A stretch of 64,000 nt of DNA from positions 62,001-126,000 of the forward strand of contig JAHBWZ010000009.1 of assembly GCA_019636755.1 (NCBI GenBank), in the 5' to 3' direction. A model generated the notes under the pieces. That model was not told the DNA's origin and ran no database searches. It was given only the letters and a program-made list of their open reading frames with translations. A program made the translations under genes and the position numbers. Below, piece by piece: positions 1-64,000 of the stretch (within the stretch, counting starts at the first letter, position 1; every line of letters starts with the position of its first letter). The stretch is from Phycisphaeraceae bacterium. GTDB lineage: Bacteria > Planctomycetota > Phycisphaerae > Phycisphaerales > SM1A02.

Positions 1-1092
1 CGCCAGGCACGCCGCGGCCGCCTGCAGCGCCGAGGACCCCGCCCCGTGCTGCCCCAGCATCGACTTGATCGAGTGCACGGGAAGCGATGCGAACGAGTCG
101 CCGAAGACCGCGGCCAGCGCGCGGGCCTCCACGCGGTCGTAGACCACGGACGACGATCCATTCGCGTTGTACGCGTCGACATCCGCCGGATTCCAGCCGG
201 CATCCGCGAGCAGCGCGCGAAGGACCCGCGCACAGGGTGCGATGTCCTCGTCCGGCTCGGTCGCGCTGTACCGCCGTGACCCGCTGGCATCCTGCCGGTA
301 GCCGACGCACCGCGCATAGATCCGCGCCCCGCGACGGCGCGCGTGCGCCTCCGACTCCAGCAGCAGCGCCGCGGCGCCTTCGCCGATGACGTTGCCGCCC
401 CGTCCCCGATCGAAGGGTCGTGAGGCCCGGCCCGGCTCGTCGTTGTAGCGGACGACGAGGGCACCGGCGGCGTTCAGCGACGCAAGGACCTCGGGCACGA
501 CCTCGCAGTCGGTCCCGATCGCGAGCATGACATCCGCCTCGCCCGCCTCGATCAGCCGCGCCGCGTGACCGACGGCATCGATGCCGCTGTTGCAGCCGCA
601 CGTGGTGGTCCCGACCGGTCCGCGGAGGTCGAAGGAACTGGCCAGCAGGCAGGTCGCGGAGTGATTGAAGAGATGGAACGCGGCGTGCGCCGGAATGCGA
701 CCGGACGGGTCCACGCGCGCCCGCGCCGCGGCCTCGCGCATCGCCTCCAGGTTGCCGACGGACGACCCGATGACGATGCCCGCGCGCTCCGGGTCGATCG
801 GGCGATCGGGAATCGCGGCGTCGAACCACGCGAGTTGAGCGGCGGCCAGCGCGAATTGCGTCGGTCGTGGAAGCCGGCGGGCCAGCGCCGCGCCCGCGGG
901 CACGATGGCGTCGAGATTGAGTTCCCTGACCTCCGCCGCGATCTTCGACGGACTGTCGGTCGCATCGCAGAGCGTGATCGGCCCGAAGCCATGCCGGCCG
1001 GCGAGGAGATTCGGCCAGAAGACGTCGTGCCCGACGCCGACCGCGCTGATCGGCCCGAGCCCGGTGACGACGACCCGTGAGAATCCAGCCAT
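1..1092 (-). CDS. Beta-ketoacyl-ACP synthase-like protein (KAS II/FabF fold), 3' end outside the window
   Basis: 364 codons are visible and the C-terminus is cut by the window edge. The start ATG at 1092 follows an AGGGAG site. The N-terminus (VVVTGLGPISAVG) and the GHAARLIEAGEADVML stretch after the nucleophile elbow are typical of condensing enzymes. Aligned on GHAAR, the nucleophile is the second Cys of TTTCGCNSG. The family normally uses Cys-His-His. Here the first His motif (NAHG) reads NANG near 160-180, and the second (KSxxGH) reads KSMLGQ near 46-75, so both catalytic histidines appear to be replaced (Asn and Gln) while Cys and the KS lysine remain. The protein may be a divergent ketosynthase or a chain-length-factor-like partner rather than a standard FabF. 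The family is certain; the activity is not. Confidence 0.85.
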   Translation of the reverse strand, partial: MAGFSRVVVTGLGPISAVGVGHDVFWPNLLAGRHGFGPITLCDATDSPSKIAAEVRELNLDAIVPAGAALARRLPRPTQFALAAAQLAWFDAAIPDRPIDPERAGIVIGSSVGNLEAMREAAARARVDPSGRIPAHAAFHLFNHSATCLLASSFDLRGPVGTTTCGCNSGIDAVGHAARLIEAGEADVMLAIGTDCEVVPEVLASLNAAGALVVRYNDEPGRASRPFDRGRGGNVIGEGAAALLLESEAHARRRGARIYARCVGYRQDASGSRRYSATEPDEDIAPCARVLRALLADAGWNPADVDAYNANGSSSVVYDRVEARALAAVFGDSFASLPVHSIKSMLGQHGAGSSALQAAAACLA

Positions 1093-1532
1093 CGACGCCG
1101 TCTCCCTGGGCGTGCCGTCCGCCTCCACCGGAGCGCCACCGAAGCGCCGGCCCGGCCGCGCCCTGCCCAGAGAGCGTACCGGTCCCGCGCCAGCGGCGCG
1201 CCGCATCGCCCCCCGACCGGACCGATCCGATGCCCATCGGTCCGGCGCCGGAAATGAGGCAGGATGGGCAATCCGGGTCGCCGCGCGCGGAGGCCCGCGC
1301 GCCGGGCATGCGGCGACGGCGGAATCCGCGCGGCGCGGCGGGCGCCCGAACCGGCGCGGTCGACATGGCGCAAGTTCGGCGCAGAGTCGCCTTTACGCAA
1401 TCTCAACTTGCGTCGCCTCGCCGAACGGGTACACTCCGGTCCAGAGGCGGCCGACCGTCGTGGCTCCGGAGGAGAAGCCACGGCACGGCCGCCTTTGCCA
1501 TGTCCGCAGCGCGTGCACGGAACCGGGCGCGT
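1093..1532. other. Intergenic region, no gene recognised
   Basis: This is the 440-bp gap between the ketosynthase start and the end of the prenyltransferase gene. Open frames here lack family resemblance and look like shadows. It presumably holds the promoter of the ketosynthase, but I see no convincing -10/-35 pair. Confidence 0.5.
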
Positions 1533-2552
1533 TCAGCGCATCCGGTAGCCGATCTGGCGATCGCCGTACCCCGACACCTCGCGGATGATCGTCATCAATC
1601 CGAAGCCGAGCAGCGCGAACAGGCCCAGCCACAGCGCCTCGCGGAGCAGCCCGAGACCGAGGAGCCACGCCGCGCTGTAGAGGCTCTGCCACAGGGCACC
1701 GTACCGGCGCAGTTTCTCGGCCGCCGCGCGCGGCGGCGCCTTGGTCTTCCAGCGTGCCACGAGTACGAACCCGGCGACCGCGATCAGCGGCGGAATGCAC
1801 GCCAGCAGGAGCCGCGAGCGATCACGGCCCGTCGCACCGATGACGTCCGTGATCTCCGTGACCGGCACGGACTCGGCCGGCACCGTCGTGACGCTGCTGA
1901 GGGTCGGAAGCAGCAGGAGCACGAGCGAAAGGCCGACCCAGCCGGCGACCAGGACCGTGACGGCCCGTCGCGTGAAGCGCGGCCGCTTGTCCTCGAAGCG
2001 ATAGACCGCGGCGTGCACGACCATCGTGTGCGTCATGACGAGCCAGACCGGGAGCGTGAAGACGAGTTCGCGCGCGGGAATGAACATGTGCGCCGCGTGC
2101 ACGAGGCCGAGCGTCAGGATGCCGACCGACGGGATGTACTTTCCGGTCGCGTTGTAGAAGAGGATTCCGGTCGCGGTCACCATCGTCACGCACACGGCCC
2201 AGACCCCGAGCAGTGCCGCGCCGAGAACCGCGACGATGAGTGCCGCCACCGCCACGACGACCGCCTGGCCTGCCTTGATCCGGCCGGCGGGAATCGGGCG
2301 ATCGGGACTGAACGTGGCATCCTGCCGCACATCGAGCACGTCGTTGAGCGACGCGCCGCACGCATAGAGACCGATGGCGACCAGGGCGCTCGCGGCCAGC
2401 GCCCAGGGCAGCGCGAGCGTGGGCGAACCGGCGAGGCCGGTGCCCGAGTGCTGAAGCAGCACGATGAACCAGATGTCGCTCACCGCCCCGAACGCGGCGG
2501 AGAGCCGGGTGAGCTGAATCGCGGTGAATACGCGGACGAGCAGGCGACCCAC
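1533..2552 (-). CDS. UbiA-family membrane prenyltransferase
   Basis: A 339-residue polytopic membrane protein. UbiA enzymes transfer a prenyl chain from a diphosphate to an aromatic or lipid acceptor at the membrane. The first Asp-rich motif is present (NDVLDVRQD, followed by SPDRPIPAGRI, as in UbiA), and a second acidic site (YRFEDKRPRFTRR) sits further on. At least seven hydrophobic segments are visible. The frame stays open far upstream, but the translation before about 2552 is Arg/Gly/Pro-rich and not family-like. A GTG at 2552, about 17 nt after a GAGGGAG sequence, is my best start; a CTG slightly upstream is possible. The substrate cannot be told from the sequence. It is divergent from ribH. 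Confidence 0.82.
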   Translation of the reverse strand: MGRLLVRVFTAIQLTRLSAAFGAVSDIWFIVLLQHSGTGLAGSPTLALPWALAASALVAIGLYACGASLNDVLDVRQDATFSPDRPIPAGRIKAGQAVVVAVAALIVAVLGAALLGVWAVCVTMVTATGILFYNATGKYIPSVGILTLGLVHAAHMFIPARELVFTLPVWLVMTHTMVVHAAVYRFEDKRPRFTRRAVTVLVAGWVGLSLVLLLLPTLSSVTTVPAESVPVTEITDVIGATGRDRSRLLLACIPPLIAVAGFVLVARWKTKAPPRAAAEKLRRYGALWQSLYSAAWLLGLGLLREALWLGLFALLGFGLMTIIREVSGYGDRQIGYRMR

Positions 2553-2817
2553 AGACAGTCCGTTGCGAACTCCCTCGGTGGATGAGGCGCGCGTCCGGAT
2601 CCGGCCGCTCGCCGCACCGGAACGGAATCCGCGGCCCGGGGTCGCGTCCGGGCGCGGCCGCGCGATGCCTCCGACCCGTGCCCGGCGCCGGGCGCGCACA
2701 GCCCGAGGGAGTTCTGCAACGGGCCGCGCGGTGCGGATGGTACCGCCGGCAGCGCACCGCCCGTCGGCGTTCCCGGAGACCGGGTGCCCGGTCGCGGCCG
2801 GATCCACAGGGCGCCGC

Positions 2818-2823
2818 TACCAT
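2818..2823 (+). promoter_or_regulatory. Likely -10 element of ribH-nusB-ftsY (TACCAT), nearly leaderless
   Basis: TACCAT ends 9 nt before the ribH ATG at 2833, so transcription would start within a few bases of the start codon. No Shine-Dalgarno is present. The same geometry recurs at six other genes in the window. Confidence 0.55.
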
Positions 2824-2832
2824 GGCGACCCC

Positions 2833-3309
2833 ATGCGCACCGAGCCCGAGGCGAACATCGTCGCCGAAGACTTCCGTCCGGCGATCGTCGTGAGCCGGTA
2901 TCACGCCGAGGTCACGTCGCGCCTGGTCGACGGAGCGCTCGCCGCGCTCGTCGCGATGGGGGGGCGCGCCGCGGCCGTGCGGATCGTCGATGCGCCGGGC
3001 ACGTTCGAGATCCCGGTCATCGCCCTGCACCTCGCCCGCATGGATGCCGTCCACGCCGTCGTCACCCTGGGGTGCGTGATCCGCGGCGAGACACCGCACG
3101 ACCGTGCCATCGTTCGAGCCACGGCCGAGGGCCTGCAGCACGTCGCGCTCCAGGCAGGCAAGCCCGTGGCGTTCGGCATCCTGACGGTCCTGACGATGGC
3201 CCAGGCGGAGGCGAGGTCCGGCGGCACCCACGGAAACAAGGGGCGCGAAGCGATGCGGGCGGCGGCCGCCGCATGGAACACCCTCCGGGCACTGCGAGGC
3301 ACGACATGA
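2833..3309 (+). CDS. ribH: 6,7-dimethyl-8-ribityllumazine synthase
   Basis: 158 residues, the usual length. It condenses 5-amino-6-ribitylamino-uracil with 3,4-dihydroxy-2-butanone 4-phosphate to lumazine, the penultimate step of riboflavin synthesis, in the cytoplasm. Diagnostic motifs are present: GTFEIP, then the phosphate-binding GCVIRGETPHD with the catalytic His, then FGILT and the C-terminal GNKGREA. ATG 2833 is chosen because the family N-terminus (xxEGxxxAxxFRxAIVVSRY) begins just after it; the frame continues upstream with unrelated sequence. Its stop overlaps the nusB start (ATGA), so the two are translationally coupled. Confidence 0.96.
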   Translation: MRTEPEANIVAEDFRPAIVVSRYHAEVTSRLVDGALAALVAMGGRAAAVRIVDAPGTFEIPVIALHLARMDAVHAVVTLGCVIRGETPHDRAIVRATAEGLQHVALQAGKPVAFGILTVLTMAQAEARSGGTHGNKGREAMRAAAAAWNTLRALRGTT

Positions 3310-3818
3310 TGCGGCCGTCCGAAGCGCGCGACGCCAGGCGATGCGCGATCCAGGCGCTCTTCCAGTTCGATCTCTCCGGCACCGACGACATGGACCTGGT
3401 CCGCGCGTCGCTGGCGGACAGCGGCGCGTCCGAGTCCGCGCAGTCCGCCGGCTTCGACCTCGCCCGCGCCACCTGGGACGATCGCGCCTCCGCAGACGCC
3501 GTCATCGCCCCGCTCACGCCGGAGTGGCCGCTCCACCGGCAGCCGGCCGTGGATCGGAACATCCTGCGCCTCGCGTGGCACGAGATGGTCTCGGGTCATG
3601 CCCCGCCGAAGGTCGTGATCAACGAGGCGGTCGAAATTGCCCGCGAGTTCAGCACCGACCGCTCCCCGCTCTTCATCAACGGCGTCCTGGACAGGATCTG
3701 GAAGAACATGCGGCGCGACGCGGGCGAAGTCGTCGAGGACGACGACGCACCGGCGATCGTCGAGGGTGTGCTGAACGGCGCCGAACCCGGCGGCGGAGAG
3801 GGATCGATGCCGGCCTGA
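3306..3818 (+). CDS. nusB: Transcription antitermination factor NusB
   Basis: 170 residues. NusB binds boxA RNA with NusE (S10) and supports rRNA antitermination. The N-terminal helix (ARRCAIQALFQFD), the central RNILRLAWHEM and the C-terminal VVINEAVEIAREFST...FINGVLDRI match the family. There are two adjacent ATGs (3306 and 3309); the first overlaps the ribH stop. An acidic tail of about 30 residues (EVVEDDDAP...) extends past the usual end. The ribH-nusB pairing is common in bacteria and supports both calls. Confidence 0.95.
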   Translation: MMRPSEARDARRCAIQALFQFDLSGTDDMDLVRASLADSGASESAQSAGFDLARATWDDRASADAVIAPLTPEWPLHRQPAVDRNILRLAWHEMVSGHAPPKVVINEAVEIAREFSTDRSPLFINGVLDRIWKNMRRDAGEVVEDDDAPAIVEGVLNGAEPGGGEGSMPA

Positions 3819-3842
3819 TGCCGGCGGAAACAGGCGCGACGC

Positions 3843-4784
3843 ATGGGTCTCTTCCGTTCCACGTTCACCGCGATCCGCCGGGGGCTCGCCCGCACACGGG
3901 ACGCGTTCGCGGGCACGCTGCGCACGCTCCTGACCGGGCAGCGGCTGAGCGAGGATCTCATCGACCAGATCGAGCGGACGCTCATCACCGGGGACGTCGG
4001 CGTCCACATGACCGGGTCGATCGTGACCGACCTCCGCGCCAGCTTCCGGCGCGGCGAGATCGAGCGGGGCGAGGATGCGCTCGAGTTCCTGAAGCGCCGC
4101 CTCCGGGAGTCGTGGAAGGACGCGGACCGCTCGCTCGCCCGCGCCGCGGAGAAGCCGACGGTGATCCTCGTCGCCGGCGTGAACGGCGCCGGGAAGACGA
4201 CGAGCGTCGCGAAGATCGCGCGGAGCCTCCGCGAGGAAGGCCGCACGGTCCTGCTCGCGGCCGCGGACACGTTCCGGGCGGGTGCGATCGAGCAGCTCGC
4301 CGTCTGGGCGAAGCGGCTGAACGTGGATCTCGTCCGCGGCCAGCCCGGGGCCGATCCCGCCGCGGTCGTCTTCGATGCCGCCGAGGCCGCCGTCGCGCGC
4401 GGCGTGGACGTTCTGCTGATCGACACCGCCGGCCGCCTGCACACGCAGGAACATCTCATGCGCGAACTCACGAAGATCCGGCGCGTCGTCGAGCGCCGGA
4501 TCCCGGGCGCGCCGCACGAGGTCCTGCTGGTCCTCGATGCGACCGCCGGCCAGAACGCGATCGAGCAGGCGAAGATCTTCAGCCGCGCGATCGACGTCAC
4601 CGGCATCTTCCTCGCCAAGCTCGACGGCACCGCGCGCGGCGGCATCGTCCTTGCCGTCCAGCAGGAACTCGGCATCCCGGTCAAACTCGTCGGCGTGGGC
4701 GAGCGACCCGAGGACGTGGAGCCGTTCGACCCCGCGACATTCGTCGAGGCGATGTTCGCGCTGCCGGAAAATGCGGCCACCTGA
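3843..4784 (+). CDS. ftsY: Signal recognition particle receptor FtsY
   Basis: 313 residues. FtsY is the SRP-receptor GTPase that docks ribosome-SRP complexes at the membrane. The N-terminal four-helix N domain is followed by the G domain: P-loop GVNGAGKTTSVAKIA, the ADTFRAGAIEQL insertion box, DTAGRLH (G3), TKIRRV, LDATAGQNA, and the G4 motif LAKLDGTARGG with GVGERPEDVEPFD at the end. The long acidic A domain of E. coli FtsY is absent, which is usual outside Proteobacteria. It begins 24 bp after nusB and is probably in the same operon. Confidence 0.96.
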   Translation: MGLFRSTFTAIRRGLARTRDAFAGTLRTLLTGQRLSEDLIDQIERTLITGDVGVHMTGSIVTDLRASFRRGEIERGEDALEFLKRRLRESWKDADRSLARAAEKPTVILVAGVNGAGKTTSVAKIARSLREEGRTVLLAAADTFRAGAIEQLAVWAKRLNVDLVRGQPGADPAAVVFDAAEAAVARGVDVLLIDTAGRLHTQEHLMRELTKIRRVVERRIPGAPHEVLLVLDATAGQNAIEQAKIFSRAIDVTGIFLAKLDGTARGGIVLAVQQELGIPVKLVGVGERPEDVEPFDPATFVEAMFALPENAAT

Positions 4785-4832
4785 GCACGCGTGCCCGACC
4801 CTCGACGGACCGGCGCCGGTGGGCCCATCCGG

Positions 4833-4838
4833 TATCAT
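4833..4838 (+). promoter_or_regulatory. Likely -10 element of the lptD-like gene (TATCAT), nearly leaderless
   Basis: TATCAT ends 9 nt before the ATG at 4848. There is no ribosome-binding site between them. It lies in the 63-bp gap after ftsY. Confidence 0.55.
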
Positions 4839-4847
4839 CCCGGCCTG

Positions 4848-7800
4848 ATGCGTTGCACCGCGCCCCTCCGTCCGGCCGCTCCCGTGCGTGCGGCGTCCGC
4901 CTCCCGCGGGCAACACGTCACGCGTGCCCTCGTCGCGCTGCTCGCGCTCCTGGTCATGGCGCCACCCGCACCCGCGCAGGAGGCGCGGGAGATCCGGATC
5001 GACGGCGACCGACTCAGCGGATTCGTGCTTCCGATCGAGCCGCTCGCCGCGGAGACGACCTTCCAGTCGCTCCGCGCACGCGTCTGGCGCGTCGACGACA
5101 CGCAGCGCATCCGGCTCGACGGCCGCGTCATCGTGCGCATCGGCCGATCGGAGTTCCGATCCGAGTCCGCCTTCGTGTGGATCAACCGGCTTCCGTCCGC
5201 GGCCGGGCCGATCAACCAGATCGCCATCTACTTCGATCGCCTGAACGACTCGCTGCGACCGACGGGAACATCCGCGGCCGGGCGGGAACTGCTCATCACC
5301 GCGAGCACACGGGGCGGCATCGATCTCACCGTGCCCCTGGTCGACGAGGGCGCCCCGCCGGAGACCGCCGAGCGGCGGCGGGCCGAACGCGCGCTCAGTC
5401 TGCACCTGCGCCGGCTGCGCGCCGACCTGCCGCCGATCGCTCCCCGGCTCACGTGGGAGCCCGGCGAGGCGCGGGCGGGGCTCGACACCCGCGATCTTCC
5501 CGAGCGACTGCCGCTTCCCGCGGGCCTGGATCAGCCGGCGTGGCTGCTCGACCCCGGCGCCCTCGTCTCGCTCTCCGCCGGCGAAATCGAGTTCTCCCGC
5601 GGCGACCTTGAGAACGTCATCACCGCGGTGGGCGGTGTGACCGTCGAGTACACCGCGCGGCAGCGGGACCCCTCCGGACGACGCCCGTCCCGCCTGACGC
5701 TCACGGCGTCGCGCGCCGTCCTCTTCGCCGCGCCCGGCGCGGTCATGGAGATGGCGGACCGCGAGGTCAGCGCGGCCGACCTCCATGGCATCTACCTCGA
5801 GGGCGCCGCGACGGTCATCGCGGACGACGACCGCTATCGCGTCACCGCCGCACATGCGTACTACGACTTCCGTTCGGGCCGCGCGATCATGCGCGACAGC
5901 GTGCTCCGGACGACGATCCGGGATTCGCGCAGGCCCCTCACCGCGCGGGCCCGGGAGCTGCGCCAGGTCGCGGAGACGGAGTGGATCGCCCGCCGCGTCC
6001 AGGTCGCGGCAAGCGAGTTCCATACCGGGCACCTGGCGATCGGCGCCGAGCACCTGCGACTGACGCAGTCGGTCCCCGGTGCGGACGACGATGACGCCGG
6101 CACACCGCGGGAGACCGTCCTGGATGCGCGCGAGGTGACCTTCCGGGTGGACGGCACGCCGGTGCTGTGGTGGCCGCACTTCCGCGGCACGATCGACCAG
6201 GTCCCTCTGAACTCCGTCTCGCTGCGCGGCGGCAGCGACACCGGAATCGGCCTCGCGACGAACTGGAACCCCTGGGCCCTGGCAGGGACCCAGGCGCCCG
6301 ACGGCGCGCGCACGGACCTTCGCCTCGACTGGTTCTCGAAGCGCGGACCCGCCACGGGCGTGCGCCACCGCATGGAGTCCGGCGGCTTCCGGTCGGATGT
6401 GGATCTCTACGCGCTGCTCGACGACGACGGCGAGGACCGCACGACCGCCGGACGCCGCGTCCGTCACGACGGTGACTTCCGGGGCATCGGCGCGGCCGAA
6501 CTCTCCTGGCTCGCGGCACCGGAACTGCTGGCGCAGGCGCAGGGTGCGGTCTTCACCGACGCAACGTTCGCCAATGCATGGCGGACCGGTGATTTCGAGA
6601 CGCGGCGGGAGTACGAGACCAGTGCATTCGTGCGATGGCAGCGCGACCGCGCCGCGCTGACCGCGTATGCCCGCTATGAGCCGAATGACTTCCTCTCGAA
6701 CGGCTGGCTCCTGGGCAGCCAGGCGTACTCGGTCGATCGCCTTCCGGAGTTCGCGTACCGCCGGATCGGCGATCCGGTGTGGAGCCTCTTCACCGTCTCG
6801 AGCGAGACGCGGGTCGGTCGCGTCCGCATCCGTCCCGTGCGTTCGACGCCGCGGGAACTCGGGCTGCCCGGCGCCGCGTTCGGGCTCGGCCTCGACGATC
6901 CGATCGAGGATCTCTTCATCGCCGGCGGCATCACCACGCGGACCGTCACGCGCTTCGACACGCGGCACGAGGTGACGATGCCGTTCAACTGGTCGTGGCT
7001 GCGGATCACGCCGTTCCTCGTCGGGCGCCTCTCCGCCTATGACCATGACTTCGCCGAGTTGAGCCCGGACGCGGACACGACGGCCACCTGGGGCGCCGCG
7101 GGCATCCGCGCGGCGGCGCGGTTTCAGCGCATCGATGACGCCGTGACCAGCCGCATCCTGGATCTGCACCGGCTGCGCCACATCGTCGAACCCAGCGTGT
7201 CGATCTGGTACGCCGTCGGGTCATCGCCGGAGGGGTCGTATCCCGTCTACGACCTCGACGTGGAGGGCGCCGCGCAGGGCGCGGTGACGCGGCTGGGCCT
7301 GAGGAACACGCTGCAGACACAGCGCGGCGGGTTCGGCCAGTGGCAGACGGTGGAGGTCCTCACCCTGGATGCCGCCGTGGTCCTCGCCAGCGACGATGCC
7401 GACCGCACCTCGCCCATCCCGCGCGTCTTCGAGAGCCGGCCGGAACTCTCCCGCCTCGGCGACTACGCGGAAGCCAGCGCCGTCTGGCAGGCGACGAACG
7501 CTCTCGCGGTCAGCGGCGTGCTGCTCTACGGCCTCGACGACGACCGCGTCCTGATGAGTTCCGCGGGGGCCGAACTCCGGCACTCGGACGTCTTCACGAC
7601 GTACGTCGAGTACCGCCACATCCAGCCCGCGCAGTCCGAACTGCTCTCGCTGGGCTGGGTGTACCGCCTGACGCCGACCTATCGCGTCTCCCTCTACCCG
7701 CAGTGGGACTTCCGGGAGGACGACCTGCGCTCGATCAACGTGCGGATCATGCGTTCGTTCCCCGATTTCGACTTCGCGATCGGTCTCACGTATGACCGCA

Positions 7801-7850
7801 TCCGGGACGAGACGAGTGTCGCCGCGTCACTGAACGTGGCGAAGTTCTGA
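4848..7850 (+). CDS. LPS-assembly outer-membrane protein, LptA-like N-terminus and LptD barrel
   Basis: 1,000 residues. A signal peptide (VTRALVALLALLVMAPPAPA-Q) is followed by a periplasmic part with OstA/LptA-like repeats (VEYTARQRDPSG...LTLTASRAVLF, then GIYLEGAATVIADDDRYRVTAAHAYYDF) and, from about residue 450, an LptD-type barrel. There the family pattern is clear: conversion of an internal path (VLWWPHFRGTIDQVPLNSVSLRGG), SEYDS-like strands, and the closing RPVYRVSLYPQWDF-like end with alternating aromatic residues. LptD inserts LPS into the outer leaflet of the outer membrane. ATG 4848 is chosen for the signal peptide and the -10 element just before it. The extended N-terminus may do part of LptA's work; that is inference. 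Confidence 0.85.
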   Translation: MRCTAPLRPAAPVRAASASRGQHVTRALVALLALLVMAPPAPAQEAREIRIDGDRLSGFVLPIEPLAAETTFQSLRARVWRVDDTQRIRLDGRVIVRIGRSEFRSESAFVWINRLPSAAGPINQIAIYFDRLNDSLRPTGTSAAGRELLITASTRGGIDLTVPLVDEGAPPETAERRRAERALSLHLRRLRADLPPIAPRLTWEPGEARAGLDTRDLPERLPLPAGLDQPAWLLDPGALVSLSAGEIEFSRGDLENVITAVGGVTVEYTARQRDPSGRRPSRLTLTASRAVLFAAPGAVMEMADREVSAADLHGIYLEGAATVIADDDRYRVTAAHAYYDFRSGRAIMRDSVLRTTIRDSRRPLTARARELRQVAETEWIARRVQVAASEFHTGHLAIGAEHLRLTQSVPGADDDDAGTPRETVLDAREVTFRVDGTPVLWWPHFRGTIDQVPLNSVSLRGGSDTGIGLATNWNPWALAGTQAPDGARTDLRLDWFSKRGPATGVRHRMESGGFRSDVDLYALLDDDGEDRTTAGRRVRHDGDFRGIGAAELSWLAAPELLAQAQGAVFTDATFANAWRTGDFETRREYETSAFVRWQRDRAALTAYARYEPNDFLSNGWLLGSQAYSVDRLPEFAYRRIGDPVWSLFTVSSETRVGRVRIRPVRSTPRELGLPGAAFGLGLDDPIEDLFIAGGITTRTVTRFDTRHEVTMPFNWSWLRITPFLVGRLSAYDHDFAELSPDADTTATWGAAGIRAAARFQRIDDAVTSRILDLHRLRHIVEPSVSIWYAVGSSPEGSYPVYDLDVEGAAQGAVTRLGLRNTLQTQRGGFGQWQTVEVLTLDAAVVLASDDADRTSPIPRVFESRPELSRLGDYAEASAVWQATNALAVSGVLLYGLDDDRVLMSSAGAELRHSDVFTTYVEYRHIQPAQSELLSLGWVYRLTPTYRVSLYPQWDFREDDLRSINVRIMRSFPDFDFAIGLTYDRIRDETSVAASLNVAKF

Positions 7851-7929
7851 GACCGCCCGCGGGTATGCCTCGCACACGGACCACCGACGGTGAACGGCGC
7901 CGGCGCGGCACGCGCGCCCGCGCCCCGGC

Positions 7930-8838
7930 TCAGGCACGACCGCGGAGGAACCGCACGCGCTCCCGGTCCTCGCTGTCCAGGTGATCCTCCGGCGTCCAGA
8001 CGGCCAGGTCGAGCGCGGTGTGCGCCGGACTCGCCAGGGCGCGCAGCGGCTCGATGTCCTCCAGGGCGGCCCGGATCAGCGCGACGGACGCGGCGACGGC
8101 ACGATCCAGGTTCCCGATGATCTCCCTGAGCAGGGACGCCCGCTCACCACCCGGGCGATCGCGCCAGCAGTCGTAATCCGTGGCGAGTCCGACCAGCGCA
8201 TAGGCCATGCACGCTTCCCGGCAGAGCCGCGCTTCCGGCAGTGCCGTCATGCCGACCACGTCCGCACCCCAGGCGCGATACATCATGCTCTCGGCGCGGG
8301 TGGAGAAGGACGGCCCCTCGATGCAGAGGTAGGTCCCGCGGCCATGGACGCGCGCCTCCGGCAGCCGCCCCGCGGCCGACGCCAGCCACGCGTGCATGGT
8401 CGCGCAGACGGGATCGGCCATCTCGACGTGGACCGCGGCGGACTCGAAGAACGAACGCGGCCGCCCGTCGGTGCGATCGATGCACTGGTCGATCAGGACC
8501 AGGTCGCCCGGCTGGATCGCCTCCCGCAGCGAACCGACCGCGCCGGACGCAAGCACGTGGGTACAGCCGAGCATGCGCAGCGCCCAGAGGTTGGCGCGGT
8601 ACGGCACGCGCGAGGGCATGAAACGGTGACCGTCGCCGTGCCGGCGCAGCATCGCGATCGGCACGCCGTTCCACGTCCCGGTGACGATCGGCGCGCTCGG
8701 AGAACCGAACGGCGTCTCGATCTCGTGGAGCCGGGTGCCCGCGGGAGACATGCCGTCGGACAGCGCCTCGCCCAGCCCGCTGCCGCCGATGATGCCGACC
8801 CGGCCGATCGATCCCGTCGCGCCTTCGTGCTGGCTCAT
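7930..8838 (-). CDS. mtnP: S-methyl-5'-thioadenosine phosphorylase
   Basis: 302 residues. It phosphorolyses methylthioadenosine to adenine and methylthioribose 1-phosphate in methionine salvage. Family motifs: GIIGGSGL at the N-terminus, RHGDGH (phosphate site), PYRANLWALRMLGC, VLIDQCIDRT, IEGPSFSTRAESMMYRAWGADVVGMT (nucleoside/ribose site) and the LATDYDCW base-recognition region. The ATG at 8838 overlaps the rsmA stop (ATGA), so the gene can be coupled to rsmA. A TACGAT 6 nt upstream of the ATG could also drive it separately. About 40 residues at the C-terminus (WTPEDHLDSEDRERVRFLRGRA) are beyond the core. Confidence 0.93.
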   Translation of the reverse strand: MSQHEGATGSIGRVGIIGGSGLGEALSDGMSPAGTRLHEIETPFGSPSAPIVTGTWNGVPIAMLRRHGDGHRFMPSRVPYRANLWALRMLGCTHVLASGAVGSLREAIQPGDLVLIDQCIDRTDGRPRSFFESAAVHVEMADPVCATMHAWLASAAGRLPEARVHGRGTYLCIEGPSFSTRAESMMYRAWGADVVGMTALPEARLCREACMAYALVGLATDYDCWRDRPGGERASLLREIIGNLDRAVAASVALIRAALEDIEPLRALASPAHTALDLAVWTPEDHLDSEDRERVRFLRGRA

Positions 8839-9722
8839 GCGCGCATCGTACGCCAGAGCGCGACGAACGCCTGAGGCGACAGTTCCTCCGGACGCTGGCC
8901 CGGCCGGATGCCCGGCGGCCACGGCGGACCGGCACCCTCGCCGTGTGTCTCTGCGCCGCCCGGTGCCGGGCCCGGCGTCCGATCGCGAAGGATGCGACCG
9001 AGTGTCTTCCGCCGCTGTGAGAAGAGGCCCGCGACGAAGCGCGCATACGACTCCGGATCATCGACGCCCGCCGCCGCGCGATCGGGGCGGATCGCCACCA
9101 TCGCGCTCTCCACCTTCGGCGGCGGCCAGAACGCACCGGGCGGCAGCGTGCAGAGTCGCCGCACGTCCGCGAACGTCTGCACCAGGATCCCGAGCGTGCC
9201 GGCCGCACGACTCCCCGGGGCGGCCGTCAGCCGATCGGCCACCTCGCGCTGCACGGTGACGAAGAGGCCGTGACAGGACGCGTGATGGAGCACCAGCGTC
9301 GCGATGAGCGGACTCGCGATCGCATAGGGCAGGTTCGCGACCAGTCGGAACGCGCGGCCGCGGAGCGCTTCGACGATCGCGGGCGCCAGCGCGCGCCCGG
9401 CGGCAAGGCAGTCCCCGGCGACCAGGGTGAACCGATCCGGCGCCGCGTCGCCGAGGCGCTCGACCATGCGATCTTCGATCAGGCCGCACAGGTCACGGTC
9501 GATCTCGCTCGCGATGACGACCGCACCGGCGTCGAGCAGCGCCTCGGTCAGCGTGCCGGTGCCCGGACCCACCTCCAGGATCACCTCGCCGGGCACGATC
9601 TCCGCCGCCTGCACCAGCCGCTGCACGAGGCGCGGATCATGCAGGAAGTTCTGGCCGAATCGATGGCGGGGCGAAAGGCCCCTCGCCGCGAGAAGCCGGC
9701 GGATCTCCGCAAGGGTCTGCAC
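8835..9722 (-). CDS. rsmA: 16S rRNA (adenine1518-N6/adenine1519-N6)-dimethyltransferase
   Basis: 295 residues. It dimethylates two adjacent adenines in the 3'-terminal hairpin of 16S rRNA with SAM. The motifs are complete: GQNFLHD at the N-terminus, VGPGTGTLTEALL (SAM site), the acidic SEIDRDL, DCL, and the catalytic NLPYAIASPLI; the C-terminal helical domain contains FWPPPKVESAMV and RRKTLGRIL. A low-complexity Gly/Pro stretch (about residues 250-270) is inserted near the C-terminus. It is followed by mtnP with a 4-bp overlap; efp lies 6 bp upstream on the same strand, so efp-rsmA-mtnP is probably one operon. Confidence 0.95.
   Translation of the reverse strand: MQTLAEIRRLLAARGLSPRHRFGQNFLHDPRLVQRLVQAAEIVPGEVILEVGPGTGTLTEALLDAGAVVIASEIDRDLCGLIEDRMVERLGDAAPDRFTLVAGDCLAAGRALAPAIVEALRGRAFRLVANLPYAIASPLIATLVLHHASCHGLFVTVQREVADRLTAAPGSRAAGTLGILVQTFADVRRLCTLPPGAFWPPPKVESAMVAIRPDRAAAGVDDPESYARFVAGLFSQRRKTLGRILRDRTPGPAPGGAETHGEGAGPPWPPGIRPGQRPEELSPQAFVALWRTMRA
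8845..8850 (-). promoter_or_regulatory. Possible internal -10 for mtnP (TACGAT)
   Basis: TACGAT ends 6 nt before the mtnP ATG and lies in the 3' end of rsmA. It fits the nearly leaderless pattern seen elsewhere, but being inside a coding region it may be chance. Confidence 0.35.
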
Positions 9723-9728
9723 CGATCG

Positions 9729-10304
9729 CTACGCCTTGCCGAGATACTCACCGGTCGAGGGATCGACGCGCACGACGGTGCCGACCTCGATGAACGGCGG
9801 GACACGCGTCTTCGCGCCGGTCTCCAGGGTCGCGTCCTTGAGCTGGTTCGTCGCCGTCGCACCGCGCGCCTGCCCCGCCGTATCGGTGACCTCCAGTTCG
9901 ACCACCGGCGGCAGTTCAACGGCCAGCGGTCGGCCTTCGTAGGTGGAGATCGTGATCGAGACGCCTTCCTTCAGCCACTGGCTCATCTCCGGCGTGAGGA
10001 CATCCGCATTCAGTTCGGTCTGCTCGAACGTCTCTCCGTCCATGAACACGAACGGGCCCCGGCCCTGGCCGGACGCGTCGTAGAGGTACTGGAGCGTGGC
10101 CCGCTCGATCGTGACGTCTTCCACCTTGTCCGCGGATCCGAGGCGGTGCGTCTTGATCGTGCCCGACTCCAGGTTCTTCATCTTCGCCTGCACGTACGCG
10201 GGTCCCTTGCCGGGCTTGACGTGCTCCGTGTCAAGGACCAGGTGGAGCTGGCCCTCGTGGAGCAGGACGACGTTCTTCTTGAGTTCGGTGGCCTTGAGCG
10301 GCAT
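9729..10304 (-). CDS. efp: Translation elongation factor P
   Basis: 191 residues, standard length. EF-P binds between the P and E sites and rescues ribosomes stalled at polyproline. All three OB-like domains are visible: the KOW-like domain I, an OB domain containing the PFVFMDGETFEQTEL stretch, and the C-terminal domain ending in RVDPSTGEYL. The tip loop of domain I reads VKPGKGPAY, with Lys33 at the position that is modified in many bacteria. No modification genes (epmA/epmB/earP) are in this window. A TATCCT at 10332-10337 is a plausible -10, giving a leader of about 20 nt. Confidence 0.95.
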   Translation of the reverse strand: MPLKATELKKNVVLLHEGQLHLVLDTEHVKPGKGPAYVQAKMKNLESGTIKTHRLGSADKVEDVTIERATLQYLYDASGQGRGPFVFMDGETFEQTELNADVLTPEMSQWLKEGVSITISTYEGRPLAVELPPVVELEVTDTAGQARGATATNQLKDATLETGAKTRVPPFIEVGTVVRVDPSTGEYLGKA

Positions 10305-10483
10305 GGCGGGTGGACTCCGGCGAAACGGCGGAGGATACCTCGGACCGGATGGTGGTGCCGCCCGTGTGCCGCGGCGGCGGTGCCACCGCCGCGGCCACCG
10401 CTTGCCTTCCCACCCCGGCGCGCCAAAGCTCCCCGCTTCCCGTGACGCCGCTCGACTCCGCCGTCCGCTCAGCCCGCGCCGCC

Positions 10484-11797
10484 ATGGCGTCGTTCCATCC
10501 GCGGTCCATGCCCCGGATGGCGCGGAAGCACTACGCGCGGGAGATGACCGCGTGCGGATTCCAGTCGATCCTCTTCGGCGCGGTCGACGGCATGATCGCG
10601 GGCATCGTCGCGAAGAACGCGTTCGGCGACGTCGTGCCCGCGCACCGGCTGGACCTGGTCGTCACGCTGCTGACCGCGGTGGGCGCCTTCGCGAACGTGA
10701 CCAGTTTCTTCTGGGCGGCGGTCGGTCACGGGCGGAACAAGATCCGCCTGCTCGTCACCCTGCAGGCCCTGGCGATCATCGCGGTGGCGCAGGTGGCCCT
10801 GGCGCCGCGGACCGCGTTCGGCCTGGGCATGCTGGTGGTCGGCGTGCTCATCGCGGGAACCGCCTGGTCGGGCATCGTGACGACGCGGGCGGCGATCTGG
10901 CGGGCGAACTTCCCGGTCGAGGCGCGGGCCCGGCTGACCGGGAAGATCGCCACCGTGCAGTCGATGGTGGTCGCCGGAACCGGGCTCGGCATCGGCGCGG
11001 CCATGAAGGCGGACGCCGGGAACTTTCCGTACGTCTTCGGTGGTGCCGCGTTCTTCGGACTGATCGCGGCGCTGCTCTACCGCCGGATGCGCATGCGCGG
11101 CGCACCGCGCCTTGCCCGGCTGGAGCGTGACTCGGGCCGCTCGCTCGCCATCGCCTCGCCGCTCACGGCGTGGCGGATCCTCCGCGACGACCGACCCTAC
11201 CGCGGATTCATGGGCGCGATGTTCCTCTTCGGAACGGGGAACGTGGTCACCAACGCGCCGCTGGTCATCCTGCTCAAGGACCAGTTCGGGTATGCCTACC
11301 TGAAGGGCATCCTGGTCACGACGGTGATCCCGGTGCTGCTCATCCCGATCGTGGTCCCGATCTGGTCCCGCCTGCTGGATCGCGTGCATGTCATCACCTT
11401 CCGGGCGATCCATGCATGGGCCTTCACGGCGGCCAGCCTGCTCATGTTCTTCGCCGCCCTCTGGCACCTGCACGCACTCATGTGGGTGAGTTCGATCTTC
11501 AAGGGCGCCGCCTTCGCCGGCGGGGCGCTGGCGTGGAACATCGGCCACCTGGACTTCGCGCCGGAGGCGAAGAGCACGCAGTACATGGGCGTGCACGTCA
11601 CCCTGGAGGGTCTGCGGGGACTCGTCGGGCCGGCCCTCGGGCTGGGCCTGTACAAGCTCTTCGAGGCCTGGCACGCCGGCGCCGGAGGCTGGGTCTTCGG
11701 CGTCGCATTCGCGCTCAACGCGCTGGGCGCGCTCTGGTTCGCGGCGCAGTCGGCGCGGCTGGGGGAGATGCGGAGGAGACGGATCGCAAGGGCTTGA
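10484..11797 (+). CDS. MFS-like multi-pass membrane transporter
   Basis: About 437 residues with some 11-12 hydrophobic segments, a central cytoplasmic basic loop (YRRMRMRGAPRLARLERD) and a halves-repeated layout typical of the major facilitator superfamily. The nearest general resemblance is to unannotated MFS proteins; no substrate motif is visible. The start is uncertain: ATG 10484 begins right before a family-like N-terminus (MARKHYAREMTACGFQ), but an in-frame ATG at 10346 would add 46 low-complexity residues. It is divergent from efp across a short gap. It may move small organic solutes; that is a guess. Confidence 0.72.
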   Translation: MASFHPRSMPRMARKHYAREMTACGFQSILFGAVDGMIAGIVAKNAFGDVVPAHRLDLVVTLLTAVGAFANVTSFFWAAVGHGRNKIRLLVTLQALAIIAVAQVALAPRTAFGLGMLVVGVLIAGTAWSGIVTTRAAIWRANFPVEARARLTGKIATVQSMVVAGTGLGIGAAMKADAGNFPYVFGGAAFFGLIAALLYRRMRMRGAPRLARLERDSGRSLAIASPLTAWRILRDDRPYRGFMGAMFLFGTGNVVTNAPLVILLKDQFGYAYLKGILVTTVIPVLLIPIVVPIWSRLLDRVHVITFRAIHAWAFTAASLLMFFAALWHLHALMWVSSIFKGAAFAGGALAWNIGHLDFAPEAKSTQYMGVHVTLEGLRGLVGPALGLGLYKLFEAWHAGAGGWVFGVAFALNALGALWFAAQSARLGEMRRRRIARA

Positions 11798-12307
11798 GTG
11801 AGGTGAGGGTACTGGAGACGACGAGGCGGCGGTCGTGTGTCATGCCTCGCGATGGCATGGCGCGATCGAGGCGTCCGGATTCGCGCCTCGGAATCGTCGC
11901 ACTTCAAGGCCTGCAGGGAGGTGCCTCGACCCGGTCGTGCGAGAAACGGCCAGTATCCTGAGGCGCCGACCGCCACTGGCACTCGCGCCAGCGACCTGTC
12001 GGTGCGCTCGCTGCGCGACACCGTGACCACAGTGTGCGAGCGCGAGTACCGCTTCGCTGAGGCAGAGCACGAGGGCAGCCGTGGGAAAGGGACGCGCCAG
12101 GCACGGGGCGGCCGGAGACCGGCTCGCGACTGCGGTCGGATGCTGTGAGCGTGGACCTGGTCCCGCGGTGATCTCACCAGTCGCTCGGGACCAGGCGCCG
12201 TGCGGTCCTTCTCGCCGTTGCCACGCCGCTGTCCATCACGGCCGTGCACGGGCCCCGACGCGTCATGCAGGGTGGACGAGCCGGTGCCCGGCCGAGCCTC
12301 ATACGGC
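11798..12307. other. Intergenic region left of the IS630 element, no gene recognised
   Basis: 510 bp with only short, Arg-rich overlapping frames on both strands. None shows a family signature or a ribosome-binding site. It probably includes the left flank and terminal repeat of the neighbouring IS630 element, whose exact end I could not fix. Confidence 0.4.
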
Positions 12308-13233
12308 TCACAGATGATCCTCCGGCGTGATCCATGAAGCTCGGCAGACGGAGCGCACCCTCGCTCGCGTCAGGCGGCGATGGCTCTCGCGTGCGGCTGC
12401 GATCAGGGCTTCCTCGCTCGCGAACACGCGGTTGCTCCAGTCGTTGTTGCGGAACCACAGCCAGAGCCGTTCGACGGGATTCAGTTCCGGCGAGTACGGC
12501 GGCAGGAACAGGGGCGTGATCCGTTTCGGCCAGCGGAGTTCCTTCGAGCAATGCCATCCTGCTCCGTCCAGGATCATCACCGCGTGCTCGCGCGGCCTGA
12601 TGTGCGACGCGGTGCGGTCGAGGAACGTCTGCATCGACTCCGTGTCCGCATGGCGGGCGACCATCGCCATCGACCATCCGCTCGCTGGTTCCACCGCCGC
12701 GAACACCCGGATGGAGCGGCGTCCGTTCTGCCTGATCACGGTCGGGCGCTTCGCCTGGACCGCCTGACGTCGGCCGGATCCTGTTTCGGATGCCGTGGCC
12801 GCGGGTGCAGACACGAGAAGCCGTTGCGTGCGAGGATGGTGTACACGGCGTTCAACGAGTGAACGACTCCGAACTCGTTCTCGAGGATGTGGCGCCGCTG
12901 CGGCCCTCGCAGCGCAGACACGCCGTCCTCGGGCGTCGCGCCGCGTCGAACGCGCGAGATGAACCTGGCCTCCTGCTCGGGCGTGAGGAATCGCGCGCGT
13001 CCCGGGGCGGTCCCGCCGCGAATGGCCTTGAGGCCGCCGTCGCGATACGCGTACGCCCACCTCTGGACGAAGGCCCGGCTCCGGCCGAGCGTCTCCGCGA
13101 TCTCGAGCGTCTCTCGACCGTCGATCGCGAGTGCGACCGCGCGCAGGCGGTCGCGCTGCAGGGCGTCCCGCTCCGCCCTGATACTTCGACCGAGCTTCTG
13201 ACGATCACCGCGACTCCGTTCGTGCACGTTCAT
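12308..13233 (-). pseudogene. IS630-family transposase with internal deletion/frameshift
   Basis: The 5' part (from ATG 13233, preceded by AGGAGG) encodes the IS630 helix-turn-helix region (LEIAETLGRSRAFVQRWAYAY and AIRGGTAPGRARFLTPEQEA). The 3' part, in another frame down to 12308, encodes the catalytic half: AVMILDGAGWH, then the LFLPPYSPELNPVERLW signature. The two halves meet near 12740-12790, where the first catalytic Asp region (usually a QDE-type motif) should be. That segment is missing, so the element has lost a catalytic residue and its frame and should be inactive. Some IS630 elements use a programmed frameshift, but the missing segment argues against that here. Confidence 0.85.
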
Positions 13234-13289
13234 ATGGCCTCCTGCCGATAGGGTCCACATCATGCACGACCGCGCGCAATCGCGCAACC

Positions 13290-13500
13290 CTGACAGGCGC
13301 CGAACGGCGCGCGAGGGTCCTCTGGGAACCGTATCAGCCCCCCCTGCGCTCGCGCACCCGCACGGAGAATCCCGTGACCACGGAAGCTTGCGTTCAGCCC
13401 CGGTCCTTGAAGGACATCGAGCGATCGCACGCGTTCGTCAGCGGCCCGGTCTGCCCACACGAGGGCCGGAGGACTCGGCGGAGTATCGTGATCTCAAGGC
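13290..13500. repeat. Member of the dispersed GC-hairpin repeat family
   Basis: Sequence around 13335-13470 (a C7-TGCGCTCGCGC hairpin arm, then a CGGTCCTTGAAGGACATCGA segment) is shared with the arrays at 41, 45, 55 and 58 kb. It sits between the IS630 element and its relic. Confidence 0.5.
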
Positions 13501-13587
13501 GATGCGACTGGCCGCGACGAGCGGCAACGGCGTCCTCATGCAGAGCCAGGTGATCGAGTTCGTGCGGGACGCCTGAGGCGCGTTCCG

Positions 13588-13695
13588 GATGATCGTCCGG
13601 CGTGATCCGCGTCGGCCCGCGGAATCCGTGCGCCCGTTGCCAGCCCGCGCCGTCCGGGACCATCACCGCCTGTTCGCGCCGCCGGTCGTCAACGC
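13588..13695 (-). mobile_element. IS630 transposase relic with internal deletion
   Basis: On the minus strand the translation reads QAVMVPDGAGWQ...GPTRITPDDH. It matches the neighbouring element's AVMILDGAGWH...WPKRITP joined directly to its C-terminal ITPEDH, as if recombination between the two ITP-coding sites removed about 70 codons. It is a dead fragment of a sister IS630 copy. Confidence 0.6.
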
Positions 13696-14228
13696 CCGGC
13701 ACAGCGTTCGAAGGCGGGCAGATGGTGGTCCGCAGACGCTGCCCGGAGCATCCGGAACGCGGACACGATGTCCTCTTCCCGGATGCCCGGAATCAGGCGA
13801 TCGTAGAGCGCGATGTTGTCCCGTTCGGAGATCACGCCGATCGCGCACGCCTCGGATCGCGTTGCCGGGACCTCCAGGTCGGCCGGATCGTGTGGATCCG
13901 GCGGGATCGGGACGCCGTACTTCACCAGCAGCGGCAGCAGCAGATCCTGGTGGCGCTGCTCGGCGCGGACGATGTTGGTGAACGGGCGGATGTCACCCAG
14001 TCGCCGGATCACCGCGCGGTAGAACGCCTCCGCACGGCGCTCATCATCCAGCGCGGCGAGGAGCGCCTCCCGCGTGGCGGGATCGAGCGTCCGTACCTCG
14101 ACATCGGCCACCGCACCGGGATTCGCGGGTGCCGTGGCAGGCGCCCCTGCAGACGACGGCTTCGAATCGATCCGGCAACCCGTCAGCGCCGCGGCAACGA
14201 CGATCATGGCGAACATGGTCTGCTTCAT
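13689..14228 (-). CDS. DUF2202 ferritin-like lipoprotein
   Basis: 179 residues. The N-terminus has a lipoprotein signal peptide with lipobox LTGC at about residue 18, so it is probably a membrane-anchored periplasmic or surface lipoprotein. The rest matches the DUF2202 family: DDERRAEAFYRAVIRRLGDIRPFTNIV, then AEQRHQDLLLPLLVKYGVP and ISERDNIALYDRLIPG. The conserved Glu/His positions of these helices resemble a di-iron ferritin-like site, but the function of the family is unknown. The start ATG 14228 fits the signal peptide. A TAGTGT near 14330 may be its -10. Confidence 0.82.
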   Translation of the reverse strand: MKQTMFAMIVVAAALTGCRIDSKPSSAGAPATAPANPGAVADVEVRTLDPATREALLAALDDERRAEAFYRAVIRRLGDIRPFTNIVRAEQRHQDLLLPLLVKYGVPIPPDPHDPADLEVPATRSEACAIGVISERDNIALYDRLIPGIREEDIVSAFRMLRAASADHHLPAFERCAGR

Positions 14229-14822
14229 GACATTTCCCGATCTGCGGCGTGCGTCCGGCCGTGGCTCGTGTCCGGATCCCGGACGGCGCGTTCCGGACCG
14301 CAGGCCCATCCTGAATCGAAGGACGACACTACACCTGCGCTTCCTGCGCAGGTACCCGGAAGCCGCCCCGGATTGAACGCGGCGCGCCGTCGCGGGCGCG
14401 CGATGGACGGGCACGCGCGCCGCGTCGCGCCGCCTTCGCAGGAGTGTTCAAGCGGTGGCGCGAACCCTCAGGCGCGTGCTCTCCGCGCTGTGGCCGGACA
14501 GATCCGTCGCCTTCTCCGACCGCCGTCGGACGTCGTACCCTCCGGCCATGGCCCGGGTATCAGGCGTGCACACGAATCACCCGAGCGACGGCTGTCCTGA
14601 CGATGGCCTCTCGTCGCGCGTTCGAGGCCCGGCCAGGGCCGCACCTGACATGCGGCCCCACAGGACACGGACCGCCGCCCCCCTCCTTCTTTCGATCGAG
14701 CATTCCCATGACGACCATCGCCCGCACGCTCATCGCCGCGCTCACGATCAGCATGATCACGCGCAGCCTGCGGATCGCCTCTATCACCTGGTCAGACGCC
14801 CGCGACAGGCCGGGCAGGTAGC
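14229..14822. other. Intergenic region, no gene recognised
   Basis: Several short frames overlap here. One begins with ATG 14548 just after a TACCCT sequence, but its translation is His/Arg-rich and unlike any family I know. I do not call it. Confidence 0.4.
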
Positions 14823-14948
14823 CCGCAGAAGACCACGAACCACACGCTTCTCCGGGAGTGGATGCGCGCGTGGGCGGACCTGGTGGAGTTCGAGGTTGTC
14901 AAGGTGATCTCCTCGGCGGCGGCGAGCGCACGGGTGACCGCGTCCTGA
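14823..14948 (+). pseudogene. C-terminal fragment resembling DUF3303 proteins
   Basis: The frame ending at TGA 14948 reads LLREWMRAWADLVEFEVVKV near its end. That resembles the last 30 residues of small DUF3303-type proteins (x-EWxxxWxDLVEFEIVPV). No start codon or N-terminal half is present in frame, so it is a leftover fragment. The family match is by eye only. Confidence 0.45.
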
Positions 14949-15054
14949 CGACGGCGGACGGGCCATGCGACGATCGATGGCCACCACCACCCGGGCAGCG
15001 TCGGGCGGCGACCGGCCGGACGGCGGCCGGGTTGTTGCGCTGCGTTGCGCCAGT

Positions 15055-15060
15055 TACCTT
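15055..15060 (+). promoter_or_regulatory. Possible promoter of the kinase gene (TTGTTG, 17 nt, TACCTT)
   Basis: TACCTT at 15055-15060 is preceded by TTGTTG at 15032-15037 with a 17-nt spacer. It would give a leader of about 60 nt before GTG 15129 or 115 nt before ATG 15180. Confidence 0.4.
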
Positions 15061-15179
15061 TGAGCAGGGACCTGTGTCCCCGCTCGCGCCGGCCCCGGCC
15101 GAGACATTGAACCGCCTGCCCGCCGGCAGTGCCAGCCGCTTCCGGAGTTCCCGCCATCGATCCATCGAACCTGTCCACC

Positions 15180-18100
15180 ATGCCTGAGGATGACCCTCCG
15201 GGCGCCAACAGCGGCGGCGCCGCCGCAGACATCGACGCCGGCGTCCTCCTCGGCGGCAGGTACAGGCTGCTCCACGTGCTCGGCAGCGGCGGGCTGGGCG
15301 TCGTGTGGCTCGCCGACCAGGTCGAGCCGGTGCGCCGCAAGGTGGCCGTGAAGCTCATCAAGCCCGGAATGGACAGCGAGCAGGTGCTGCATCGCTTCGA
15401 GGCCGAGCGCAATGCCCTCACGCTCATGAACCACCCGTCGATCGCGCGGGTGTACGACGCGGGCGTGACGGACCGCGGGCGGCCCTGGTTCGTGATGGAG
15501 TATGTGCCGGGCGACCCGATCACGAAGTTCTGCGACCGCGAGCGGCTCGACACCCGCGAGCGCCTCGAACTCTTCATCCAGGCCTGCGGCGCGGTGCAGC
15601 ACGCGCACCAGAAGTCGGTGATCCACCGCGACCTCAAGCCCTCGAACATCCTCGTCACGATGCACGAGGGCCGGCCCCTCGCGAAGGTCATCGACTTCGG
15701 CATCGCCAAGGCAACCGGCGCCGAACTGACGGAGGGGACTCTCTTCACCGAGCACGGCCAGTTGATCGGCACGCCCGAGTACATGAGCCCGGAGCAGGCG
15801 GAGATCACCGCCCTCGGCGTCGACTCGACGACCGACATCTACTCGCTCGGCGTCGTCCTGTACGAACTGCTCACGGGCGTGCTGCCGTTCGACCCCGGGA
15901 CGCTGCGGAGCAGGGGATTCGCAGAGATCCGCCGCATCATCCGCGAAGAGGATCCGCCGAAGCCGAGCACGCGCCTGCGCACGCTGGGTCCGGCCACCGA
16001 GACCGTCGGAAAGCAGCGCCGCGCCGAACCGCGGTCGCTCCAGCGGCGTCTCCGGGGCGACCTCGACTGGATCACGATGCGCGCGATGGAGAAGCAGCGC
16101 GCGCGGCGCTACCCGTCCGCCTCCGAACTCGCGGCCGACGTGCGGCGCCACCTCGACAACGAGCCGGTGCTCGCCGGGCCACCCTCGCTCGCCTACCGCG
16201 CCTCCAAACTCGTGCGCCGCCATCGCGGCGTGGTCGCGTCGGCGGCGCTGGGGCTCGTGGCGCTGCTCCTCGGCGTGGTGGGCCTCGGGTGGGGCGTGGT
16301 GCAGGCGCGGGCGCGGCAGGCCGAGGCGGTCGCGGCGCACGCCGTCGCCGAGTCCGAGGCGCAGCGCGCCCGCCAGGCCGAGGAACATGCCGAGTCCCAG
16401 CGCGGGCTGGCCGAGGCCTCGGCGGCCCGCGCCCGGGCCGAGGCGCAGCGCGCGTCGCTCGTGACGGACTTCCTGCTCAACGTGCTCGGCCTCGCCGATC
16501 CCGATGTCAGCCAGTCGCCGAACACGACCATCCAGGACCTGCTCGTGCGCGCCGGCGAGGAGGTCGGCCCCGCCCTGCGCGGCGAGCCGCGGGCCGAACT
16601 CGCCGTGCGACTGGTCCTCACGCGTTCGCTGACGATTCTCGGCGAGTACGAGGCCGCCAGGCAGCACGTCGAGCGCGCGCTGCGGCTGGGCGAGGAACTC
16701 GACGATCTCCAGCTCGCGGAGCAGGAGCGACTGCGCCAGGCGGCGCTCTGGGTGGCGATCGACTCGGGCGAGGACTGGACACCCGCTGCCATGCGGTGGT
16801 GGAGCACCTGCGAGCAGCTCCTCGGCGAGACCCGGCCCGAGCTGGCGGCGACGTTGCGCCGGCTGCGGGGCTACGCCGCACCCGCCGCCCTGGAAGGCGG
16901 CCTGGCACTCCTGCGCGAGGCGCGGCGGGTCGCCACCGACACCCTCTCGCGCGACGACCCGGCCTGGGGCCACCTCGGCGCCTACCTGCAGGCCTGCGGC
17001 TCGGGCTTCCAGGCGTACGAACTCGGCGTGGCCTGCACGGAGGCAGCGCTCGAGTGCTACAGGCGCATCCATCCCGATACGCACTCCGCGGTCGTGCGCG
17101 CCACGCTCCAGCTCCTCGAGCAGCTCCTGCGCCTCGGGCGCTTCGACGAGGCCGCCTCGCTCGCGCGCGATCAGCTTGCCCGCATCCGCCGCCTGCTCCC
17201 GCCGGACCACTGGTATGTCGCGCAGGCACACTCCAGCCTGGGCCGCGCGCTGATCGCGAAGGGCGAACTGGCCGAGGCGGAGGACCTGATTCTCAGTGCC
17301 TCCGAGCGATTCTCGGTCCTCTTCGGCCCCGCGCACGGCGCCCACTTCGAACTGGCGCTCGCGCGCATGGAACTGTACGCGGCCCAGGGGCGCGAGCCGG
17401 AGGCGGCGACGGCGCGGCGCGAGGCCGTACGCTTCCTCGCGCGCACCGAATGGTCCGCCGTGCCGGCGATGATCGGCGACCTGCTCTCGCCCGAGGCCGG
17501 CGGGATGCTCCTCGCGCTCGATGCCGACGAGGCGGCGGGCCGCCCGCCGGACGAGCAGACGGTCGAGCGGCTGCTCGCGCTGCGCCGTGGCTTCCCCGAC
17601 GACGACCCGCGCGCCGCCGTGCTCGCCGAGCCGCTGCGCCTGCGCGCCAACCGCGCCCGCGCGCGCGGCGCGGCGGACCTCGCCGAGCGCATGTTCCGCG
17701 ACGTCGTCGCGGTCTTCCGCGCGTGCGCCGAGGGGGCGCACCCCTGCAAGCTCGGCCGCGCGCTGCGGGAGTACGCCCTGCTCCTCACGGACCAGGGACG
17801 CTTCGACGAGGCGGAGGCGGCTGCGCGCGAGGCGTACGCGATCCTCCTCGCACAGCGCGGCGAGACCTACGTGTGGACGGCCGGCGCGCGCCGGCAGCTC
17901 GGACTGGCGCTCGCCGGCCGCGGTCGATACGAGGAGGCGGAGCGGCACCTCCTGGGGGCCTACCGCGCGCACCTCGCGCGCGACGGCACGGCGGGGACGC
18001 ACACGCACAACACGTTCGACGAACTCGTCGAGCGTCTGTACCTGCCCTGGCGCGGCCCGGACCACGCGGTCGCATTCGCGCTGGAAGAGCTGCGCGCCCG

Positions 18101-18506
18101 GCTTCCCGAGCCGCGCACCTCGGCGGCGTGGCTGCAGCGTGCGGTTGCGGCCGTGGTCATGGTCCCGGACCTGGAGCGCGAGGCCCGCGCGTTGGCGCAC
18201 GCGGCGACCGAGCGCTGCCTCGCGCTGGAACCGGAGGCGCCCTATCTGCACGCGCTCCTCGCCCGCGCGCTGGTTCGACTGGACCGGCCGGACGCCGCGC
18301 TCGCAGCGTGGTCGCGCGCCGCGGCGCTGGGGCGCGAGCCGGACGCGTGGGACCATGCCTTCATGGCGCTCCTGCACCACGCCGCCGCCCGACCGGCCGA
18401 CGCGGCCGCCGCCGCCGCGCGCATGCGTGAGCACGCGGCGGAACTTGAGGGCGAGGAACCGCTCCTCGCTCTGCTCATGGCCGAGGTCGAGCGCGCGGGA
18501 CGGTGA
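15180..18506 (+). CDS. Membrane Ser/Thr protein kinase with C-terminal TPR-like repeats
   Basis: 1,108 residues from ATG 15180 (GTG 15129 in the same frame is an alternative start). Cytoplasmic Hanks-type kinase domain at about residues 20-310: glycine loop LGSGGLGVVWLA, VAVKLI (ATP-binding Lys), catalytic loop HRDLKPSNI, DFGIAK, and the activation segment GTPEYMSPEQA. All catalytic residues are present. One transmembrane helix follows (VVASAALGLVALLLGVVGLGW), then an Ala/Arg/Glu coiled-coil-like stretch (RARQAEAVAAHAVAESEAQRA) and about 650 residues of TPR-like helical pairs. This is the common Planctomycetota architecture. Such genes are usually preceded by an ECF sigma factor; I found none here. 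Targets are unknown. Confidence 0.92.
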   Translation: MPEDDPPGANSGGAAADIDAGVLLGGRYRLLHVLGSGGLGVVWLADQVEPVRRKVAVKLIKPGMDSEQVLHRFEAERNALTLMNHPSIARVYDAGVTDRGRPWFVMEYVPGDPITKFCDRERLDTRERLELFIQACGAVQHAHQKSVIHRDLKPSNILVTMHEGRPLAKVIDFGIAKATGAELTEGTLFTEHGQLIGTPEYMSPEQAEITALGVDSTTDIYSLGVVLYELLTGVLPFDPGTLRSRGFAEIRRIIREEDPPKPSTRLRTLGPATETVGKQRRAEPRSLQRRLRGDLDWITMRAMEKQRARRYPSASELAADVRRHLDNEPVLAGPPSLAYRASKLVRRHRGVVASAALGLVALLLGVVGLGWGVVQARARQAEAVAAHAVAESEAQRARQAEEHAESQRGLAEASAARARAEAQRASLVTDFLLNVLGLADPDVSQSPNTTIQDLLVRAGEEVGPALRGEPRAELAVRLVLTRSLTILGEYEAARQHVERALRLGEELDDLQLAEQERLRQAALWVAIDSGEDWTPAAMRWWSTCEQLLGETRPELAATLRRLRGYAAPAALEGGLALLREARRVATDTLSRDDPAWGHLGAYLQACGSGFQAYELGVACTEAALECYRRIHPDTHSAVVRATLQLLEQLLRLGRFDEAASLARDQLARIRRLLPPDHWYVAQAHSSLGRALIAKGELAEAEDLILSASERFSVLFGPAHGAHFELALARMELYAAQGREPEAATARREAVRFLARTEWSAVPAMIGDLLSPEAGGMLLALDADEAAGRPPDEQTVERLLALRRGFPDDDPRAAVLAEPLRLRANRARARGAADLAERMFRDVVAVFRACAEGAHPCKLGRALREYALLLTDQGRFDEAEAAAREAYAILLAQRGETYVWTAGARRQLGLALAGRGRYEEAERHLLGAYRAHLARDGTAGTHTHNTFDELVERLYLPWRGPDHAVAFALEELRARLPEPRTSAAWLQRAVAAVVMVPDLEREARALAHAATERCLALEPEAPYLHALLARALVRLDRPDAALAAWSRAAALGREPDAWDHAFMALLHHAAARPADAAAAAARMREHAAELEGEEPLLALLMAEVERAGR

Positions 18507-18555
18507 TACCAGGGATAGCACAGAGGCCAGGGGCCCACCGCAGGACGAAGCAGCC

Positions 18556-18948
18556 GTGATTCACCAGGACACCAGGACGTACAACGAGTCGCAGGCCCCC
18601 GGCGATCAGTCGATCTGCGACCTGCTGGCCCGCGAGATCGATCGCGCGCTGCCGGAGGCCGAGAACAGGGTCTGGCACGCCCATCCCGTCTGGTTCCTGG
18701 ATGGCAACCCGATCGTCGGCTACAGCCGGCTCAAGAATTGCGTCCGCCTGCTGTTCTGGAGCGGCCAGTCCTTTGCCACACCCGGCCTTGCGAGCGAGGG
18801 GAAGTTCAAGGCAGCGGAGGCGCGGTACACCGCAGCCGACCAGGTCGACACGGACCTGGTGCGCAGGTGGCTGGCGGAGTCCCGCGAGATCCAGTGGGAC
18901 TACGCGAACATCGTCAAGCGCAAGGGCAGGCTGGAGCGTCTGAAGTGA
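18556..18948 (+). CDS. DUF1801-family protein (YdhG-like)
   Basis: 130 residues starting at GTG 18556; no in-frame ATG exists upstream within a sensible distance. The sequence ALPEAENRVWHAHPVWFLDGNPIVGYSR and CVRLLFWSGQSF match DUF1801, a small alpha/beta fold of unknown biochemical role related to frataxin-like and iron-binding proposals. A second, unlinked DUF1801 gene lies 340 bp downstream. It starts 50 bp after the kinase gene and may be cotranscribed. Confidence 0.75.
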   Translation: MIHQDTRTYNESQAPGDQSICDLLAREIDRALPEAENRVWHAHPVWFLDGNPIVGYSRLKNCVRLLFWSGQSFATPGLASEGKFKAAEARYTAADQVDTDLVRRWLAESREIQWDYANIVKRKGRLERLK

Positions 18949-18995
18949 CGCGTTCCCGTTCCAGGGTGCCGCGCAGGATCAGGCCGTCGGCCTGG

Positions 18996-19125
18996 ATGCT
19001 CCCGCGGCGCTCGACGGCCGGACCAGGCGAGGCAGTCGCGTGCATCTGTCGCGCTGAGCCAGCGGAAGCGGAAGTTGACGGACGGGGTACTCGGCTGGTT
19101 GAAACCGGTCGGCGGTCGCGAGGTG
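18996..19125 (+). mobile_element. Relic of the 3' end of an IS5 transposase gene
   Basis: Nucleotide sequence such as GTGAGCCAGCGGAAGC-type and CTCGGCTGG(A/T)TGAAAC is shared almost base for base with 23793-23920 in the IS5 element at 22.8-24.0 kb, including the part that encodes EVLGWMKQVGG. The copy is degraded and not open. It separates the two DUF1801 genes. Confidence 0.75.
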
Positions 19126-19285
19126 CCGATGCCCGGTGGGCCAGCGACGGGCGGAGAGCCCACCGCTGCACTGGAGCGTGGCCGGAGAACGGATACAGTG
19201 ATTCCGGTGGTCGACGGCGGGGCCAGCGCCCGTGAAACGCGTTCCGTTCGTCCGACCCGCCTTCGTCGAGCCACCGGAGACCATC

Positions 19286-19813
19286 ATGCCCGCCCGCAAG
19301 CCTGACAGGACCTCCAGGCCCGCAGTCCGCAGGACCTCCGGACGCGCGGCGGCACAGGGCAAGGCTGCCAATGCGCTGCCGGAGTCCATGGTGACCGGCA
19401 AGGCAAGTCCCGCGAAGGCTGCCGCAGGCGACACGCCGGTCTTCGCCTACATCGCCAGCCTGCCGCAGCCGCATCGCGGCATCGCGGAGCGCATCGATGC
19501 ACTCGCGGCCAGGACGCTTCCCGGTCTGCAGCGCTCCGTGAAGTGGGGCATGTCGTACTACGGCGTCGGCGACGGCTGGTGCTTCTGCTGCGGTGGCTTC
19601 GCCGGCCATGTCAAGCTCATGTTCGTGAACGGTGCGGCGCTCGTGCCTGTACCGCCCGTGACACCCGTGGCGATGGGCAAGGCCACGCGCGGCGTGGAAC
19701 TCGAGTCACCGGACGACATCGACGAACGCCAGATCGCCGACTGGATGAAACAGGTTGCGGCGGTACCGGGGGTCGGGAAGACGACGACGAAGGCGAAGGC
19801 GAAGAAGGAGTAG
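19286..19813 (+). CDS. DUF1801-family protein with basic N-terminal extension
   Basis: 175 residues from ATG 19286, preceded by GGAGA. A Lys/Arg/Ala-rich leader of about 50 residues precedes the DUF1801 core (IASLPQPHRGIAERIDALAARTLPGLQRSVKWGMSYYGVG), and a Lys-rich tail (TTTKAKAKKE) closes it. The basic ends suggest nucleic-acid or membrane contact, which is inference. The core motif KWGMSYYG is the family hallmark. Its paralogue lies upstream; sequence identity between them is low. Confidence 0.75.
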   Translation: MPARKPDRTSRPAVRRTSGRAAAQGKAANALPESMVTGKASPAKAAAGDTPVFAYIASLPQPHRGIAERIDALAARTLPGLQRSVKWGMSYYGVGDGWCFCCGGFAGHVKLMFVNGAALVPVPPVTPVAMGKATRGVELESPDDIDERQIADWMKQVAAVPGVGKTTTKAKAKKE

Positions 19814-19904
19814 GCGCGGGCGCGTGGCGCGGGATTGGCACCTCGCTGACGTTCTCGCGCCGACTTCCTGCCCGAGGTCGCTTCCATTCCCAGTCGATCC
19901 GGCA

Positions 19905-19955
19905 CATGACGGCATGCGCGGACTCGTCGATCATCATGCATCTGCCCGGTGTGTG
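19905..19955 (+). mobile_element. Relic of the 5' end of an IS5 transposase gene
   Basis: The stretch GACGGCATGCGCGGAC(T)CGTCGATCATCA matches 22831-22860, the start of the IS5 element, with few changes. It breaks off after about 40 bp. Confidence 0.5.
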
Positions 19956-19982
19956 GCAACACCGTGGGCTGCGTTCCGCTCT

Positions 19983-21137
19983 TCAGGCGACCGGGGGCGT
20001 CATGCCCCACCCGTCATAGAGGACGGCTTCCAGCAAGGTGGTGCGGACCCTGACCAGCAAGGCCCGGAGGTTCCTGAACGGAATCAGCCTCAGGTGCTGG
20101 AGTTGCCCGACAACCAGTCCCGGGTGGACACCGTGCAGGGCTGCGAATTCCTCAATCCTCTGCCTGGAGAAGAGCGGCTTGACTCTGCGGATGAAGTCCT
20201 TGAACTCGTCCGGAGGGACCAGGAACGACGACGCGAACTGGTTCGCGGCACGTTCCTCCGCAGGCAATGCCTCATCCTCTGAGAGGGCCTCCGAATCGAC
20301 AACCAGATCGATGTCGGGACGAAGGACCTTGTCGCGGCCATCGCCGGCGGCGACATGGCCGAGTTCGTGCATGAGGGTGAACCAGAACGAGTCGATCCGA
20401 TCAAACCGCACGGAGAGCGCGACGACAGGGCTCCTGGAGTCCAGCCAGAAGCACGCCCCGTCGATCCGTGTTTCGGGCAGATGCTCCACGACCACGCACC
20501 GCACGCCCAACGTGGCGAGCGCCGTGGGGACCTGGCGGACATCATCAGGATCGGCGAGCAGCGAGCGAAGTCCGAGCACCCTGGCCGGGAACGCGCGGGC
20601 GTCGAACCTGGACGGCTTCAACGTCTGCGCAAGCTGCCGAGCACGGAACAGCCACGCCTGCTGGGCTGGGGTGAACTCGTCAACGTACAACGTGCTCTTG
20701 CGTGCCGCGGCCGAGAAGAAGTCCGGGCGGACATCCAGCGAGTCGACGCCGAAGAACCGCATCACGCGGCTCTCCATCACCTCGACATTGTCCGATTCGA
20801 CGATCCAGCCACGCCGCACCATCTCCTTGATCGGCGCGGCCGTGTACAGCCTCGCACGCCGGGAGACGGCCTCGTCAGGCTTTCCGAGCTTGTGAAGCTG
20901 GTACGCGGCTTCCAGATTGAGCCAGACCTGAGCGCTCGTCCCGAAGGCCTCCCCAAGCTGCTGAGCAGTCTCCGCCGTAAGGGTCCGCTTGCCCGAGATC
21001 AGCTCGCTGACCACGCGCTCCGGCCGCCCCATGATCTCGGCCAGATCGCGCTGTTCCCACCCGCGGGCCTCCAGCTCATCGCGGATGAACTCGCCGGGCG
21101 GGAAGACCTCCACCGGGATGTGCTGCGTGTTGCCCAT
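19983..21137 (-). CDS. higA: HigA-type antitoxin with ImmA/IrrE metallopeptidase domain
   Basis: 384 residues from ATG 21137, preceded by AAGGAG. The N-terminal part (about 1-85) is an XRE-type helix-turn-helix of the HigA/VapI group (PPGEFIRDELEARGWEQRDLAEIMG, LISGKRTLTAETAQQLGEAFGTS). The C-terminal part (about 190-330) is an ImmA/IrrE-like Zn peptidase with the HExxH motif (TLMHELGHVAAGDG) and a downstream acidic segment. In such fusions the peptidase part may control the stability of the regulator. It follows the HigB-like toxin by 11 bp on the same strand and probably represses their joint promoter. Confidence 0.87.
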   Translation of the reverse strand: MGNTQHIPVEVFPPGEFIRDELEARGWEQRDLAEIMGRPERVVSELISGKRTLTAETAQQLGEAFGTSAQVWLNLEAAYQLHKLGKPDEAVSRRARLYTAAPIKEMVRRGWIVESDNVEVMESRVMRFFGVDSLDVRPDFFSAAARKSTLYVDEFTPAQQAWLFRARQLAQTLKPSRFDARAFPARVLGLRSLLADPDDVRQVPTALATLGVRCVVVEHLPETRIDGACFWLDSRSPVVALSVRFDRIDSFWFTLMHELGHVAAGDGRDKVLRPDIDLVVDSEALSEDEALPAEERAANQFASSFLVPPDEFKDFIRRVKPLFSRQRIEEFAALHGVHPGLVVGQLQHLRLIPFRNLRALLVRVRTTLLEAVLYDGWGMTPPVA

Positions 21138-21148
21138 GCGACTCCTTC

Positions 21149-21448
21149 TCAGTGGTAGTCCTCGACCGACACCACCATGACCACTTTCCCACCAGCCTCC
21201 TTGGCCAGCTCCAGAATCAGCCGCCACTGCTCGTTCAGTCGGATCGAGCGCTGATGAGCCCGGTCGCCTTTCAGCTTCTCGAAGTGCAGCGACTTCATCC
21301 TGTACAGATCCCGCTCGTCCACCGCCGCTCGAATGAACTGGATCTTCTTTCGGAAACTCCGAACGACATCGTCCCCGAACTCCCTGGCTCGGAAACCCGG
21401 GTCAGACTCCAGCCGTCGCAGCCGATCGTCGGCGAAACGGACTTCCAT
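21149..21448 (-). CDS. higB: HigB-type toxin (RelE/ParE superfamily)
   Basis: 99 residues. HigB toxins are ribosome-dependent mRNA endonucleases kept inactive by HigA. The sequence fits the family: FADDRLRRL at the start, LHFEKLKGDRAHQRSIRLNEQWRL in the middle and VEDYH at the end. Toxin-before-antitoxin order is characteristic of higBA. A good promoter and a palindromic operator lie directly upstream. Confidence 0.9.
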   Translation of the reverse strand: MEVRFADDRLRRLESDPGFRAREFGDDVVRSFRKKIQFIRAAVDERDLYRMKSLHFEKLKGDRAHQRSIRLNEQWRLILELAKEAGGKVVMVVSVEDYH

Positions 21449-21455
21449 GATTCGG

Positions 21456-21483
21456 AGAGTACCAGCCAGATCGCGTAAGTCAA
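21456..21483 (-). promoter_or_regulatory. higBA promoter (TTGACT, 16 nt, TACTCT)
   Basis: On the minus strand TTGACT (21478-21483) and TACTCT (21456-21461) are 16 nt apart, and TACTCT ends 7 nt before the higB ATG. It is the best sigma-70-like promoter in the window and implies an almost leaderless mRNA. Confidence 0.75.
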
Positions 21484-21491
21484 TGCCCGAC

Positions 21492-21508
21492 TTTACACGA
21501 TGTGTAAA
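21492..21508. promoter_or_regulatory. Palindromic operator, probably bound by HigA
   Basis: TTTACAC-GAT-GTGTAAA is a perfect inverted repeat with 7-bp arms and a 3-bp spacer, directly upstream of the -35 hexamer of higBA. A half-similar GTATAC lies just beyond it. HigA proteins repress their own operon through such sites; the assignment here rests on position and symmetry. Confidence 0.7.
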
Positions 21509-22272
21509 TCGGTACAGTATACGCTTCGGATCGGCGTCGGGTTCTGCCGTTGAGGGGGGGTCTGGTGGCCAGGGCCGTGCTTGGGCGGGTGCGGAACCCC
21601 GGCTGCGAGCCTCCGAACGGTGCCGGTCCTAGTGGAGGAGGACCGGGGAACTGGGTCAACAGCCTGCTGAACCCCCTTGCCACCCAAAGGGGCGCCGGCC
21701 TGATCCGAGGCGCGCTTGAGGGCATGGACCGTTGGATCGCGGGGAAGCCCGTGCCCGGTCGAGTGACCTCAGTGACTCGCGCTGATTGCGGCGGGACTGC
21801 TCCGGCCAGCGGCGCCACCGGGTCAGCGTGCTCGAGCAGCCACGGTTACGTCTCAGCGATCGACTCACTTCGGCCGCTGTCGGGCACACCACCATGTACA
21901 GTTGCTTCCCGCATCCGGGGGGGCACCAGGCGCGAGCCAAAATCGCGATGCTGAGTACGCGTTCGAAGTCAGGTGCATTTGAAGCGCCTTGAGGTTCGTG
22001 GGCTACATCTTCGTCGGTGCACGGGCGTGAACTGCTCCGGGAACATCGTGGTCGAAGACCATACGGCGACCGAGCCGGGATTCCGCTTCGCCGCCGGAGC
22101 GCCGGGTGCACGATCTCGCCTTCGCCTCCCCTCCCGAACTTCCGGCTCGATGAGACCCAGGCGGACCGCCCGCGACTTCCAGCGCCGCCGCCCGGTTCTA
22201 CAGAACTCGGACAGCTCGGGACGGACAGTGACCTGAAGCGTTCCGCAGTTACAATGGCCACCTGCTACCGCC
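21509..22272. other. Intergenic region, no gene recognised
   Basis: 764 bp with shadow frames only. A TACAAT at 22250-22255 may be the -10 of the next gene. A short stretch (GGTCAACAGCCTGCT near 21655) recurs at 24165, before the AT-richer membrane-protein gene. Confidence 0.45.
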
Positions 22273-22809
22273 ATGGCCTGGTCACTGACTCATCATCCGA
22301 TCGCCGAACGCGAGCGCCTCGATCGCTTCCTTCTGGCGATCGGCAAGTCGCTCTATCTTGCCGCAGGCTACGAGGTCAAGTGTCGTGTAGTGCTGCGCAT
22401 CGCCCGCATAGCGCATGAGCTTCGCAACGGGCATGCACTACCAGGCGCTTCTGCGATCTGCGAGGCGATGAGAAAGAACATGCTCGGTACGACGCTGCGG
22501 GAGCTACAGAGGCTCACACCGAGCATGAGGGACGCGAGCGCTACCGTACTCGAGCGCGCCAGAGATGCTCGCAATTTCATCGCGCATGAAGCGGCGTGGC
22601 TGGGACCGCTATTCGCCGTAACCACGCCCTCTCTCGATGAGAAGCTCCTGGCGTTGCATGACGCCGTCGCGGCACTGGCTGCTGGCGATAATCTGGTCTC
22701 GCAGTGGATCTATGAAATCGAAGAGCGTGAGCCCGCACCCTTCACGATTCGAACCGCGTATCCGCAGTGGGTGGAGGATTGGGTGTTCGCCAGAGAAGAT
22801 GGGTTGTGA
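22273..22809 (+). CDS. HEPN-like helical protein of unknown function
   Basis: 178 residues, mostly helical. It does not belong to a family I can name. It contains RDARNFIAHEAAWLG: an R-N-x3-H motif inside a helix, which is the hallmark of HEPN ribonucleases and their antitoxin-associated relatives. The N-terminal helices and the small size also fit. It lies in a defence-like setting, between higBA and an IS5 element. TACAAT 17 nt before the ATG is a possible -10. No partner nucleotidyltransferase (MNT) or antitoxin is adjacent, so the toxin role is inference. Confidence 0.6.
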   Translation: MAWSLTHHPIAERERLDRFLLAIGKSLYLAAGYEVKCRVVLRIARIAHELRNGHALPGASAICEAMRKNMLGTTLRELQRLTPSMRDASATVLERARDARNFIAHEAAWLGPLFAVTTPSLDEKLLALHDAVAALAAGDNLVSQWIYEIEEREPAPFTIRTAYPQWVEDWVFAREDGL

Positions 22810-22836
22810 CCAGCCGCTGATCGGGTAGAAGACGGC

Positions 22837-24016
22837 ATGCGCGGACACGTCGATCATCAGCCGAATCTGTCCGTCCACATCAATCTCCATCCACGAACTC
22901 GTCCCGGCGGATCACCCGCTGCGGGCCATCAAGCGGATGGCCGACGAGGTTCTTGCCGCCATGAGCCGGACGCTGACGGCGGCATATGCGACGAGATCCG
23001 AGGGTGGTCGGCGGAGCGCGCCGCCGGAGCGACTGCTCAAGGCCCTGCTGCTGATGAGCCTGTACTCCATCCGCTCGGAGCGGGCACTCTGCGAGCGGAT
23101 CACGTTCGACATGCTCTTCCGGTGGTTCCTGGACATGACGCCGGACGAGCCCTGCTTCGACCACAGCACGTTCAGCGTGAACCGGGAGCGGCTGCGCCGG
23201 CTGAAGGTGACGGAGAAGTTCAGTGACCGGATCGTGCTGATGGCGTATGAAGCAGGCCTCCGGACCGAGGATCACTTCTCGATCGACGGTTCACCGCTGC
23301 AGACCCACGCATCGCTGCAGAGCCTGAAGCACATCGAGCAGTTGCGGCAGTCGGCCGCGGAGCAGAGCGATCAGGACGGTCCGGAGACCGGTGCCGGGTC
23401 GGGCCCGAAGGATGGGAACGCGTGGGTGAACTTCCGCGGTGAAAAGCGGAGCAACCGGACGCACCGGAGCGGGACGGACCCGGAGGCCCGTCTGTACACG
23501 AAGACGAGCGGGGTGGCGTACCTGCAGCACATGATGCACGTCGTGACGGAGAATCGTCACGGGATCGGCGTGGCGATCATGGCCAGCCGGGCGGACGGAT
23601 ACGCGGAGCGGAAGTCGTACGTGCGGCTGGTGGATCGGGTCCGTCGTCGGATGGGGATCAGGCCCAGGACGCTCGGGACGGACAAGGGATACGACTGTGC
23701 GGAGCTTCTGCATGCACTGGAAGAGCGCGGCGTCCGTCCGCATGTGGCCTCTCGCCTGACGAAGAAGATGAGGACTGAGGCTGACGACGATCCGGCGCTG
23801 CACGCCCGACGGCGGAACCAGGCGAGGCGGTCGCATCCATCCGTCGCGGTGAGCCAGCGGAAGCGAAGGCTGACGGAGGAAGTGCTCGGCTGGATGAAAC
23901 AGGTCGGCGGCCTGCGCCGCGCCCGGGTCTCCGGGCGATGGACGATCCAGCAATTGGCCGAGATTGCTCTGTCTGCCCTGAACCTGCTGAGAGTCGCCCG
24001 GCTGCAGGCGACATAG
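22837..24016 (+). pseudogene. IS5-family transposase, frameshifted near its N-terminus
   Basis: The main frame (from 22937, 359 residues) carries the DDE core: HFSIDGSPLQTHAS (first D), TLGTDKGYD (second D) and EEVLGWMKQVGGLRRAR (E), plus the NFRGEKRSNRTH linker typical of IS5 transposases. The natural N-terminus (MRGHVDHQPNLSVHINL) starts at ATG 22837 in another frame; the join to HELVPADHPLRAIKRM requires a one-base shift near 22890-22900. The product is therefore split unless the shift is a sequencing error or is programmed. Ends and target duplication were not resolved. Confidence 0.85.
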
Positions 24017-24220
24017 CACGCGCCAGCCGATGCCGATCCGGTCAGAATCGTCCCGGACGAGCCTGATCGGTGTCGGGAATCAGCAGATCACGCGGCGAGA
24101 ATCGCGGGCCGCCATGCACGCGAGGTCCGGAGGAACGCGGTATCGTGGCGTGGTGAGGGGAAGGTCAACAGCCTGCTAGACGTTAGGTGAGCCAGTGCGA
24201 CCTCGGAGAAGTACTTCAGA
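24017..24220. other. Right flank of the IS5 element, no gene recognised
   Basis: About 200 bp that should include the right end of the IS. It ends in GTCAACAGCCTGCTAGACGTTAGG, part of which also occurs near 21655. Confidence 0.35.
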
Positions 24221-24787
24221 ATGAGCGAGCTAATCTGGTTCTCGATTCCAGGGGCAATTGGCATTCTGGCTCTTCACTTAGCGTTCCCTGATGTATCTAG
24301 GAGCAGCGATCTGCTCGCGGTCGCGTCGGCGCCGGTGGTTGGATTCATCCTTCACCAACTCTATCGGACCTTCTTCGAGTGCAACCGTGGCTGGGAGACA
24401 GATGCCCGACCCGTTATCGCTCTCATCCGGAGTACATACCGGCTCCCGAAGTCAGAGAAGGACCACCCCTTCCTTATCTGGGAAATGACCTTCTACTCGG
24501 CCGGCATCCCCGATGCGTTCCGCGCGCACAATCGCAGTTCATGGCACTACGTGATGTCGTTTCGCTCCGTGGCATTTGCATCCGCACTGTCAGGGGTAGC
24601 GCTGGCTTGCCTCACCTGGTTCCGGGGTAGCTCAACACTCACGCTCCCATACCTCGGCCTCTTCGCCGCGCTCTTCGGCCTGTTCTGGGCGAAGAGCCGG
24701 CTGACCTACCGGTCACTGACCATGCAAGAGTGCGCGGCGTTTCACCTATATCGAACGAGCTTTGACCGCACCCGCGCGCGCCTTTAG
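24221..24787 (+). CDS. Hypothetical multi-pass membrane protein
   Basis: 188 residues, not recognised. Hydrophobic segments lie near residues 5-22 and 30-46, then a pair near 113-132 (FASALSGVALACLTWF) and 138-158 (PYLGLFAALFGLFWA). The codon use is noticeably less GC-biased than the neighbours (many A/T third positions), and it follows an IS5 element, so recent acquisition is likely. A GGAG about 13 nt before the ATG could serve as ribosome-binding site. No conserved partner is adjacent. Confidence 0.6.
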   Translation: MSELIWFSIPGAIGILALHLAFPDVSRSSDLLAVASAPVVGFILHQLYRTFFECNRGWETDARPVIALIRSTYRLPKSEKDHPFLIWEMTFYSAGIPDAFRAHNRSSWHYVMSFRSVAFASALSGVALACLTWFRGSSTLTLPYLGLFAALFGLFWAKSRLTYRSLTMQECAAFHLYRTSFDRTRARL

Positions 24788-24843
24788 CAGACTGTCGAGA
24801 TTCCCTACCCATGACTTACCAGAAAGCGCCCCTGCCTCCCATT

Positions 24844-24905
24844 CGGCAGAAGACAGAATGCACTGAAACGTCGCTGATCATGTGTCCTGTACGTCCATAT
24901 CAACC
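24844..24905 (+). mobile_element. Diverged copy of the IS5 left end
   Basis: About 60 bp (AGAAGACAGAATGC...ACGTCG...GTCCATATCAACCT) align with 22827-22892 of the IS5 element at roughly two of three positions, including equal spacing. The similarity stops near 24905. It is suggestive only. Confidence 0.4.
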
Positions 24906-25580
24906 TAGGAGTAGTTCGTTCAGCTTGCGGTTCACGCAGGCGTCTTTGGCATGCTTGCCGTTCTTGACGGCGTGTCGGCCATAGAGAGCGGGCCGGACAA
25001 GGGCAGGCTGGAGCTCACATATCGGCGAGGCAGCGCGCAGCACCTTCTTACTGATGCGCGTCAGGAGTGTCTTCACGACCTCTACCAGAGTCAGGTTTAC
25101 GAGCAGGTGTTCGGCCCGACAGACCAATGATGGTCGAGTGGCCGGCTGCCGCACGCGACTGCGCGCTGGACATTGCATCAATCGATCAGGACCGGACGTC
25201 GACGACTCATCTGGCGGAGCAGCCATGCAGTGAACGCGGCGAAGCGCCTGCCACCCCCCCCAGAACGGATCGAACAGCGCGCCAACGCGACAGCCGACTT
25301 CCCGCGCACGCTCAATCGTCCGAGAGCCAGCCGGAGAGGATCCCGGGACTCGCTCGATCCCTGTAAAGGAGCTTCGCGAGTTGCTCAATCGATCGTCCGG
25401 CCGACTCCCGCGGGCGGCCGTGGCATTTTCATTTGGCGGGGGGATGCCGCCGTCAGACGGCAATGGCGTTTTGACACGACTGCTCCGACGAGCGCGCCCA
25501 CCGGATCCACCACGCGCCCCTGACCAACAGACTCACCCGCACACCCCACCTCCCCTGCCCGAAGAAACAAAAACCACGGC
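24906..25580. other. Intergenic region, no supported gene
   Basis: A minus-strand frame (24900-25463, 187 codons) has a less Arg-rich end (NLTLVEVVKTLLTRISKKVLRAAS) and might be a decayed gene, but I recognise no family and no ribosome-binding site. Confidence 0.35.
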
Positions 25581-26099
25581 ATGACACCAACCCGGTTCAC
25601 CATCAGCATCGGTGGCCTTCCGAAGGTCACGCTTCTCGAGCGGCTCAGGAACGCCGGCGTCGAAATCAACGCCATCGGGCTCGAGTTGTTCGAGGACGAT
25701 CGCTTTCAGACACTCGACGGCGTTTCCGTCATCGCGCTCGTCCGGACCACCGTGGCGGACCTGGGTCTCCGGGACGGGGGCGTCTTCGTGCATGTTGTTC
25801 AAGCCGCCCGGGCGCGGGGCCTGGCGCTGTGTCCACTGGAAGTCGGGCCGTCTCTCAGGCTCGTCATGACTGATCAGGCCGAGGGGGCTCGTGGCTTCGA
25901 GCAGACGCCGCACAGGGCACCACCCGGTTCGATCACCGTGCTCTCGCCCCCGCTGCGCGAAGACCGGGACGAGTACCGGGGCTTCTACCTGCGCCGCATC
26001 GACGGCATACTCTGGCTGCGCGGCTTCCGGGCGGAGGCCGGCCACGTCTGGCGGCCCGAGGACATGCTCGTTCTTGCCAGCGTGGTCGATGCGCCGTGA
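25581..26099 (+). CDS. Conserved hypothetical protein
   Basis: 172 residues. I recall similar uncharacterised bacterial proteins with the same pattern (FTISIGGLPKVTLLERL at the start, then ALCPLEVGPSLRL, then APPGSITVLSPPL and GFYLRRIDGILWLRGF at the end), but no function is known to me. There is no signal peptide or membrane segment. ATG 25581 is directly followed by the conserved N-terminus. It lies 93 bp upstream of a DUF1697 gene on the same strand. Confidence 0.7.
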   Translation: MTPTRFTISIGGLPKVTLLERLRNAGVEINAIGLELFEDDRFQTLDGVSVIALVRTTVADLGLRDGGVFVHVVQAARARGLALCPLEVGPSLRLVMTDQAEGARGFEQTPHRAPPGSITVLSPPLREDRDEYRGFYLRRIDGILWLRGFRAEAGHVWRPEDMLVLASVVDAP

Positions 26100-26191
26100 C
26101 GTCTCGCGCAACCGCACCGCCAGCCGGCGCTCTGCGGCTGTCCCGGCTCGATCATCCATCCCCCCCACTCACCCCCGCACACCCGGACACC

Positions 26192-26743
26192 ATGCCCACC
26201 CCGGCACCGCGCCTCGCCCTCTTCCGCGGCATCAATGTCGGTGGTCGGAACCAGGTCCCGATGAAGGGCCTGGTGTCGCTGATGGAGTCGGTGGGACTGT
26301 CCAGTGTCAGCGCCTGCCTCCAGAGCGGGAACGTCGTGTTCCGGACCGCGCGTGCCGATGTTCCCGCGCTCGTGACGGAGATCCAGGACGCGGTCCAGTC
26401 GCGTCATGGCTTCCGTCCGGAGGTGCTGCTCCTGGACGGGCCGGCCCTGGAGAAGGCGATCGCCGGGAACCCGTTTCCAGAGGCCGATGCCGCGCCGACC
26501 AGCGTGCACCTGACGTTCCTCTCCTCGATCCCGGTCGATCCCGATCTCGAGGCGCTCGAGCGCGTTCGCGGGCCGGGCGAGCGCTTCGTGCTCAATGACC
26601 GGGTCTTCTATCTCCATGCACCCGACGGGATCGGCCGATCGAAACTCGCGGCGCGCATCGAGCGGTCCCTCGGCGTCTCCGGAACGTCGCGCAACTGGCG
26701 GACGGTCGTCACGCTTCGGCAGATGATGCAGCGATGCCCATGA
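26192..26743 (+). CDS. DUF1697-family protein
   Basis: 183 residues. The family N-terminus ALFRGINVGGRNQVPMKGL and the following SVSACLQSGNVVF are diagnostic; the C-terminal FYLHAPDGIGRSKLAARIER and TSRNWRTVVTLRQM also match. The biochemical role of DUF1697 is unknown. Start ATG 26192 is placed just before the conserved RLALFRGIN; the frame continues upstream with low-complexity sequence. Confidence 0.88.
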   Translation: MPTPAPRLALFRGINVGGRNQVPMKGLVSLMESVGLSSVSACLQSGNVVFRTARADVPALVTEIQDAVQSRHGFRPEVLLLDGPALEKAIAGNPFPEADAAPTSVHLTFLSSIPVDPDLEALERVRGPGERFVLNDRVFYLHAPDGIGRSKLAARIERSLGVSGTSRNWRTVVTLRQMMQRCP

Positions 26744-26859
26744 GCGCGAACCGGGCGGGCGCCAGGGACGGATCTCGCGCGCCGGCGCACGGCCTGATCT
26801 CGCGTTCCGATCGCGGCGGCGCCCCGCGTGCGTACCCCGCGCCGCGCCGCGTCTTCTGA

Positions 26860-26865
26860 TATTCT
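26860..26865 (+). promoter_or_regulatory. Possible -10 of the sdh operon (TATTCT)
   Basis: TATTCT lies 87 nt before the sdhC start. Unlike the nearly leaderless genes, this one has a leader of about 80 nt and a strong AGGAGG. Confidence 0.4.
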
Positions 26866-26952
26866 CCGGTGGCCCCCGGGCGCGGCTGGTGCCGGCCGGC
26901 TCCCGCCGTCCCATGCCCGGGCGGGCTCGGAATCGAGGAGGATCCCGAACCG

Positions 26953-27780
26953 ATGTCGCAGGCCGACCTTCGACTGCCGCAGCGAGGCATGGGCGCCACA
27001 TCGCGACGCGATGCGTGGTGGCTCGAACCGCTGATCGTCTTCCTGGTGCTCTCCGCCTTCATCGTGTACACGACCTGGGCCGCGTTCCAGGGCGTCAACT
27101 ACTTCGCGAGCCAGGGGGGCGCGCACTACCTCTCGCCCTTCTACTCGCCGCTGCTCTACGGACAGAACGGCGAGCCCTACTGGATCGGCCTGGCGCCGCC
27201 TTCGTGGTGGCCCGCGTGGTCGCCCTTCGCGTTCTCCCCGGCGTTCCTCATTCTCGCCGGCCCGGCGCTCATGCGGTTCACGTGCTACTACTACCGCGGC
27301 GCCTACTACAAGGCATTCTGGCTGGATCCGCCCTCCTGCGCGGTGGGTGAGCCGCGCAAGAGTTACATCGGCGAACGCCGGTTCCCGCTGATCATGCAGA
27401 ACGTCCACCGGTATGTCTTCTACCCGGCGGCCGCGTTCGTCATCGTGCTGGCGTGGGATGCGATCCAGGCGACACGGTTCGTCCAGGAGGACGGCACCAC
27501 GCGGTTCGGCATCGGGCTCGGCACGGTGGTCCTGGCCCTCAATGCCTTCCTGCTGGGCGGATACACGTTCGGCTGCCACTGCGCCCGGCACCAGATCGGC
27601 GGCTACCTGAACTCGCTGGCGCGCCGGCCGATCCGCGCGAAGTGCTACGGCTGCGTCAGCGCGCTGAACCGTCGCCACATGACCTGGGCGTGGATCAGCC
27701 TCTTCTGGGTCGCGCTCACCGATGTCTACGTCCGACTCGTCGCCCAGGACATCATCACCGACCCGAGGATCCTCTTCTGA
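26953..27780 (+). CDS. sdhC: Succinate dehydrogenase/fumarate reductase membrane subunit
   Basis: 275 residues with about five membrane segments. It anchors the flavoprotein and iron-sulfur subunits and carries quinone/heme sites. The subunit belongs to the long single-anchor type seen with actinobacterial-like Sdh enzymes. Conserved-looking His residues lie in NVHRYVFYPAAAF and in GCHCARHQIGGYL. Start ATG 26953 follows GAGGAGG by 12 nt. Its stop overlaps the sdhA start (ATGA), which supports the assignment more than sequence alone. Confidence 0.83.
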   Translation: MSQADLRLPQRGMGATSRRDAWWLEPLIVFLVLSAFIVYTTWAAFQGVNYFASQGGAHYLSPFYSPLLYGQNGEPYWIGLAPPSWWPAWSPFAFSPAFLILAGPALMRFTCYYYRGAYYKAFWLDPPSCAVGEPRKSYIGERRFPLIMQNVHRYVFYPAAAFVIVLAWDAIQATRFVQEDGTTRFGIGLGTVVLALNAFLLGGYTFGCHCARHQIGGYLNSLARRPIRAKCYGCVSALNRRHMTWAWISLFWVALTDVYVRLVAQDIITDPRILF

Positions 27781-29597
27781 TGAGCGCGGTGGAGTACAGA
27801 ACGGTCGAACATGACGTCCTGGTCATCGGGGCCGGCGGGGCCGGACTCCGGGCGGCCATCGAGGCGTCCGGGCGCGGAACCTCGGTCGGTGTCGTGTGCA
27901 AATCCCTGCTCGGCAAGGCGCACACCGTGATGGCGGAAGGCGGCCTGGCGGCGGCCATGGCGAACGTCGACGACCGCGACAGCTGGCGCGTGCACTTCGC
28001 CGACACCATGCGCGGCGGCCAGTACCTCAACAACTGGACGATGGCGCGCCTGCATGCACAGCAGGCCCCCGACCGCGTGCGGGAACTGGAGGCCTGGGGT
28101 GCGCTGTTCGACCGGACGCGCGACGGCCGGATCCTCCAGCGGAACTTCGGCGGACACAAGTACCCGCGCCTGGCGCACGTCGGCGACCGGACCGGGCTGG
28201 AGATGATCCGGACACTCCAGGACCACGGCATCCACCAGGGCATCACGTTCCACATGGAGTGCACGGTCGTCGAACTGCTGAAGGACGGCGGCCGGATCGC
28301 CGGCGCGGTCGGCTACGACCGGGAGCGTGGAAGGTTCATCGTCTGGCGGGCACCGGCGGTGATCCTGGCCACTGGCGGCATCGGGCGCGCGTACGCGATC
28401 ACGTCGAACAGCTGGGAGTACACGGGCGACGGCCACGCGCTGGCGTACCGCGCGGGCGCGGACCTCAAGGACATGGAGTTCGTGCAGTTCCATCCCACCG
28501 GGATGGTCTGGCCGCCGTCGGTGCGCGGCATCCTGGTCACCGAGGGTGTCCGGGGCGAGGGCGGCGTGCTTCGCAACCGGGAAGGCCGCCGCTTCATGTT
28601 CGATGACATCCCCGATCTCTACCGGAACCAGACCGCGAGCGATCCGGAGGAGGGCTGGCGCTACGTCACCGGCGATCGCAACGCGAACCGCCCGCCGGAA
28701 CTGCTGACGCGCGACCACGTGGCGCGGTGCATCGTGCGGGAGATCCGCGAGGGCCGCGGCAGCCCGCACGGCGGCGTCTTCCTGGACATCGCCTGGATCC
28801 GGGAGAAGATCCCGGACGCCGCGGAGCACATCCGGAAGAAACTGCCGAGCATGTATCACCAGTTCAAGGAACTGGCGGGCGTCGACATCACGAAGGAGCC
28901 GATGGAGGTCGGACCGACCACGCACTACGTGATGGGCGGCGTGGACGTCGACGGCGAGACGCAGATGACATCGGTGCCCGGGCTCTTCGCCGCCGGCGAG
29001 GTCGCGGCGGGACTGCACGGCGCCAACCGGCTGGGCGGGAACTCGCTCTCCGACCTGCTCGTCTTCGGCAAGCTTGCCGGGGAGCATGCCGCGGCGTGGG
29101 CGAAGGCGCATGCGTCACCGGCCATCGACCAGGGCCAGGTCGACGCCGCCCACGCGACGGCGCTCGCGCCGCTCGAGCGGCAGAGCGGCGAGAATCCGTA
29201 CACGATCCAGCACGATCTCCAGGCGATGATGCAGGACAAGGTCGGGATCGTCCGCACGGAGCGCGAGATGACCCAGGCGATCGACGCGATCGCGACCCTG
29301 ACCGCCCGGAGCGCGCGGGCGAAGGCGGACGGACACCGCGAATACAACCCGGGCTGGCACACTGCACAGGACCTGCGCAATCTCCTGACGGTCTCCGAAG
29401 CGGTTGCGCGGGCGGCGCTGGACCGGCGCGAGAGCCGCGGCGCCCACTTCCGCGAGGACTGCCCGGAAAAGGACGCCGGCCACGGGAAGCACAACACGAT
29501 CGTGCGACAGGGCGCCGACGGCTCGATGCACATCGAACGACGACCGATTCCTCCGATGCCGGAGGACCTGGCCGACATCATCAGGGAGATGGCGTGA
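27780..29597 (+). CDS. sdhA: Succinate dehydrogenase flavoprotein subunit
   Basis: 605 residues. It oxidises succinate to fumarate on covalently bound FAD (or the reverse). The FAD-binding N-terminus (VLVIGAGGAGLRAAIEAS) and the FAD-anchoring His region (GKAHTVMAEGGLAA) are present. Active-site segments: QFHPTG, TEGVRGEGG, the catalytic Arg in TRDHVARCI and the substrate His in PTTHYVMGG. ATG 27780 overlaps the sdhC stop, and its own stop overlaps sdhB. The long C-terminal helical domain ends with REYNPGWHTAQDLRNLL. Confidence 0.95.
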   Translation: MSAVEYRTVEHDVLVIGAGGAGLRAAIEASGRGTSVGVVCKSLLGKAHTVMAEGGLAAAMANVDDRDSWRVHFADTMRGGQYLNNWTMARLHAQQAPDRVRELEAWGALFDRTRDGRILQRNFGGHKYPRLAHVGDRTGLEMIRTLQDHGIHQGITFHMECTVVELLKDGGRIAGAVGYDRERGRFIVWRAPAVILATGGIGRAYAITSNSWEYTGDGHALAYRAGADLKDMEFVQFHPTGMVWPPSVRGILVTEGVRGEGGVLRNREGRRFMFDDIPDLYRNQTASDPEEGWRYVTGDRNANRPPELLTRDHVARCIVREIREGRGSPHGGVFLDIAWIREKIPDAAEHIRKKLPSMYHQFKELAGVDITKEPMEVGPTTHYVMGGVDVDGETQMTSVPGLFAAGEVAAGLHGANRLGGNSLSDLLVFGKLAGEHAAAWAKAHASPAIDQGQVDAAHATALAPLERQSGENPYTIQHDLQAMMQDKVGIVRTEREMTQAIDAIATLTARSARAKADGHREYNPGWHTAQDLRNLLTVSEAVARAALDRRESRGAHFREDCPEKDAGHGKHNTIVRQGADGSMHIERRPIPPMPEDLADIIREMA

Positions 29598-30418
29598 TGA
29601 CCGAGGCGCGCGACGCGACCTTCCGGATCTGGCGGGGCGATCACGCGACCGGCGCCTTCCGGGACTACCGGACGCGGGTCACGCACGGCATGGTCGTCCT
29701 GGACGCCGTGCACCAGGTGCAGTCGGAGTCCGCGCCGGACCTTGCCTGCCGCTGGAACTGCAAGGCAGGCAAGTGCGGGTCGTGTTCCGCCGAGATCAAC
29801 GGCCGTCCGCGGCTCATGTGCATGACGCGGCTGGAGACGCTGGATCTGGATCAGCCGGTGACGGTCGAGCCGCTCCGCGCCTTCCCGAGCATCCGCGACC
29901 TCGTCACCGACGTGTCATGGAACTTCCGGGTCAAGGCGAAGATCCCGCCCTTCCGGCCACGGACACCCGACGCGCCGGACGGGACATGGCGGATCGACCA
30001 GGCGGACGTGGAGCGCGTGCAGGAGTTCCGCAAGTGCATCGAGTGCTTCCTCTGCCAGGACGTGTGCCACGTCCTGCGGGACCATCACAAGCACGATGAG
30101 TTCGCGGGCCCCCGTCACTTCGTCTACCAGGCGGCGCTGGACATGCACCCGCTGGACGTGGAGGAGCGCCTCCGCCAGGTGAAGGACGAGAACGGCATCG
30201 GCTACTGCAACATCACCAGGTGCTGCACGAAGGTCTGCCCGGAGCACATCGCGATCACCGACAACGCGATCATCCCCCTGAAGGAGCGCGTGGTCGACGA
30301 GTTCTACGACCCCCTGACCCGGCTCTTCCGGATCTTCCGGGCGAAGCGCAAGTCCGATCGCATGGACGGACGCCCCGAACCTGACGCCAGCGCGCTTCCA
30401 CCGAAGGGTGCCCCATGA
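29597..30418 (+). CDS. sdhB: Succinate dehydrogenase iron-sulfur subunit
   Basis: 273 residues. It relays electrons from FAD to quinone. The three clusters can be assigned: [2Fe-2S] ligands in CRWNCKAGKCGSCS with CMT, [4Fe-4S] ligands in CIECFLCQDVCHV, and [3Fe-4S] ligands in CNITRCCTKVCPEHI. It overlaps sdhA (TGATG) and the next gene (ATGA). Confidence 0.95.
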   Translation: MTEARDATFRIWRGDHATGAFRDYRTRVTHGMVVLDAVHQVQSESAPDLACRWNCKAGKCGSCSAEINGRPRLMCMTRLETLDLDQPVTVEPLRAFPSIRDLVTDVSWNFRVKAKIPPFRPRTPDAPDGTWRIDQADVERVQEFRKCIECFLCQDVCHVLRDHHKHDEFAGPRHFVYQAALDMHPLDVEERLRQVKDENGIGYCNITRCCTKVCPEHIAITDNAIIPLKERVVDEFYDPLTRLFRIFRAKRKSDRMDGRPEPDASALPPKGAP

Positions 30419-30984
30419 CCACGCCCGACCCCTCCGCCGGAACGTCCTCCGCCGCCCCGCCGCTCCGCCGGATCCGGCCCGAAGCGATCCCGCGGGCGCT
30501 CACCAAGGCGGAGCGCTATCGCCTGCTCAACGAGCCTCGCACGGCGGAGAGCATCTGCCGCGACATCCTTGCGGTTGCGCCGGACAATCAGGAGGCGACG
30601 GCGACGCTGCTGCTCGCCATCACCGATCAGTTCCGCCATGGCTGGACCAGCCTGGCCGATGCAGAGCGCGTCCTGCGCGCTCTGCGCGACACCTACGCAC
30701 GGCACTACTACCTCGGCGTCGCCCTGGAGCGGTGGGCCAAGGCGCTGCTGGATGACCCCGCCCAGCGGCGTGCGGCCGCGGGGTTCTTCAGTGCCGCCAT
30801 GCGCTCCTATGACCGCGCCCATGCGCTCGCGACGGCGGGCAACGACGACGCGGTGCTCCGCTGGAACACCTGCGTGCGGATCATGGAACGCAATCACCTG
30901 GAGTTCGCGCCTGGCGAAGCCGCCATGGATCTCGAACTGGAGGGATTCGAGGACGAGGTTCCCCCGCGTGCACCGTTCGGCTGA
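30415..30984 (+). CDS. TPR-like helical protein at the end of the sdh operon
   Basis: 189 residues, cytoplasmic. A Pro-rich leader is followed by helices that read like degenerate TPRs (RYRLLNEPRTAESICRDILAVAPDNQEATATLLLAI). I do not recognise a specific family. It overlaps sdhB by 4 bp, so it is translationally coupled and may assist assembly or maturation of the dehydrogenase; that is inference from position only. The 3' end meets the convergent FG-GAP gene 8 bp later. Confidence 0.78.
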   Translation: MTTPDPSAGTSSAAPPLRRIRPEAIPRALTKAERYRLLNEPRTAESICRDILAVAPDNQEATATLLLAITDQFRHGWTSLADAERVLRALRDTYARHYYLGVALERWAKALLDDPAQRRAAAGFFSAAMRSYDRAHALATAGNDDAVLRWNTCVRIMERNHLEFAPGEAAMDLELEGFEDEVPPRAPFG

Positions 30985-30992
30985 GCGGCGGA

Positions 30993-32339
30993 TCAGCCCC
31001 AGAAACTCAGCAGGATGACCAGGTCGGCGAAGTCGACCACAAGGTCGTGGTTGAGATCGCCGGTGCATCCGCCCGACGGCAGACAGGCGCCCCAGTTCCC
31101 GATGAGGATCAGGAGGTCGGCGAAGTCGACGGAACCGCTGCCGTCCAGATCCGGTCCCGCCGGCTCCGTCACGGTGGAACGGTTGCGGATCAGCGAGATC
31201 GAGCCGACGTCGCGTGCATTCGCGGTCACGATGTCCGGACGCCCGTTGCCGGTCACGTCCGCCGCGATCACGGACGCGCTGCTGCTGGTCCCCTCGCCGA
31301 TCGGCAGGAGGTAACTGCCGACGAACGTGCCGTCACCCCAGTTCATGAGGACGGTTACCGAGCCGCCGTTCTGGACGTTCGCCATGATGAGATCGCTGGC
31401 GCCGTCGCCGTCGATGTCCGCAGCCGTCAACGAGTGCGGCGCGCTGCCGTGTCCGGGGTAGCCGACGGGTGCCGCGAAGACGGGCCGGCCGAAGGCGTCC
31501 ACACCATCGTTGCGCAGCACCCACGCCGTGTTGCTCCCGAAGTCCGCCACCGCCAGGTCGAGACGGCCTGAGCCGCTCAGATCCGCGGCGACGACGTCGC
31601 GCGGCTGCACGCCCACCGGAACGGCGGGGATCGGCTGGAATGTTCCGTCGCCGATGCCGAGCAGAAGGCTGAGCGTCGCCGATGTCCGGTTTACCGCCAC
31701 CAGGTCCAGGATGCCGTCACCATCCAGATCGGCACCGATGACTTCGCGCGAATCGGCCCCGACCGCGTACGACCCGGCCGGCACGAACCCTGCCCAGTCG
31801 CCGAAGGGCCCGTCCACGTTCCGCAGCACGACCAGCGGTCCGGTGCCCGTCCCACGATGCGTGACCGCGAGATCCGGGCGACCGTCGCCGTCGAAATCAC
31901 CGGCGGTCATACCCGTCGGGCGCTCCGCAACCGGGAACTGAAGCGGCGCGGCAAACGCCATCCCGCCCTGATTCCGCAGCACGGAGATGGTGTGGTCGCC
32001 CTCGTTCGCGGTGACGAAGTCCGGCCGGCCGTCGCTGTCGCAGTCGGCGATGACGAGCGTGCGCGGCGTCGGCTCCCCGCCGCGCGGAGCGACCGGCCAA
32101 CTGACCGGGGGCAGGAAAAGACCTTTCCCGCTGTTGCGAAGGACCGCCACGTCATGCGATTCGCGGTTGGCGCTGGCAAGGTCCAGCCAGCCGTCCCCGT
32201 CCAGATCCGCCGCACGCACGGACGACGACACCAGGCCCACGATGTGCACCTCCGGCGCATCGAACGCGACACCGGCGCACGTTGAACCCGCCGTCCCTGC
32301 AAGCGCAGCCGCCGCAGCGGCCCACTGTGCTCTCTTCAT
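30993..32339 (-). CDS. Secreted FG-GAP/VCBS-repeat protein with dockerin-like tail
   Basis: 448 residues. Signal peptide (MKRAQWAAAAAALAGTAGSTCAG), then about six FG-GAP-type repeats of the form AADLDGDGxxDLxxAN (for example AGDFDGDGRPDLAV and GADLDGDGILDLVA), which fold into a beta-propeller with calcium sites. The C-terminus has two dockerin-like EF-hand halves: DLDGSGSVDFADLLILIGNWG and DLNHDLVVDFADLVILLSFWG. Dockerin tails bind cohesins in some bacteria, but in Planctomycetota their partner is unknown. The frame is intact, in contrast to most other secreted genes further right. Confidence 0.9.
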   Translation of the reverse strand: MKRAQWAAAAAALAGTAGSTCAGVAFDAPEVHIVGLVSSSVRAADLDGDGWLDLASANRESHDVAVLRNSGKGLFLPPVSWPVAPRGGEPTPRTLVIADCDSDGRPDFVTANEGDHTISVLRNQGGMAFAAPLQFPVAERPTGMTAGDFDGDGRPDLAVTHRGTGTGPLVVLRNVDGPFGDWAGFVPAGSYAVGADSREVIGADLDGDGILDLVAVNRTSATLSLLLGIGDGTFQPIPAVPVGVQPRDVVAADLSGSGRLDLAVADFGSNTAWVLRNDGVDAFGRPVFAAPVGYPGHGSAPHSLTAADIDGDGASDLIMANVQNGGSVTVLMNWGDGTFVGSYLLPIGEGTSSSASVIAADVTGNGRPDIVTANARDVGSISLIRNRSTVTEPAGPDLDGSGSVDFADLLILIGNWGACLPSGGCTGDLNHDLVVDFADLVILLSFWG

Positions 32340-32773
32340 GGCTGACCTCTCCCCGGCGCGATCACGCGAGGTGATCCGACGGGGACCGGGCGGTCAGGCC
32401 CGGTCTCTCTCTCTGTCTCGAACGGCTTCCCCAGGGGAAGCCCGGCCGGTCGGCTGCCGAGCGGCTGACCGACAGGGATACCAGAACGCGGACCCCGGGT
32501 CAATGGGTTGCCGGGGAGGTGGGTCATGGTGGGTGGCCCTGCAGTCACCGGTTGACCCCTGCCTGACTGTCACGCCGTCGCCAGGTGACCCCGCCGGCAG
32601 GAGTCGGAACGATGGACAGTGGGCCTCTCTGGGCGGTCCTCGCCGGGCAGGTGCTCGAGATCTGCGGTGGGCGCGAGCACCGGCCCGCGCGGCCATGCCG
32701 CAGGCGATCAGGCGCGCACCCGAGGCCAGTGCAGGGCGCATCCACGCCGTCCCTGGCATGCCCGGGGACGAAT

Positions 32774-32830
32774 GCGAGTACGAGCAGGAGAACGAGTAGG
32801 AGTAGGAGTAGGAGCAGGAGTACGAGCGGG
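32774..32830. repeat. Degenerate (GAGNAG)n microsatellite
   Basis: Imperfect hexamer repeat built from GAGTAC, GAGCAG, GAGAAC and GAGTAG units. On the minus strand one frame reads as a run of Leu/Val, which is composition, not a real membrane segment. Confidence 0.8.
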
Positions 32831-32847
32831 AATGCCGCGACCTGATC

Positions 32848-33119
32848 GCGCACGCCAATGGGGGCTGTCGCCCCCCTTGGCATGCGTCAGCCCGCCGAGT
32901 GACGGCCGGCTCGCTGCAACGGCCGGCGCGTGAGCCTCCACTCGAACGCCCCCGTCACGCGCCGGACGCCCGCGTGCTGCTCAAGCCAGCGGTTGCCGCG
33001 CGGGAGTGCCTGTCCCACGTCCGGCCCACGTCCGGCAAGCACGACCCGCGCGCGTTCAGCCCCGAAGGGGCGGTGGTCGGTAGCCACGAGTGAAGCGAAG
33101 CGGAACTCGTGGAAAGCTC
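32848..33119 (+). repeat. 272-bp direct repeat, copy 1
   Basis: Identical by eye to 33228-33499. It begins with the CGCACGCCAA hairpin and ends in CTCGTGGAAAGCTC. Confidence 0.9.
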
Positions 33120-33227
33120 GCAAGAAACAACCCTCCCCCGCGAGGGGGAGCGGAATCGCACGACGTCGATCGCCTCCGCCTCCAAGGACACGGACTCAGC
33201 GACCCGGCCTCTGTCTATGTTCTGAAA

Positions 33228-33499
33228 GCGCACGCCAATGGGGGCTGTCGCCCCCCTTGGCATGCGTCAGCCCGCCGAGTGACGGCCGGCTCGCTGCAAC
33301 GGCCGGCGCGTGAGCCTCCACTCGAACGCCCCCGTCACGCGCCGGACGCCCGCGTGCTGCTCAAGCCAGCGGTTGCCGCGCGGGAGTGCCTGTCCCACGT
33401 CCGGCCCACGTCCGGCAAGCACGACCCGCGCGCGTTCAGCCCCGAAGGGGCGGTGGTCGGTAGCCACGAGTGAAGCGAAGCGGAACTCGTGGAAAGCTC
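33228..33499 (+). repeat. 272-bp direct repeat, copy 2
   Basis: Identical to copy 1, offset 380 bp. A partial copy (CGTGCTGCTCAAGCCAGCGG... to CCACGTCCGG) follows at 33858-33928 with two or three substitutions. Confidence 0.9.
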
Positions 33500-33990
33500 C
33501 GCCTCCAAGTGCACAGACTCAGCCGCCTGGCTTTCTGTCTTCGCTCTGAAAGCGCACGCCAAGGGGGGCTGTCGCCCCCCTTGAACCCCCCTGGCGAGGT
33601 GACGCGTCCTGTCGCTCGGGCGCCGTGGCATCGCCTCCCGTGGCATCGCCGTCCTCAGCGATGCCACGATGGGTGATGACTCCGCGAGCGTCGGCGGCCG
33701 GGCTGCTGCGCGCGGGTCATGCCGAGGCACGCAGATGAGGATCCTGGGAGCGGCGACCCGCAGGCTCCGGTTCACCGTGCAGGAGCCTGACGACAGCAAG
33801 GGGGGTTCAAGGGGGGCGGAGCCCCCATTGGCGTGCGCGATCAGGGCGCGCAGTGACACCCGCGTGCTGCTCAAGCCAGCGGCTGCCGCGCGGGAGTGCC
33901 TGTCCCACGTCCGTCCCACGTCCGGCCCCGAAAAAAATCTCAGATTCTGAGCAGAATCGCCACCGGATCGGCATATCTGTCTCTGGCGGG

Positions 33991-34036
33991 GTCCGGGGGT
34001 CCGGGGGTCCGGGGGTCCGGGGGTCCGGGGGTCGGG
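33991..34036 (+). repeat. Tandem repeat, five units of GTCCGGGG
   Basis: Five perfect 8-bp units (33991-34030) and a broken sixth, about 140 bp upstream of the ATG of the HAF-type gene. It may affect promoter spacing of that gene. Confidence 0.9.
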
Positions 34037-34175
34037 CATGGTTGTCGTGCCCGGGATGGCAGGTGGCGGCATCATCGATCGCGCCCGGCATCGGGCCGAC
34101 GCGCGGAGCGCCCGATCCCGGCGGTCGGGAACGGGCAGAAGAACAGCGAGGCACCGTTTCACGGAGTCTTCATCC

Positions 34176-35870
34176 ATGACAGCACAGACGGACCTGACTG
34201 ACCACCGGGCGCGCCGACGGGCGCGCAGCACCGCGATCCGCGATCCGCGATCCGCGATCCGCGATCCGCGATCCGCGATCCGCGATCCGCGATCCGCGAT
34301 CCGCGATCCGCGATCCGAATTCTACTGGCTGCCGGACTGACCACCATGGTCCCCGTCCTCGCGCTCTCGCGGGCCGATGAGCCGGACTGCGGACCGGCGT
34401 GCGATCGACCCGGGTACGCCATCGTGGACCTGGGGCCGCTGAATGAACAGAACGATCCCATGTCTCCCCTTCCCTTCTCACCGGAGGCTGAACGCACCGG
34501 TCGCTTCGGCATCAACGCGCACGGCCAGGTGGCGTTCACGCGCCGGATCGATGAGGCGCATCGCCCGTACATCTGGCTTCCGCGTCCGGCGCATGGACTG
34601 TCGGCCGGCGTCCACGCCCTGGTCGATCTCTTCCCGCAGTTCGACTTCGGGGATCACGCCAGCGCGGTGGACATCAGCGACAACGGATCTGTCGCCAGTG
34701 CCGCGCGGGATCGGGCACGGGGCCATACATCACCCGTGACAGCGCGTACATCGCCGACCTCTCCGGTCGATGGTGACACACGCGCGCGGGTGATCGATGG
34801 ACTGTCCTCGGGCGCGTGCGAGGAAGGCGGCGGCTGAGCCGCGGCGTCGCGGTCGTCGACGACGGCTCGGTCCCCGTCATGGTCATGGGAGGCGGGGGCG
34901 TCTGGCCAGCGCCTTCGGAAGTCTACTTCTCATCCGACACCTGGTGACTGACCGACTGCCCACGCCGACGGTGACCGCACTGACCGGCACGGGTTCCCAG
35001 CGAGCCTGGGCGTTCGATATCGATCGCGTTATGGCAGTATGAACTCGCCGCCGCGGAGATCGCGATCCCAGGGTCGGGCACTGTGGCGTGACGATCACCT
35101 ATTACTGCGAGGTGGAGGATGTGCCGGCCCGGATTCGTAGCCGCGGCCGCGGGTTCGCCCCCACGATCTCGGCGCTCTGGTGACTTTCGGCACGACGTCC
35201 CAGAGGACGTGCGGCTTCGGTCGCGGCGTGGATCGCGGCGGGACGGTGGTGGGGTAGCGCGCCACCCTGCCCGACCCGCCGTCGTCGCCGGACTGCGACC
35301 TCAACGCGCTGCTGTGGGGACCCTGCGACAACGGCGCTTACACGAATCTGCATCTCGTGCTCGGGGACTGTGCCGGTTCTCCCCGCCGAGTCGATCAACA
35401 CCAAGCGCGCCCAGGCGCGCATCGTCGGGTGGGATCCGCTGAGGACAGCATCCCTGCTCTGGGTCGAGCACGAGACGCTCGACGGCTGGCAGGGGTTACC
35501 GGCTCCAGGTGGACACGCACCCGGTGTATCCGGGCATCGTCGACGCCGGCACCTGTCCGGGCTGGACGCGGCGAAGCGTACGACGTCAACGACGCCGGCT
35601 GGATCACCGGCTGGGGCATCCGGACGATCGGCGAGGTCAGCCAGCCGCATGCCTTCGTGCTGGTGCCGACGAGCTGTCCTGCCGACCTGATCAGGGACGG
35701 CAGGTCGATTTCCCTGACCTGCTGATCCTGCCTGTGTTTTTACTTCTGACGCATCGTGCGCACACCGACGGGACCATGCGAACTGCCATGGATGGAACTC
35801 TGCCCGGCGACCTGACGGCAACGGCGTGGTCGAGCTTCCTGACCTGGCCGTTCCTGCTCGTACTGGGGTC
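34176..35870 (+). pseudogene. HAF-type secreted dockerin protein, out of frame behind a heptamer repeat and further frameshifted
   Basis: ATG 34176 follows GGAG and encodes a basic leader (MTAQTDLTDHRARRRARS). Twelve perfect CGATCCG units (34234-34317) follow. The signal-peptide core ILLAAGLTTMVPVLALSRA-DEP lies right after them but in another frame; the ATG frame stops at 34340. One more unit (13) or two fewer (10) would fuse them. The mature part shows HAF-type signatures (GINAHGQVAFTRRI, VDISDNGSVAS, AYDVNDAGWITGWGI...HAFVLVP) scattered over at least three frames to about 35690, then a dockerin-like tail (VDFPDLLIL...GDLTGNGVVELPDL, needing shifts). It is either a decayed gene or a region with indel errors. 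Confidence 0.7.
34234..34317 (+). repeat. Tandem repeat, twelve perfect units of CGATCCG
   Basis: 84 bp without a mismatch, placed between start codon and signal-peptide core of the HAF-type gene. Seven is not a multiple of three, so each gain or loss of a unit changes the frame. Confidence 0.95.
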
Positions 35871-36008
35871 TCGTGCTGCAATCTTGCCAGGGCACCGCAG
35901 GATGTCCAGGACCGCTTCACGCGGTCTGGGTGGGATCACTGCACTGGGTTTCGCCTGCCTCGAACTGGTGGCCGGGCAATCAGTAAGCAAGAGGAAAGCG
36001 GGAGACCC

Positions 36009-36640
36009 ATGCACCAGATCAACAGGACCATCTTCACCATCACTCTCACCATCCACCGGCCTCGCGTTGCCGGTGCTTCGCGCTCTTCGCAGAGCCGGTG
36101 GCTGCTGCGATCACGTACACGGACCAGAAGGACCTTCTGGCTGAGCCAGACCAGGCGTGGGAGGTGATCACCTTCACCGAGCACCCGGTCGTGGCTGGAC
36201 GACCACTACCACGAGTCGCACGGGCTCATCTTTCGCGGGACCGACGGAGCTCATCACCACGACACGGCCTTCCACGATCTTCAGGGTATGAAAACCTTCA
36301 CCGGCGTCGCCGACCTGCGCTTGACACGCCGATCACGGCGTTCGCGTTTGACAAATCACGCCAGTCTGTCAAATCTGCGTCTGTACTCAGGGGACACGCA
36401 GATCGGATTCGTTCTTCGGCCTCATCCCCATTTTCCGGCGGGACCATTCCGTTCGACCGATCAACGTCCTGTGGGGACCCGTCGGACGCGCGGTGCTCTT
36501 TCATCGACGACATCATGTTCACGCACCAGGCGCTGGTGCCGGACCCGGCGGCGCCGCGATGGGCGCTCCTGGTGCTGGTGGGCGGTGGTCACGCGTCGGC
36601 GACGGCGCCGACGCGGGCCCGCGGCACCATGTCCATGAGA
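36009..36640 (+). pseudogene. PEP-CTERM-like secreted protein gene, decayed (cassette copy A)
   Basis: The ATG (MHQINRTIFTIT) and 5' flank match copy E at 44.5 kb, and the interior (DTQIGF...FFGLIP) also follows E, while the 3' end follows copy C. Relative to the intact paralogues at 37761 and 44500 it carries at least five single-base indels, so no frame encodes the whole. Remaining pieces include ITFTEHPV, DTPITAFAFD, FIDDIMFTHQALVPDP. It is the first element of the left half of a tandem duplication. Confidence 0.75.
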
Positions 36641-36646
36641 CGACTG

Positions 36647-36685
36647 CCGTGCGGGGGGAGGTTGAGACCACCTCCCCCCGCACGG
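36647..36685. terminator. Perfect 16-bp GC hairpin after the PEP-CTERM-like gene (copy A)
   Basis: CCGTGCGGGGGGAGGT, a 7-nt loop, then the exact complement. No T-run follows (GCTCTT), so it is a terminator or RNA-stabilising stem rather than a textbook intrinsic terminator. Confidence 0.5.
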
Positions 36686-36761
36686 GCTCTTCAAGGATCG
36701 GTGCACAGTGAAGCCCCGCAGTTCCATCGCCAGGGAGGGTACACGCGGAGGAGGTGGTGGA

Positions 36762-37526
36762 ATGACACGGCCCCCTGATCCCATCTGTGCGATCGTGCTG
36801 ATGACGCTCATGATCGCTCCAGTCGCGCGCGGTGATGGAGGCGTCTACGTGGTCTATCACCCCGGCTACTGGGCGTATGCGGGTCACTACCAGAAGGCAT
36901 TTGCCGCCTGGTCCGATGCGATGGACAACGACATCGTCACGATGACGTTCGCGGAAGTGCCGCCGTGGACTCCGCCCAGTGATCACTACAACGCCATCGG
37001 CGTCTGGTTCACGGACGGGTACGACCAGGTGGTTGTGCAGGGGAACTACCTGAATGACACGGTGGGCGTGTCAGCCACGTGGAGATCATCATGGAACTCG
37101 ACGCATCTGTCCATGGCGGGTTCGCGATGCACACCACAGGGCAGGAGATGCAGCGTGGTTCTACGACGGGAATCGGCTGCTGTTCCAGACGTACCTGCAC
37201 AGTCTGCAGGTGACCGGGCCAGGTCCGGACGAGCCAAGCTTGTCGGTTTATCCCACGGACGTTCCGTTGACCGTGTGCGGCTCCGGCGAGACGGCTGGGG
37301 CATCAGCGTCGACGACATCCATCTCCAGCGTGTCATCGATCCGGTGCCGGCGGATGTCAACGGCGACGGCGTGGTGGACTTCATGGACCTGCTGCTCGTG
37401 CTGGCGTGGTTCGGGCCGTGCCCGAGCCAGGATCTCCTGCCCGGCTGCGCGGCGGCGGACCTGGACGGCAACGGCGTGGTGGACCTGGCGGACATCGTGG
37501 CGGTGATCTACACGTGGACAGGGTGA
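36762..37526 (+). CDS. Secreted dockerin-like protein (cassette copy A2), internally frameshifted
   Basis: 254 residues from ATG 36762 with an excellent GGAGGAGG site. Signal peptide (CAIVLMTLMIAPVARG-DGG), then a beta-rich domain shared with copy C2 (VYVVYHPGYWAYAGHYQKAFAAW). Between about 37068 and 37250 the frame is shifted relative to C2 by compensating indels, so some 60 residues are garbled. The end is intact: two dockerin-like halves, DVNGDGVVDFMDLLLVLAW and DLDGNGVVDLADIVAVIYTW. The function of the N-terminal domain is unknown. Confidence 0.72.
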   Translation: MTRPPDPICAIVLMTLMIAPVARGDGGVYVVYHPGYWAYAGHYQKAFAAWSDAMDNDIVTMTFAEVPPWTPPSDHYNAIGVWFTDGYDQVVVQGNYLNDTVGVSATWRSSWNSTHLSMAGSRCTPQGRRCSVVLRRESAAVPDVPAQSAGDRARSGRAKLVGLSHGRSVDRVRLRRDGWGISVDDIHLQRVIDPVPADVNGDGVVDFMDLLLVLAWFGPCPSQDLLPGCAAADLDGNGVVDLADIVAVIYTWTG

Positions 37527-37590
37527 GTGCAGGGTGGTGGTGCATCAGTGCGGCGAGTGCCTGTCCCTCGCAGAGGCCGCGATCCGTACG

Positions 37591-37628
37591 CGCACGCCAA
37601 TGGGGGCTGTCGCCCCCCTTGGCGTGCG
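37591..37628. repeat. 38-bp palindrome downstream of dockerin gene A2
   Basis: CGCACGCCAA-TGGGGG...CCCCCC-TTGGCGTGCG can form a long GC stem. The same element occurs at 40071-40108, in the two 272-bp repeats and, variant, at 33552 and 33800. Confidence 0.85.
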
Positions 37629-37760
37629 CTTTCAGAGCGCAGACAGAGGCCAGGCGGTCGAATCCGCGCAGGGCCGTGCCGGGGACGGCGTATCTGTGGG
37701 CAGGCGATCCCGGGTCGGCGGGACCGCGGTGAGTTGTCGAGATCAGGACGGGACAGACCC

Positions 37761-38411
37761 ATGCACCAGATCACCATGACCATCTTCACCATCACCGCCA
37801 TGCACCGGCTCCTCGCGCTGCCGGTGCTTCTCGCGGCTCTTTCGCAGAGCGCGGCGGGCGCGATCACGTACACGGACCAGAAGGACCTCTGGCTGAGCCA
37901 GACGACAGGCGTGGAGGTGATCACCTTCACCGAGCACCCGGTCGGCACGTGGCTGGACGACCACTACCACGAGTCGCACGGGCTCATCTTCGCGGGACCG
38001 ACGGAGTTCATCACGCACGACACGGCCTTCCACGATCTTCAGGGTATGAAAACCTTCACCGGCGTCGCCGACCTGCGCTTCGACACGCCGATCACGGCGT
38101 TCGCGTTCGACAACTACTTCGGGACGGTCTATGTACGACTCTTCAGCGGGACGGACATGATCGGCGAGTACCCGTTCTGGGGCCTCATCCCTAACTTCGG
38201 CGGGATCCTCTCGACCATCCCGTTCGACCGGATCGTCCTGTGGGACCCGTCAGACGCGGTGCTTGCGATCGACGACATCATGTTCACGCACCAGGCGCTG
38301 GTGCCCGGACCCGCGGCGGTGTGGCTGCTGCTCTCGCTCGCCGCAGGGGCGCCCTGCCGGCGGCGGCGCCGCCGCCGTGCATGTGCCGCATCGCCGGCGT
38401 ACCTCACCTGA
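37761..38411 (+). CDS. PEP-CTERM-like secreted protein (cassette copy B)
   Basis: 216 residues, intact. N-terminus MHQITMTIFTITAMHRLLALPVLLAALSQSAAGA acts as signal peptide. The mature domain (ITYTDQKDLWLSQTTG, VITFTEHPVGTWLDDHYHES, FDTPITAFAFDNYFG, FDRIVLWDPSDAVLAIDDI) is a beta-sandwich-like domain common in secreted planctomycete proteins. The tail VPGPAAVWLLLSLAAG followed by seven Arg fits a PEP-CTERM-type sorting signal read by an exosortase; no exosortase gene is in this window. The role is probably extracellular; it is otherwise unknown. Confidence 0.85.
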   Translation: MHQITMTIFTITAMHRLLALPVLLAALSQSAAGAITYTDQKDLWLSQTTGVEVITFTEHPVGTWLDDHYHESHGLIFAGPTEFITHDTAFHDLQGMKTFTGVADLRFDTPITAFAFDNYFGTVYVRLFSGTDMIGEYPFWGLIPNFGGILSTIPFDRIVLWDPSDAVLAIDDIMFTHQALVPGPAAVWLLLSLAAGAPCRRRRRRRACAASPAYLT

Positions 38412-38483
38412 CCCGATCGCACCGTCTCCCCCGCGCCGGGCGCTCACGCGCCCGGCGCGGGTGTTCTCCTGGAGACTCGACCC

Positions 38484-39128
38484 ATGCACCAGATCACCAT
38501 GACCATCTTCACCATCACCGCCATCCACCGGCTCCTCGCGTTGCCGGTGCTTCGCGGCTCTTTCGCAGAGCCAGTGGCTGCCGCGATCACGGCCAATGGA
38601 CCAGAAGGACCTCTGGCTGAGCCAGACGACAGGCGTGGAGGTGATCATCTTCACTGGTTAATTCCGGTCGGCACGTGGCTGGACGACCACTACCACGAGT
38701 CGCACGGGCTCATCTTCGCGGGACCGACGGAGTTCATCACGCACGACACGGCCTTCCACGATCTTCAGGGTATGAAAACCTTCACCGGCGTCGCCGACCT
38801 GCGCTTCGACACGCCGATCACGGCGTTTGCGTTCGACAACTACTTCGGTGTCGTGGTGTTCAAGCTGTATGCAGGAGAAGAGGAGATCGCGCACTCCTTC
38901 TTCCTCGGCCTCATCCCCAACTTCGGCGGGATCCTCTCGACCATCCCGTTCGACCGGATCGTCCTGTGGGACCCGTCGGACGCGGTGCTCTTCATCGACG
39001 ACATCATGTTCACGCACCAGGCGCTGGTGCCCGGACCCGGCGGCGCCGCGATGGCGCTCCTGGCCGGGTGGGGCGCGGTCACGCGTCGGCGACGGCGCCG
39101 ACGCGGGCCCGCGGCACCATGTCCATGA
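38484..39128 (+). CDS. PEP-CTERM-like secreted protein (cassette copy C), locally frameshifted
   Basis: 214 residues and open throughout, but residues about 22-60 (LRGSFAEPVAAAITANGPEG...) are read in a different frame from copies B, D and E because of compensating indels between 38548 and 38665. After GTWLDDHYHES the sequence is normal, with its own variant (VVVFKLYAGEEEIAHSFFL) and an intact tail VPGPGGAAMALLAGWGAVT plus poly-Arg. The signal peptide is partly damaged, so export may fail. Confidence 0.75.
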   Translation: MHQITMTIFTITAIHRLLALPVLRGSFAEPVAAAITANGPEGPLAEPDDRRGGDHLHWLIPVGTWLDDHYHESHGLIFAGPTEFITHDTAFHDLQGMKTFTGVADLRFDTPITAFAFDNYFGVVVFKLYAGEEEIAHSFFLGLIPNFGGILSTIPFDRIVLWDPSDAVLFIDDIMFTHQALVPGPGGAAMALLAGWGAVTRRRRRRRGPAAPCP

Positions 39129-39136
39129 GACGACTG

Positions 39137-39175
39137 CCGTGCGGGGGGAGGTTGAGACCACCTCCCCCCGCACGG
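39137..39175. terminator. Perfect 16-bp GC hairpin after the PEP-CTERM-like gene (copy C)
   Basis: Identical to 36647-36685 and in the same position between first and second gene of the cassette. Confidence 0.5.
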
Positions 39176-39251
39176 GCTCTTCAAGGATCGGTGCACAGTG
39201 AAGCCCCGCAGTTCCATCGCCAGGGAGGGTACACGCGGAGGAGGTGGTGGA

Positions 39252-40006
39252 ATGACACGGCCCCCTGATCCCATCTGTGCGATCGTGCTGATGACGCTCA
39301 TGATCGCTCCAGTCGCGCGCGGTGATGGAGGCGTCTACGTGGTCTATCACCCCGGCTACTGGGCGTATGCGGGTCACTACCAGAAGGCATTTGCCGCCTG
39401 GTCCGATGCGATGGACAACGACATCGTCACGATGACGTTCGCGGAAGTGCCGCCGTGGACCTGGCTCAGTGATCACTACAACGCCATCGGCGTCTGGTTC
39501 ACCGACGGGTACGATCAGGTGGTTGTGCAGGGGAACTACCTGAATGACACGGTGGGCGTGTCAGGCCACGTGGAGATCATCCTGGAACTCGACGCATCCG
39601 TCCATGGCGTCGCGATGCACACCAGGCAGGGCATGCAGGCGTGGTTCTACGACGGGAATCGGCTGCTGTTCCAGACGTACCTGCACAATCCGCAGGTGAC
39701 CGGGCCAGGTCCGGACGAGCGCTTCGTCGGCTTCATCACGGACGTTCCGTTCAATCGTGTGCGGCTCCGGCGAGACGGCTGGGGCATCAGCGTCGACGAC
39801 ATCCATCTCCAGCGTGTCATCGATCCGGTGCCGGCGGATGTCAACGGCGACGGCGTGGTGGACTTCATGGACCTGCTGCTCGTGCTGGCGTGGTTCGCCG
39901 CCTGCACCAGGATCTCCTGCCCGGCTGCGCGGCGGCGGACCTGGACGGCAACGGCGTGGTGGACCTGGCGGACATCGTGGCGGTGATCTACACGTGGACA
40001 GGGTGA
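39252..40006 (+). pseudogene. Secreted dockerin-like protein (cassette copy C2), frameshifted in the dockerin tail
   Basis: ATG 39252 with GGAGGAGG. The signal peptide and the whole N-terminal domain are intact (VYVVYHPGYWAYAGHY ... GISVDDIHLQRVIDPVPADVNGDGVVDFMDLLLVLAWF). At about 39900 four bases are missing compared with A2 (CCGCCTGCACC versus GGGCCGTGCCCGAGCC), so the second dockerin half (DLDGNGVVDLADIVAVIYTW) is read out of frame and the frame ends at 39986. A2 and C2 are damaged at different sites, so a full gene could be rebuilt by recombination between them. Confidence 0.8.
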
Positions 40007-40070
40007 GTCCAGGGTAGTGGTGCATCAGTGCGGCGAGTGCCTGTCCCTCGCAGAGGCCGCGATCCGTACG

Positions 40071-40108
40071 CGCACGCCAATGGGGGCTGTCGCCCCCCTT
40101 GGCGTGCG
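40071..40108. repeat. 38-bp palindrome downstream of dockerin gene C2
   Basis: Same element as at 37591-37628, at the equivalent place in the second cassette. Confidence 0.85.
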
Positions 40109-40252
40109 CTTTCAGAACGCAGACAGAAGCCAGGCGGTCGAATCCGCGCAGGGCCGTGCCGGGGACGGCGTACCTGTGGGCAGGCGATCCGGGGTCGGCG
40201 GGACCGCGGCAAGCCATCGAGACCAGGACGGAGACCAGGACGGGACACACCC

Positions 40253-40933
40253 ATGCACCAGATCACCATGACCACTTTCACCATCACCGCCATGCACCGG
40301 CTCCTCGCGCTGCCGGTGCTTCTCGCGGCTCTTTCGCAGAGCGCGGCGGGCGCGATCACGTACACGGACCAGAAGGACCTCTGGCTGAGCCAGACGACAG
40401 GCGTGGAGGTGATCACCTTCACGGAGCACCCCGTCGGCACATGGCTGGACGACCACTACCACGAGTCGCACGGGCTCATCTTCGCGGGACCGACGGAGTT
40501 CATCACGCACGCAGCGAGCTTCCACGACAACCAGGGGCTTGTGACATTCACCTCTGTCGCGGACCTGCGCTTCGACACGCCGATCACGGCGTTCGCGTTC
40601 GACAACTACTTCGGGACGGTCTATGTACGACTCTTCAGCGGGACGGACATGATCGGCGAGTACCCGTTCTGGGGCCTCATCCCCAATTTCGGCGGGATCC
40701 TCTCGACCATCCCGTTCGACCGGATCGTCCTGTGGGACCCGTCGGACGCGGTGCTTGCAATCGACGACATCATGTTCACGCACCAGGCGCTGGTGCCCGA
40801 CCCTGGCGCGCCGCGGTGGCGCGCTCCTGGTCGCGGAGCGCGGTCATGTCGGCGACGCGCCGATCCGGGCGTCCACGTGATGGCTGGAGATCCGCGATGT
40901 CGGTGCGGTTTGAGCGCTCGGATTGCTCGATGA
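40253..40933 (+). CDS. PEP-CTERM-like secreted protein (cassette copy D), frameshifted tail
   Basis: 226 residues. Signal peptide and domain match copy B (ITYTDQKDLWLSQTTG ... LVPDPG). After about 40796 the frame slips: instead of the VPGPGGAAMALLAGW membrane segment it reads PDPGAPRWRAPGRGAR, so the sorting tail is lost and the protein would be secreted rather than anchored. The 3' flank to about 41030 is shared with copy E. A short local variant (AASFHDNQGLVTFTS) replaces DTAFHDLQGMKTFTG of the other copies, as expected after gene conversion from a further copy. Confidence 0.75.
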   Translation: MHQITMTTFTITAMHRLLALPVLLAALSQSAAGAITYTDQKDLWLSQTTGVEVITFTEHPVGTWLDDHYHESHGLIFAGPTEFITHAASFHDNQGLVTFTSVADLRFDTPITAFAFDNYFGTVYVRLFSGTDMIGEYPFWGLIPNFGGILSTIPFDRIVLWDPSDAVLAIDDIMFTHQALVPDPGAPRWRAPGRGARSCRRRADPGVHVMAGDPRCRCGLSARIAR

Positions 40934-41848
40934 GTCACTGAAGCGACTGCACGGGTCCGCGTTCTCCGACGGGCGATCGTCAATCGCCGGGGACCGGGCC
41001 GAAGCCCCACGGCCACCTCGTGTCCATGTGCACGGCTGGGCTGCGTCTCCCAACTCTGATGATCGCCGTGCAGCGGCGAGTTGCAGGGGGCTGAGGCTCC
41101 TGCAACCCCTGAGGGAGGGTGGTGGTGGTCAGCCGGCGCAGGCAGCTCCGCGTATTGGGCTGGCGCGTCTCGCGCCGAGGACATCTGGCGACGACGGGCG
41201 CGTCCGACCCGCCGCGTCCGTGATCGCCCCAGGTGAGCCGCGCGCGTCCGGGATCATCCATCCGCCAGGGGGTTGCAGGGGCGCTTCATTCCCCTGCCGG
41301 CGTGCAGAAGACGCTGGCGTGCACGGCGGAGGGCCGCGTCGTCAAGGTCGCTGACTCGTCCATTCGCAGAACGTGCTCGATCGCTCGGAATGTCCCGTCA
41401 GGGAGCAGGGGTGACGTCAGGTCTCGATGATTCTGTGGATTGCCGTCGGGGGGCGCGAGCGCAGGGGGGGCTGAGGCCCCCCCCTGCAACCCCCTTGCGC
41501 GCATGAGGGTGGCTGGGGTCAGCCGGCGCGCGAGTGGTGGTGTCTTCGCGCGCATCGGGTCGCGCCGAGGAGGTCGGTCCCGGGAAGCGCTCCTCACGTG
41601 CACGGCGCGTCCTGGAGCGCCCGGTTGCAAGCCAGGTTGCGAGCCAGGTTGCTCGATGGATCTCTGGCGACGACGGCGCGTCCGGCGCGGCGCGTCCGGC
41701 GCGGCGCGTCCGCGGCCGATGAGTTGCGCGCCAAGGCGCGCCCGGGATCATCCATCCGCCGGGGGGGTTGCAGGGGGGCGCGTCAGCCCCCCTGCGCTCG
41801 CGCGTCCAGAACGCGAAGGCGTGCACGGCACTATGCCCGAGCGCATCG
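40934..41848. repeat. Array of dispersed GC-hairpin repeats, no gene
   Basis: From about 41084 the sequence alternates two segments separated by TGCAACCCC/GGGGTTGCA hairpin arms (for example near 41265, 41450-41505 and 41757-41800). The same segments occur at 45.3-45.9, 55.1-55.4 and 58.3-58.8 kb. All open frames here are repeat translations. Confidence 0.7.
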
Positions 41849-42502
41849 TCAGGGCCGCGGACTCCTCCGTGCGTGCGTGCGAGTGCCCGTCCGTTGCACG
41901 TCGCGCCACCGCCGTCGGCGTCCGCCGACGAGCGGCGCCAGCGTCAGCAGGGCGAGGGCCGCCGGTGCCGGGACCGCCCAGCCGCCGAAGTGCAGGTCGT
42001 CGACGGGAAGGACACCGGCGACAGGGTCCCGCAGCACGACGTGGTCGAACGGTGTGTCGGACACGAGGGCCGAGAAGAGGCCGACGCCGTTCTGGATGAA
42101 GTGCTTCGGGGGTGCGATGAGCACACCCCCGCTGTACAGGGAGACCTCCAGGTGCCCCGCATGATCCACCGCCAGCCAGCGCTGCGGCGTGGTGAACGAG
42201 AGGAGCAGCGGCGTCCCGGTGAAGTTGGGATACGCACCGAACCCGTCGTTCACGAACATCGGCGTGGCGACGATCGAGTACCCCGGGCTGAACTCGATCC
42301 CGTGACTGGCAAGGTACGCATCCACGGCAAGAACGCCCGGCGGATGCTCAGTGAAGGTGATCGTCTCGAACGCACCGCCGACCGCGGACTCCCACAGGGC
42401 GCGGTCAGTGAAGTACGTGACTTCGGCGCCTGTGGCCGTGCCGACAGGAACGAGTGCGATCGTGACCGACAGGATCGAGCGGACGAGGGTGGTTCTGGTC
42501 AT
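41849..42502 (-). CDS. PEP-CTERM-like secreted protein (copy F)
   Basis: 217 residues, intact, with AGGAGG before ATG 42502. Signal peptide MTRTTLVRSILSVTIALVPVGTATGA; domain related to the cassette proteins (VTYFTDRALWESAV, ETITFTEHPPGVLAVDAYLASHGIEF, FDHVVLRDPVAGVLPVDDLHF) but clearly diverged; tail VPAPAALALLTLAPLVGGRRRRW. It is on the opposite strand from the cassettes. A run of about 18 basic/polar residues follows the poly-Arg and may come from the adjoining repeat array. Confidence 0.85.
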   Translation of the reverse strand: MTRTTLVRSILSVTIALVPVGTATGAEVTYFTDRALWESAVGGAFETITFTEHPPGVLAVDAYLASHGIEFSPGYSIVATPMFVNDGFGAYPNFTGTPLLLSFTTPQRWLAVDHAGHLEVSLYSGGVLIAPPKHFIQNGVGLFSALVSDTPFDHVVLRDPVAGVLPVDDLHFGGWAVPAPAALALLTLAPLVGGRRRRWRDVQRTGTRTHARRSPRP

Positions 42503-42579
42503 GGTGCACCGCCTCCTGGAAGTGGAAGATACCGATGCAGGCGGACAGGGCGGAGTCGGGTCCAGCCCTTACCCGGGCG

Positions 42580-44338
42580 ATGCCGCGGGAATACCCCGAC
42601 TGCGGCGTCGAGAATCAGATCTCGCGACCCCGCCGCGCCGTTCGCCAGCACTGAGCAGGTCGCCCATGCCGACGCCGTTGCCGTCCAGGTCCGCAGGTAG
42701 GTTCCGCAGGTCGCGCCACCGCCGGGGTGCGGGCGCACACGGCATCCCAGAGCTGGCGAGGACCAGGAGCATGTCCTGAAGCTGACCGCGCCGTCGCGAT
42801 TCGATGCTCTGCCGTGGCAGGTGCGGGGATCGTAGATGAAGGCATGCGGCTCAATCGGGCCCTCATCGTGTTCGGCGAAACCCCCAGGCGACGATCCAGC
42901 CCCTTGTCATTGACATCCAGCAGATGGCGTACCTGCACATCGCTCACCGCAGTGTCCACCTCGGGTTGCCCCAGGTCCGCAGCATCCAGCACCCTGCGCA
43001 GTCCACGGCGGATTCTTGGAGCGGGGCTTCGGTCCAGAGGATGGGGATGTTGGTCCCCGCCGCGAAACCCACAATCTGCGGCACGCCGCCGGGACACGGC
43101 CTCTGCGCGAGTGCGCTAGTCCGGGTTCCGTCGGCACCACCGCGCAGTCGACCCGCGTGCCGGTCCCGCCGGCCAGAGCGCCGCCTGCTCCAGGCACTGC
43201 GCGCCCGATGCCGCCCACGCGTATCCCACCGTGTCCAGGCTCTGCGCTGATGCGCGGCCGCTCCTGCGGCGGGGGCGAAGGCGGGCAGGGGCAGGCGGGA
43301 TGGGAGGCCAGCCGGGTCAGATCCTCCGGGCGTCGCGGATGGCGGCACCATCCAGTGACCCGCATGCGTGTCCTGCCTGCAACTGCAGAACGCACTCTGC
43401 ACCGGGCAAGTGGGATCGTCCTGCTGCACCACCCGGTGCGAGCGTGCCGGCGATCGCGCCCCGCCCCAGGGCGTTCAGAAATGACACGTCTGGAGACGCT
43501 GGGAATGCACCGTCGACGCCCGGCAGTCGATTGGGCAGCAATCGCCGGTCTGCGAGGCGGCGTCGAAGTACGCGGCGACCGCGGTCACGAACCGGCGGCA
43601 CTCCGCGGTCCGGTCTTCGCACAGCGCCCCTGCCTGCACTCGGTGACGCACTGGGACTCGCGTGATTCTTCGAGCGCCGCCCAGCAGTCCCGGCAGAAGA
43701 TACCTGACGCCGCGATCGCGCGTCCACTGCGACTGCGTCCGCGACGCTGGGCTGGAACAGCGTGTATGCCATGGCTGCGGCGGATCGGGCGTTTGCTGAA
43801 CTGTGGCAGGTGCCACACTGTCGCGCGTCCCGTGCCGGCCATGATGCCGCCGCTCTGTCCCACCACGGTTCCATGCCGTGACGTTCCAGGCGCGCGATCG
43901 ACGGTGCATCGGACCCTGACAAGGCCGAAAGATCGTGGATCCCCGGTCCAAGCCCGAAGCCGCCGAACGGCAGCCAGACGGCTGCCCTCGGAACGCCGTT
44001 CACTCTGACCGCGAACGCGACGATCCCCTCGCCCCCATCGCCGTTGATCCCGAATGCCCCGGTGCCGAGGTCCAGCGACATGAGCCCGGTGACGGGGTCG
44101 CCCGGTGTCACGATGAAGCCGATCGGTCCCGCGTCGATCAGGTCGTAGGGCGGAGCGGCAGAGACCGGCTCCGGATCAGGCGGCAGGGCGGCCATGCAGA
44201 ACACCAGGCACAGGCTCGCCACCCGCCGGCGGCGCGCCAGGGCACATCGCTCGCTCAGCGCGCAGGCAGGCCGTGGGCCGTGGGCCGTGGGCCGTGGGCC
44301 GTGGCGAATTGACAGGACAACCGGGTTCTCGATTGCAT
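42580..44338 (-). pseudogene. HAF-type secreted dockerin protein, out of frame behind a heptamer repeat and further frameshifted
   Basis: ATG 44338 is preceded by GGAGG at 6 nt. Twelve codons later come five units of the heptamer (CACGGCC on this strand). The ATG frame stops shortly after (TGA near 44255). The signal-peptide frame (LARRRRVASLCLVFCMAALPP...SAAPPYDLIDAGPIGF) is offset by one base; one more unit (6) fuses them without a stop. The mature part runs open to about 43900 (GAFGINGDGGEGIVAFAVRVNG), then continues in pieces: a Cys-rich stretch (CRDCWAALEESRESQC), VNDKGWIVAWGF...HAFIYDP and a dockerin-like end (ADLDGNGVGMGDLLS) near 42660, in several frames. It is the second HAF-type locus with this layout. 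Confidence 0.7.
44269..44303 (-). repeat. Tandem repeat, five perfect units of GGCCGTG (CACGGCC on the coding strand)
   Basis: 35 bp without mismatch between start codon and signal-peptide core of the HAF-type gene on the minus strand. Confidence 0.95.
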
Positions 44339-44499
44339 CTGAAGCCTCCGGGATCGAAGACCACTCTACATCGGGACTGGCCGGCATGCAATGGTCTGGC
44401 GGGTTGCATCGGCCGCGGGATCCGGGGCGGACATCCATGCACTGCTCGCCTGCCTCGAACTCGTGGCCGGCAATCACAGACAGGAGGAAAGGGAGACCC

Positions 44500-45192
44500 A
44501 TGCAACGGATCAACAGGACCATGTTCACCATCAGCGCCATGCACCGGCTCCTCGCGCTGCCGGTGCTTCTCGCGATACTCTCACAGAGCGCGGCTGGCGC
44601 GATCACCTACACGAACAACAAGGATCTCTGGCTGAGCCAGACGACAGGCGTGGAGGTGATCACCTTCACCGAGCATCCGCTCGGGACATGGCTGGACGAC
44701 CACTCCCACGAGTCGCACGGACTCACCTTCGCGGGACCGACGGAGTTCATCACGCACGACACGGCGTTCCACGATCTTCAGGGCATGAAGACCTTCACGG
44801 GCGTCGCGGACCTGCGCTTCGACACGCCGATCACGGCGTTCGCGTTCGACAACTCCGTCGGGTCTGTCAATCTGCGCCTGTACTCAGGAGACACGCAGAT
44901 CGGATTCGCGCAGTTCTTCGGCCTCATCCCCAACTTCGGCGGGATCCTCTCGACCATTCCGTTCGACCGGATCGTGCTGTGGGACCCGTCAGACGCGGTG
45001 CTTGCGATCGACGACATCATGTTCACGCACCACGCGCTGGTGCCCGGACCCGGCGGCGCCGCGATGGCGCTCCTGGCCGGGTGGAGCGCGGTCACCGGTC
45101 GGCGACGGCGCCGATCCGGGCGTCCACGTGATGGCTGGAGATCCGCGATGTCGGTGCGGTCGGTGCGCTCGGATTGCTCGATGAGTCACTGA
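44500..45192 (+). CDS. PEP-CTERM-like secreted protein (copy E)
   Basis: 230 residues, intact. ATG 44500 follows GGAGGAAAGGGAGACCC. Signal peptide and domain closely match the cassette genes, with its own segment SVGSVNLRLYSGDTQIGFAQFFG that copy A shares. The tail VPGPGGAAMALLAGWSAVT plus poly-Arg is present but followed by about 30 extra residues, because the frame runs into the 3' flank shared with copy D. Its upstream flank (about 60 bp) matches copy A. It is the likely donor or ancestor of the cassette's first gene. Confidence 0.85.
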   Translation: MQRINRTMFTISAMHRLLALPVLLAILSQSAAGAITYTNNKDLWLSQTTGVEVITFTEHPLGTWLDDHSHESHGLTFAGPTEFITHDTAFHDLQGMKTFTGVADLRFDTPITAFAFDNSVGSVNLRLYSGDTQIGFAQFFGLIPNFGGILSTIPFDRIVLWDPSDAVLAIDDIMFTHHALVPGPGGAAMALLAGWSAVTGRRRRRSGRPRDGWRSAMSVRSVRSDCSMSH

Positions 45193-45989
45193 AGCGACTG
45201 CACGTCCGCGTTCTCCCGACGGGATGATCGTCAATCGCCGGGGACCGGGCCGAAGCCCCACGGCCACCCGTGTCCATGAACACGGCTGGCGTTGCGTCTC
45301 CTGGATCACTCGGTCTTGCGTCCGGGCGATCAGGGAGACCAGACGTCAACCGCGGTCCTTGAACAACATCGAGCGAGTGAGATCGCGCGCATGGACGACT
45401 CGGCGACCTGACGACGCGCTCAGGCACTCCGCCGTGCACGCCGTCGCTCTCTGCACGCGCGTGCGCAGGGGGGCTGACGCGCACCACCTGCAACCCCCCC
45501 TCGCGGATGGACGGTCCCGGGACCGCCCTGGCGCGCGAATCAGCGATCGCGGACGCGCCGCGCCGGACACGCCGTCGTCGCCAGACGTCCCCGGCGCGCG
45601 ACCCTCGCCCCATGCCCATCCGACCACCGCGCCGGCTGACCCCCCAACCACCGTCATGCAGAGGCTGTTGCAGGGGGGGCCTCAGCTCCCTGCCGCGCAC
45701 CCGGACGGAAATCCGCGTGATCGAAGAAGACCGACGTCAACGATCCTTGAACAACATCGGCGAGTGAGACGCGCGCGTACATTTCAGTGACCTGACGACG
45801 CGTTTCCGTGGCACGCCGCCGTGCACGCCATCGATTTCAGGACGCAGATAAACCGAGCGCCCTGCAACCCCGCGGATGGACGATCCCGACGCGCTCTCGC
45901 GCGTAACGCACGGTCGCGGACGCGACGCCGGACGCGATCGCCCCAGAGATCCATCGAGCGCCCGGCGGAGTATTTCAACAGTCTGCGAC
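45193..45989. repeat. Array of dispersed GC-hairpin repeats, no gene
   Basis: Hairpin arms near 45463-45505 and 45660-45690 and two CCTTGAACAACATCG segments (45356 and 45741) mark the same repeat family as at 41 kb. Confidence 0.65.
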
Positions 45990-46248
45990 TACGGCTCCAG
46001 GTCCACGGCGGCGTCTCGGCCGCTTCGATCGCCCGGCGCTTCGCTGCCTCCTCCTGCCGGGGCGAGGATCACTTCGACGGGCACCGGTTCCTCCATGGGT
46101 ATACCTGGCGTGGCGAAATACGACGCCGCCCGCGCGCAAACCACCGCCCGAACGCCGCACGCGCTCGATGGCCAGCGACCAGCCGCGAGATCGCGCGACG
46201 TCCTCCGGGGCACCTTGCACCGCCAGCGTCTCGCGCAGCCAGACCGCG

Positions 46249-47502
46249 TCACGGCACTGCCGGATATCCGCCCCCGCCCAAGCCGCGTGATCTCCTGCCG
46301 GATAGCGCCCACTCGCTGTGCGCGAAGCCGCGGAGTTCCACGCATCGCTCCATCCACGTCCGCGCGCGGGCACGCATCGCGTCATCCACCGCGCGGAGTG
46401 CCGCCAGTCGCGCCCGCAGCGCTTCGGGGACACCCGGATCAGCCATCGCCTCTTCGTTGCCCGCGGCGATCACCCGCTGCACGACCTCCCGGAACCGGCG
46501 CGCCTCGACATCCGACGGCGCGTACTCCGGCCACGCGTGCGCTTCGAAGCGCGCCTGGAGCCGGTCGCCCAGGTCACCGGGGAGGCGCCCCGGCTCCGCC
46601 AGGGTGGCCACCAGCGCGCAGAGGTCGTCCATGCGGCGCCGCGCCAGCGCCAGCGCGGGCGCCGTGCGGGACTCCATCAGGCGCCCGTACTGCGCGATCA
46701 GGGTCTCCGGTGGCGCCGTGCTGGTCCGCAGTCCACGGTCGTACTCCGCCATGAGGGCGTCGTGGTTGTCCGTCAGGAAGACGCGGGCCGCCGAGTCCAT
46801 CCGGACCGAGTGGATCGACGCGTCCGCGCCGGCCCGCGCATCGCGCGCGGCCTGCGCGGACCAGGCGGCGATGTCGGGATCACCGGGGAGGATGTCCGCC
46901 AGTTCGGCCGGCGATGCGATCTCGATCAGGGTCTCCACCAGGTCGAAGGAGATCGCCGGCATCTGCGTCGCAGAGAGACTCTCATACGGTGCATGGCAGC
47001 GACGGCTCCACCACGCCCGCGCCATTCGGACCAGCGACTGGTCGATGGACGGGAGGTATTCGCCGAATGCCAGGAGCCACCGGTCACCGATGCCGAGAAG
47101 ATCCCGGCCGAACGCAACACTGTTCTCCCGGAACCGCACTCGCAGGGACTCCAGCTCCGGCCCGAGCGAGAACGTCGACGTGAGCACGGGATGAATGACA
47201 TCGCCATCGGCGCTGAGCCGGTCCATGCGGGCCGATCGCTGCGCCTGGTCCTCGTCCTGCCATCTCGGCCAGAAGAACTCGTCGAAGAACCGGGCGTGCA
47301 GGTCGGGCAGCCGGAGGATCGCACCCAGGATCGCACGATCCCGCGCTCCTGGAGCAGGCGGACAGGTGACGACGACGCCCCGATCGCGCGCGGGCGGTGC
47401 GGCGCCGACCGGTCTGCCCGCGGCTGCGATCGCGATCAGGGCGAGAGCAGGCGCACTGGCCCACGCGCGGGCGGGCGACGCTACTCCGGGCCACCGCCGC
47501 AT
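46249..47502 (-). CDS. Secreted protein of unknown function, C-terminus frameshifted
   Basis: 417 residues from ATG 47502 (GGAGG upstream). Signal peptide (ASAPALALIAIAAAGRPVGA), then a helical domain with conserved-looking aromatic patches (LHARFFDEFFWPRWQDEDQAQR, LLAFGEYLPSIDQSLVRMARAWW). I do not recognise the family. The frame ends in low-complexity RRSRGLGGGGYPAVP near 46250, but a convincing continuation (DAVWLRETLAVQGAPEDVARSRGW, then AASYFATPGIPMEEPVPVEV) is present in other frames down to about 45990, so one or two indels cut off about 90 residues. It overlaps the preceding gene by 22 bp. Confidence 0.65.
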   Translation of the reverse strand: MRRWPGVASPARAWASAPALALIAIAAAGRPVGAAPPARDRGVVVTCPPAPGARDRAILGAILRLPDLHARFFDEFFWPRWQDEDQAQRSARMDRLSADGDVIHPVLTSTFSLGPELESLRVRFRENSVAFGRDLLGIGDRWLLAFGEYLPSIDQSLVRMARAWWSRRCHAPYESLSATQMPAISFDLVETLIEIASPAELADILPGDPDIAAWSAQAARDARAGADASIHSVRMDSAARVFLTDNHDALMAEYDRGLRTSTAPPETLIAQYGRLMESRTAPALALARRRMDDLCALVATLAEPGRLPGDLGDRLQARFEAHAWPEYAPSDVEARRFREVVQRVIAAGNEEAMADPGVPEALRARLAALRAVDDAMRARARTWMERCVELRGFAHSEWALSGRRSRGLGGGGYPAVP

Positions 47503-47894
47503 GGTTCCGCCTCCGGGTCGATCATCGGGTTTGACTCGCAGTTGGCCCACGCCGTGTCTGCTTCGTGATCACATGGCCGCGGATCGAAGATCGTGAGACA
47601 CTTCCCGGGCCTGTATCCACACTGGCTGCCGAATCCCTCCACGACATCGCGCGCATGCCAGCCGTCGTCCTGGTACAGCGCGACATGCGTCGCCGGCCCC
47701 GACTCGATCGGCAGTGGCGGACACGCCTGCGCCGGCGATCCCGGCGGACAGAGCGTCCAGAGCAGGTGGCCGAGTTTCTGACAGCAGCCCCCCTGGAAGG
47801 ACGCGATCGTCACGCAGTCACCGCCCGCAGCCGGTATGACCATCGCGGCGACGACCACGACACCCGCACTCACAAAGACCGCATCACGCGACAT
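47481..47894 (-). CDS. Small Cys-rich secreted protein
   Basis: 137 residues. Signal peptide MSRDAVFVSAGVVVVAAMVIPAAGG, then a domain with ten cysteines (FQGGCCQKLGHLLWTLCPPG, GSQCGYRPGKCLTIFDPRPCDHE), probably disulfide-bonded. No family recognised. Its 3' end overlaps the start of the next gene, so both are probably cotranscribed. A long G/C homopolymer tract lies about 75 bp upstream of the start, in the promoter position. Confidence 0.75.
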   Translation of the reverse strand: MSRDAVFVSAGVVVVAAMVIPAAGGDCVTIASFQGGCCQKLGHLLWTLCPPGSPAQACPPLPIESGPATHVALYQDDGWHARDVVEGFGSQCGYRPGKCLTIFDPRPCDHEADTAWANCESNPMIDPEAEPCGGGPE

Positions 47895-47966
47895 GACATG
47901 GCTCCCGTGGCGTCACAGGAGGAGCCCCGTCCGCGTCGAACCTCGCGCGGGCGGGCAGCCCTGTAC

Positions 47967-48000
47967 GGGGGGGGGGGGGGTCCCCCCCCCCCCCCCCCCC
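47967..48000. repeat. Homopolymer tract G14-T-C19
   Basis: 34 bp of G14, one T and C19 between RNase Y and the Cys-rich gene. It can fold into a pure G:C stem. Tracts like this are unstable in vivo and are poorly resolved by sequencing. Confidence 0.9.
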
Positions 48001-48125
48001 GACGACGCAAGTCCCATCCAATGTCCGCCCGGCCAACGCGGATCATGCCTGCACGACACCCGCCACGGCCAGCCGCGCCGGCGCGCGATCGGCTCTTCTC
48101 ACACCTCTCAACCAGCGTCAGACCG

Positions 48126-49715
48126 TTACCGCGCGACCGCCTCCGCACGTACCTCGCGCAGGACGGTCACCTTGATCTCCCCGGGGAAGGTCATCTCGTC
48201 CGAGACCTTCTTCGCGATCTCCTCGGAGAGGGCGAATGCATCCGCGTCCGTGCAGCGCTGGGCGTCGATGATGACCCGGACTTCCCGCCCCGCCTGGAAC
48301 GCGTGCGCCTCCGTCACCAGCCGGCTCTCCCGGGCGATGGCCTCCAGTTGCTCCAGGCGCTTGATGTACATCTCCATCGACTCGCGCCGGGCGCCGGGCC
48401 GGGCGCCGGAGATGGCATCCGCCGCCATCACGATCGGGGTGTAGGGCGAGGTCGAGACGATGTCGCCGTGATGTCCGCCGATGGCGTTGAGAACGACGTC
48501 GGACTTCTCACCGTGGCGCGCGGCGAACTCCATGCCGATCGCCGGATGCCCGCCCTCCATCTCGTGATCCATCGCCTTGCCGATGTCGTGCAGCAGCCCG
48601 CAGCGCCGGGCCAGATCGCCCTTGAGCCCCAGTTGATCCGCGATGATCTGCGAGAGATACGCGACCTCGATCGAGTGCCGCAGCACGTTCTGGCCGTAGG
48701 ACGTGCGGAAGTGCAGCTTGCCGAGCGCTTCGACGACCTTGGGATGGAGTCCGCGGACGTTGGCTTCCAGCGCCGCCTCGTTGCCGGCCTTGATGATCCG
48801 CTCCGCCATGTCCTTGCGGACCGATTCCACGATCTCCTCGATCCGTGACGGATGGACTCGTCCGTCGGCGACCAGCCGCTGCAGCGATTCTGCCGCGATC
48901 TGCCGGCGGATCGGATCGAAGCAGGAGACGGCGATCACGCCCGGCGTGTCATCCACCAGAATGTCGACGCCGGTCGCCTTCTCGAGCGTGCGGATATTGC
49001 GCCCCTCGCGGCCGATGATCCGGCCCTTGAGGTCGTCGGAGGGAATCTTGACGGACCGGACCGTGGAGTCCGCCACGTGCTCCGCCGCGTACCGCTGGAT
49101 CGCCTGGAGCGTGATCTCCCGGCTGCGCGTCCTCGCCTGGAGTTCCGCCTCCTCGATGATCCGCTGGGCCCGGACGGCGCCGTCGTGGGCGTACTCGATC
49201 CGGATCTCATCCAGGAACTGGGCCTTCGCCTCCTCGACGGAGAGCCCGGAGAGCGACTCCAGCCGGGCACGGATGCGGGCGATCTCCGCGGTCAGTTCCT
49301 GCTCCCGCGCTTCCGCCGCCTCTTCGAGCTTCCGGATCCGCGACTCCCGCTTCTCCAGACGGCGCTCGGTCTCGTTGATCTTCTCGAGCTTCTGGTCCAG
49401 CGTGTCTTCACGCTTCTCCAGGCGCGCCTGGTCCTTCTTGACATCGGCGAGCAGGGCTGCCAGTTCCTGGTCGAGTTCCTCCCGCCGGGCGGCGATGCGC
49501 TTCTCCGCCTCCAGTTCGATGCGCTGTCGTTCCGCCTCCGCCTCGGTCCGGGCGGTCTGCCTGATCTGCTCCCCGTCCTGTCGCGCCCGGCTGACGATGT
49601 TGCCGGAGGTGACCCGGAGGATCACCCAGACGAGAATGCCGCCCGCAATGACGCCGAGCAGGCTCGCAACGCCTGGATTGAGGGGGCCTGATTCTGAGAG
49701 ATGGAGAAACAGCAT
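48126..49715 (-). CDS. rny: Ribonuclease Y
   Basis: 529 residues. RNase Y is the membrane-anchored endonuclease that starts mRNA decay in many bacteria without RNase E. N-terminal membrane helix (ASLLGVIAGGILVWVILRV), a long Lys/Arg/Glu coiled coil (about 40-190), KH domain (KGRIIGREGRNIRTLEKATGVDI), then HD domain with the metal-binding RHSIEVAYLS and LLHDIGKAMDHE, and the C-terminal domain with GREVRVIIDA. All family landmarks are in order. AGGGG lies about 8 nt before the ATG. Confidence 0.96.
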   Translation of the reverse strand: MLFLHLSESGPLNPGVASLLGVIAGGILVWVILRVTSGNIVSRARQDGEQIRQTARTEAEAERQRIELEAEKRIAARREELDQELAALLADVKKDQARLEKREDTLDQKLEKINETERRLEKRESRIRKLEEAAEAREQELTAEIARIRARLESLSGLSVEEAKAQFLDEIRIEYAHDGAVRAQRIIEEAELQARTRSREITLQAIQRYAAEHVADSTVRSVKIPSDDLKGRIIGREGRNIRTLEKATGVDILVDDTPGVIAVSCFDPIRRQIAAESLQRLVADGRVHPSRIEEIVESVRKDMAERIIKAGNEAALEANVRGLHPKVVEALGKLHFRTSYGQNVLRHSIEVAYLSQIIADQLGLKGDLARRCGLLHDIGKAMDHEMEGGHPAIGMEFAARHGEKSDVVLNAIGGHHGDIVSTSPYTPIVMAADAISGARPGARRESMEMYIKRLEQLEAIARESRLVTEAHAFQAGREVRVIIDAQRCTDADAFALSEEIAKKVSDEMTFPGEIKVTVLREVRAEAVAR

Positions 49716-50584
49716 CGGACAACCCCTGCGCGAGACGGCTCACCCCGGCATGCCCCCGACAGGCGGGGCGACATGCCGGACGACGGCACAGGCGTTTCCG
49801 ATGACGCGCACGGCGCCCGCTGGGCGCTGCGCCATCGGCGTCACCGATACGGAAGTCCGATCCCTGCGGGCAGCACCCCGGCGTCGACGACGGACCGGGC
49901 GTCTCCACGGCCTCCGCGCCCTCCGCCGGGTTCAGACCCGGTCAGCGCTGAGGCCCTCCAACCGCCCCACGATGATGGACGCGGCGACTCGCGCTCGAAA
50001 CGGGGACGATCCGCCCGCCGCGCCATCGGCGGGCAGAGGGCCGCGCCGACTTCGCGTCGTCCGGGAGGCGGCCCCGCGGCGCATCCGGTCACGCGGGTCC
50101 CGCCGGCGTGATCCGGTCCTTGCGCGGCGTGGGGGATCCCCCCCTCGAGCGCCGGCCCGGTCCGGGACCGGGCGCCCGACCCGCACCGAGGCGCCGCGCG
50201 ACGCGACCCGACGGCCGCGATGGTGCGAAGAGACTCGGAATGGTCGGCGTGATGCATCGTGCGACGGAGCAGGTACTGGACTTCCTATCTGTCTCAGCCC
50301 GAGTCCTCAGCCCGAGTGCTCTGCCCGGATCCGGCCGGGCCGGGCGAGCCAGCCGCGGACGGCGGTTCGAGTCCTCGCGCTGCGAGCGGTCCCGCCGTCG
50401 GCGGGGCCGATCATGAAACGGGCGACGGCCCGTGCGGTCCGTGGGCGAGTCGTGGATGTTCAGGACAGATCCACGGTGAACCGGCAGACGCCGGATCACC
50501 CACCAACGGGACGAGAATCCATCGCATAATCGGGCCGGTCGCAGGGACTGTCAAGGCGGCCGGTCCGTCACCGCCCTCCGCCGG
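49716..50584. other. Intergenic region, no gene recognised
   Basis: About 870 bp between divergent rny and the ABC permease. A minus-strand frame of 138 codons (49841-50257) has only low-complexity Arg/Gly/Pro sequence. A GGTTCGAGTCC near 50362 recalls a tRNA T-loop, but no T-stem or acceptor can be paired around it. Confidence 0.5.
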
Positions 50585-50590
50585 TACCAT
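50585..50590 (+). promoter_or_regulatory. Likely -10 of the ABC permease gene (TACCAT), nearly leaderless
   Basis: TACCAT ends 6 nt before GTG 50597. With transcription starting about 6-7 nt after the hexamer, the message would begin at or next to the start codon. Confidence 0.55.
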
Positions 50591-50596
50591 CGCCCC

Positions 50597-52450
50597 GTGC
50601 CCGCATTCCTCAACTGGCTTCTCCGGCTTCTTCCGACGAATCCGATCTGCATCCGGATCATCCAGGTCGGCTCCCGCCAGATGCGCCACCTGACGATCCG
50701 GGCGGGCTATCTGGCGGTCATCATCCTCGTCCTGCTCTTCTTCCTTCTGGGGCAGTCCGGTTCGAGCAGTCTCTCCCTGCCCGATCTTGCCCGGGCCGGC
50801 GCGAACATGTTCACCCAGGTGAGCTACCTCCAGGTCACGCTCATCTGCCTGCTGACGCCCGTCTTCATGGCCGGCGCCATCGCCCAGGAGGCGAACCCGC
50901 GGACGTGGGACATCCTCCTGACGACACCGCTGAACAATCTCCAGATCGTCCTGGGCAACCTGTTCGGCCGGCTCTTCTTCGTCGTGGCGCTGCTCTTCTC
51001 GAGCCTTCCCCTCTTCGTCATGACGCAGTACTTCGGCGGCGTGCCGGGGGAGGCGATCTTCGCGTCGTATGCAATCGCCGTCTTCAGCGCGCTGGTCGTC
51101 GCCGCGATCGCCATCACGCTGAGCGTCACCCGGACCGCCGGTCGGCGCGCCGTCGTCGTCTTCTACTTCAGCGTGATCATGTATCTCTTCGTCACCGGCG
51201 GCGCCGACGCGATCTTCTCCAGCCCGGTCGAGAACAGCTCCGTCGCCCGGCATACGACGGTCTTCACGCCGCTCAATCCGTTCCTGGCACTCCGTGTTCT
51301 GCTGGACTCCAACGCGTACGTCCCGCATGACTTCACCGGGTCCGACGCCGCCGGCTTCGTCCGGCTCTGGATGGGACGGCCGATCGCCGCGTTCTGCTGG
51401 ACCGCGGGACTGATCAGTCTCCTGCTCGCCGCGTTCTCGACCATCCGCGTCCGCATCATCGGGACGAAGGCGGGCGGAAACCCGTGGTACCGCCGGCTTT
51501 TCGGGCTCGCCGCCCGTGGCGCCACGGAGCGACCCGCCCGGACGGTCGGCGTGAATCCCGTGGCGTGGCGTGAATCGGTGGCGCGCGGACGGACGCTCGG
51601 CACGATGCTGGCGCGCTGGGGGTTCGTGTCCGCGGGCATCCTTCTCGGCATCGTGCTCCTGGTGCTCTTTCACGTCGGAACGCTGGATCATGCCGGGCTG
51701 CGCCTCGCGCTCGGCACGGTGGTCATGGGCGAAGTGGCCATCATCGCGCTCGCGGCGCTGAACATGAGTTCGACCGCGGTCAGCCGCGAGCGCGAGGACG
51801 GCTCGCTCGACATCATCCTGACCACGCCGATCCAGCCAGGACCGTATCTCGCCGGCAAACTGCGCGGTCTGCTGCAGTACCTCGGGCCGCTCATGCTGGT
51901 GCCCGCGACGACGCTGCTGCTGTTCGCGATCTACGTGCTTGCCGGCGGGTTCGGCCGCAAAGGCGGCATCACCGTGACGGAAACCGCGGCGGCACTGGCG
52001 AACAATGCCCCGGAACTCCCGGTGATCCTGCCCGAGGCGGCGCTCGCCGTCCCGATCCTCCTGGTGCCGTTCACCGGGTTCTGCGTCATGATCGGCCTGC
52101 AGTGGTCCATCCGCAGCCGCGGCACGATCTCGTCGATGATCGCGGCGGTCGGCGTCGTCCTTGCGATCGGCGGCGTGCTGACGCTGTGCGGACGGATCGG
52201 CGGACACGGCATGAGCATCGTCGGCGCGGTCCTGTCCGCCTTCAGCCCCGTCAACCTGGTGCTCGCGCACATCGCACCGGGCGCATGGATCCCCAGCGCG
52301 CTCGAGGCGGGGCCCGCCGCTGCGAGATCCACGCTCTTCATCAGCGCGCTCATCGCGGCGGGCGCGTATACCGGCGTCTCCGTCGGACTCCACTCCGCGA
52401 TGAAGCGTTCGTTCATGATGACGGTCCGCAGGCTCTCGGGCACGCGGTGA
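50597..52450 (+). CDS. ABC-2 type transporter permease, tandem-fused
   Basis: 617 residues with about 12 membrane segments in two halves. Each half contains the ABC-2 permease hallmark in which an acidic/basic loop precedes a helix: QEANPRTWDILLTTPLNNLQIVLGNLFGR (about residues 100-125) and SREREDGSLDIILTTPIQPGPYLAGKLRG (about 395-422). This looks like an internal duplication or fusion of two permease units. No ATP-binding subunit is adjacent, so the partner must be encoded elsewhere. The substrate is unknown. GTG 50597 is chosen for the -10 element just upstream. Confidence 0.85.
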   Translation: MPAFLNWLLRLLPTNPICIRIIQVGSRQMRHLTIRAGYLAVIILVLLFFLLGQSGSSSLSLPDLARAGANMFTQVSYLQVTLICLLTPVFMAGAIAQEANPRTWDILLTTPLNNLQIVLGNLFGRLFFVVALLFSSLPLFVMTQYFGGVPGEAIFASYAIAVFSALVVAAIAITLSVTRTAGRRAVVVFYFSVIMYLFVTGGADAIFSSPVENSSVARHTTVFTPLNPFLALRVLLDSNAYVPHDFTGSDAAGFVRLWMGRPIAAFCWTAGLISLLLAAFSTIRVRIIGTKAGGNPWYRRLFGLAARGATERPARTVGVNPVAWRESVARGRTLGTMLARWGFVSAGILLGIVLLVLFHVGTLDHAGLRLALGTVVMGEVAIIALAALNMSSTAVSREREDGSLDIILTTPIQPGPYLAGKLRGLLQYLGPLMLVPATTLLLFAIYVLAGGFGRKGGITVTETAAALANNAPELPVILPEAALAVPILLVPFTGFCVMIGLQWSIRSRGTISSMIAAVGVVLAIGGVLTLCGRIGGHGMSIVGAVLSAFSPVNLVLAHIAPGAWIPSALEAGPAAARSTLFISALIAAGAYTGVSVGLHSAMKRSFMMTVRRLSGTR

Positions 52451-52508
52451 CCGCGGCGGATCCGCATCGATGATCGATCCGGAGACCCGGACCCGCGCGT
52501 CTGCCGGG

Positions 52509-52514
52509 TATACT
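52509..52514 (+). promoter_or_regulatory. Likely -10 of the following gene (TATACT)
   Basis: TATACT lies 28 nt before ATG 52543. Best match to the -10 consensus in this part, with no clear -35. Confidence 0.5.
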
Positions 52515-52542
52515 CCGGTCTTCACCCACCGCGGCCCGGAGC

Positions 52543-53271
52543 ATGCACATGGCCGAGATGACATCCCACGGAACGCCGAAGCTCTATGACGATGAAGGCG
52601 ACCTGCTGATCGAGGGCGATCGGCTTGCCGACCGGGTCGTCCTGCTGCCGGCGGGCGACCCGCGTGTCGCATCGACGGGCCCGGGCCGGATCCGGATCCA
52701 GTGGGGCCAGCACCTGCTGTCCGACCTGGTCGCCGGCCGGTATCGCACGGTCGTCTGCGGCATCAACGATGATGACAACTCGCACGGCATCATCGGCGAG
52801 CTTCTTCAACTCATCTCCACGAGCCAGTGGACCGTGCAGTCCGCCACCAGTTACGCGCGGATGTTCCAGGAGTCCGTCGCGGTGCATGCGTCGGACGATC
52901 GTGAACCGTACGTCCTCAAGTTCGACCTCGATCGCCTGCTGATCCTCGCAATCCTGCGACCGCGCGGTCGTGATCACCTGACGGTCGACGACCTTTCCCG
53001 CGGATTCCGCACGATCTCGAAGATGCTGGCGAACCGCGCCGACCGGCTGCCGGTCGCGAGCGTCTCGTTCCTCGGCGCCAAGTCGAACCGGCTGGTCGAC
53101 GCCAGGGGTGATGAGCCGTCGTTCGAGACGGTCCTGCGCACCATGCACGAGGCAGGCTTCCGCGGCGACGTCTACCCGTCGCTCGGCATGTGGCGACTCT
53201 CGCCCACCGCGGTCTTCGCGTCGTATCCGTTCCCGGCAAGCCTGGAGGAGATGCGGCGCGGCGGGTTCTGA
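52543..53271 (+). CDS. Conserved hypothetical protein
   Basis: 242 residues, soluble, not recognised. It has a regular alpha/beta pattern with DRVVLLPAGDPRV, TVVCGINDDDNSHGIIGELL, LKFDLDRLLILAILRPRGRDHLTVDDLSRGF and ASVSFLGAKSNRLVDARG. No signal peptide, membrane helix or known catalytic motif is seen. Two ATGs (52543, 52549) are possible starts. It stands alone, with its own promoter. Confidence 0.75.
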   Translation: MHMAEMTSHGTPKLYDDEGDLLIEGDRLADRVVLLPAGDPRVASTGPGRIRIQWGQHLLSDLVAGRYRTVVCGINDDDNSHGIIGELLQLISTSQWTVQSATSYARMFQESVAVHASDDREPYVLKFDLDRLLILAILRPRGRDHLTVDDLSRGFRTISKMLANRADRLPVASVSFLGAKSNRLVDARGDEPSFETVLRTMHEAGFRGDVYPSLGMWRLSPTAVFASYPFPASLEEMRRGGF

Positions 53272-53329
53272 TGTCGCGGCATCGGTCCGGGCTGCGCGTG
53301 CCATGCGCGGGGGGCAGGACGCCCGGTGG

Positions 53330-54079
53330 TCACGGCGCCGGGGCCGTCGTTCCCGTCTCCGTCCCGGGTGACCGTGGCGGAACGGTGCGGCGCAGGATGG
53401 TCGCGTCCTCTTCCGTCAGGACGCCTGCCTCCACCCACCGACCGATCAGCGCGTAGACCTGCTGCGATTCGCGCAGCGAGTCCGCGCGTCGCAGGACTCG
53501 CAGGACCGCGTCCCGCAGCGCGTCCCGCTCGAGTTCACCGATTTCGCGCCGTCGTTCGATCTCGCGCCGGACGGGGTCCGCCGCGGGATCCTGCATGAAT
53601 CGCTCCAGGAGGGCGGACGCTGCGATCGTGGCAACGGCCTGGGCCTCGATGCGGGCCAGCGCCAGCTGCGACTCGGCCTGGAGCCGGGCCTGCTCGGCGG
53701 CGATCCGCGCCTGCTGCGCCTGTGCCTGTGCCTGTGTCACGTTGCCCGCGGCGCGCAACTGGAGGAACAGGACCGTGCCGATCCACAGCACGACCGGCGT
53801 GCACGCGAGGAGCACGCCGGCCACGATGCGACCCACATGGTGCGCGGCGCGTCCATAGGAGACGCCCCGTCCCCCCGCCAGGTCCGCCCCGCACTCGGGA
53901 CACGCGGTCGGCATGACGCCGTCGGCGCGCCGCAGGTCGTAGCGGCATCGCGCACACGTCGGATGCTCGAAGACCAGCCGGCCGCGCCAGCCGCGACCCA
54001 CGAGCACGCCGCCGCCGAACAGAAAGACGAGGAAGAGGAGGGTGAAGAACCCCAGAAAGAGTGCACCACCTGCGGCCAT
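53330..54079 (-). CDS. Membrane protein with zinc ribbon and coiled coil
   Basis: 249 residues. First membrane helix (LFLGFFTLLFLVFLFGGGVLVG), then a cytoplasmic zinc-ribbon (CARCRYDLRRADGVMPTACPECG, two CxxC pairs), a second helix (IVAGVLLACTPVVLWIGTVLF) and an Ala/Gln-rich coiled coil (AQAQAQQARIAAEQARLQAE). Such ribbon-plus-helix proteins are frequent in Planctomycetota; their role is unknown. ATG 54079 follows GGAG. Upstream frame extensions are low complexity. Confidence 0.8.
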   Translation of the reverse strand: MAAGGALFLGFFTLLFLVFLFGGGVLVGRGWRGRLVFEHPTCARCRYDLRRADGVMPTACPECGADLAGGRGVSYGRAAHHVGRIVAGVLLACTPVVLWIGTVLFLQLRAAGNVTQAQAQAQQARIAAEQARLQAESQLALARIEAQAVATIAASALLERFMQDPAADPVRREIERRREIGELERDALRDAVLRVLRRADSLRESQQVYALIGRWVEAGVLTEEDATILRRTVPPRSPGTETGTTAPAP

Positions 54080-54699
54080 GCTGTTGCTCCGGAGAATGCG
54101 CGGCGGCCGATGCCGTCTGCCGGATGCCAGATCCCTGTGGCCCGCCGTCCGCCGGCGCCGGTCGACGGGCACCGCTCATTCTGTGGTTGCGCGGCGCTGC
54201 GTGCAAACCGGTCGGGCGTGTGATGTCTCTGGGTCGTGCGCTGGCGGACGGGTCGCGCCGGAGCCTGTCCTCGACCGGATCCTGTCGATCATCCTCCGCG
54301 CCACGCGGTCCCGGAGTGCGCGCCGATGGAGATGCAGCGCCTCGTTGCCCCCCCTGTCGAGTGGCATCGCCGTCCCCCGGCGAGCCACGAGATCGACCGA
54401 CCCGGAGGCGCCGAGGACAGGAGGCGTCAGGGACATTCCCCGGCTCGTCCTTTGGGCGTTCCCGCGGCGCCGCGATCTGATCACGCGTTCGGATCTCATG
54501 GCGCTCGAGGCGTCGTACCCGTGAGCGCACGGTCGATCGCGCCTGGCGCGCTGCGCGGCGCGCCCATGTCGCCAGACCCGCACGCTCGCATTTCCGGCAG
54601 GCGGGGGCCGGGTGATGCACGCACCCGGCCCCCGTCCCGTTCCCGGTCCATCCGGCGCCGTGATCCGATCCGGCAGCGGGCGCCGCCGGACCGGGGCGC
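54080..54699. other. Intergenic region, no gene recognised
   Basis: 620 bp of overlapping short frames without a family signature. Nothing further can be supported. Confidence 0.45.
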
Positions 54700-55065
54700 T
54701 TACTGGCCCTGCTGGATCATCGCCGCCTCGATGCACGCCATCAGCGCCTCGATGTTCCAGCCGACGCGCTGCCCGGGTCGTACTCGTACGCGCCCATGTC
54801 CGCGTGACAGTTCTTCCGACGCGCGGTCATGTCCAGGTCCGGCGTGGGTGCTTCGACGAACCCGTTCTGGTCAGGGTCATAGATGTCACGCCACCGCTCC
54901 AGCAGGATCTCGACGGTGTCGCCCGTGTCCCGGCAGGGACTGGTCGACTGGAGCCGGTAGTCGCGATCTGAGGCAGGAGTGGCGGAGTCGTCCGCAGCCC
55001 GCGCCCGGAAGTCGGGCTTCGCAAGGACGCACGGGATCGACGACACCGCGGATCTGCAGCCATCA
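54700..55065 (-). pseudogene. C-terminal fragment of a beta-helix-type secreted protein
   Basis: The minus-strand frame reads DYRLQSTSPCRDTGDT ... PDLDMTARRKNCHADMGAYEYD, the closing pattern of secreted parallel beta-helix proteins (SPCIDAG...DLDGxxR...DMGAYEY). After a one-base slip it ends WNIEALMACIEAAMIQQGQ with TAA at 54700-54702. The N-terminal bulk is missing: about 60 bp upstream the dispersed GC-hairpin repeat begins, which may have replaced it. Confidence 0.6.
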
Positions 55066-55114
55066 CGTGGACATCCGGTCGACTTGTGGTATCGACCCAC
55101 GCGCGCCGGCTGAT

Positions 55115-55400
55115 CGCCGCCCACCCTCATGCGCGCAAGGGGGTTGCGGGGGGGCCTCAGCCCCCATGCGCTTGCGCACTCGTACAGGAGACCTCATGAT
55201 CATGGAGACCTGACGTCAACCGCGGTCTCCGGGAAGAGAGCGAGCGAGCGGGTGCGAGTCAGCGTCCTTGTCGATGCATCGACACTTGATTCGTGGGATC
55301 GACCCATGCGCGCCGGCATCCTCAGGACGCGCGAGCGCAGGGGGGGCTGAAGCGCCCCCCCTGCAACCTCCGGCCATTCGAGGTCGGGCCTTCGGCCTGG
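55115..55400. repeat. Dispersed GC-hairpin repeat with inverted ends
   Basis: About 245 bp bounded by GGGGGTTGCGGGGGGG (near 55140) and CCCCCCCTGCAACC (near 55365), each end being itself a hairpin. The layout resembles a small non-autonomous element with terminal inverted repeats. Compare 58440-58700. Confidence 0.6.
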
Positions 55401-55867
55401 GCCCCCTCGTGCCCCTGACACCGGGCTTCGGCCCACGGACCCGGGCCGAAGCCCGGTCCCGGAACGCACCGGCCTGCCCGGCATCAACCCATCCGCCGAG
55501 GTGGTCGTGCGGGCCGCGCCTCCCGCGCTTGACTGCCACCCACCCCGCTGTACCGTGGACTTCGGGATCCGCTCACACGTCGATTCCCGAACAGCGCCCG
55601 CCGGTTTCCGGCGTATCCACTTCCATGGGCGCTGTGCTGATTGCCTTGGGTTCCGCTGTTTCTCTCTCGACATCCCGGTCCGATTGGCCCCCCGGCACCC
55701 CCGGTACCCCCGGTCACCCCCGGTCACCCGGTCACCTCGGGCATCCGGTTCCCGGCCCCGTGGCCCCCGCTCGCACCGGCGCGTGGGGGCGCACGTGTTC
55801 CCCGCCTGCCCTGGGCCCGCGTTCCGTCGAGGTCAACCCGCACCCCTCACCCAGGAGACCCGCCCGC

Positions 55868-56545
55868 ATGCGACCACCACCTGCGACCCATTCGCCCGGG
55901 CACCGTGAACGTGCCCCGGCGCGCGCCGCGCCCGACCGGCTTGCCCGGATCGCCGCGCTTCTCTCACTTCTGATCGCCGCTGCGCCGGCGCACGCCGCCC
56001 TGGTCGAACTGACGTTCTCCGGGCAGGTGACGCAGATCCTCGGCACACCGCACGGACAGTGGGGCACCATCGGACTCGGCGATCCCTTCGTCGTGCGCTG
56101 CGTGATCGATTCGGAGGCCGAGGATCAGGTACCGGGATCCGCCACCGGGCTCTACTTCTATGAGTCCGTGTCCATCTCCGTCGGACCGTACACCGTCTCC
56201 GCCGGAACCGGTGTGTTCAACAACATCATCGTCGACCCTCCGGGCTCGCCCCCCTTCTGGATGAGCGAGTACCTGCTGAGGTATTACGACCCCGACGGCG
56301 AGTGGCAGGGACTCATCTACCTCATGGGCCCAGGCGCCCTCCAGGATGACTCGCTGCCGATCGACCTGGACCTGAGCGCGTTCACTGCACTCAAGCGTAT
56401 GGCGCTCAGTTTCGATGAGAGCAACTCAACGATTCGCGCCGTTCCCACTGCGTACACGTTCCGCTTCCTCCCGGCCCCCGGCGCACTCGCGCTTCTGGCC
56501 GTCACCGCGCTCTTCCCGCGCCGACGACGTCGTCGGCGCACCTGA
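55868..56545 (+). CDS. PEP-CTERM-like secreted protein
   Basis: 225 residues from ATG 55868, with AGGAGA 10 nt upstream. A long basic leader precedes the hydrophobic core (IAALLSLLIAAAPAHA-ALV). The mature domain (ELTFSGQVTQILGTPHGQWGTIGLGDPFVVRCVID ... TGLYFYESVSISVGPYTVSAG) resembles beta-sandwich domains of secreted planctomycete proteins. The tail LPAPGALALLAVTALF followed by seven Arg fits PEP-CTERM sorting. It is unrelated in sequence to the cassette proteins. A degenerate ACCCCCGGT repeat lies about 140 bp upstream. Confidence 0.85.
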   Translation: MRPPPATHSPGHRERAPARAAPDRLARIAALLSLLIAAAPAHAALVELTFSGQVTQILGTPHGQWGTIGLGDPFVVRCVIDSEAEDQVPGSATGLYFYESVSISVGPYTVSAGTGVFNNIIVDPPGSPPFWMSEYLLRYYDPDGEWQGLIYLMGPGALQDDSLPIDLDLSAFTALKRMALSFDESNSTIRAVPTAYTFRFLPAPGALALLAVTALFPRRRRRRRT

Positions 56546-56576
56546 TCCCATGTCCTGTTCAAGGAGTCGAATCATG

Positions 56577-56596
56577 ACAGACAGACAGACAGACAG
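56577..56596 (+). repeat. Tandem repeat, five perfect units of ACAG
   Basis: Begins directly after the ATG. Four is not a multiple of three, so each unit gained or lost changes the reading frame of the signal peptide. Confidence 0.95.
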
Positions 56597-58282
56597 AGCA
56601 ATCCGCGTGTCAGCACGACCGCATCTCGTCTCCCCGCGCTGACTTCTGCGCTTCTGCTCGCATGCACCGGCCTCGCACGTGCGCAGGAGTGCGGCGTCGA
56701 TGAACCCGCGGTCACGATCCTGCCGCACGCCAACGCGTCGTCCGCCTATGTGATCCAGTTCGGCTGGTCGATCGCGGTGCGTGGTGACCGGGTGGTCGTC
56801 GGCGGTATCGAGGACGGGGTGTTTCACTACGGCGGCAACGCCGGCCCGGGGTTCGTCTCGGTCTACACCGTCGGCGTGGACGACGACCGGATCGTCGCTG
56901 GTGCGCCGTTCCACAGCATCGGGATGAACATCCGTGCCGGCGCCGCCTGCATCTTCACCCGCTCCGGATCCACGTGGACGCAGTCGGCGATCCTCGCCGC
57001 AAGCACGCCGGCGACCGATGCCAGGTTCGGCACGTCGGTCGCCCTGGCCGGCGATCTGGTCGCCATCGGCGCTCCTCGTGAGAACGGCGGTGCGAGCGAA
57101 TCCGGCGCCGTCCACATCTTCCGGCTCGAGAGCGGCACGTGGACGCACCGCAAGCGACTGACGGCGCCGTCGGCGAGTGCCGACGATCACTTCGGATCCG
57201 CTGTGGCTCTCGACGGCACCACACTGGTCGTCGGGTGCCCGCTCCGTGAGAACGGAGCTGTGGACGACGCCGGCGCCCTCTTCCTCTACGACCTCGCCGA
57301 CAGCGACCCCGCCGAGTGGTCCCTGACCGCCACCCTGGTCGACCCCGATCCTCGCGAGGACCAGCAGATGGGGTCGGCCGTCTCGATCAGCGGCAGCCTC
57401 ATCGCGGCCGGTGCCCCGATGCACGACATCGGCAGCGGGTCATGCCCGGGCGTCGGCACCGGAAGCACCAGGTTCGGCGCGGTGCACCTCTTCCGCCTGG
57501 ACGCCGGTGACTGGCACCACGAGCAGCGCGTGGCACTGACGAGTCCCGCCTGCCACGGCATCGCGAACTTCGGATGGTCCGTCGCGGTGGCGGACGGTCG
57601 GCTGCTCGCAGGCGCACTCCAGGAGGCCACCCAGGACAACGGCATCGGACACGACGCCTTCCTCTTCGAACGCACCGGCCGAGGCTGGGTGCTCCTGCGC
57701 CGGCTCGTCCAGTCGTCCGGGGGCACGACCCCCGAGGAGCGCTTCGGCAACGCCGTGGCATTCGTCTCGCCGAATCACCCCGTGGTCGGCGCCCCGAACG
57801 TGCCGCATCCGGTGTTCGGAATCGATGGGCATGCCTACACGTTCGAGATCGAGATCGCCGACTGCGACGGCAACGGCATCGACGACTGCGCGGAGATCGC
57901 GGCCTGCGCCGTCGCCGACTGCAACGGCAACGGCATCCCCGACTGCTGCGACATCGCGGCAGAGACCTCGGAAGATGCGAACGGGAACGGCATCCCCGAT
58001 GAGTGCGACGCGCTGCTGGACTGCGGCGGATCACTCGCCGACTGCACTGTCAATGGCATGCCGGACGAATGCGAGCGGCCGGGACTCTTCGACGTCATCT
58101 TCGTTCTGGACGAGTCCGGAAGCGTCGTCGATGGCAACCCGCCGACGTTCGATCTCCAGAAGGACGCGGTCAGGGCCGCCATCTGCGGACTCGGCGCACT
58201 CGACGCGTTCGCAGCGATCGCATCGCTGCGGGCGAAACGGCTTCCCGAGCACGCGCAGCAGACACCCATGGGAGCTGGCGTC

Positions 58283-58800
58283 CATGCAACCCCTCTTCGC
58301 GCATGCAGGTGGGTTCCGGTCATCCGGCGCACGAGTAGTGGTGTCTGCACGCGCAGGATCCCGGGTCAGGTGCTGAGGACATCAGGCGACGACGGCGCGC
58401 CCGATGCGTTGCGCGAGAAGGCGCGTCCGGGATCGCCCACCCGCGAGGGGGGGTTGCAGGGGGGCGCTTCAGCCCCCCTGCGCATGCGCGTTCAGAGAGC
58501 GACGGCGTGCACGGCGCAGTGCCCTGGTGCATCATCAAGCTCGCTGACTCGGGCATGCACGCGTGCGCGCGCTCGCTCGCCCGCCCGATGTCGTTCCAGG
58601 CAAGCGGCTGACCTCGAGTGCCCTGATCACTCGATTCTCCGTCAGGGGGCGCGAGCGCAGGGGGGGCTGAGGCCCCCCCTGCAACCCCCTTGCGCGCATG
58701 AGGGTGGTGGAGGTCAGCCGGCGTGCGAGTGGTGGTGTCTGCGCGCATCCGGTCGCGCCGAGCAGGTCGGTCTCGTGAAGCGCTCCCCACCGTCCGCCCC
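58283..58800. repeat. Dispersed GC-hairpin repeat array inside the vWA gene
   Basis: Contains GGGGGGTTGCAGGGGGG (near 58446) and CCCCCCTGCAACCCCC (near 58675), and two copies of a TCAGCCGGCG-like/GAGTGGTGGTGTC segment (58318 and 58715). From 58645 to 58790 it is nearly identical to 41447-41590. Gene-like sequence lies on both sides. Confidence 0.75.
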
Positions 58801-59025
58801 TGCGATCCGCGCGGACTGGTGGAGTACGGCGCGGACGTCGAGGAACTCCACGCTGCCCTGCGCCGTGTCATCATCCAGGACCTGCTCGGCTGCCCCGGCG
58901 TGCCGCAGAACCTCTGCAACGACGACGCCCCCTGGCTCTGGGACTGCAACGGCAACGGCATCCCGGACCGCATCGAGCGATACGGGTACAACCCCGCGGA
59001 CCTGACCGTGGGAAAGAAGGCGTGA

Positions 59026-59299
59026 TGCGCAGGTCAGCGCCGGGGAGGATCAGGCACTCCGCGCCGGGCAGCGTGTCACCCATGTCCCCGGACGCGCATC
59101 CCCCCGCGTACCGACCCCATGCGCCTGTGCCCGCCCCTCCCCCCCGGCAGGCGCGGGCATGTCCATGACTCCGGCGGGAATCAGGCGCCGACAAAGCTGA
59201 CAAAGCCGACGAAGCCGGGAACGATGCGCCCACGATCACACACCACGCGCCGGCCCTCAGCCTGCCACCGGCACCGATCGTCTCTCCAGGCATCCGGGA
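59026..59299. other. Short convergent intergenic region, no gene
   Basis: 275 bp between two converging genes. No terminator with a T-run was seen. Confidence 0.5.
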
Positions 59300-60880
59300 T
59301 CACACGTCCGCACCGGCGGTCAGTCGCTCCGCACGCGGATACAGCGCGACCTTCGTCACCGACGTCCCCGCGGAGAGACGACCCCACGCGAATGGCGCCG
59401 CAGGCGCGCCGGCGCCGCCGAACGCTGCGAGCAGTTCCTCCATCCGGCCCGGCAGGATCGGATGCAGCAGCGTTCCGGCCACCCGCACGGCCTCGGCGCA
59501 GGTCACGAGGATCGCGGCCAGTTCGTCGCGCCGCGCCGGGTCCTTCGCCACCTTGAACGGCTCTGTGCGGTTGATGAACGCATCGACGCGCCGCAGGAGG
59601 CCGATCCCGGCATCGGCGAACCGCACCAGGTCCTGCCGCGCCAGGGCTTCCTCCGCCGCCTGCACCGCGTCGTCGCAGAGGCGCGGCCACGACTCCGGCC
59701 AGTCGGCGCCGTGCTGCACGTCCGCGCCGGCGATCGGAAGCGCACCGTCGAAGTACTTCCCGATCATCGCGCTCACGCGGCTGGCGCAGTTCCCCACCGT
59801 GTTGACCAGGTCCGTCGTGTACACATCGTGAAAGTGGCTGTCGGCGAAGTTGGCGTCGGTCGCGCCGAGCGGGCCCTGCGTCACGAGGTACCACCGCCAT
59901 GCGTCCAGGCCGTAGTGGCTCACGTACCGTTCGATCGTCGGCAGGTCGAGGAAGTTGCCCAGCGACTTGGACATCTTCTGCCCCTCCCGGATCCAGAAAC
60001 TGTGCGCGTAGACGCACTGCGGCAGCGGCAGGCCCAGCGCCATGAGCAGCGCGGGCCAGATGACCGCGTGAAACCACAGGATCTCCTTGCCCATGAGGTG
60101 GCACGTCGCGGGCCAGTACGCACCGCGGGCGCGGAAGCGATCGCTCTGCGGCTCCGCCAGCCCCAGCGCCGTGATGTAGTTGAAGAGTGCATCGATCCAG
60201 ACGTAGACCACGTGCTCCGGATCGCCGGGCATCGGGACGCCCCAGGTGAAGTTCGTCCGGCTGATCGGCACATCCTGCAGTCCCTCGCGAAGACGGCCGC
60301 TGACCTCGTTGCGACGCGCTTCGGGCCGTACGAAGCCGGGCTGCTCGCCGAGCATCGCCTCCAGGCGCGCCTGGTACGCGCTCAACCGGAAGTAGTAGTT
60401 CTTCTCCCGCGCGCGCACCAGCGGCTTCCCGGACACGGGAGACCGGTACTCGACCTCCGCCGCCTTCGTCTCCGTGTAGTACTCCTCCTGCCCCTCGTCG
60501 TACCACCCCTCGAACTCGCCGAGGTAGATGTCGCCGGAGTCCAGCAGGCGCTGCAGCAGCACGCCGACCTGCCGCTCGTGATCCGGATCGGTCGTCCGGA
60601 TGAAGTCGTCGTTCGTCATCTCCATGAAGGACATGACATCGCGAAACGCCCGGCTGTTCTCGTCGGCCAGCGCCTTCGGCGGGATGCCGCGCGCCCGCGC
60701 GGACTGCTCCACCTTCAGCCCGTGCTCGTCCGTCCCGGTCAGGAAGAAGACGTCGCGCCCCCGCTGCCGATGCGCGCGGGCCAGGACGTCCGCGAGCAGG
60801 GTCGTATACACATGGCCGATGTGCGGACGATCGTTGACGTAGTAGATGGGCGTGGTGAGATAGCGTCGGTCGTCAGCCAT
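59300..60880 (-). CDS. metG: Methionyl-tRNA synthetase
   Basis: 526 residues, a short form without the C-terminal tRNA-binding domain. It charges tRNA-Met with methionine. Class I signatures: PHIGHVYTTLLADVLAR and KMSKSLGN, with FLTGTDEHG after the first and the anticodon-binding helical domain (FVAKDPARRDEL region, FINRTEPFKVAKD) at the end. No CxxC knuckle is seen in the connective peptide. A TAGAAT at 60890-60895 ends 9 nt before ATG 60880 and there is no Shine-Dalgarno. Confidence 0.96.
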   Translation of the reverse strand: MADDRRYLTTPIYYVNDRPHIGHVYTTLLADVLARAHRQRGRDVFFLTGTDEHGLKVEQSARARGIPPKALADENSRAFRDVMSFMEMTNDDFIRTTDPDHERQVGVLLQRLLDSGDIYLGEFEGWYDEGQEEYYTETKAAEVEYRSPVSGKPLVRAREKNYYFRLSAYQARLEAMLGEQPGFVRPEARRNEVSGRLREGLQDVPISRTNFTWGVPMPGDPEHVVYVWIDALFNYITALGLAEPQSDRFRARGAYWPATCHLMGKEILWFHAVIWPALLMALGLPLPQCVYAHSFWIREGQKMSKSLGNFLDLPTIERYVSHYGLDAWRWYLVTQGPLGATDANFADSHFHDVYTTDLVNTVGNCASRVSAMIGKYFDGALPIAGADVQHGADWPESWPRLCDDAVQAAEEALARQDLVRFADAGIGLLRRVDAFINRTEPFKVAKDPARRDELAAILVTCAEAVRVAGTLLHPILPGRMEELLAAFGGAGAPAAPFAWGRLSAGTSVTKVALYPRAERLTAGADV

Positions 60881-60889
60881 GGGAGCCCG

Positions 60890-60895
60890 ATTCTA
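60890..60895 (-). promoter_or_regulatory. Likely -10 of metG (TAGAAT), nearly leaderless
   Basis: One of the best -10 matches in the window, 9 nt before the start codon. Confidence 0.6.
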
Positions 60896-60984
60896 CAGGG
60901 AGCACTCCGCACGACCCGACGCATGCATCCCGCCGCCGGGATCGATGCTGGCCCGCCCGGGCGCCGCGGTGCGCCGATCGGCGG

Positions 60985-61278
60985 TCAGGCGTGCAGATCG
61001 ATGCGGGGCCGTCCCGCGGGATTCGGATGATCCGCGGATCCCCCGCTCCCGCGCCGATAGTGCTCCTCGCCCGCCTGCTCCGACTCGTTGGGCGGAAGCC
61101 GCCGGAGGGTCATGTCGGTGTCGGTCTCATGCACGCGGAGTTCCACGGAGTCCGCGGAGCGGCGCGTACGACGGACATCCGTGCGCCCGCGCTCGCGGTC
61201 ACGGTCCTGGGCGGCCGTCACCTGCACGCCGGCGACCTGGACGACGGATGCGGCTCCCGATGTCGGAATGGAGCTCAT
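60985..61278 (-). CDS. Small hypothetical protein
   Basis: 97 residues, hydrophilic. The second half (DSVELRVHETDTDMTLRRLPPNESEQAGEEH) has the codon pattern and composition of a real protein, and the end (PNPAGRPRIDLHA) recalls small planctomycete proteins of unknown role. No family is known to me. It lies between metG and a secreted TPR protein on the same strand, 77 bp from the latter. Confidence 0.55.
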   Translation of the reverse strand: MSSIPTSGAASVVQVAGVQVTAAQDRDRERGRTDVRRTRRSADSVELRVHETDTDMTLRRLPPNESEQAGEEHYRRGSGGSADHPNPAGRPRIDLHA

Positions 61279-61355
61279 GCACCGTCTATCGACCCGGGAG
61301 CAGGTCGATCTGCAGGGTCACGCCGCGCGCCGCGCGCCGTCGCAGGTATTACCGG

Positions 61356-62990
61356 TCACTCGGACCAGACGGCTGTCAGGACCCGCGTGAGCGCGTCGTC
61401 GGGGGCGAACGCCTGGAGCCGATCGAGGCCCTCGCGGACGATCTGCGGTCGTCCCAGCAGGCGCCCGACGTACGCGATGAGCACGGCCGACTCGGCGCGG
61501 ACGCGTTCGATCTCCAGGCGCGACCGCAGTTCGGTCAGGACGGACTCCAGGCGATCGTCCGGCGGTCGCGCCGTTGGCGCGAAGCGCGCATCGATCATCT
61601 CCGGGCTGTTGGCGAAGAGCGTCCGAAGCGAGAGGGCCGCGGACTGGTAGAGCCCCGCACCGATCTGGGCATGGGCAAGGCCGGCCAGTCCGAGCGGATG
61701 CCCCGGCGCAAAGCGCAGGGCGCGCTGGAATGCCCGCTCGGCGCGCAGGTAGGCGCCGGCGGCGAGTTCCTGTTCACCGGCCTGGACCAGTTCCGCGAAG
61801 CGGGATCCGTCCGCCTCCGAGAGTTCGGTCACCACCCGACCGTGCCGCAGCGCCCGCGTGATGGCGGCGTCGATGCCCTCCGCGGGCGGCGGCGGCGGCA
61901 CGTCGGCACCGGCGTCCGCACGCCGGATGATCGCGAGCGGATCGAAGGCGCCCGGGTCCGACGGATCGACCGGGGCGCCGGACGCCAGCATCTCCCGGAG
62001 ACGGTCGAGATCGCTTGCCAGTCGATCCTCGCCCGTGAGCGGCGCAGGCGCCGGCGCAGGTTCCGCCCGAAGCTGTGCGAAGCGCTCGGCGACAGCCTCC
62101 TGCATCGCGCGGTACGTGCGCGACTCGACCGGTCGGGTATCGCCCACCGATGGCGCCGCGCCCGGGGTCACCTCGGCGGTCCCGGGCAGCCGGACATCGA
62201 AGGGCCCGCCCGGCGTGATGCCGAGCGCGAGGTCGCGCTCGATCCCGATCGCGTCGCTGAGCGAGAGTCCGAGTTCCCGGTACGCGCCCTGCATCGGGCC
62301 GACGCGCACACCGCGGAGGGTCGAAAGGTCGACGGCGAGCCGCACATCCGGACTGACGGCGATCACACCGGCGAACACCGGTTCACCGAATTCGCGGACG
62401 CTGCTGGTCCCCAGGCCGCGCTGCGCTGCCAGGTCCAGGGCGCGCTGGCGCCGCGCGGTTTCGCCATAGACGGGCATCATCGAGTCGATCGCGGCGCGAC
62501 CGCCGAAGGTCCGCTCGAACTCGATCACGCCGAACTGCTGTCCGAACCGCAGTTCATCGATGACGCTGCTCCGCGCCGTCAGCATCGCCGCGGCCGGGCC
62601 GGCGTCGGCCAGGAAGCGATCGATCTCCGAGGAGGCTGTCTCTCCGCGGAAGTCCCACGGGCCGGCGTATCCGACCGTCTCCCGGAAGCCGCGCCCGCTG
62701 TAGACATTTCCCGTCACGATCGCGTTGCGCGCGCCGAAGTCCTCTCCCGGGATCTCCGGGTTGAAACCGCCGGGCAGCGGGCTCATGCCCCGGGCGAGGT
62801 CGCGGTAGAGATCCGGAGACTGCCTCGGCGCCGGCTGGCGCGGTCCCGCGGGGCGCGGCAGGGTGTCGGGTGGGCGGATCTGCGCCGACGCCGTGGCGGC
62901 GGGCAGCAGCAGCAGCGCGGCGCAGAAAGGGCGCCATCCCCCCGGGACGCGATGGACACCGGACTGTCGACGATCACGGCGAGAGATCAT
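61356..62990 (-). CDS. Secreted TPR-containing protein
   Basis: 544 residues from ATG 62990, preceded by AAAGGA. The signal peptide (FCAALLLLPAATASA-QIR) is followed by a Pro-rich stretch, a middle part with repeated sequences of unknown fold (ARNAIVTGNVYSGRGFRETVGYAG) and C-terminal TPR-like helices (AELVQAGEQELAAGAYLRAERAFQRALRFAPGHPLGLAGLAHAQIGAGLY). Probably periplasmic. The family is not recognised. It starts 48 bp after the gene to its right ends and is probably cotranscribed with it. Confidence 0.8.
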   Translation of the reverse strand: MISRRDRRQSGVHRVPGGWRPFCAALLLLPAATASAQIRPPDTLPRPAGPRQPAPRQSPDLYRDLARGMSPLPGGFNPEIPGEDFGARNAIVTGNVYSGRGFRETVGYAGPWDFRGETASSEIDRFLADAGPAAAMLTARSSVIDELRFGQQFGVIEFERTFGGRAAIDSMMPVYGETARRQRALDLAAQRGLGTSSVREFGEPVFAGVIAVSPDVRLAVDLSTLRGVRVGPMQGAYRELGLSLSDAIGIERDLALGITPGGPFDVRLPGTAEVTPGAAPSVGDTRPVESRTYRAMQEAVAERFAQLRAEPAPAPAPLTGEDRLASDLDRLREMLASGAPVDPSDPGAFDPLAIIRRADAGADVPPPPPAEGIDAAITRALRHGRVVTELSEADGSRFAELVQAGEQELAAGAYLRAERAFQRALRFAPGHPLGLAGLAHAQIGAGLYQSAALSLRTLFANSPEMIDARFAPTARPPDDRLESVLTELRSRLEIERVRAESAVLIAYVGRLLGRPQIVREGLDRLQAFAPDDALTRVLTAVWSE

Positions 62991-63037
62991 GCGTCGATCC
63001 TTTCGGTCATTCCTTCGGCGCGCCGCCCCGTTCGACA

Positions 63038-63760
63038 TCACCGCGAGTTCAACACCCTCGGCTGGAGCAGTTCCCGCACCGCCGCGTCCACGTCAAAGCC
63101 CTCGCACCCGGTTGCGAAGTAGATGAAGTCTCCATCGGCGAGCACGTAGACCGTCCGATCCGCCTCTCCATGGCGACTTCGAAGACCGTCCAGAACGGCA
63201 ACCACGCCCGCGCCGCGGACCGCGTCGCCGAACTGGCCGATGTCGGCCATCACCACGACGCTGACGAGTCCGGCGGCTCCGGTGTCGCCGGGGCCGCCGA
63301 AGACCAGGTGGAGGACTGGCCACGTGGTCGGGACGGCGGCGGGGCTGGCGCCGAGGAAGTCGTACCCGGCCAGCGAGAGCGCCGACCGCCACTGTTCGCA
63401 GCCCACCGGGACGCCGCCGAGGAGCTGCCCGATCCCCTCCCAGGCGCCGATGACCGTGCGGCTCCCGAGGTACCCCGGCTCCGCCGCGGCGCGATCATGA
63501 TCGTGCACCAGCCAGAGCGCGAACTCGTGCAGCAGTCGCGCGCCGCGGTCGCCCCCCTGCTGGTCGATCGGCCGCCCGAAGAGCCCGAGCAGGATCGCCG
63601 ACGCCACGGCGACGAGCGAGAGCATCACGGCGGCCAGGCTTGCCCGGGTCGGGCCGCGCAGCGCGGGGAACGCACCACCCGCCGCGTAGACCGCACCGGC
63701 GATCGACTCGTCCGCGGCCCGCAGAGGCGGCGATGTCGAGGATGCTTCGGGCCGCTCCAT
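63038..63760 (-). CDS. Single-pass membrane protein of unknown function
   Basis: 240 residues. A cytoplasmic N-terminus of about 40 residues, one membrane helix (ASLAAVMLSLVAVASAILLGLFG) and an extracytoplasmic domain (HEFALWLVHDHDRAAAEPGYLGS, WPVLHLVFGGPG, TVYVLADGDFIYFATGCEGFDVDAAVRELLQPR). This topology resembles anti-sigma-factor-like proteins of Planctomycetota, but no zinc-binding HxxxCxxC motif is present. ATG 63760 is chosen because TAGCAT ends 11 nt upstream and the longer frame is low complexity. Confidence 0.75.
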   Translation of the reverse strand: MERPEASSTSPPLRAADESIAGAVYAAGGAFPALRGPTRASLAAVMLSLVAVASAILLGLFGRPIDQQGGDRGARLLHEFALWLVHDHDRAAAEPGYLGSRTVIGAWEGIGQLLGGVPVGCEQWRSALSLAGYDFLGASPAAVPTTWPVLHLVFGGPGDTGAAGLVSVVVMADIGQFGDAVRGAGVVAVLDGLRSRHGEADRTVYVLADGDFIYFATGCEGFDVDAAVRELLQPRVLNSR

Positions 63761-63771
63761 GACAGGGCCGG

Positions 63772-63777
63772 ATGCTA
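63772..63777 (-). promoter_or_regulatory. Likely -10 of the 63038-63760 gene (TAGCAT)
   Basis: Ends 11 nt before ATG 63760; no ribosome-binding site between them. Confidence 0.5.
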
Positions 63778-64000
63778 CGCCCGCGCGGCCCGCGCGGCGC
63801 TCCATGGCATGGGATCCGCGATCCGGCGCCACTGCTCCCGTCGACCGGGCGCCCCCGCCACAGTACCTGCACCCGGCACAACGGCCTCACCGGCCGCACC
63901 GGCCGAAACGAACGAGTGCCGGCACCGGCGCCGGGCATTTCTGCGCTGACGCGACGGACCTGCGCCGCGGTCCACGATGATGGGCGCGCACGCGCCACGG
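63778..64000. other. Right edge, no gene recognised
   Basis: About 220 bp with repetitive CACCGGCCG-type sequence. Nothing can be supported. Confidence 0.4.

Follow-up and report, generated by a model that had tools for sequence, protein, structure and literature searches.

A perfect tetramer repeat stands directly behind an ATG in the window, the whole stretch of 64,000 nucleotides analysed here, and this ATG does not share a frame with the signal peptide and the long gene that follow it. The locus raises the question of whether the repeat works as a switch for a secreted protein, or whether the gene is dead, misassembled or started elsewhere. We think it probable that the locus is one of about 15 translational contingency loci with an Opa-like anatomy, at which slipped-strand events would cause phase variation of secreted proteins.

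A tetramer repeat between start codon and signal peptide

Start codons and signal peptides were assigned by eye throughout. The locus is the second gene of a pair and contains the following features.

55868 to 56545, plus strand: upstream gene of the pair, an open frame of 225 aa from its likely ATG, secreted, with a C-terminal hydrophobic-plus-arginine tail
56561 to 56566, plus strand: AAGGAG, Shine-Dalgarno-like, 7 nt before the ATG, read from the sequence
56574 to 56576, plus strand: ATG start codon of the short frame, read from the sequence
56576 to 56597, plus strand: perfect period-4 array of 5.5 units (ACAG × 5 + AG), unique in the genome
56630 to 56686, plus strand: stretch coding for the signal peptide (LPALTSALLLACTGLARAQ), in a frame shifted by one from that of the ATG; it aligns with the leader of the paralogue on contig C17, which is in frame
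56640 to 56642, plus strand: TGA stop of the ATG frame, after 22 codons
56687 to 58213, plus strand: body with four FG-GAP_2 stretches, D-x-N/D-G-N-G repeats and a match to positions 1-32 of a VWA model
58282 to 58786, plus strand: interspersed repeat element interrupting the VWA part, with the same insertion in the C17 copy
58798 to 59025, plus strand: displaced gene tail (GLVEYGADVEELHAAL..DCNGNGIPDRIERYG..), in another frame

The array opens with the G of the ATG itself. The leader frame encodes ..RLPALTSALLLACTGLARAQEC.. and stays open after a TGA at 56543-56545 as far as 59005. It holds no ATG, GTG or TTG before GTG 56750, which already lies inside the body. A CTG at 56555 was rejected as a likely start, as it has no Shine-Dalgarno by eye. 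This copy is OFF in the assembly, and frame arithmetic shows that one more unit or two fewer would put the ATG and the leader into one frame. The sequence-only reading had described a repeat between ATG and signal peptide, an ATG frame ending at about 56642, a clean signal peptide out of that frame, and a continuous leader with a sixth unit or with three units. We find all of these in place; the AAGGAG is also present, at a spacing of 7 nt and not of 5 as had been stated. The locus has a trait of SSR contingency loci, a perfect short tandem repeat with a non-3n unit within the 5′ coding part. Behind it lies an intact frame that whole units can restore, the last part of which runs through the inserted element.

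The gene had been called a propeller/vWA gene, and the propeller half of this name stands. Performing a Pfam search, we found four stretches of FG-GAP_2 (PF14312) in the body (E 4.2e-42, 142.6 bits against a cut-off of 23), which makes it an FG-GAP repeat protein. The VWA_2 match covers positions 1-32 of 107 and stays below the cut-off (E 0.011, 16.8 bits against 27); the element follows, and the window gene contains no complete VWA domain. In the displaced tail, we found no VWA match and no Pfam match above the cut-off. The last part of the open frame to 59005 is element sequence. The element is abundant, as the genome contains 181 matches to it (scores were taken for 40 of 178 candidates), and is made of building blocks of about 200 bp with GGGGGG/CCCCCC inverted repeats, often in tandem. 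The Pfam search of the upstream gene gave no match. That gene is preceded, about 140 nt ahead of its likely start, by an imperfect CCCCCGGTCA-type array (55689-55729), of which the C17 copy has a shorter form.

We rejected a chance origin of the arrays by dinucleotide shuffles and composition-matched simulations. A 15-nt piece of the motif appeared in none of 100 dinucleotide shuffles of the window, and the window locus is the sole occurrence of ACAG × 4 in the genome (4,110,699 bases, 20 contigs). We also took a census of arrays in 1.264 Mb (29% of the genome plus window), made up of 60 systematically sampled 20-kb stretches and the window. It yielded one perfect tetramer array of at least 22 nt and six heptamer arrays of at least 34 nt, while 20 order-1 Markov simulations yielded none of either kind. 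In the sample alone, all three arrays with at least five units of a 4-8-nt unit were leader arrays, and these are mutually related. Two sampled tetramer arrays of 4.25-4.5 units were set aside, as they are not leader arrays. Outside the census, the search covered the units looked for by pattern, and other units may exist elsewhere in the genome.

Leader arrays across the genome

A pattern search with CCRCGRN × 4 gave 11 arrays, a protein search gave three more, and together with the two tetramers the set came to 16 leader-array loci, 14 of them heptamer loci. In each, a GGAG-containing sequence precedes an ATG, which is followed by the array and a hydrophobic stretch. The units ACAG, AGTC, CCGCGAT, CCACGGC and GTTCGCG were seen, in different leaders. 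The two further loci of the window and the computed phases of all 16 are as follows.

34177 to 34317, plus strand: second window locus, ATG 34177, (CCGCGAT)12.4 at 34231-34317, one unit short
44269 to 44338, minus strand: third window locus, ATG 44338-44336, (CCACGGC)5.1 at 44304-44269, one unit short
ON, 3 loci: C17; C14:125k; C14:147k
One unit short, 9 loci: three in the window; C13; C7; C12:85k; C12:457k; C12:288k; C12:497k
Third frame, 4 loci: C14:31k; C9; C12:113k; C4

A chi-square test does not reject equal thirds across the frames (about 3.9 with 2 df, calculated by hand on loci that are not independent). The tetramer locus had been presented as the third of one design, with all three loci short by exactly one unit. 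The two other window loci do share the design, but both are heptamers. The shortage by one unit is true within the window and is no rule for the genome, where 9 of 16 loci show it. C13 and the window locus at 34231 may be two copies, or two alleles, of one locus, since they are identical from 33988 to about 34688; their upstream octamers count 7.75 (C13) and 5.75 units (window). Discounting C13 leaves 15 loci, of which 8 are one unit short. Two places were omitted from the table, C12:284k (L190; about 1.5 units, degraded) and the close paralogue C16:196k (L241), which has no array.

The GTTCGCG group comprises eight leaders, whose flanks are 81.0-92.9% identical to one reference member with few gaps. 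Their arrays hold 2.57, 3.57, 3.57, 5.57, 6.57, 6.57, 8.57 and 9.57 units, so they differ by whole-unit steps only. Differences of this type between similar leaders are what slippage or unequal exchange leaves behind, and we read them as the trace of such events. All eight loci are OFF, a mild excess over chance. The OFF loci outside the window have an open body of 482-593 codons in 10 of 10 cases.

Repeat-number phase variation is thus well supported as a genome-wide design, because the 16 loci fall into all three frames, their bodies are open, and similar flanks carry different whole-unit numbers. At these loci, an array with a non-3n unit separates an ATG that follows a Shine-Dalgarno sequence from the hydrophobic core of the signal peptide. 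Slippage, or recombination between copies, would alter the unit number and move the ATG into or out of frame with the signal peptide and the body. The ON state would make a pre-protein and export it, and the OFF state would make a peptide of 22-56 codons. This model predicts unit numbers that change among the cells of a population, expression of the ON copies with export of their products, and a use of the variation to the cell. Loss of MutS was dropped as an explanation, as the genome has one MutS-type match.

At 7 of the 16 loci, octamer arrays (GGGGTCCG-type, 2.75-7.75 units, counted from at least 2.75 units) lie upstream of the leader ATG, with their ends 107-174 nt away from it, and are possibly a second, transcriptional array. 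They are located at 33988-34033 in the window and also at L173, L171, L170, L098, L174 and L197.

The in-frame paralogue and the state of the OFF genes

The closest paralogue within the genome, on contig C17, is 63% identical in amino acids over query residues 69-507. It forms the same gene pair, as a homologue of the upstream gene also precedes it. Its ATG is followed by AGTC × 6.75, another tetramer, and stands in frame with a leader that reads MCSQSVSQSVSAIRVPLLHAPVLPLVLALSAIPEARA-YEC.. at the head of an 847-aa ORF. The sequence TCAGTCAGTCAGTC has no second occurrence in the genome. Comparing the two copies, we found 96% identity without gaps from 57842 to 59008 (1167 bp, element included), 75% in the propeller (589 bp), 80% in the upstream gene (859 bp) and 96% over 189 bp further upstream of that gene. 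The element sits at the same place within the VWA part of both tetramer genes, and its C17 copy is 99% identical over 609 bp. This patchwork of identities likely reflects gene conversion or patchy duplication.

The comparison also locates the source of the phase difference. From the ATG to a shared flank, GCAATCCGCGTG, there are 24 nt in the window and 33 nt in C17, both 0 modulo 3. From this flank to GAGTGC there are 77 nt in the window versus 69 nt in C17, a net difference of 8 nt. Since the array has the same frame in both copies and the leader behind it differs by a net 8 nt, the phase difference comes from the leader and not from the array. The earlier reading of repeat-number switching therefore holds across the genome, but at this locus the comparison does not prove that the repeat causes the OFF state. 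The 8-nt difference fits a contingency locus, where the unit number could absorb a leader indel, but it fits a plain frameshift too.

The above observations raise the possibility that the window copy is an inactivated duplicate, which an ordinary indel in the leader (or in the array) would have put out of frame for good, the array being incidental. The unchanged frame of the array, the element shared by both VWA parts and the absence of a 27-residue propeller stretch present in C17 would all suit such a history. The missing stretch is an in-frame gap, however, and the body shows no stop or frame break apart from the element that the ON copy also has. The dN/dS of the window-C17 pair is 0.59 (bootstrap 0.48-0.71), and other loci show the same design with open bodies. 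We thus consider an inactivated duplicate unlikely.

In the other bootstrapped pairs, the dN/dS was 0.33 (0.27-0.42) for C12:85k-C12:113k, 0.44 (0.34-0.55) for C14:31k-C9 and 0.52 (0.24-1.00) for C7-C13, a pair too similar to tell; it is clearly below 1 in three of the four bootstrapped pairs. The other two frames of the window-C17, C12:85k-C12:113k and C14:31k-C9 pairs gave 0.92-1.78. The point estimates of all 11 pairs tried range from 0.33 to 0.77, in a comparison of paralogues that does not separate past from present function.

The products of the tetramer genes are FG-GAP proteins by Pfam. We tested three heptamer-gene products; two gave matches to dockerin or EF-hand models that stay below the cut-offs, and the third gave none. 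A literature search on 'GC-type dockerin' found no paper. Judged from the leaders by eye, all these products would be exported.

A miscalled unit number or leader base could also make a gene appear OFF that is truly in frame, and the window does contain noisy patches. After about 700 identical bases, it departs from C13 from about 34688 to about 36600 by scattered 1-3-nt gaps, and the gene behind 44269 (minus strand) is broken relative to C14:147k. Both patches look like unpolished long-read sequence. The body lengths of the two window heptamer loci (172 and 299 codons) are not to be trusted. The tetramer gene is free of such noise, as its 1167 bp align with C17 gap-free and its frame is open. 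The ten OFF loci outside the window, with open bodies and differing unit numbers, speak against the same error. An assembly error is improbable as the reason for the OFF state.

Another question is whether the OFF frames are silent at all. If ribosomes restarted at a nearby in-frame ATG, the array would change the N-terminus and not the expression. In 10 of the 13 OFF loci, the stop does have an in-frame ATG close by, which starts 2-8 nt past its first base (TGATG, TGACATG, TGACCACCATG). These ten loci represent only three sequence contexts, though, methionine is common in signal peptides, and by eye no Shine-Dalgarno precedes these ATGs. At the window tetramer, restart is impossible, as its leader frame lacks any start codon up to 56750. 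We rate restart as a highly improbable account of the OFF loci.

In the GTTCGCG leaders (L098, L104, L180 and L197 versus L106, L172 and L174), both out-of-frame readings end near an in-frame ATG (TGATG; TGACATG). There is a very slim chance that the arrays act as a switch with three states, which would set the location of the protein, and not as an on/off switch. In one frame, the complete signal peptide would be made, basic n-region included. The second would stop on the in-frame ATG (TGATG) and restart inside the hydrophobic core, and the third would stop at TGACATG and restart behind the core, giving a protein without a signal peptide. Among the GTTCGCG leaders, the second state fits 4 of 4 loci and the third 3 of 4; the window tetramer does not fit.

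L104 has a leader like that of L098 and a body like that of L173 (41.6% amino-acid identity versus 34.3% to L098). Judging from these three loci, family members seem to have swapped leaders and bodies.

Known contingency loci and relatives in other genomes

In Haemophilus influenzae, the lgtC gene carries GACA repeats. Among surface proteins, the opa genes of Neisseria gonorrhoeae have CTCTT repeats in the leader-peptide coding sequence, according to excerpts of PMC3745409. The loci described here resemble them in having non-3n repeats within the leader coding sequence and in forming a dispersed secreted or surface family (about 11 opa genes) with copies in and out of frame. They differ in their units, in their FG-GAP or dockerin-like products and in their planctomycete-like host, and their switching is a proposal from sequence. 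H. influenzae R2846 has a locus with 14 AGTC repeats immediately downstream of the start codon, as excerpts of PMC2651432 report. The tetramer directly behind the start codon is a common trait, and AGTC is also the unit of the C17 copy. Unlike the R2846 locus, which encodes a glycosyltransferase homologue that is not secreted, the array here precedes a signal peptide, and heptamers dominate. The same excerpts place heptamers about 100 bp upstream of hmw1A and hmw2A (PMC2651432). The upstream octamers at 7 of our 16 loci are comparable in position; unlike in hmw1A and hmw2A, leader arrays come in addition to the upstream arrays. On sequence evidence, and by analogy, the leader arrays may work like the opa and H. 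influenzae contingency loci.

Contingency loci embedded in leaders have been described mainly in host-adapted bacteria. Excerpts of PMC4060949 state a strong correlation between long simple repeats and a dependence on eukaryotic hosts. If our reading is true, stochastic variation of exported proteins would exist also in a GC-rich planctomycete-like genome, at about 15 loci, and annotation would miss or truncate such genes. In the open-licence literature, as available in excerpts, we found no paper describing leader-array phase variation in Planctomycetes.

Relatives of the body were found at 27 named loci, 24 from Planctomycetota lineages, two from unspecified bacteria and one from a Myxococcota MAG. 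Checking 46 homologous loci from other genomes (39 of them including the upstream end of the gene), we found one array, outside the leader. A further 28 loci in other genomes, reached through a heptamer-gene product, had one weak octamer, again outside the leader. A search for CCRCGRN × 4 hit 4 of 151 family genomes, namely the host's own, G003, G088 and G106. The places inspected in G003 (C32 and one of two overlapping places on C233) and in G088 had no leader array, and the G106 match was discarded as no regular array. WCAG × 5 occurs in 3 of 121 family genomes: the host's own, G033 (in an odd low-complexity contig) and G129. No further leader array was seen among the places inspected in these 121 and 151 genomes, and conservation of the design across the family is not supported. 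The design was not found at the homologous loci of other genera. As the searched genomes all lie outside the host's genus, it is simplest to assume that the design arose and spread within this lineage. In G129, a same-family relative, TCAG × 5 (contig C61, 19187-19206; L209) stands directly before, not behind, the ATG of a secreted-protein gene.
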